From a virus: a stretch of 20,431 nt of DNA. Made by a program: the position numbers and the translations under genes. Positions 1-20,431 of the stretch are shown in pieces. The notes below the pieces were generated by a model. It did no database searches. It saw nothing but the letters and a program-made list of their open reading frames with translations, and was not told where the DNA came from. The stretch is taken from positions 1-20,431 of the IMG/VR virus record IMGVR_UViG_3300025632_000108. The stretch is one strand, 5' to 3'. The stretch's first letter is position 1. The number at the start of each line of letters is the position of its first letter.

Positions 1-3000
1 CTCTTGTTAATGGATTAACTCCTGACTTAGCTAAAGAATATTTTAATTGTGGTGCATCAGATAGTCTTGAATAGAATGAATCTTCTACTTCTTCAGTATC
101 AATACCAGCAGCTTTAGCTGTTTGTATTATGTTTTCAAAACCAGAATTTACTCTGTCTAATTCTAATGTAGTTCTAACTATGCCTGTTTCTCTATTGCTT
201 ATATTTCCTTTTTGTACTTTGTTAAATATATCTGTAGCATTTTGAAAACCATTATCTTGAAATGCATTACTAGTTCTTTCAAAAAAGTTAGAAACTTTAT
301 TAAAGATTTGTTGAGGTTTACCTGTAATACTTTTTTTATTTTTTGCAAAATCTTCAAAGGCTCTAGCAATAGCTTCTTCTACTACATCTGCTTCTGACTG
401 TACAGCACCTTCTGCTATAGCTTGTTCAGTTGTATATTCTTCTATTGCTTGTTCATAATATGTATTTTTACTACCTTTAGGTTTTGTGTTTAATACATAG
501 TTTCTTAATGTTGTATATTCAGATTCGTTAAATACATCAGCTTGTCTAAGCGAATGCCAATTTTCATGAGTTAAATTTACTGCTAATTCTGATAAATATT
601 TTTCAGGATTATTTTTATAATCTTGTCCTGCTCTATCTATAGGAATTATTATTTGATCAAATACAGGATCATAAATACCTGCTGCATCACTTACTGTTTG
701 TCCTTGTGCATTTGTAACATAATCTACAAATTTAATTCCTGTGCTTTCTAAACCAATAGATTTAAATTGTTTTAATAAAGAAGATTTAATTTTCTCTAAT
801 CTTTCATTATCATTTACTTCGCCTTCAAGTTTTAAACTGCCATCAAAGTTATACTTTTGATTGCCTGTTCCAATAAATGTATATCTACCATTTGTTTCTT
901 TAACATAACCAGCAGTTACTAAATCTTCTCTTAGTCTTTTTGCTTCTTCGGCATTTAATGATGTGTTGTCTTGAATTGTTTTTAAACTTGGATTGTTTAA
1001 TTTAATGATAGCTTCTAGTGCTTTAGAGTAGTCATTGAGATTGTATGTGCGTGTAGAAAAATCAGGCAATGGTATTGTCTGAGATGATTGTGGTAATTCA
1101 TTAATAGCTGCGTATAAAATTCTGCGTTGAGCAGCACTCATGCTATCTATATTAGTTTCACCAGTTAGTTGTAAAGCTAATCTTTTAAAAGCATTACCAT
1201 TAAAATCTACATCAATATTTTTTTGTTTAAATAATTTTTTTAATTTAGGAATAGAAATATTATCTAACTTAGAAATTGTAATTAATTCTTCATAAGTTGG
1301 ATCAGCTTTAAAATCTTCTGCTCTTTGATTTATTATTTTGTCAAACTGAGATTTAGATAAAATATTTTTTAATTCACTTATAGAAATAGAATTTTTTGAA
1401 CCTGTAGCATTTTTAATTAACTCTAATGTCTGTGCATTTATATTTAATTCTTCAAGTTCTTGTATGCTTATACCATCATAGTATGGGTTGTTTAATATTC
1501 TGCCTAAACTTTTTATAGTTGGATTATCTTTATCAGCATTTTGCATCAACAATACATCTTGAGTTGTATCTATTGCATATTGTATTTGACTAATAGAACT
1601 TAATTCTTTTTGTATCTTTAATGCTTGTTGTTGCGATTGATAAGTATAGGTTTCGTTTGTTTTAGGGTTTACTAATGGATTACCTGTAACATCATAAATA
1701 GTAAATGTTCCATCTTCATTTGTTTTAACTGTAAATGCGTTTGGGTATTGACCTGTTTCATTACTTACAACTGTAGGAAAATTTTCAGGACTTCTTGAAC
1801 TATCTGTAAAATCTTCGTATATTTTAAATGCTTCTAAAAATTCTGGAGATGAATCCATAAGCTCATCAATAGCTTGTGATTTTGCTTCTTCTTTAGTTTG
1901 TCCTGCTTTTTCTAAATCACTAGCTCTTTGATTTACTTGTTGTTTTATAGTTTGAGATTTTTGACCATCTATTTCTTTTCCTCTATCTACTATATTTTCA
2001 AAAGCAAATTGTTTTCTTAAATAATTTTCTTGTGCTACATTTTTAGCTCTTACATATTCATTTCTACCTGCTGATAGCTGTGCAAATGTAACTTCTACAG
2101 GGGCAAATGCAAACTCACCTAATGCTTCAAAAGCTATGTCAGCATAATTTAGGTTCTCTCCTTCTTCTAAGTTAAAGTATTGAGCCAAAGCCTCACCACT
2201 ACCACCCAGCGTTGCTTGTATAGGTGCTTGTGCTGTTGAGTTAATGACTGCTCTAGCCATCATGTTTTGTACTTTGGCTGGTGCTAATACTTTAGTTCCT
2301 ATTCCAAAAGATATAGCATCTAAAAAACCAATAGCAATTCCACGCTTAGTTGAATATGATTCTGCTGCTTCTATTAATTCTTTATTACGATAGGCAGCAT
2401 CTAAAGATGCTGGGTCTGTAACATCTACACCTTGTTTAGTTAAGTACTCAAAAAAAGATCGATTTGCATCTATTACTCCTGAGGTAGCACCTGCTGCTGC
2501 TGCACCTGCAAATGGACCACCAAGTACAGTAGCTACTGCTCCAGCAGATAAAGACTGAACCATAGGTACTGAACTTAATCCTACAATGTCTCCAACTAAA
2601 TCAATTTTTTGCGATAGTGTTGTGCCTTGTGTAAGGTTGTATAAAACATTATCAAACTTAGGATATTGACTAGTAATTTTTAAAGCATCAGATTGTAATA
2701 TCTCGTTTGCTTTTGCTTGTTGTTTATTTGTTTGTTCAGTTAACTCATCTTTGTAAGCATATAAACCAATACTATCTTGTTTATTTTTTTTTTCTAAATC
2801 AGCTGTAATTTTTGCATCAACCATTCTATCTGCAGCAGTAAAACCAAATTTAGGAATTGGTGTTATTGTTTCTTCAACCCCTGTACCATTTAAAATTAAA
2901 TTTAGTCTATCTATTTCTTCTTGATTATCTTCTGCAGTAGCTACTTCTAATTGTTTTTCTATTTCTTGTACTTGCGAATCTATATTTTTATACTCAAATT

Positions 3001-3298
3001 TTAAACTATTAATTTCAGTATCAAGTAAACTTTGCTCTATCTGTTTACCAAAAGAATTACCTTCTTGATATAAACCATACTCTTGTAGTTCTGCTGGAGA
3101 TACATAGTCTGGATCGTCAGGTCTTGTACCACCTAAACTAGTTAATGCATCTAAACCAAAGTTAGTTCCAAGCATTCCTTGTGTTGCTGTTCCAACTGAT
3201 GATTCTTCTTGTGGAGTAAAATCTGGCTCAGAGTCTTCTAATGATTCATTATATAAACCATATTTTTTTAGTTCTTCATCAGAAAAATTAATAGCCAT
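1..3298 (-). CDS. Giant virion (ejected/polyvalent-like) protein with HExxH metallopeptidase motif, 3' end outside window
   Basis: The frame is open from an ATG at 3298 to the window edge, giving at least 1099 residues with no stop. Residues about 238-277 and 317-403 are Gly/Ala-rich and hydrophobic, ending in a GEALAQYF...FEALGEF pattern that I associate with large ejected phage proteins. The rest is polar and largely helical. Near residue 911 there is HENWHSLR, a zinc-metallopeptidase HExxH motif, followed about 60 residues later by EEAIARAF, which could supply the third zinc ligand as in zincin domains of phage polyvalent proteins. A short motif occurs twice near the N-terminus (ELKKYGLYNE near 9-18, ELQEYGLYQE near 70-79). 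It starts 2 bases after the preceding stop codon without an evident Shine-Dalgarno. It is probably an internal virion protein delivered into the host; the peptidase target is unknown. Confidence 0.85.
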   Translation of the reverse strand, partial: MAINFSDEELKKYGLYNESLEDSEPDFTPQEESSVGTATQGMLGTNFGLDALTSLGGTRPDDPDYVSPAELQEYGLYQEGNSFGKQIEQSLLDTEINSLKFEYKNIDSQVQEIEKQLEVATAEDNQEEIDRLNLILNGTGVEETITPIPKFGFTAADRMVDAKITADLEKKNKQDSIGLYAYKDELTEQTNKQQAKANEILQSDALKITSQYPKFDNVLYNLTQGTTLSQKIDLVGDIVGLSSVPMVQSLSAGAVATVLGGPFAGAAAAGATSGVIDANRSFFEYLTKQGVDVTDPASLDAAYRNKELIEAAESYSTKRGIAIGFLDAISFGIGTKVLAPAKVQNMMARAVINSTAQAPIQATLGGSGEALAQYFNLEEGENLNYADIAFEALGEFAFAPVEVTFAQLSAGRNEYVRAKNVAQENYLRKQFAFENIVDRGKEIDGQKSQTIKQQVNQRASDLEKAGQTKEEAKSQAIDELMDSSPEFLEAFKIYEDFTDSSRSPENFPTVVSNETGQYPNAFTVKTNEDGTFTIYDVTGNPLVNPKTNETYTYQSQQQALKIQKELSSISQIQYAIDTTQDVLLMQNADKDNPTIKSLGRILNNPYYDGISIQELEELNINAQTLELIKNATGSKNSISISELKNILSKSQFDKIINQRAEDFKADPTYEELITISKLDNISIPKLKKLFKQKNIDVDFNGNAFKRLALQLTGETNIDSMSAAQRRILYAAINELPQSSQTIPLPDFSTRTYNLNDYSKALEAIIKLNNPSLKTIQDNTSLNAEEAKRLREDLVTAGYVKETNGRYTFIGTGNQKYNFDGSLKLEGEVNDNERLEKIKSSLLKQFKSIGLESTGIKFVDYVTNAQGQTVSDAAGIYDPVFDQIIIPIDRAGQDYKNNPEKYLSELAVNLTHENWHSLRQADVFNESEYTTLRNYVLNTKPKGSKNTYYEQAIEEYTTEQAIAEGAVQSEADVVEEAIARAFEDFAKNKKSITGKPQQIFNKVSNFFERTSNAFQDNGFQNATDIFNKVQKGNISNRETGIVRTTLELDRVNSGFENIIQTAKAAGIDTEEVEDSFYSRLSDAPQLKYSLAKSGVNPLTR

Positions 3299-3300
3299 GA

Positions 3301-4536
3301 TTAACTAGCTGGTAATGGTGGTAATCCTGCTTGTTGTCTTGCTGCTGCTGAAGCTTTGTTTCTTTGTTCTTCAGTATATTGATTCCATACAGCATTCATT
3401 TCTTCTGTAGATTTACCTGGATTTGCTTTTTTCCATTGCACTTGCCAAGTTAATTTATCAATACCTGTAGGCTCTAGCTCAGTTGCAAATTCTGTTGCTT
3501 GTCTTATTGATTGACTATATATACCACTTGCAGCAACTCTCTGACTTGCCATGCTGTTTAGTTTATTGTAATCAATTTCTCCTGCTACTGTATTGCCACT
3601 TGGATCAGCCATTGCTTCTTCTTCAGTAAAGTAAATAGGTAATGTTTTAGCTTTATCTTTTTCAGTAAGATTTAATATGCCAACTATCTCTTGTTCTGTT
3701 TTACTCATCTGATCAAATGCATTTTTATCTTTAGCATTTTTAGTAAGATTAGTGTAGTAGTTTTCCATCATTCTGTTGTAATCACTTTTCTGTAACATTC
3801 CTACATCAGCAGCCCTTTGTGCTCTTTCTTTTCCTTCTTGTGAAGCTTTTAATGTAGCTTGTTCAAGCTGTAATTTTTGCATATTGCTTTCTTTCTTATC
3901 TATTTGTTCATTAGTTTTAGCAATACTGTCTATTGTGCTTGATAGATTTTTATTTAAATCTTGTGGAGTAGCAGATGTACCTACAGCTAATCCAGCTTTA
4001 AGAAGATTTAATCCACCTAAAAATTTCTTTTCTTCTGCAAGTTTTTTAGGCATGAGTTTATTCATAGATTCATAATACTCACGAATAAGTTTTTCTGATT
4101 CAGATTCTTCTCTATCTTTTGCAGTTCCATAATTCATGTAATCAAAATACGCTTGTGTTTTAGGGTCTATACCTTCAAACAAATTAGGTACTTCTGTTCC
4201 AACTTGCATCATTACAGGTTGATTACTCATCATAGCTTGTGATGGTTGGGCTTGTGGTTTTGGTTGTAATAAACTACCAATACCCTGTTGCATTGCATTA
4301 GGCTGTGGTTGAGCCTGTGCTACCTGCATAGCCATTTCTTCACGCATTGAAGGTCTAGGTGGGGTTTTAGCATTTGCAGCCATACGCCCCTCGTGGTCAG
4401 TACGCATTTCTTGTCTGCGTTGTATCTCCGACATAACTAAATATTGTGGAAACATTCCAGATGGATTAGTCATTTCACTAGAAAGACTATCGTCTGGAAC
4501 TGATTTTAATTTATCTTCTACTTCAATTATATTCAT
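3301..4536 (-). CDS. Marine-phage internal/structural protein (PQYLVMSEIQRR type)
   Basis: A 411-residue protein. Residues 8-50 carry the pattern LKSVPDDSL, then PQYLVMSEIQRRQEMR, which I recognise from N-termini of marine phage proteins usually encoded next to the ejection-protein genes. Residues about 70-110 are rich in Gln, Pro, Met and Ala and are probably disordered. Residues about 140-260 are charged and predicted helical or coiled-coil. The C-terminal part contains WQVQWKKANPGKS and a Gln/Ala-rich tail. No enzyme motif, signal peptide or membrane segment is visible. It follows the LPEYAEPYF protein by 18 bases and is followed 2 bases later by the giant protein, so the three are probably made together. 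A role in the internal core or DNA ejection is inferred from context. Confidence 0.8.
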   Translation of the reverse strand: MNIIEVEDKLKSVPDDSLSSEMTNPSGMFPQYLVMSEIQRRQEMRTDHEGRMAANAKTPPRPSMREEMAMQVAQAQPQPNAMQQGIGSLLQPKPQAQPSQAMMSNQPVMMQVGTEVPNLFEGIDPKTQAYFDYMNYGTAKDREESESEKLIREYYESMNKLMPKKLAEEKKFLGGLNLLKAGLAVGTSATPQDLNKNLSSTIDSIAKTNEQIDKKESNMQKLQLEQATLKASQEGKERAQRAADVGMLQKSDYNRMMENYYTNLTKNAKDKNAFDQMSKTEQEIVGILNLTEKDKAKTLPIYFTEEEAMADPSGNTVAGEIDYNKLNSMASQRVAASGIYSQSIRQATEFATELEPTGIDKLTWQVQWKKANPGKSTEEMNAVWNQYTEEQRNKASAAARQQAGLPPLPAS

Positions 4537-4554
4537 GTATTAACCCGTTAATAT

Positions 4555-5988
4555 TTAACCGCCACCTAAGGCTCTTTGTAATCCTAATGCACCTAACCCA
4601 AGACCTAGTAACTGTGATGTTCCACTAGCCTGTGGTTGATAAGATGAAACTTGTGTACCTGGAGTAACAGGTAAACCTTGTAGTATCTGACTTTGGAAAC
4701 CAAGCTGTTGTCTTGGATAAGCTAACTGATTTAGATAATCTTGATAGCCCATATCTAATCCTGCTTGTTGGAAGTTTCTTCCAATCTCTTGTGCTTGTTG
4801 TGCTTGATCTAATCTATCAAAAGCTAACTGTTGTTGCATAGGTGCTTGTGCTGCAAGTAACTGTGCTGATGCTAATCTTTGTTGTTGAGTAGCTTGATCT
4901 GCACCTAATCCTGCAAGACCTAATTGCCTTGATCTAATATTAGCATCTATATCGGCTTGTTGTGCTGCTAACCTTTGACGATCTGCAAATTGAGCAGCAG
5001 CATCTCTTGCTTGTTGTTCAGCAAATGTTTGACTTGCACCAAATTGTCTAGACCTATCAGCCATTTCTTGAGCACTTAAATCTTGTGTTGCTGCAAACTG
5101 TCTTGATCTGTCTGCCATTTCTTGTGCAGTTAAACCAAACTGTGCATCTTGTCTTCTTTGTTGTTCAGCAAATTGTGCAGCCGATAAACCTGTTTGTTCC
5201 ATTGCTTGTCGTTGCTGTTCTCCAAATGAAGCTGCTCCAAATCTTGAAGCTCTATCTCTTTCAAACTGATCTTGTGCTTGTGCATAAGCATCTCTTTGTC
5301 CTCTAGCTTGTATATCTCCTAGCTGTTGACCTAAGTTTCTTTCTCTTTCTGCTTGAACAATAGCTTCACGATAACCACCTAATCCACCTTGTTGAGTTGC
5401 AGCATCGCCTATACCTTTACCCATAATATCTGATGATCTAGTAGCTTCTCTTTTTTCTATATCTGTAACCATTTGTTGAAATGGATTCATATATCTTTGA
5501 GCTACATCTGTACCAAAATCTTGTGATTGATATTGTTGTGCTGGAATAAAACCAGTAAATCTTTCTACATCATAATTTTCTTGAAAGTTTGCAGGATCAT
5601 ACATAGATTGAAAGTTAGCTGGATTATATCCACTATCAAAAGTACCAGTTTGATAAGCAGATGTAATATCAGCAGGATCATATGTTGCTATGTCTTGACC
5701 TGCAGTTGCACTACCAGCAGATGCTACACCTCTAGCAATATCAGATGCTTGATTCATTTCTGCTGGACCACTACTTAAACCTAAAGCAGTTTGTCTAGCT
5801 AAAGCTCTTTGTGCTGCAGGACTTTGTTGTGCTAATCGTTGACCAGTATAAGGTCTATAAGGCTGTAATGATTCAGCCTCACTTCTCTGCATAAGCCTAG
5901 TGAAATAAGGCTCTGCATATTCAGGTAAATTAGTTTGTGTTACTGTTGATTCTGTGGTTTGAGGACCACCGCCTCCGCCTTTACTCAT
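4555..5988 (-). CDS. Gln-rich helical structural protein (LPEYAEPYF type), likely internal virion protein
   Basis: A 477-residue protein from an ATG at 5988. I chose this start because AAAGGAG lies 8 bases upstream and it overlaps the previous stop by 8 bases; an in-frame TTG at 6006 is unlikely. The N-terminus is a Gly run, then TQTNLPEYAEPYF and PYTGQRLA, a pattern common in marine phage structural proteins. Residues about 103-147 hold short repeats of the type YDPADI, YNPANF, YDPANF. Residues about 220-400 form a long Gln/Ala/Arg-rich helical region with an 18-residue tandem repeat (LTAQEMADRSRQFAATQD and its copy). The C-terminus is a Gly/Leu-rich hydrophobic tail (LLGLGLGALGL) that may insert in a membrane. 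A part in the ejection apparatus is inferred from neighbours. Confidence 0.82.
   Translation of the reverse strand: MSKGGGGGPQTTESTVTQTNLPEYAEPYFTRLMQRSEAESLQPYRPYTGQRLAQQSPAAQRALARQTALGLSSGPAEMNQASDIARGVASAGSATAGQDIATYDPADITSAYQTGTFDSGYNPANFQSMYDPANFQENYDVERFTGFIPAQQYQSQDFGTDVAQRYMNPFQQMVTDIEKREATRSSDIMGKGIGDAATQQGGLGGYREAIVQAERERNLGQQLGDIQARGQRDAYAQAQDQFERDRASRFGAASFGEQQRQAMEQTGLSAAQFAEQQRRQDAQFGLTAQEMADRSRQFAATQDLSAQEMADRSRQFGASQTFAEQQARDAAAQFADRQRLAAQQADIDANIRSRQLGLAGLGADQATQQQRLASAQLLAAQAPMQQQLAFDRLDQAQQAQEIGRNFQQAGLDMGYQDYLNQLAYPRQQLGFQSQILQGLPVTPGTQVSSYQPQASGTSQLLGLGLGALGLQRALGGG
5026..5133 (-). repeat. 18-residue tandem repeat in the 477-aa protein
   Basis: Two adjacent units (LTAQEMADRSRQFAATQD and LSAQEMADRSRQFGASQT) are encoded. 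The DNA copies differ at several synonymous positions, so the protein pattern is kept while the DNA has drifted. They belong to a longer Gln/Arg-rich helical region. Confidence 0.85.
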
Positions 5989-6484
5989 TGTCAAATCTCC
6001 TTTCAAATACTGTGTATGCTTTATCCCATCCAGACTTTCCTAACCATTTCCAAAATCCAAATCTTGCGGTACATTCTATACCATCACATTTGTTATCTTT
6101 TGCCCAAGCTTCAGCTTTCTTTAAAAAAAGCCAAGCCCAATTTTCTAAATCTTTTCCACCTAAATATTGTATTGCACATCTTTTGCTTTGTGGATAATGT
6201 ACAAATTCAGTTGTTGCTACTCCTCTAACTGTATTATCTTCTGTAAAAATAACCCATAGTTCTTGTCGCTGTTGTATGCAAGATGTTTTTAAAGCTTCTA
6301 AATTCCATCTACCATTTGATCTATCAACAGCTTTTTTTAAATATGGTTCTACATCATTCCATAAAGTATGCACATAATTTCCGGGCACTAAAGTAACTAT
6401 GTACTCAATATTACTTTTATAATTAACTTTGTTTATATCTTCTTGATATTCATCTTTATTAAGATTAATTACTTTAGAGTTCAT
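5981..6484 (-). CDS. GNAT-like acetyltransferase-family protein
   Basis: A 167-residue protein. The stretch from about residue 33 (VPGNYVHTLWNDVEPYL) through GRWNLEALKTSC, ELWVIF, GVATTEFVHYP, YLGGKDLENW and AEAWAKDNKCDGIECTAR follows a pattern I know from GNAT-like proteins of marine phages: a beta-strand core, a pyrophosphate-loop-like GG after the central strands, and a C-terminal GW...Y strand. No classic Q/RxxGxG/A acetyl-CoA loop is obvious, so activity is uncertain. It starts in an ATGA overlap with the stop of the 693-aa structural gene and its end overlaps the next structural gene by 8 bases, so it is tightly coupled to virion genes. It could modify a host or virion protein, or the fold could be used structurally. 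Confidence 0.75.
   Translation of the reverse strand: MNSKVINLNKDEYQEDINKVNYKSNIEYIVTLVPGNYVHTLWNDVEPYLKKAVDRSNGRWNLEALKTSCIQQRQELWVIFTEDNTVRGVATTEFVHYPQSKRCAIQYLGGKDLENWAWLFLKKAEAWAKDNKCDGIECTARFGFWKWLGKSGWDKAYTVFERRFDNE
5997..6003 (-). promoter_or_regulatory. Shine-Dalgarno site AAAGGAG for the 477-aa gene
   Basis: It lies 8 bases before the ATG at 5988 and inside the 3' end of the GNAT-like gene. It decides the start in favour of the internal ATG over the upstream TTG. Confidence 0.75.
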
Positions 6485-8562
6485 CGTGGCATGATGCCTC
6501 CAACATTAGCTAATTTAGGTGCTTGTTTAGTTGTGCCTGTTCTTTCTTGTCTTACTCTATCTAACATATCATCAAGCTCTACAGCACCAGCATCAGATGA
6601 TCCATCACCAATACCTGATACAACATCAGCAGGTACAATATATTCTCCCGGTGATACAGCAACAGGTCTTTGATTTCCTATCATGCCCATTACTTCATCA
6701 TCCATTCCACCGCCTTGACCTTTAATCATTCCTTGTGTTTGGGCTTGTTGTGTAGGATTTAATACTGATTCTCGTATTTGCATAAATATTTCATTGCCAT
6801 ACTTTTGTATAAACATATCTATTACTGCATCGCCATTTGGAATACTGCCTGTAATAGCCATAGTAAGTTGCTCAACTTCTTGTGGTTGAGGCATTATTCC
6901 ACCAGCTTGAAAATCAAACCCCATATCTCTTACAGTTTGTGGGCTTTTTTCTGCTAGTGCTTTAAGACCTTTATTATCTTCTGGTATTTTTTTTCCTGCA
7001 GCTAAACCAATTAAACCACCACTAGCTAAATCTCCACCACCTTGTTCTCTAGATTCTTGATTTTTTAAATATTCTAAATAGTCTGCAGATGCTTCACCTA
7101 TATCATCTCTTAATAATAAAGATGAATCTCCACTTAAGTATGGATTAGATGCATATGGATTAGATGTAAGATATTGATTTATATCAGTCATAAAATCATT
7201 TTTTACATTAGCCATAATAGGACTGCCATCAGACATAGTAGCATTTGGATTATATGATTGATTGTATTCACTTTGCCCACGACCAGTAGTATCACCATAT
7301 AAATAGTCATTAGTACCACCATATAAATATGAATTTATAAATCCAGCAAATGGACCGCCATATCCTGCATTTCCAAGATAATTTTGATTGTATGTAGCTG
7401 GTCTATTGCTTAATGGAAAATAATTAAACTCAGCGTCAATACCGGGTCTATAACTACTAGGTGGTTTAAATTGACCTGTGCCTTCCATCTCACCTGTAAG
7501 TTGATTTTCAACCATAACTTCAGTTCCTTTAGGGTCTTCAAATCTACTAATTGTAGGTTCTGGTGGTGGCATATACATATAGTCTTGTGCACCAGCCATA
7601 GCTGCTTCAAAGCTATTATCTACTTGCGGTATAGGTTGTGATGATTGAGTAGGATCATCTGGCATAACTGGAACTTTTTTGCCTTCTGCTAAAGAAACTA
7701 TTCCACCACTAGCCCCATAAAAAGGAGAACTAAATGGTATTTGTTCTGGATTATCAGCAAATAGTTGATCTCGTCTTCTTTTTTTATCTAACTCAAACTG
7801 AGCCATATCTCTTTCAAATTGTTCTTGTGCTTCCATTACACCTCTTTGCCCTTCGCCCATAGCTATAGGCAAGTAAGCAGATGGTTGAGATAAAGCAGTT
7901 AATGTATCTCCGCTAAGTAAATTTTTATTCATAGCAGAAAATCTATCACCTGCTCCTGTAGATATATTTAAATTTGGATTCATTGATTGTGCTTGTGCTA
8001 ATACATCTGCTTGTGATGTAAGACCACTATCTATAGCTTGTTGTACAGATGATGGATCAAGACCAACAAGTTTAGTTGGATCACCTTGAAACGCTGCTGT
8101 TGCTGCATCTTTTGCTGTAGTTGAAGCTGCATCTCCTATTGCTTGTGCTGTAACTGTATTTTCTGCTCCAGCCCCTTTGACAGCTTCTGTAAAAGCTTCT
8201 TGACCTGCTGCATCTGCACCTGATCCTACACCACCTAATACTTTACCAAGACCAAATCCTGTTATACCAGCCATAATTCCTTTTTTAAGATCGCCTTCTG
8301 CTATAGCTGTAGCTAGTCCTGAGCCAATAGCTCCTGCTGCTGCACTACCCAATGTACCACCAAGTAAACCTACTCCAGCATAACTACCTAGTAGTGGTGC
8401 TAAAAATGGTAAAAATGCTTCAGGTTGTCCTGTTTGTGGATTTTGTGTTAAAGGCATCATGGATGCTAAACCTTGCACTTCTGCTGGGTTAACATGCATT
8501 AACATGGAATCGCCATAACGACCTTGATTAGCTACATTTTGTGTTTGTTGCTTTATATCCAT
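6481..8562 (-). CDS. Large structural protein with Gly/Ala-rich membrane-like segment and PGEYIVPADVV C-terminus
   Basis: A 693-residue protein. Residues about 13-35 read GRYGDSMLMHVNPAEVQGLA, a signature I recognise in marine phage structural proteins. Residues about 48-115 are a Gly/Ala/Leu-rich hydrophobic stretch compatible with membrane insertion. Two short repeats follow (ASGGIVSLAEGKKV and ASGGLIGLAAGKKI) separated by a Tyr/Asn/Gly-rich low-complexity region. The C-terminal part has ITGSIPNGDAVIDMFIQKYG, then GGGMDDEV and PVAVSPGEYIVPADVVSGIG, also shared by many marine phage proteins. It starts 3 bases after the preceding gene, with GAGG upstream. An internal-virion or ejection role is likely from composition and context; no enzymatic motif is visible. 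Confidence 0.82.
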   Translation of the reverse strand: MDIKQQTQNVANQGRYGDSMLMHVNPAEVQGLASMMPLTQNPQTGQPEAFLPFLAPLLGSYAGVGLLGGTLGSAAAGAIGSGLATAIAEGDLKKGIMAGITGFGLGKVLGGVGSGADAAGQEAFTEAVKGAGAENTVTAQAIGDAASTTAKDAATAAFQGDPTKLVGLDPSSVQQAIDSGLTSQADVLAQAQSMNPNLNISTGAGDRFSAMNKNLLSGDTLTALSQPSAYLPIAMGEGQRGVMEAQEQFERDMAQFELDKKRRRDQLFADNPEQIPFSSPFYGASGGIVSLAEGKKVPVMPDDPTQSSQPIPQVDNSFEAAMAGAQDYMYMPPPEPTISRFEDPKGTEVMVENQLTGEMEGTGQFKPPSSYRPGIDAEFNYFPLSNRPATYNQNYLGNAGYGGPFAGFINSYLYGGTNDYLYGDTTGRGQSEYNQSYNPNATMSDGSPIMANVKNDFMTDINQYLTSNPYASNPYLSGDSSLLLRDDIGEASADYLEYLKNQESREQGGGDLASGGLIGLAAGKKIPEDNKGLKALAEKSPQTVRDMGFDFQAGGIMPQPQEVEQLTMAITGSIPNGDAVIDMFIQKYGNEIFMQIRESVLNPTQQAQTQGMIKGQGGGMDDEVMGMIGNQRPVAVSPGEYIVPADVVSGIGDGSSDAGAVELDDMLDRVRQERTGTTKQAPKLANVGGIMPR

Positions 8563-8565
8563 TCT

Positions 8566-8904
8566 TTATCTTTCCTCTTTGGTTTCACAGCCAAACATAT
8601 TAAAACTCATGTCAACTGCACTTGTATAAACTTTGATAACATCAGTTTGATTTAATGTTATACCTAAAACGATTGCTAGGGAATCATTAGCTGCGACTGA
8701 TTTATCATAGTATATATACTGTTTATCATCAGCACCTGCTCCACTTACATGAACACTTAATCTAAAAGTAATAGCAGAACCTGTGCGATTTGCTGCAACA
8801 ATAGAACTAACTGTTGTTTGTGTCATGTCTGGCACTGTGTATAACACAGTAGTTGTGGTAGCCGCTGGGTCTAACTGTCCTAATACTTTAAGATTATCAG
8901 CCAT
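8566..8904 (-). CDS. Small beta-rich virion structural protein
   Basis: A 112-residue protein with alternating hydrophobic strands: LGQLDPAATTTTVLYTVP, TVSSIVAANRTGSAITFRLSV, a DDKQYIYYDK segment, then ITLNQTDVIKVYTS and MSFNMFGCE. This pattern is widespread in phages next to tail genes and suggests a beta-sandwich fold. No signal peptide or membrane segment is present. Its start overlaps the end of the 67-aa gene by 8 bases (ATGGCTGA). A decoration or tail-associated role is inferred from context. Confidence 0.72.
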   Translation of the reverse strand: MADNLKVLGQLDPAATTTTVLYTVPDMTQTTVSSIVAANRTGSAITFRLSVHVSGAGADDKQYIYYDKSVAANDSLAIVLGITLNQTDVIKVYTSAVDMSFNMFGCETKEER

Positions 8905-9100
8905 GTTTCATTCCCATAAGTAAAAATTGTTGTCGTCTTGAAGCTTTGCTTATAGTAGTAGACTTCATTTTATCTGTTAAAGTAATTCTAGCGTTAATAT
9001 CTTCTATAGCCTGTTCTATTAATCTGCGTGTAACAGCTTCATTATTTGGATCAAACTCTTGACTAGGTAAGGGTAATGCTATTGTTTTAATATCAGCCAT
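8897..9100 (-). CDS. Small conserved phage protein, unknown function
   Basis: A 67-residue protein, MADIKTIALPLPSQEFDPNN followed by a helical stretch with RRLIEQAIEDINARI. Small proteins with this layout (short beta N-terminus, one amphipathic helix) often lie between the gp10-like tail gene and the small beta-rich structural gene in marine phages, so I take it as a genuine structural or assembly gene. It starts in a TAATG junction with the 621-aa gene. No catalytic motif is seen. Confidence 0.7.
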   Translation of the reverse strand: MADIKTIALPLPSQEFDPNNEAVTRRLIEQAIEDINARITLTDKMKSTTISKASRRQQFLLMGMKHG

Positions 9101-10965
9101 TATCTTTTACCATCTGGTCTAATTTCTAATCTAAGATCACCTGCTCTCCATCCATAGTTACTAGATGAATTAGATATTCTTAATGCAGCTTGTCTGCTTC
9201 TAGCTCTAGTATTAGAAAATGTAGAGTTAGGTGTTACATTAATAGTTTGTAATGTAGTTAAATCTTGTAGTGGATAGTCTCTGCCTTTAATAGTGTAAGT
9301 TACACTATCGCTTGTACCTTGTTGATCTCTAAATTGCACATCAGGTATTAGTTTAGATATAAAAGTAAACTTTTCTCCATCTGGTTCTAAGTCAAAATCA
9401 CTTGATTCAATATAAGCATTAAAATTACTGCCATCATTACCATGACCTTTTTCATGATTGTAAACATAGTTAAGATTGCTTGAATCATTTTTACTTGCAG
9501 CTATAGGATATTCTAGTATTGATGCTTGATCCCATGCTGTTCTTACAAAGCCATCATCAGTTGTGCCTATACTCCAAACATTTTCTAGATAGTTAAATAA
9601 AACATATTTATCTATTTCTGTATTAGTTCCTGATGGATAAAACCATATTACTTCATTAGCAATGTTATTAACTGCAGCAAATACTTTAAATGATTGATCT
9701 TGATTTAAATCAGATAAAACATAATCTAATACTGTACATGGTATTTTTTCTGCAGAACCTGAATAGCTATAAAAGCCACCTACATCCATAAAATAAACTC
9801 TATTATTAGCACTTACAGCAGCATTAGGTCCTATAAGAGATGCTCCTTCTCCTACTTCTGTAAATGAAAATATAAATGGTTCACCAACAAAACGCATAGA
9901 AACAATGCCTACATCAGTCCATATAAGTATTTCTTGCCTTGTTCTAAGTGCTCCAATAATTTCAGAACCTTGTGAAAGTTGTACACCACCAGCTTGATTG
10001 GTTGCTGTAGGAGTCCAATCTACTGCACTTTCTCTATCAGAAAATCTTACTAGTAAAGGGTCTATAGTGCTTGAGCCTATAGGATTGCAACCAAATGCAA
10101 TACAATGTTTGTCTACATCAGAAGTCATTACTTGTATAACTGCTGTAGGAACATCACTTGCACCTGCTTCTGCTGATAGTAATGTAGCTCTAGTACTTAA
10201 ACCATCTGATTCATCCCAAAAATATATTGGTCCACCTCTAGGTGCAGCAAGAGTATCATCACCAAAATTATCTATAGTCCATAATCTAAGTTGATTGGTT
10301 AAAGATAAATCAGCTTTTGATCCCCATGTTCCTGCTCCCCAAGGATTTACACCCCAACCAGTAGTACGAACATAAACATCTAGTCCTGAGTTAATTTGAT
10401 ATACACCATCTACCCCTGAACCACCATTCCCTGTATCACTTGAATTAGCAGTAACAGTATTACCATCACTATCTTTAGCAGTAAAAGTATAAGTATCTGC
10501 AGTAGGAACAGAATCAATTTGATATTCTTGATTTAAAACAGTAGCTGTAATTAATCCACCCAAACTAACAGCTTGTGCAAAAGTAACAAAATCTCCTGCA
10601 ACTGCTCCATGTGCATTATCAGTAGCTGTAATAGTAGATGATCCATTAGTTGCTGCAAATACAACACCATTAGTAGAAGTAGCTCTAATAGGATTTATAT
10701 CGTAATAAATATCTCCATTAAGAACATAAAGTTTTTGATGAGTACCAAGTATTATAAACTGATCTCCATCAATAGCTTTATATGGGTATAGTTTTCTACA
10801 AGTTCCAATAAAACTTCCATCAGTAAATTTATCCCAGCCACCTATGCGTTCAGGTTTACCTTTACGAAATCTTACTTTGTCAGCATCAAACCAACCATAT
10901 TCATTACTGTAGTTAGTACCTTCTTTATTTATACCGGGTCTAAAAACATATTTAACTAAAGGCAT
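9100..10965 (-). CDS. P22 gp10-like tail/DNA-stabilisation protein (beta-propeller-like)
   Basis: A 621-residue protein beginning VKYVFRPGINKEGTNYSNEYGWFDADKVRFRKGKPERIGGW, shown here in short pieces: RPGINKEGT, GWFDADKVRFR, PERIGGW. The middle carries EILIWTDVGIVSMRF, EGASLIGPNAAVSANNRVYF and a YSYSGSAEKIPC segment, typical of phage tail-hub or plug proteins related in organisation to P22 gp10. An insert near residues 110-165 (AHGAVAGDFVTFAQA to YTFTAKD) looks like an added beta domain. The C-terminus (TRARSRQAALRIS, LRLEIRPDGKR) fits the closing strands of such proteins. The protein would sit at the neck or tail of the particle and retain packaged DNA. The assignment to the gp10 group rests on pattern memory, not a search. 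Confidence 0.78.
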   Translation of the reverse strand: MPLVKYVFRPGINKEGTNYSNEYGWFDADKVRFRKGKPERIGGWDKFTDGSFIGTCRKLYPYKAIDGDQFIILGTHQKLYVLNGDIYYDINPIRATSTNGVVFAATNGSSTITATDNAHGAVAGDFVTFAQAVSLGGLITATVLNQEYQIDSVPTADTYTFTAKDSDGNTVTANSSDTGNGGSGVDGVYQINSGLDVYVRTTGWGVNPWGAGTWGSKADLSLTNQLRLWTIDNFGDDTLAAPRGGPIYFWDESDGLSTRATLLSAEAGASDVPTAVIQVMTSDVDKHCIAFGCNPIGSSTIDPLLVRFSDRESAVDWTPTATNQAGGVQLSQGSEIIGALRTRQEILIWTDVGIVSMRFVGEPFIFSFTEVGEGASLIGPNAAVSANNRVYFMDVGGFYSYSGSAEKIPCTVLDYVLSDLNQDQSFKVFAAVNNIANEVIWFYPSGTNTEIDKYVLFNYLENVWSIGTTDDGFVRTAWDQASILEYPIAASKNDSSNLNYVYNHEKGHGNDGSNFNAYIESSDFDLEPDGEKFTFISKLIPDVQFRDQQGTSDSVTYTIKGRDYPLQDLTTLQTINVTPNSTFSNTRARSRQAALRISNSSSNYGWRAGDLRLEIRPDGKR

Positions 10966-11408
10966 TACACAGCACTCCAGTCTTTATCTTCAAACATTAA
11001 TGCTTCTGCTTCTCTCCGTCTTATTAATCCTTCTAAAACTTTACCATTTGCTTTATTCCATCTTTTTATTTGACTTGGAATTAAATGGTAATCACCTGCA
11101 TTTAAAAATTTTAACATAGTAGATGCTTTTAAATTAGCTGGACCAAGATTAAATACCCAAGATACCAAAGCATCAAACTGATTTTGTTTAAGAGGAATCT
11201 TTACTAGCTCTTTGATATAACCTTCATACTCTTGCATTTCATGTAATAACAAATTATCTGCTTCTTTTTGCGTAAGAGTATCTCCTTCTTTTACATCTTT
11301 AGTTGAACCATAACCTATAGTCCAAACACCTGCTGCACATTGATATGCTTCTAATTTACATCCTTCAAATTTTTTTATTAAAGATATTCCTTCTTGTGAT
11401 ATGTTCAT
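10965..11408 (-). CDS. Endolysin, GH24 T4-type lysozyme
   Basis: A 147-residue lysozyme that cleaves the peptidoglycan MurNAc-GlcNAc bond. Near the N-terminus are LIKKFEG (Glu15), AYQCAAGVWTIGYG (Cys24 and Thr30). The spacing of 9 and 6 residues equals the T4 triad Glu11-Asp20-Thr26, with Cys in place of Asp, a variant known in many prophage endolysins. NQFDALVSWVFNLG and the C-terminal GLIRRREAEALMF segment match the family, and the length is typical. There is no signal peptide or signal-anchor, so it should accumulate in the cytoplasm and need a holin. AGGAG lies 5 bases before the ATG, and the start overlaps the o-spanin stop as ATGA. Confidence 0.95.
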   Translation of the reverse strand: MNISQEGISLIKKFEGCKLEAYQCAAGVWTIGYGSTKDVKEGDTLTQKEADNLLLHEMQEYEGYIKELVKIPLKQNQFDALVSWVFNLGPANLKASTMLKFLNAGDYHLIPSQIKRWNKANGKVLEGLIRRREAEALMFEDKDWSAV

Positions 11409-11791
11409 TTATTCTCCTGCGGTGTAGTAACTTTTCTATAATATACAACTACTTCTTGTAACTCACTGATATAGCGTTTCAATTCTTGTGTATTGTATGC
11501 CATCAACTCATAGTCGGGTACTGACATAGCAAGAAATACAACATTACCACTATCTTTTTCTATTTGTGCAAGAAACTCATCTAAATTTTTATCTGAAACA
11601 ACATACCAATATGGATCATTTAAAGATATTTCACGAGGCATAACTGGTTGTGCTATAGATCGTTCTATAGGTTTAGAAATAATTTCTACTTGTTGTCTAC
11701 TCGGAAACAGACTGCAGCTGGAGATTATCGTCAAGACCATCAATAGTCCTGCTAACTTCTTCGATGCTATCAAATACTTTTTTTGTTCCAT
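11405..11791 (-). CDS. Outer-membrane spanin-like lipoprotein (o-spanin, Rz1-type)
   Basis: A 128-residue protein with a basic N-region, a hydrophobic core and a lipobox ISSC (Cys26), so signal peptidase II should produce a lipoprotein of about 103 residues. The mature part holds SKPIERSIAQPVMP, then DPYWYVVSDKNLDEF and ELKRYISELQEVVVYY. Its gene begins inside the i-spanin-like gene in another frame, overlapping it by 95 bases, the classic Rz/Rz1 arrangement. It is longer than lambda Rz1 but a spanin role is well supported by lipobox, overlap and the adjacent endolysin. It would pair with the inner-membrane subunit across the periplasm to fuse membranes at the last step of lysis. Confidence 0.78.
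   Translation of the reverse strand: MEQKKYLIASKKLAGLLMVLTIISSCSLFPSRQQVEIISKPIERSIAQPVMPREISLNDPYWYVVSDKNLDEFLAQIEKDSGNVVFLAMSVPDYELMAYNTQELKRYISELQEVVVYYRKVTTPQENK
11414..11418 (-). promoter_or_regulatory. Shine-Dalgarno site AGGAG for the endolysin
   Basis: AGGAG is 5 bases from the ATG at 11408, within the o-spanin coding end. Confidence 0.7.
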
Positions 11792-12092
11792 TGTTTACCC
11801 TTGTTTCAATTAAATTAGGTTTAGCAATAGCTAATTTAGTTAAATTGTGTCTTTTAAATATATCAAGATAACGAGTCATTTCTAATTCTATTTCGTTATT
11901 TCTTTTTTGTATTTCTAATAAACCTTCTGATTGCGTTTTAAAATCTTCTTGCAAAGTTTTAATAGCTTCTTTTTGTTCTTGATCTCTTAGCTTAAATGCT
12001 TGATTAAGTTCTGCTAGTTTAGAGTTTTCATTCCAAAGAAAAAAAGTAAACAGACCTAGTATTGCAAGTACACCTAATAAAATTCTACTCAT
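11697..12092 (-). CDS. Inner-membrane spanin-like protein (i-spanin, Rz-type)
   Basis: A 131-residue protein with an N-terminal membrane segment (ILLGVLAILGLFTFFLW, residues about 4-20) followed by a long charged coiled-coil (about 24-80) and a periplasmic C-terminal part with MTRYLDIFKRHNLTKLAIAKP. N-in topology with a coiled-coil is the usual i-spanin design. The o-spanin-like lipoprotein gene starts within its 3' end. Its ATG overlaps the stop of the small lipoprotein gene as ATGA. The HNLTKLAIAKP pattern is one I recognise from spanin genes of marine phages. Confidence 0.78.
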   Translation of the reverse strand: MSRILLGVLAILGLFTFFLWNENSKLAELNQAFKLRDQEQKEAIKTLQEDFKTQSEGLLEIQKRNNEIELEMTRYLDIFKRHNLTKLAIAKPNLIETRVNNGTKKVFDSIEEVSRTIDGLDDNLQLQSVSE

Positions 12093-12259
12093 TTATTAAA
12101 CTCTCCCATGCATTCTGTCCATAACTCTGTATTTATTAAATGTTTGCAAACTTCATATTGATTACGCCATTGTTCAGGATCATAAGCATCAGACCATTCT
12201 TTTTTAGGCATAGGTACTGTGCAACTTGTAAGTACAATAATGCCTAATAAATAACGCAT
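12089..12259 (-). CDS. Small lipoprotein in lysis cassette (56 aa)
   Basis: An ATG at 12259 opens a 56-residue frame: MRYLLGIIVLTSC, then VPMPKKEWSDAYDPEQW, ending CMGEFNK. The first 13 residues are a very short lipoprotein signal with lipobox LTSC (Cys13). Two further Cys (positions 38 and 50) are in the mature part. The gene exactly fills the space between its neighbours: its ATG shares one base with the previous stop (TAATG) and its TGA overlaps the i-spanin ATG (ATGA). That fit is the main support. Function is unknown; it may be a second outer-membrane partner or accessory to lysis. Confidence 0.75.
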   Translation of the reverse strand: MRYLLGIIVLTSCTVPMPKKEWSDAYDPEQWRNQYEVCKHLINTELWTECMGEFNK

Positions 12260-12606
12260 TATCCGTTTAATGGATTATCGTCTTTATTTTCTAATTTACT
12301 TAAATCTTTTTCTAAACTTTGTAAATCAGCTTTAATAGTAGCAATGTCTGTTTTAATTTCAGTTACATCAGGAACAGATATACTATCTATTTCTTTTTCT
12401 AAAAACTGAACAGATGTTTCTATAGATGCAAAGCGTTCTTCAATAACTTTCATTTCGTTTTCTGTTTCGCCTAAACCACCAATCTTGGCTTCTAGGTTAG
12501 TAATACGATTAACATACTGTGCTCCAGTCCATCCAAATCCTGCTAAGGTAGAAACTATTGTTGCTAAAGCTATAAGCTGTCCTGTTTTGCTTTGAAACCA
12601 ATCCAT
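12259..12606 (-). CDS. Small membrane protein with coiled-coil; holin-like candidate
   Basis: A 115-residue protein from an ATG at 12606, chosen because GGAG lies 6 bases upstream; an in-frame GTG at 12618 would lie upstream of that site. It starts MDWFQSKTGQLIALATIVST, giving one N-terminal membrane segment (about residues 10-30), then a coiled-coil rich in Glu, Lys, Ile and Leu (about 34-108). No enzyme motif is present. Position directly before the lysis genes makes a holin or spanin-accessory role possible, but single-TM proteins with coiled-coils have many roles. Confidence 0.75.
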   Translation of the reverse strand: MDWFQSKTGQLIALATIVSTLAGFGWTGAQYVNRITNLEAKIGGLGETENEMKVIEERFASIETSVQFLEKEIDSISVPDVTEIKTDIATIKADLQSLEKDLSKLENKDDNPLNG

Positions 12607-12608
12607 AA

Positions 12609-14861
12609 TTATCTCCACATATTAGGTTGATCATTTATCATTTGACCTAACCCTTTTAAATTATCATTTACCAGTCCATAAAAAGCACTGGTATTATCAT
12701 CTAGTGTAGCAGAAGTATATATATCAGAGCTACTGTACCAGTCTTGAGCATCAGGTACGCTAACTTGTGAATAGTTATTAAAAGCAGGAACATAGCCTAT
12801 TAGTGCTATTAGTTTAGACTCATCTCCGTATTTACCTGTTTCTTGTTGTTGTTCTTCTATTTCTTCTTGTTGTGCTTCTATGTTTGCTGCAATTATCTTG
12901 TCTGCTATTTGATCTGCTTCTGAAGCTGTCATAACTCCTGAAGATGCAGTATCAATTTCGCCTTGTACATTTTGCACTTGCACATCAGCTACAACCATAG
13001 ATGCTGCATTATCAAATGTAGGCAAAGGTGTTATAGATACAGACATACTATTAGAACTACCTACATCACTTTGCATAGACAGAACTTGGTTTGTTTGTTG
13101 TGTTGCACTAGCAAATTGATCGGATGCACTAGGACTGCTAGAGGTGCTAATACCACCACTAGATGCTGTAGAGCTTCCTGTTGATGTATTTCCTGTAGAT
13201 GAATAACTAGATGTATTATTTGATTGAGAGCCACCAGAGGCTTGTGAGTAGCTGTTAGCTGCTGTTTGTACTCCTGCTCTAACTGCATTAAGTGCTGTAA
13301 CCATTAATTTGTTTTTACCTGTAGGTTCGTCAGATTCTACTACTGCAAACTCTTCTTGAATTTCTTCTATAGATTCTTCTCTAATTTCTTCTTCTCTTTC
13401 TGCAATTCTTTCTTCTTCCATAGCTTCTTGCATTTCTTCTATTTCTTCAAAAACTTCTTCTACAGTTTCTTCTTCAAAGATTTCTTCAAGAAATTCTTCT
13501 TCTGGTTCATCAAGATTAACAAATTCTTCTTCAATTCTTTCTTCAAAATGTTCATTAGTTTCTTCATCAAACCATTCCTCTAATTCTTCAATACTATTAA
13601 ATTCAATAAATGTTTCAGGTTCGCTGTAATCTTCTACTAAAAAAGTTTCTTGAAATATAAATTCATCTAACAATAAATCGTCTTGATGTAATGGCTCATC
13701 ATGATGTGAAACAAAATCATCTATAAATGGTAAAGGTTCAGGTTCAAAAAATATTATTAATTCTTCAGGTTCAGAGCCATCAAAATATTCTTCAAAGTTA
13801 TCACCACTAAATTCTTCATAAGATGGAAACATCTCATCTTCAAAAATTTCAACTACTGTAAATTGTTCTTCAAAACCATAATCATTATAGTGATCATCTT
13901 CAAATATACCTGTGGCAAATTGTTCTTGCTCATCTACAAAACCATAATCAACATTGCTGTCATCAAAAAAAGCTACTGATTCTTCTTGTGTATATCCTGC
14001 ACAAAAAGGTGCATATTGTGGATCATCAGCACATTGTTGATCATCATAAGCATCCCAATAGTTAGGGCATGACTCACTATAAAGACCACTGATATTACAT
14101 TGTTGTGTTAATAAAGCATCTGCATAACCTGAACAACTAGAATCATTTAATGCGTTGCTACAATCAACGCTATTACCACTACCTGATCCATATAAAGAAC
14201 CGCCATTTTCTAAGTTAGTGTTTTTATCAGAGTTATTCCAGTCGTAGTTATAGCAACTAGAACCATTAGTTGTGCCAGTATTACATTCATCGTGATAGTA
14301 ATAAGTATAAGAATTTTCTTTTTTAGAACCTATTTCTCCAATAAGAACATCATGGTTAATAATATCTAATGCACCATAGCGTATGTCAAAAGAGTTGTTG
14401 TTCCAAAGTATTATTTCAAAGCTGTTGTCTGATGCTCTGTTGTACTCCCTCATGTCGTACCATCCAAAAATCATCTTGCTTGAGTCACCCCAAGACTTCA
14501 TGCGAGAATCGTTGTCTCGTATTAAGTCTGTCCAGAAAGGGTATATGGTGTAAGTATGCTGTCCATTAATAGGGTCAGGAGTATAGTCATTACAATAGCT
14601 ACCACTAGAACCAAAATGGAGACATCCATTCGTTGCCATTCGTGCTTGTGTAAAAGTAGAGCCGTAAAAAGTAAAATTAAAAGAAAGATCAATTGCAGGA
14701 CTAATACCATCATCTACTACCTCATATGCTAACTCACCATTAAAACTATTAGCGTTTGTTTGTAAATGATATAAGTCTTGTCCTGATTCGTAGGTATATT
14801 GACTTAAAGCATTAACGCTAAATAGAAATGCTATTGCGAAGCATAAAATTCTTTTTTGCAT
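12609..14861 (-). CDS. Secreted mosaic protein: NIDO-like domain, Cys repeats, acidic E/F-rich stretch
   Basis: A 750-residue protein. Residues 1-20 are a Sec signal peptide (KR, hydrophobic core, cleavage ALS-Q). Residues about 25-180 resemble a nidogen-type (NIDO) domain: FNFTFYGSTFTQARMATNG, YPFWTDL and SFEIILWNNNSFDIRYG. Residues 193-290 hold eight Cys, including two full 22-residue repeats. Residues about 295-512 are extremely acidic with regularly placed Phe. Residues about 536-605 are a Ser/Thr/Gly/Asn linker. The C-terminus has a helical Gln/Glu segment and a motif LIALIGYVPAFNNYSQV with VPDAQDWY, which I associate with marine phage proteins. Its start overlaps the previous gene by 31 bases. 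It should act in the periplasm or outside the cell; function is unknown. Confidence 0.85.
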   Translation of the reverse strand: MQKRILCFAIAFLFSVNALSQYTYESGQDLYHLQTNANSFNGELAYEVVDDGISPAIDLSFNFTFYGSTFTQARMATNGCLHFGSSGSYCNDYTPDPINGQHTYTIYPFWTDLIRDNDSRMKSWGDSSKMIFGWYDMREYNRASDNSFEIILWNNNSFDIRYGALDIINHDVLIGEIGSKKENSYTYYYHDECNTGTTNGSSCYNYDWNNSDKNTNLENGGSLYGSGSGNSVDCSNALNDSSCSGYADALLTQQCNISGLYSESCPNYWDAYDDQQCADDPQYAPFCAGYTQEESVAFFDDSNVDYGFVDEQEQFATGIFEDDHYNDYGFEEQFTVVEIFEDEMFPSYEEFSGDNFEEYFDGSEPEELIIFFEPEPLPFIDDFVSHHDEPLHQDDLLLDEFIFQETFLVEDYSEPETFIEFNSIEELEEWFDEETNEHFEERIEEEFVNLDEPEEEFLEEIFEEETVEEVFEEIEEMQEAMEEERIAEREEEIREESIEEIQEEFAVVESDEPTGKNKLMVTALNAVRAGVQTAANSYSQASGGSQSNNTSSYSSTGNTSTGSSTASSGGISTSSSPSASDQFASATQQTNQVLSMQSDVGSSNSMSVSITPLPTFDNAASMVVADVQVQNVQGEIDTASSGVMTASEADQIADKIIAANIEAQQEEIEEQQQETGKYGDESKLIALIGYVPAFNNYSQVSVPDAQDWYSSSDIYTSATLDDNTSAFYGLVNDNLKGLGQMINDQPNMWR
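12613..12616 (-). promoter_or_regulatory. Shine-Dalgarno site GGAG deciding the start of the 115-aa gene
   Basis: GGAG lies 6 bases before the ATG at 12606, inside the last codons of the 750-aa gene, and excludes the upstream GTG. Confidence 0.65.
13326..13979 (-). repeat. Glu/Phe-rich acidic low-complexity stretch within the 750-aa protein
   Basis: Residues about 295-512 are dominated by Glu and Asp with recurrent Phe, Ile and Tyr (patterns such as EEFLEEIFEEE and FEEIEEMQEAMEEE). Basic residues are rare. The first half looks extended, the second half helical. The opposite strand gives a Phe/Ser frame that is only a shadow. Confidence 0.8.
13992..14135 (-). repeat. Tandem 22-residue Cys repeats inside the 750-aa secreted protein
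   Basis: Two full units and the start of a third occur at residues 243-264, 265-286 and 287-290. Each begins C-x-x-Y and has QQC twelve residues later. Cys243-Cys265-Cys287 and Cys255-Cys277 are each exactly 22 residues apart. The units differ at many other positions, so they are old and kept for the Cys/Tyr/Gln pattern, presumably forming disulfides after export. Confidence 0.85.
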
Positions 14862-15922
14862 TGTTTTGTAGTTTTGGTTTTTCTTGTGTAAGTTTTTTTA
14901 ACTAAACCTACAACATCTTTATTTATTTTTAATCTATTTGGATTAACTTCATGTGTACATTTAGCTATGTATTCTTTTTCTGCATCTTCTACATCAGGTC
15001 TTTTAGATTGATTTTTATCCCATTCTGCTGATGCTTCTTTACCAATTTTACCTTCATACGGACAAGGAGTACCTGCCATAGACATAGCTTTAAATACTCT
15101 TTTGTCTTGGCATAATAAAGCTACTGATGCTACTTTCATGCCCATATCGTAAAGATATTTTGATAATTTTAGTCTTTCACAATTTTGATCTGTAATAGTT
15201 TTACCACCTGAAAAACCAAATACTTGTCCTTGAAATGCACCTGATACACCAGTGGTACATAAGTCCTGTGAATAAGACATTATAGATGGAGCAATAGCAG
15301 ATGCAGGGGGAGCTTCTGATTTAATATTTTGATTAATTGTTTGTGTGCTATTAGATTCGTTTATGTTTCTATTAGTATTATCTGATCTCGTATTGTTATT
15401 GTTAGTATTTGTATTATCAGTTGTAACATTAGAATCTGAAGTTGATTGATTAATGTTTGTGTTTTGATTGGTGTTATTAGATGTGCTGTTATTCGTGTTA
15501 TTAACATTCTGATTTACTGTTGAATTTACAGTTGAATTAGATGTTGATGTATTCACATTATTATTTGTATTTGTATTATTTGATGTAGAAGTTGCTGTTG
15601 AAGTATTTACATTTACATTATTGTTTGTGTTGACATTCGTATTATTGTTCGTGTTGGTCGCTGTGCTTGTAGTCGTATTCGTATTTACATTTGTGTTTGA
15701 ATTTGTGTTGTTATTCGTAGCTGTTGAAGTGTTGGTATTTGTGTTTGTGTTTGTATTAGTATTTGTCGTAGTTGTAGTATTGACTGTATCAAGACTGTTA
15801 TTCTCACAATATTGAGAACCATTTACACAAGCTGTTCCTGATTGTTGTGATGACTGAGCAAATGCATTAGCAGAAAATATAATTCCTAAAAATATAATTG
15901 ACTGGTAAATATTATTTTTCAT
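14831..15922 (-). CDS. Secreted protein with long Asn/Thr tract and conserved Cys-containing C-terminal domain
   Basis: A 363-residue protein with a signal peptide (MKNNIYQSIIFLGIIFSANAFA, cleavage AFA-Q at 22/23 by inspection). A short part with two Cys (32, 39) precedes a tract at residues about 47-200 built almost only of Asn, Thr and Ser, with Val, Gln and Asp. The C-terminal part (201-363) begins APPASAIAPSIMSYSQDLC and contains DQNCERLKLSKYLYDMG, VALLCQDKRVFKAMSMAGTPCP and a Lys-rich tail; the GTPCP region is one I recognise in proteins of several marine phages, without a known function. Its start overlaps the nuclease gene by 11 bases and its end overlaps the 750-aa gene by 31. GGAG lies about 13 bases before the ATG. 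The two secreted genes look like one unit. Confidence 0.85.
   Translation of the reverse strand: MKNNIYQSIIFLGIIFSANAFAQSSQQSGTACVNGSQYCENNSLDTVNTTTTTNTNTNTNTNTNTSTATNNNTNSNTNVNTNTTTSTATNTNNNTNVNTNNNVNVNTSTATSTSNNTNTNNNVNTSTSNSTVNSTVNQNVNNTNNSTSNNTNQNTNINQSTSDSNVTTDNTNTNNNNTRSDNTNRNINESNSTQTINQNIKSEAPPASAIAPSIMSYSQDLCTTGVSGAFQGQVFGFSGGKTITDQNCERLKLSKYLYDMGMKVASVALLCQDKRVFKAMSMAGTPCPYEGKIGKEASAEWDKNQSKRPDVEDAEKEYIAKCTHEVNPNRLKINKDVVGLVKKTYTRKTKTTKQCKKEFYASQ
15323..15784 (-). repeat. Asn/Thr low-complexity tract (coding repeat)
   Basis: About 154 codons encode mostly Asn and Thr, at first as alternating NTNTNT. On the DNA level it is a degenerate AAYACN repeat with mixed synonymous codons rather than a pure microsatellite. 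The higher-numbered third uses more AAC, ACG and ACC than most genes in the window. Confidence 0.88.
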
Positions 15923-16337
15923 TTGGGGTAAATACTCCTAACTCTATAAGTTTACTTCTATTCACTAAATGCTCTGCTTCAATATCATCTTTACTTTGTC
16001 CATGATATGCAACAGCCAAATAGCCTTCTATCATAGAAACATTAATATTAATGTCATCTACAATAACTTCCCCTAATACACGACCATATTTGCCTTTAGA
16101 ATCTTTTAACTTTGATCGTAATACTACTTTAGTGCCATTGTGAATAGCATCACCTAAATACTTTGCAGCTAATTTTCCTCTAGCTTTTTCGTCTTTATCT
16201 CTGGTTCTTGATTCAGGTGTATCAATCCCATAAAGGCGTACACGACACTTGTGAAAAATAGAAAAGCCAAGATCAAGAATAACATCAACAGTGTCGCCAT
16301 CAACCACCCTAGTGACTGTGCAACCATATTCATACAT
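15912..16337 (-). CDS. Staphylococcal nuclease-type (SNase/TNase) nuclease
   Basis: A 141-residue SNase-fold protein. VTRVVDGDTVDVILDLG carries the two Asp (13, 15) of the calcium-binding region, VRLYGIDTPE provides Arg34, Asp39 and Glu42, and GKYGRVLGEV provides Arg86. These correspond to the Arg35, Asp40, Glu43 and Arg87 set of the family, so it is predicted active on DNA or RNA. There is no signal peptide, so it acts in the cytoplasm unless released at lysis. The start shares a base with the previous stop (TAATG). Phage SNases are usually thought to help degrade host DNA or process genomes; which applies here is not shown by the sequence. Confidence 0.92.
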   Translation of the reverse strand: MYEYGCTVTRVVDGDTVDVILDLGFSIFHKCRVRLYGIDTPESRTRDKDEKARGKLAAKYLGDAIHNGTKVVLRSKLKDSKGKYGRVLGEVIVDDININVSMIEGYLAVAYHGQSKDDIEAEHLVNRSKLIELGVFTPNEK

Positions 16338-16651
16338 TATTGTTCGCCTTTAAACGATTTAGAGCTATTGCTTGTACCTGCGTATAAACCAAACCATGCA
16401 GCACCTGCACCTACAATAATAGATATAAGACCTGATTGTTCTAAGCTGGGTTCAGGTAAATCCATAAACCACATAGTTGAATAATATAATAAAAACATAT
16501 ACACACTTAAAAATAAACGTGGAAATATACGCCAAGCATCTACTGCTTTAGCTAAGTGAATTGATTTTTGATATGGGTTTGCACCTGTATTATTAATATT
16601 AGTATCAATATCTAATTCAAGACTAACTTTTTTAGTTTGTATTTCTTCCAT
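16337..16651 (-). CDS. Two-TM membrane protein, candidate holin
   Basis: A 104-residue protein with a polar N-terminus and two membrane segments: FPRLFLSVYMFLLYYSTMWF (about 43-63) and GLISIIVGAGAAWFGLYAG (about 74-92), with a short Pro/Glu loop and a polar C-tail. This is the class II holin layout, and the DAWRIFPRLF...GAGAAWFGLY pattern is one I recall being labelled holin in marine phages. It lies upstream of the lysis cassette but is separated from the endolysin by the nuclease and the secreted protein genes. The start is a TAATG junction with the 80-aa gene. Confidence 0.75.
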   Translation of the reverse strand: MEEIQTKKVSLELDIDTNINNTGANPYQKSIHLAKAVDAWRIFPRLFLSVYMFLLYYSTMWFMDLPEPSLEQSGLISIIVGAGAAWFGLYAGTSNSSKSFKGEQ

Positions 16652-16893
16652 TATCTTTTTTTTCCTTTGTGTAAACCATGTCTAGCGTGTTGTTTACCTT
16701 TTTTAGTAGCGGCTCTTTTCTTTTTATTAGCTGCTGCAAGTTTTTTTCTGCCTGCTGCTGTTGATTTTAATTTTTTTATCGTTGCTGCTGGAGCATATAC
16801 TTCACCAGTTTTAGAAGATTTTTTACCGCTTGGTGTTCTCCACTTTTGTTTTGACCAACGCTTAAGAGATTTTTGTGATTTTTTTAAAGCCAT
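16651..16893 (-). CDS. Small basic protein, DUF5872-like
   Basis: An 80-residue, very Lys/Arg-rich protein with a single acidic residue. The N-terminal part (SLKRWSKQKWRTPSGKKSSKTGE and VYAPAATIKKL) matches the conserved pattern of DUF5872, seen in many phages; the tail is AAANKKKRAATKKGK and KGKKR. It probably binds nucleic acid, but no function is established. AAGGA lies upstream. It starts at a TAATG junction. Confidence 0.78.
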   Translation of the reverse strand: MALKKSQKSLKRWSKQKWRTPSGKKSSKTGEVYAPAATIKKLKSTAAGRKKLAAANKKKRAATKKGKQHARHGLHKGKKR

Positions 16894-17567
16894 TATTCTT
16901 CATATAAATTATTAAATGTTATTTCAGGGTCCATATAACTTTCATGTTCTTCTGCAGAATGTAAATATTGTGAAGGTTTAAAATTTGGTGGACCTTCTCC
17001 TGTAACCCATAAAGCAGGATTTGTAACTCTTACTCTATTATTTGGTAAAGCAATTACATTGCCTTTCCATTTGCAATCTTCAGTTATGTACATTACATGA
17101 GATTGTTTATGTTGTGCTGGACAATCTGCTATAGAATGATCTGTATAATCTACTGTAAATAAATATTTAGATTTATAAAAATTGCCATCTATTTTTGCTA
17201 TCCAAGGACTAGAACTTGCTCTATCTAATATCATTGTTGCATGATGTCTTGATTCGCAATCCCAAGGTTGAGCTAAATGATTTTCCATTGGTTCTGGAAA
17301 ACTATCCATTGTCATATCTGCTACTAATGCTTGTATTGGCATTCTTGCCCACATAGCTCCACCATGTATATTGGGTATTTCTTCTTCATACAAATCTGCT
17401 TCACATCCTGTAAAGACTACTTGAAAACTTAAAGACCTATCAGGTATTGTATTTACTGCTATAGCTATAGCGTGTAAAAATTCTCCATGATATTTTTCAT
17501 GATTATGAGTAAATTCTTTGCGAACCCAACATTTAAAATGAGGTATATTGTCTATGAGATAAGACAC
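16893..17567 (-). CDS. Conserved marine-phage protein of unknown function (224 aa)
   Basis: A 224-residue protein beginning SYLIDNIPHFKCWVRKEFT from a GTG codon in a TAGTG junction. Other notable parts are NIHGGAMWARMPIQALV, AQPWDCESRHH, SPWIAKIDGNFYKSKYLFTVDY and IALPNNRVRVTNPALW. I recognise this as a protein shared widely among T7-like cyanophages and other marine phages, with no assigned role. It is soluble, with no signal peptide or membrane segment. Several Cys, His and Trp are spread through it (C13, C55, C103, H108, H109), and a metal site cannot be excluded. Confidence 0.85.
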   Translation of the reverse strand: MSYLIDNIPHFKCWVRKEFTHNHEKYHGEFLHAIAIAVNTIPDRSLSFQVVFTGCEADLYEEEIPNIHGGAMWARMPIQALVADMTMDSFPEPMENHLAQPWDCESRHHATMILDRASSSPWIAKIDGNFYKSKYLFTVDYTDHSIADCPAQHKQSHVMYITEDCKWKGNVIALPNNRVRVTNPALWVTGEGPPNFKPSQYLHSAEEHESYMDPEITFNNLYEE

Positions 17568-17863
17568 TACTTATATCCGCCACCTGCTTTTTTATATGCT
17601 TTAGCTAACATTTGTGCTTTACGAGCAGACCATTGACCGGGTTTACCACCTTTACCACCTGCTTTTATACGATTAAATATTCTTTTACGCATAGTAGGTT
17701 TTGTATAGTTACCTGCTTTGTTTACTGTACTTTTTTTTTTAGATGTACTTCCACCTTTTTTAAGTTTTAAAGATTGTAAAGTTTTAGCTTGTTTTGCGTG
17801 TGTTGCACTAGCTTTTTTTAAACCTTTAACTACTTTTCTTACTGTTGTTTTATTTTTATTCAT
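17567..17863 (-). CDS. Highly basic Lys/Gly-rich protein lacking acidic residues
   Basis: A 98-residue protein starting MNKNKTTVRK at 17863, chosen because this ATG forms a TAATG junction with the previous gene; upstream in-frame codons belong to that gene. It contains no Asp or Glu at all. The C-terminus, TMRKRIFNRIKAGGKGG and GQWSARKAQMLAKAYKKAGGGY, is a pattern I recall from many phage proteins. DNA or RNA binding is likely from charge only. An A10 run on the coding strand (near 17731-17740) encodes part of the Lys-rich middle. Confidence 0.75.
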   Translation of the reverse strand: MNKNKTTVRKVVKGLKKASATHAKQAKTLQSLKLKKGGSTSKKKSTVNKAGNYTKPTMRKRIFNRIKAGGKGGKPGQWSARKAQMLAKAYKKAGGGYK

Positions 17864-18048
17864 TATGAAAATATACCTGCTATAACTCCTGATGTAATAA
17901 GTAAAACATATAATCCCCAAATCATATTTTCTAATTTGTTAAATCTTACCTGTCCTTGATCTAATCTTTTTTCAATATTTTCGTATCGAATAGTGCACTC
18001 TCTTTCATGTGCTGCTATTTTTGCAAAAGATTCATTAGCGGTAGCCAT
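17863..18048 (-). CDS. Small tail-anchored membrane protein (holin-accessory-like)
   Basis: A 61-residue protein: a polar N-terminal half (ANESFAKIAAHERECTIRYENIEKRLDQG) predicted helical, then one C-terminal membrane segment (MIWGLYVLLITSGVIAGIF, about 42-60). This resembles small phage proteins such as the XhlA group, which has the same layout and assists lysis, but homology is not shown. It starts and ends in TAATG junctions. An alternative is any small inner-membrane accessory protein. Confidence 0.78.
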   Translation of the reverse strand: MATANESFAKIAAHERECTIRYENIEKRLDQGQVRFNKLENMIWGLYVLLITSGVIAGIFS

Positions 18049-18185
18049 TATTTCTTTTTTTTTCTTAAAGTATAGGCTTCGTTTTTTTTAGTTTTAGGAT
18101 CATCTTTTATGTATTGACCTTTACTATTTCTAGCTCTCACTCTTTCATAGCCACTCATAAACCAATCTTTAACTTTTTTCCACAT
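18048..18185 (-). CDS. Small basic protein (45 aa)
   Basis: A 45-residue frame, MWKKVKDWFMSGYERVRARN then SKGQYIKDDPKTKKNEAY, ending in a Lys run. AAAAGGAG lies 6 bases upstream of the ATG, one of the clearest Shine-Dalgarno sites here, and the stop forms a TAATG junction with the next gene. The pattern RVRARN-GQY-DDP-T-NEAY is one I recognise from small phage proteins. Function unknown. Confidence 0.8.
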   Translation of the reverse strand: MWKKVKDWFMSGYERVRARNSKGQYIKDDPKTKKNEAYTLRKKKK

Positions 18186-18191
18186 AATTTT

Positions 18192-18199
18192 CTCCTTTT
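18192..18199 (-). promoter_or_regulatory. Shine-Dalgarno site AAAAGGAG for the 45-aa gene
   Basis: A strong site 6 bases from the ATG at 18185, in one of the few short intergenic gaps. Confidence 0.75.
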
Positions 18200-18201
18200 A
18201 A

Positions 18202-18771
18202 TTAACTGCTAGGTGGAGTTGGAAACTCTCCTAATGGTCGAACTGGTGGTGTAGCATCGTTATAAACATATAGTGCTGCTAAAGCATCTACAGTTGATAC
18301 TGCGTTAATTTTTGTTTTCATGCTTTGTGCTGCTGTTCTAACTCCTGCCCTATAAGTAGTCCAATCACTTGCAACTGTACCACTTGTCTCAGTAGCTTTG
18401 ATAACCATCCAATCGTTAGGTTGTAATAAACTGTAAGCCTGTTGGTCTACTGCTAAAGAATTTATGTATTTTAAACCTCTGGTAACAACTCCATCAGTGG
18501 TTGTATCATCTAAATTTTTAGCTGTAGCTGTTCCATAAGAAGCTGTAACTGTATCACTTGCAAATGCAAAAGATTGATTAGTATTAATATAATATTCAGG
18601 GTCTTTGTAATTGGTGTTGTCTATTACAACTTCGTAAATTCCTATAGCCTCTAGTTCTGAAGAACTCCAAAGCATAAAGATATTACTAGGATAATTTACA
18701 TCACTTATTGTTAAGGCTTTGGGTTTTGTATAGACCTGTGTTACGTTATTTGATTCTACTAATGCCCACAT
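18202..18771 (-). CDS. Tail fibre assembly-like / structural protein
   Basis: A 189-residue protein. The N-terminus MWALVESNNVTQVYTKPKAL with YPSNIFMLWSSSELEAIGIYE resembles the opening domain of phage tail fibre assembly or chaperone-like proteins. The C-terminal half has LLQPNDWMVIKATETSG then WTTYRAGVRTAAQSM, a DW-(I/V)-R/K-E...YR..VR pattern common in that group, and a Pro-rich end. It follows the DUF7483-like protein, which fits a chaperone encoded after its fibre. GAGGAAAAAATT precedes the ATG. Confidence 0.72.
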   Translation of the reverse strand: MWALVESNNVTQVYTKPKALTISDVNYPSNIFMLWSSSELEAIGIYEVVIDNTNYKDPEYYINTNQSFAFASDTVTASYGTATAKNLDDTTTDGVVTRGLKYINSLAVDQQAYSLLQPNDWMVIKATETSGTVASDWTTYRAGVRTAAQSMKTKINAVSTVDALAALYVYNDATPPVRPLGEFPTPPSS

Positions 18772-18799
18772 AATTTTTTCCTCAATTTAATTAATTTAC

Positions 18800-19876
18800 T
18801 TAGCCAGTTAATGCTCTTGCTGTTGCTGGTACTCCACCACTTGTAACAAATGGATTTTCTGCCCAAGCAAAATAAGAAAAAGTATTTGTACCTCCTGCGT
18901 TTGCAGGATAAGTGCTACCTCTTAACTTAAAACCATTTGATAAAAAATCACATTTATTTTGGTCTGTTGTTTCTGCTGTATTTGCGTTTGCAAATAAATT
19001 ATCATTCATTTCGTTAAAAGTCGACCTCGTATTATCCATCATAGACCAGCCATGATTAGGGTCTGATAAGACCTTAAATATAACTAAAGCAGGTTTAAAT
19101 CCTGTATAAACGAACTCACCATTGGTACTAGCATTTCCGTAGTAGCTTCCGTAAGCTGAATACCCTTGTTTAGCTGCAAATGCGAAACATATATACTCAC
19201 TCCCACTAGCATTTTTTTGAATATCACCACCTGTACTAAGACCTATTGTTGAACTAGAAAAACTAGACAAGACATTAGTTGCTGTGCCTTCTGTAAGATT
19301 TAAAGTGTGTCTATAAGCATTAGTTACAGCTCCAGGATTACCAGCTTTGTGTTGTACATCCCAGTTACTAACCCCAGTATCTCTGCGTTTAAATATAGCA
19401 ACATCTGGCTCTACTCCTAAACCATGCCCAATAGTATCGTTTGTTGTGCCTGAAGCTGTGTAAGTAATAATACTAAAACCTGCATCCGTATTAGCTTGAA
19501 CAGTTGAAGTTATATCACCATCTGAGTTGCTTGATGTCGTACCCCCACCTGCTTTCCATTGCCATGCTACATTTGTTTGAGAATTTTGATTCCAACTACT
19601 ACCAGAAGGTAAGCTAAACCCATCAGTTTGAAATGCTTGTATTATACTACTAGCTGTTGCCTCAACATCAGTTTTATTAACTTTAAAATATTTTGTAACT
19701 CCTGTAGTGCTATTTTGCAGCACATGGTCAACAGTAGAGTTTCTAGGTTTAATCCAAACCATGTCTGGTTTTAAATTACTATTTCCTGTATTAGTAATAC
19801 TTCTATCTGTAGCATTACCAGTATAAATAGCAACTTGAAAGTGTGCTGATGGGTCGTCTATAGTTGTATAAGCCAT
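18800..19876 (-). CDS. Tail/host-contact protein with three DUF7483-like modules
   Basis: A 358-residue protein with three similar modules: about 12-112 (FQVAIYTGN, LKPDMVWIKPRN, VAWQWKAGGG), 133-236 (FSIITYTASG, VEPDVAIFKRRD, ICFAFAAKQG) and 242-343 (GEFVYTGF, KPALVIFKVL, FSYFAWAENPF). The pattern matches what I know as DUF7483 in phage tail proteins. It begins MAYTTIDDPSAHFQ, a common opening for these. It starts in a TAATG junction with the SPRY-like protein. It is probably displayed on the tail for host contact; no enzymatic site is visible. Confidence 0.78.
   Translation of the reverse strand: MAYTTIDDPSAHFQVAIYTGNATDRSITNTGNSNLKPDMVWIKPRNSTVDHVLQNSTTGVTKYFKVNKTDVEATASSIIQAFQTDGFSLPSGSSWNQNSQTNVAWQWKAGGGTTSSNSDGDITSTVQANTDAGFSIITYTASGTTNDTIGHGLGVEPDVAIFKRRDTGVSNWDVQHKAGNPGAVTNAYRHTLNLTEGTATNVLSSFSSSTIGLSTGGDIQKNASGSEYICFAFAAKQGYSAYGSYYGNASTNGEFVYTGFKPALVIFKVLSDPNHGWSMMDNTRSTFNEMNDNLFANANTAETTDQNKCDFLSNGFKLRGSTYPANAGGTNTFSYFAWAENPFVTSGGVPATARALTG
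18848..19843 (-). repeat. Three diverged DUF7483-like modules
   Basis: Each unit is about 100 residues and is recognised by a start with a Phe/Tyr-rich strand and TG, a central PD(M/V)(V/A)(W/I)(I/F)K segment or PALVIFK, and a closing aromatic AF/AW strand. Identity between units is low, so the duplication is old. Confidence 0.7.
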
Positions 19877-20431
19877 TATCCGTACTCCGCTAAATTCTTT
19901 GTGCAGATTGCATAGTAACCACTAGGTGGTGCGTGTTCAAAAGTTCCGTAATCATTTGCATCACTTGCTGCACTTGAAATTGTGTTAATGGTGTAACCAC
20001 CAAAGTTTATATTAAATGTCCTACTTTCATAATTTTGCAAAAATGGAAAAACTGTTTTACCTTGCATATCTGAAATTAAATTACGAGTTAAAATTAAACT
20101 ACCATTAGCATAATATTTAATTGTTTGTGTAGAACTGTCCATATCTAAAGCTATTCCTAGCGTGTCGCTTGTAGTTAAAGCAGTAAATTGACCTGCACTA
20201 CTTTCACTCAAACTTCCTGAGTAAGAATAATATCTGCCTTGAGGTTCTATAGTCATATTGTAGTTTTGTGTTAATCCCTGCCCACCAATAGTGTAAGCAG
20301 TATTAGCTGTTGCTATGCCTATAAACTGAGAGCCAATAGTACCTGATGGTTTTGCTTCCCAATACCATTTACCATTTGTTAAGCCTATACTACCTTTTGC
20401 ATTTTCATCCGTTGAATTATCATATGCTGCT
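19876..20431 (-). CDS. Tail/structural protein with SPRY-like domain, 5' end outside window
   Basis: The frame is open to the window edge (about 185 residues seen) and ends TKNLAEYG. The visible part holds GKWYWEAKPSG, IGIATAN, GDTLGIALDMDSSTQTIKYYANG shown in pieces (DTLGIALDMD, IKYYANG), and TVFPFLQNYESRTFNINFG, the strand order of a SPRY/concanavalin-like domain. The end FEHAPPSGYYAICTKNL is a common closing motif of phage tail proteins with such domains. An ATG at 20256 lies inside the domain and is not the start. It likely binds a host surface ligand. Confidence 0.82.
   Translation of the reverse strand, partial: AAYDNSTDENAKGSIGLTNGKWYWEAKPSGTIGSQFIGIATANTAYTIGGQGLTQNYNMTIEPQGRYYSYSGSLSESSAGQFTALTTSDTLGIALDMDSSTQTIKYYANGSLILTRNLISDMQGKTVFPFLQNYESRTFNINFGGYTINTISSAASDANDYGTFEHAPPSGYYAICTKNLAEYG

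Follow-up and report, generated by a model that had tools for sequence, protein, structure and literature searches.

Curli, which use type VIII secretion, are carried by other pelagiphages and have been proposed to raise contact with new hosts (PMC9599517). Like the locus described here, they form a multigene exported system that moves between unrelated pelagiphages, but no shared genes are described. They are a different system and the nearest published precedent in spirit (PMC9599517). The lambda Rz/Rz1 spanins offer a second comparison. One protein of the present locus (gene3) would resemble i-spanins, with an N-terminal hydrophobic segment and a coiled coil in a lysis neighbourhood, but its constant companions are a pair of large exported proteins rather than a small outer-membrane lipoprotein. 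The gliding adhesins RemA and RemZ of Flavobacterium johnsoniae (chain 8gl6_D) match gene2 over approximately 150 N-terminal residues, and they too are exported binding proteins, as gene2 is predicted to be. They differ in being much longer and in being type IX substrates that carry the C-terminal domain of this system, whereas gene2 has a different tail, belongs to a phage module and is matched only in its N-terminal part. The matched part of 8gl6_D is not resolved in the structure (PMC10994853). The NIDO family (PF06119) shares with gene2 the motif order F.FYG..F....TNG..HF, FWTDL, SFE..L, as seen by inspection, but gene2 lies under the curated cut-off of this family in every record tested.

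The window, that is, the whole stretch of DNA analysed, is an entire virus record of 20,431 bases. Within it, gene2 is very probably the middle gene of a module whose three-gene architecture, gene1-gene2-gene3, is conserved. The module and the parts of gene2 are laid out as follows:

14831 to 15922, minus strand: gene1, 363 aa, exported, with a Thr/Asn-rich linker and a conserved Cys domain (phrog_20531)
12609 to 14861, minus strand: gene2, predicted exported binding protein, 750 aa, ATG start
14802 to 14861, minus strand: gene2 signal peptide, aa 1-20, by inspection
14322 to 14801, minus strand: gene2 head, a NIDO-like beta domain, aa 21-180, AlphaFold pLDDT mostly 80-95
13965 to 14162, minus strand: gene2 Cys repeats, three of 22 aa, aa 234-299, all Cys invariant
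13317 to 13961, minus strand: gene2 acidic spacer, aa 301-515, largely unstructured, from composition and a low-confidence model
13002 to 13316, minus strand: gene2 Ser/Thr/Asn-rich linker, aa 516-620, from the sequence
12612 to 13001, minus strand: gene2 conserved aa 621-690 and C-terminal tail aa 691-750, from dN/dS and tail homology
12259 to 12618, minus strand: gene3, with a single membrane segment at the N-terminal end and a coiled coil, ending in an NPL tail; ATG probably at 12606

Among distinct relatives, gene1 lies directly against gene2 in 80 of the 81 loci where this is testable, and gene3 does so in 100 of 105, counts that are not independent because the loci are mutually related and were gathered by similarity. 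The sole exception for gene1 is L078, in which one ORF spans gene1 and gene2. This ORF (7710-11030, 1106 aa) reflects either a genuine gene fusion or faulty assembly. Four of the five exceptions for gene3 carry an inverted gene3 that still touches gene2, and in the fifth (L132) the ORF is split. The inverted copies are those of L115, L126, L127 and L129; ribonucleotide reductase genes come next in L115 and L126, and they lie beside the module in the phage Mosig as well. Gene1 and gene2 overlap by 31 nt in the window, and an overlap of 28-31 nt recurs among the relatives, while the genes flanking the module vary or relocate. In a wider set, gene3 is present in 195 of 207 testable loci, with an NPL tail in 177. 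On a slightly looser count this tail ends 191 of 211 gene3 proteins, against 265 of 10,783 for all ORFs, gene3 included. All NPL-tailed gene3 proteins fall into one single-linkage BLAST cluster, which coiled-coil similarity may inflate. That the products of the three genes would work as one unit is well supported by synteny. The earlier note had presented gene2 as a mosaic protein. The combined features are there, but gene2 does not stand alone, since it sits in a three-gene module with exchangeable heads.

Gene2 is a real gene under purifying selection. It has at least 396 relatives in IMG/VR, and dN/dS is 0.06-0.24 across all segments, with minima in residues 621-690 (0.06) and in the head. 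The ATG start is supported by the conservation of M-x-K-R at this position among relatives. By inspection, the signal peptide consists of MQKR, ILCFAIAFLFSVNA and ALS, with Q as the residue that follows. A crude rule found a signal-like N-terminus in 241 of 244 proteins at the gene2 position and in 220 of 224 gene1 proteins; the rule is almost never positive in lysozyme, nuclease, fibre and stabilisation proteins, taken as controls, and it also flags membrane anchors such as those of gene3 and Rz. Beyond the signal peptide there are ten cysteines (80, 90, 193, 203, 234, 243, 255, 265, 277 and 287), all of them invariant in 39 aligned relatives, and residues 290-515 (226 aa) contain 89 D/E against 4 K/R. 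The ORF of 750 aa with its signal peptide, the Cys repeats, the very acidic stretch and the Ser/Thr linker had all been listed in the earlier note and are all present. The signal-like N-termini and the invariant cysteines also support its argument from export and likely disulfides, and favour an extracytoplasmic, disulfide-rich fold.

The number of 22-aa Cys repeats ranges from 0 to approximately 13 in distant gene2 relatives. Long arrays occur in the distant gene2 proteins of L152 (8486-10627) and L335 (6123-7874), and could possibly form an extendable, disulfide-linked stalk. CPW_WPC was considered as an identity for the repeats and rejected, its scores being below cut-off. No family in Pfam, NCBIfam, PHROGs or PADLOC gives gene2 a name, no Pfam or NCBIfam model matches its C-terminal tail, and none of 25 candidate cellular relatives was confirmed.

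The head was modelled with AlphaFold2 from 52 family members. Residues 20-300 form a beta domain followed by short helices in this model (pLDDT 81.7, pTM 0.70); the full-length model, with a pLDDT of 44.5, was too low for a meaningful fold search. The search with the 20-300 model found no significant solved structure in a library that may not include a solved NIDO domain. Its six matches with E <0.001, the best at 1.7e-12, are all models of viral proteins with no assigned function. The curated cut-off of the Pfam NIDO family (25 bits) is exceeded by no member of the gene2 family. Four gene2 relatives give weak PF06119 hits, two in order in each, at E 0.002-0.09 per record, and the best partial matches have E values of 0.002 and 4.8e-4 per record. 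The sole meaningful PDB sequence match of gene2 is the N-terminus of RemA/RemZ, where the family profile matches the 8gl6 chain named RemA (residues 24-173) at E 1.8e-8 (also 6.3e-9). Because the NIDO resemblance is sub-threshold and the RemA profile match stands beside it, “NIDO-like, adhesin-like” is a fair description of the predicted head. The nidogen-like domain proposed earlier survives as a resemblance, in motif order and in weak hits that stay under the family cut-off. The structure prediction suggested for residues 21-180 yielded a good beta model of the region, for which no match to a solved fold was found.

BLAST clustering divides the gene2 heads into a NIDO-like type (89), a CBM-like type (95) and rare types. 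The NIDO head profile has zero hits in CBM-type gene2 proteins, two of which, from pelagiphages, match CBM_4_9 at E 0.009-0.02, under the Pfam cut-off. The C-terminal 70 residues are related between the NIDO and CBM types (hhalign E 4e-6), and the gene2 tails of distant and jumbo contigs are related to the window type (hhalign E 2.4e-21). Matches to the tail profile are all located at the C-terminal end, with none in reversed sequences. The distant tail profile matches 88 of 88 NIDO-type and 50 of 94 CBM-type gene2 proteins, again with none in reversed sequences. The homology of these 70 residues across heads indicates that the heads have been swapped and the tail kept. The marine-phage-type C-terminal motif of the earlier note is borne out as a widely shared tail that extends to distant and jumbo phage contigs, and the profile search that it proposed recovered homologous tails across head types. 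Heads of the NIDO-like type also turn up among the distant gene2 proteins (best E 1.5e-32 with a head-only profile). The length of gene1 varies in step with that of gene2. The Thr/Asn-repeat linker of gene1 is long, and gene1 has a median of 371 aa in NIDO-type modules against 192 aa in CBM-type modules.

Searches of INPHARED by tblastn with gene2, its C-terminus, gene3 and the L152 tail gave nothing useful. With gene1 as the query, six Pelagibacter phages, two Roseobacter phages and three uncultured phages were found. An exported acidic protein of 430-611 aa comes after gene1 in HTVC202P, HTVC033P, Mosig and an uncultured Autographiviridae phage, and a small membrane/coiled-coil protein with NPL at its end comes next. 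HTVC023P and Baldr have the layout of HTVC202P plus a small inserted ORF, and HTVC115P has its gene3 homologue some genes downstream. In the cultured pelagiphages, gene1 and gene3 flank a gene2 with a different, CBM-like head. A scan with distant gene1 sequences extended the range to module contigs of up to 352 kb, in which gene2 has other heads and up to approximately 13 Cys repeats. An NPL-tailed gene3 lies within 4 kb in 56 of the 66 loci of this distant set, immediately beside gene2 in 33. Gene1 matches in genome_contigs are nearly all metagenome-assembled contigs, with one labelled AG-910-K03, and are taken to be of viral origin. The open-access literature searched neither describes the module nor offers a virion proteome of any phage that carries it.

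Read along its coding strand, the window has in turn the phrog_10198 membrane protein, a SNase-type nuclease, gene1, gene2, gene3, a putative 56-aa lipoprotein, Rz, Rz1 and lysozyme. The neighbours of the module are:

16337 to 16651, minus strand: small membrane protein, holin-like by inspection (phrog_10198, a family with no assigned function)
12089 to 12259, minus strand: 56-aa putative lipoprotein with lipobox LTSC, accessory, between gene3 and Rz
11697 to 12092, minus strand: Rz-like inner-membrane spanin (phrog_739), outside the core module
11405 to 11791, minus strand: Rz1-like outer-membrane spanin (phrog_812)
10965 to 11408, minus strand: GH24 lysozyme/endolysin (PF00959, phrog_7)

The immediate neighbours of gene2 are exported, membrane and lysis genes, and not the virion genes that the earlier note placed around it. 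The suggestion of a product used at lysis has positional support from this operon with its holin-like, spanin and lysozyme genes. Of 28 records, 23 have a GH24 lysozyme no more than 5.5 kb from gene1, compared with 8.7 expected under random placement, and in L152 the module, a membrane protein and gene3 are followed by a GH19-like endolysin just under the Pfam cut-off. The 56-aa lipoprotein, which falls below the 60-aa cut-off of the ORF list, has relatives in 34 of 84 NIDO-type and 4 of 70 CBM-type loci. As it occurs in a minority of loci, it is not a constant partner of the module. O-spanins are small outer-membrane lipoproteins whose genes adjoin, or lie within, that of the i-spanin, and no constant partner of this kind was found for gene3; the separate Rz/Rz1 pair lies beside the module. 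A charge rule for the orientation of gene3 predicts N-in for 80 of 142 proteins. Hits of PADLOC, Pfam and NCBIfam models to gene3 were judged to be coiled-coil noise, and the PADLOC models of known anti-phage defence proteins gave just weak or coiled-coil matches. The window also encodes two small, very basic Lys/Arg-rich proteins of 80 and 117 aa (16651-16893 and 17567-17920, minus strand). At 18800-20256 (minus strand) there are a DUF7483/tail-fibre-type protein and a SPRY-like protein, which diverge faster than the module.

These features point to a module that would act in the envelope of the infected cell. The reading placed ahead of exclusion or masking, adhesion and a virion part is a tentative one, namely a late envelope-located binding complex that would most likely aid outer-envelope disruption or virion release. 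Gene3 would be an inner-membrane protein whose coiled coil lies in the periplasm, and the gene2 tail would dock to gene3, gene1 or both. The long acidic spacer would give the oxidised head the reach to bind an outer-envelope glycan or protein. Acting late, the complex would hold or disturb the outer envelope, helping its disruption and the release of virions, in an accessory role beside the separate Rz/Rz1 spanins. The lysis genes in the operon and a head that changes less than the tail fibre make a late action most likely. In 19 of 19 loci the fibre gene is less conserved than gene2 as a whole and than its head, a pattern that fits a conserved envelope target better than a receptor-matched one. 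A role in release is weakened by the Rz/Rz1 pair that the window already has, so that the need for a further release function is not evident. It is also weakened by the jumbo-phage contigs, where no recognised endolysin was found near the module, and by Mosig, where the module adjoins primase and ribonucleotide reductase genes.

The exported and membrane-anchored parts, the exchangeable binding heads and the movement of a self-contained module between phages would also suit receptor masking or superinfection exclusion. The head would then cover a surface molecule that is used by an incoming phage, or by progeny on debris. This is rather unlikely, as in the lineage of the window it is the fibre gene that diverges, with the head conserved (all 19 loci), the module lies in a late, lysis-side gene block and not among early genes, and the head would have to cross the outer membrane. 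Adhesion or aggregation, in which the head on infected cells or shed at lysis glues cells, debris and particles together and increases host contact, is unlikely. The match of the head to the N-terminus of the gliding adhesin RemA/RemZ, the resemblance of other heads to carbohydrate-binding domains (below cut-off) and the precedent of phage-borne curli in pelagiphages (PMC9599517) speak for it. Nevertheless, the module is without a known surface anchor and no outer-membrane secretion system was found alongside it; CsgG is absent from all 36 module records, many of which are fragments, and a curli identity was rejected. The head-on-tail modular build of gene2 recalls fibres, and it shares a strand block with the fibre genes. 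However, a virion part that is exported, folded in the periplasm and added as a fibre or decoration when particles are released is improbable in view of the cleavable-type signal in nearly all members, the lack of any match to tail-fibre families and a conservation unlike that of the fibre gene. Finally, each protein has its own domains and the unit is deduced from sequence, but it is highly improbable that the three genes are mere neighbours in a conserved late block rather than a functional unit. Whatever the backbone or head type, they are almost always adjacent, although other neighbours move, and even an inverted gene3 still abuts gene2.

Beyond the late envelope complex proposed for the window, a broader possibility is more tentative. 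The module may represent an undescribed general phage system that spans the envelope, made up of a coiled-coil anchor in the inner membrane plus two exported proteins, an adaptor and one whose binding head is exchangeable. Such a system, neither spanin, curli nor tail fibre, might, on the same cautious footing, be distributed among aquatic phages from pelagiphages of approximately 30 kb to jumbo phages of >300 kb. The module would belong among the phage complexes that act on the host envelope, with a real chance of being a separate kind.

SAR11 bacteria rank with the most abundant marine cells, and to our knowledge the handling of the cell envelope by their phages is poorly understood. An exported module that is common to unrelated pelagiphages and to distant and jumbo phages, with swapped heads, is a strong target in this respect. 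Its presence in the cultured phages HTVC202P, HTVC033P, HTVC023P, Mosig and Baldr makes direct placement feasible, and it would name several genes among the many that these phages have listed as “hypothetical”.
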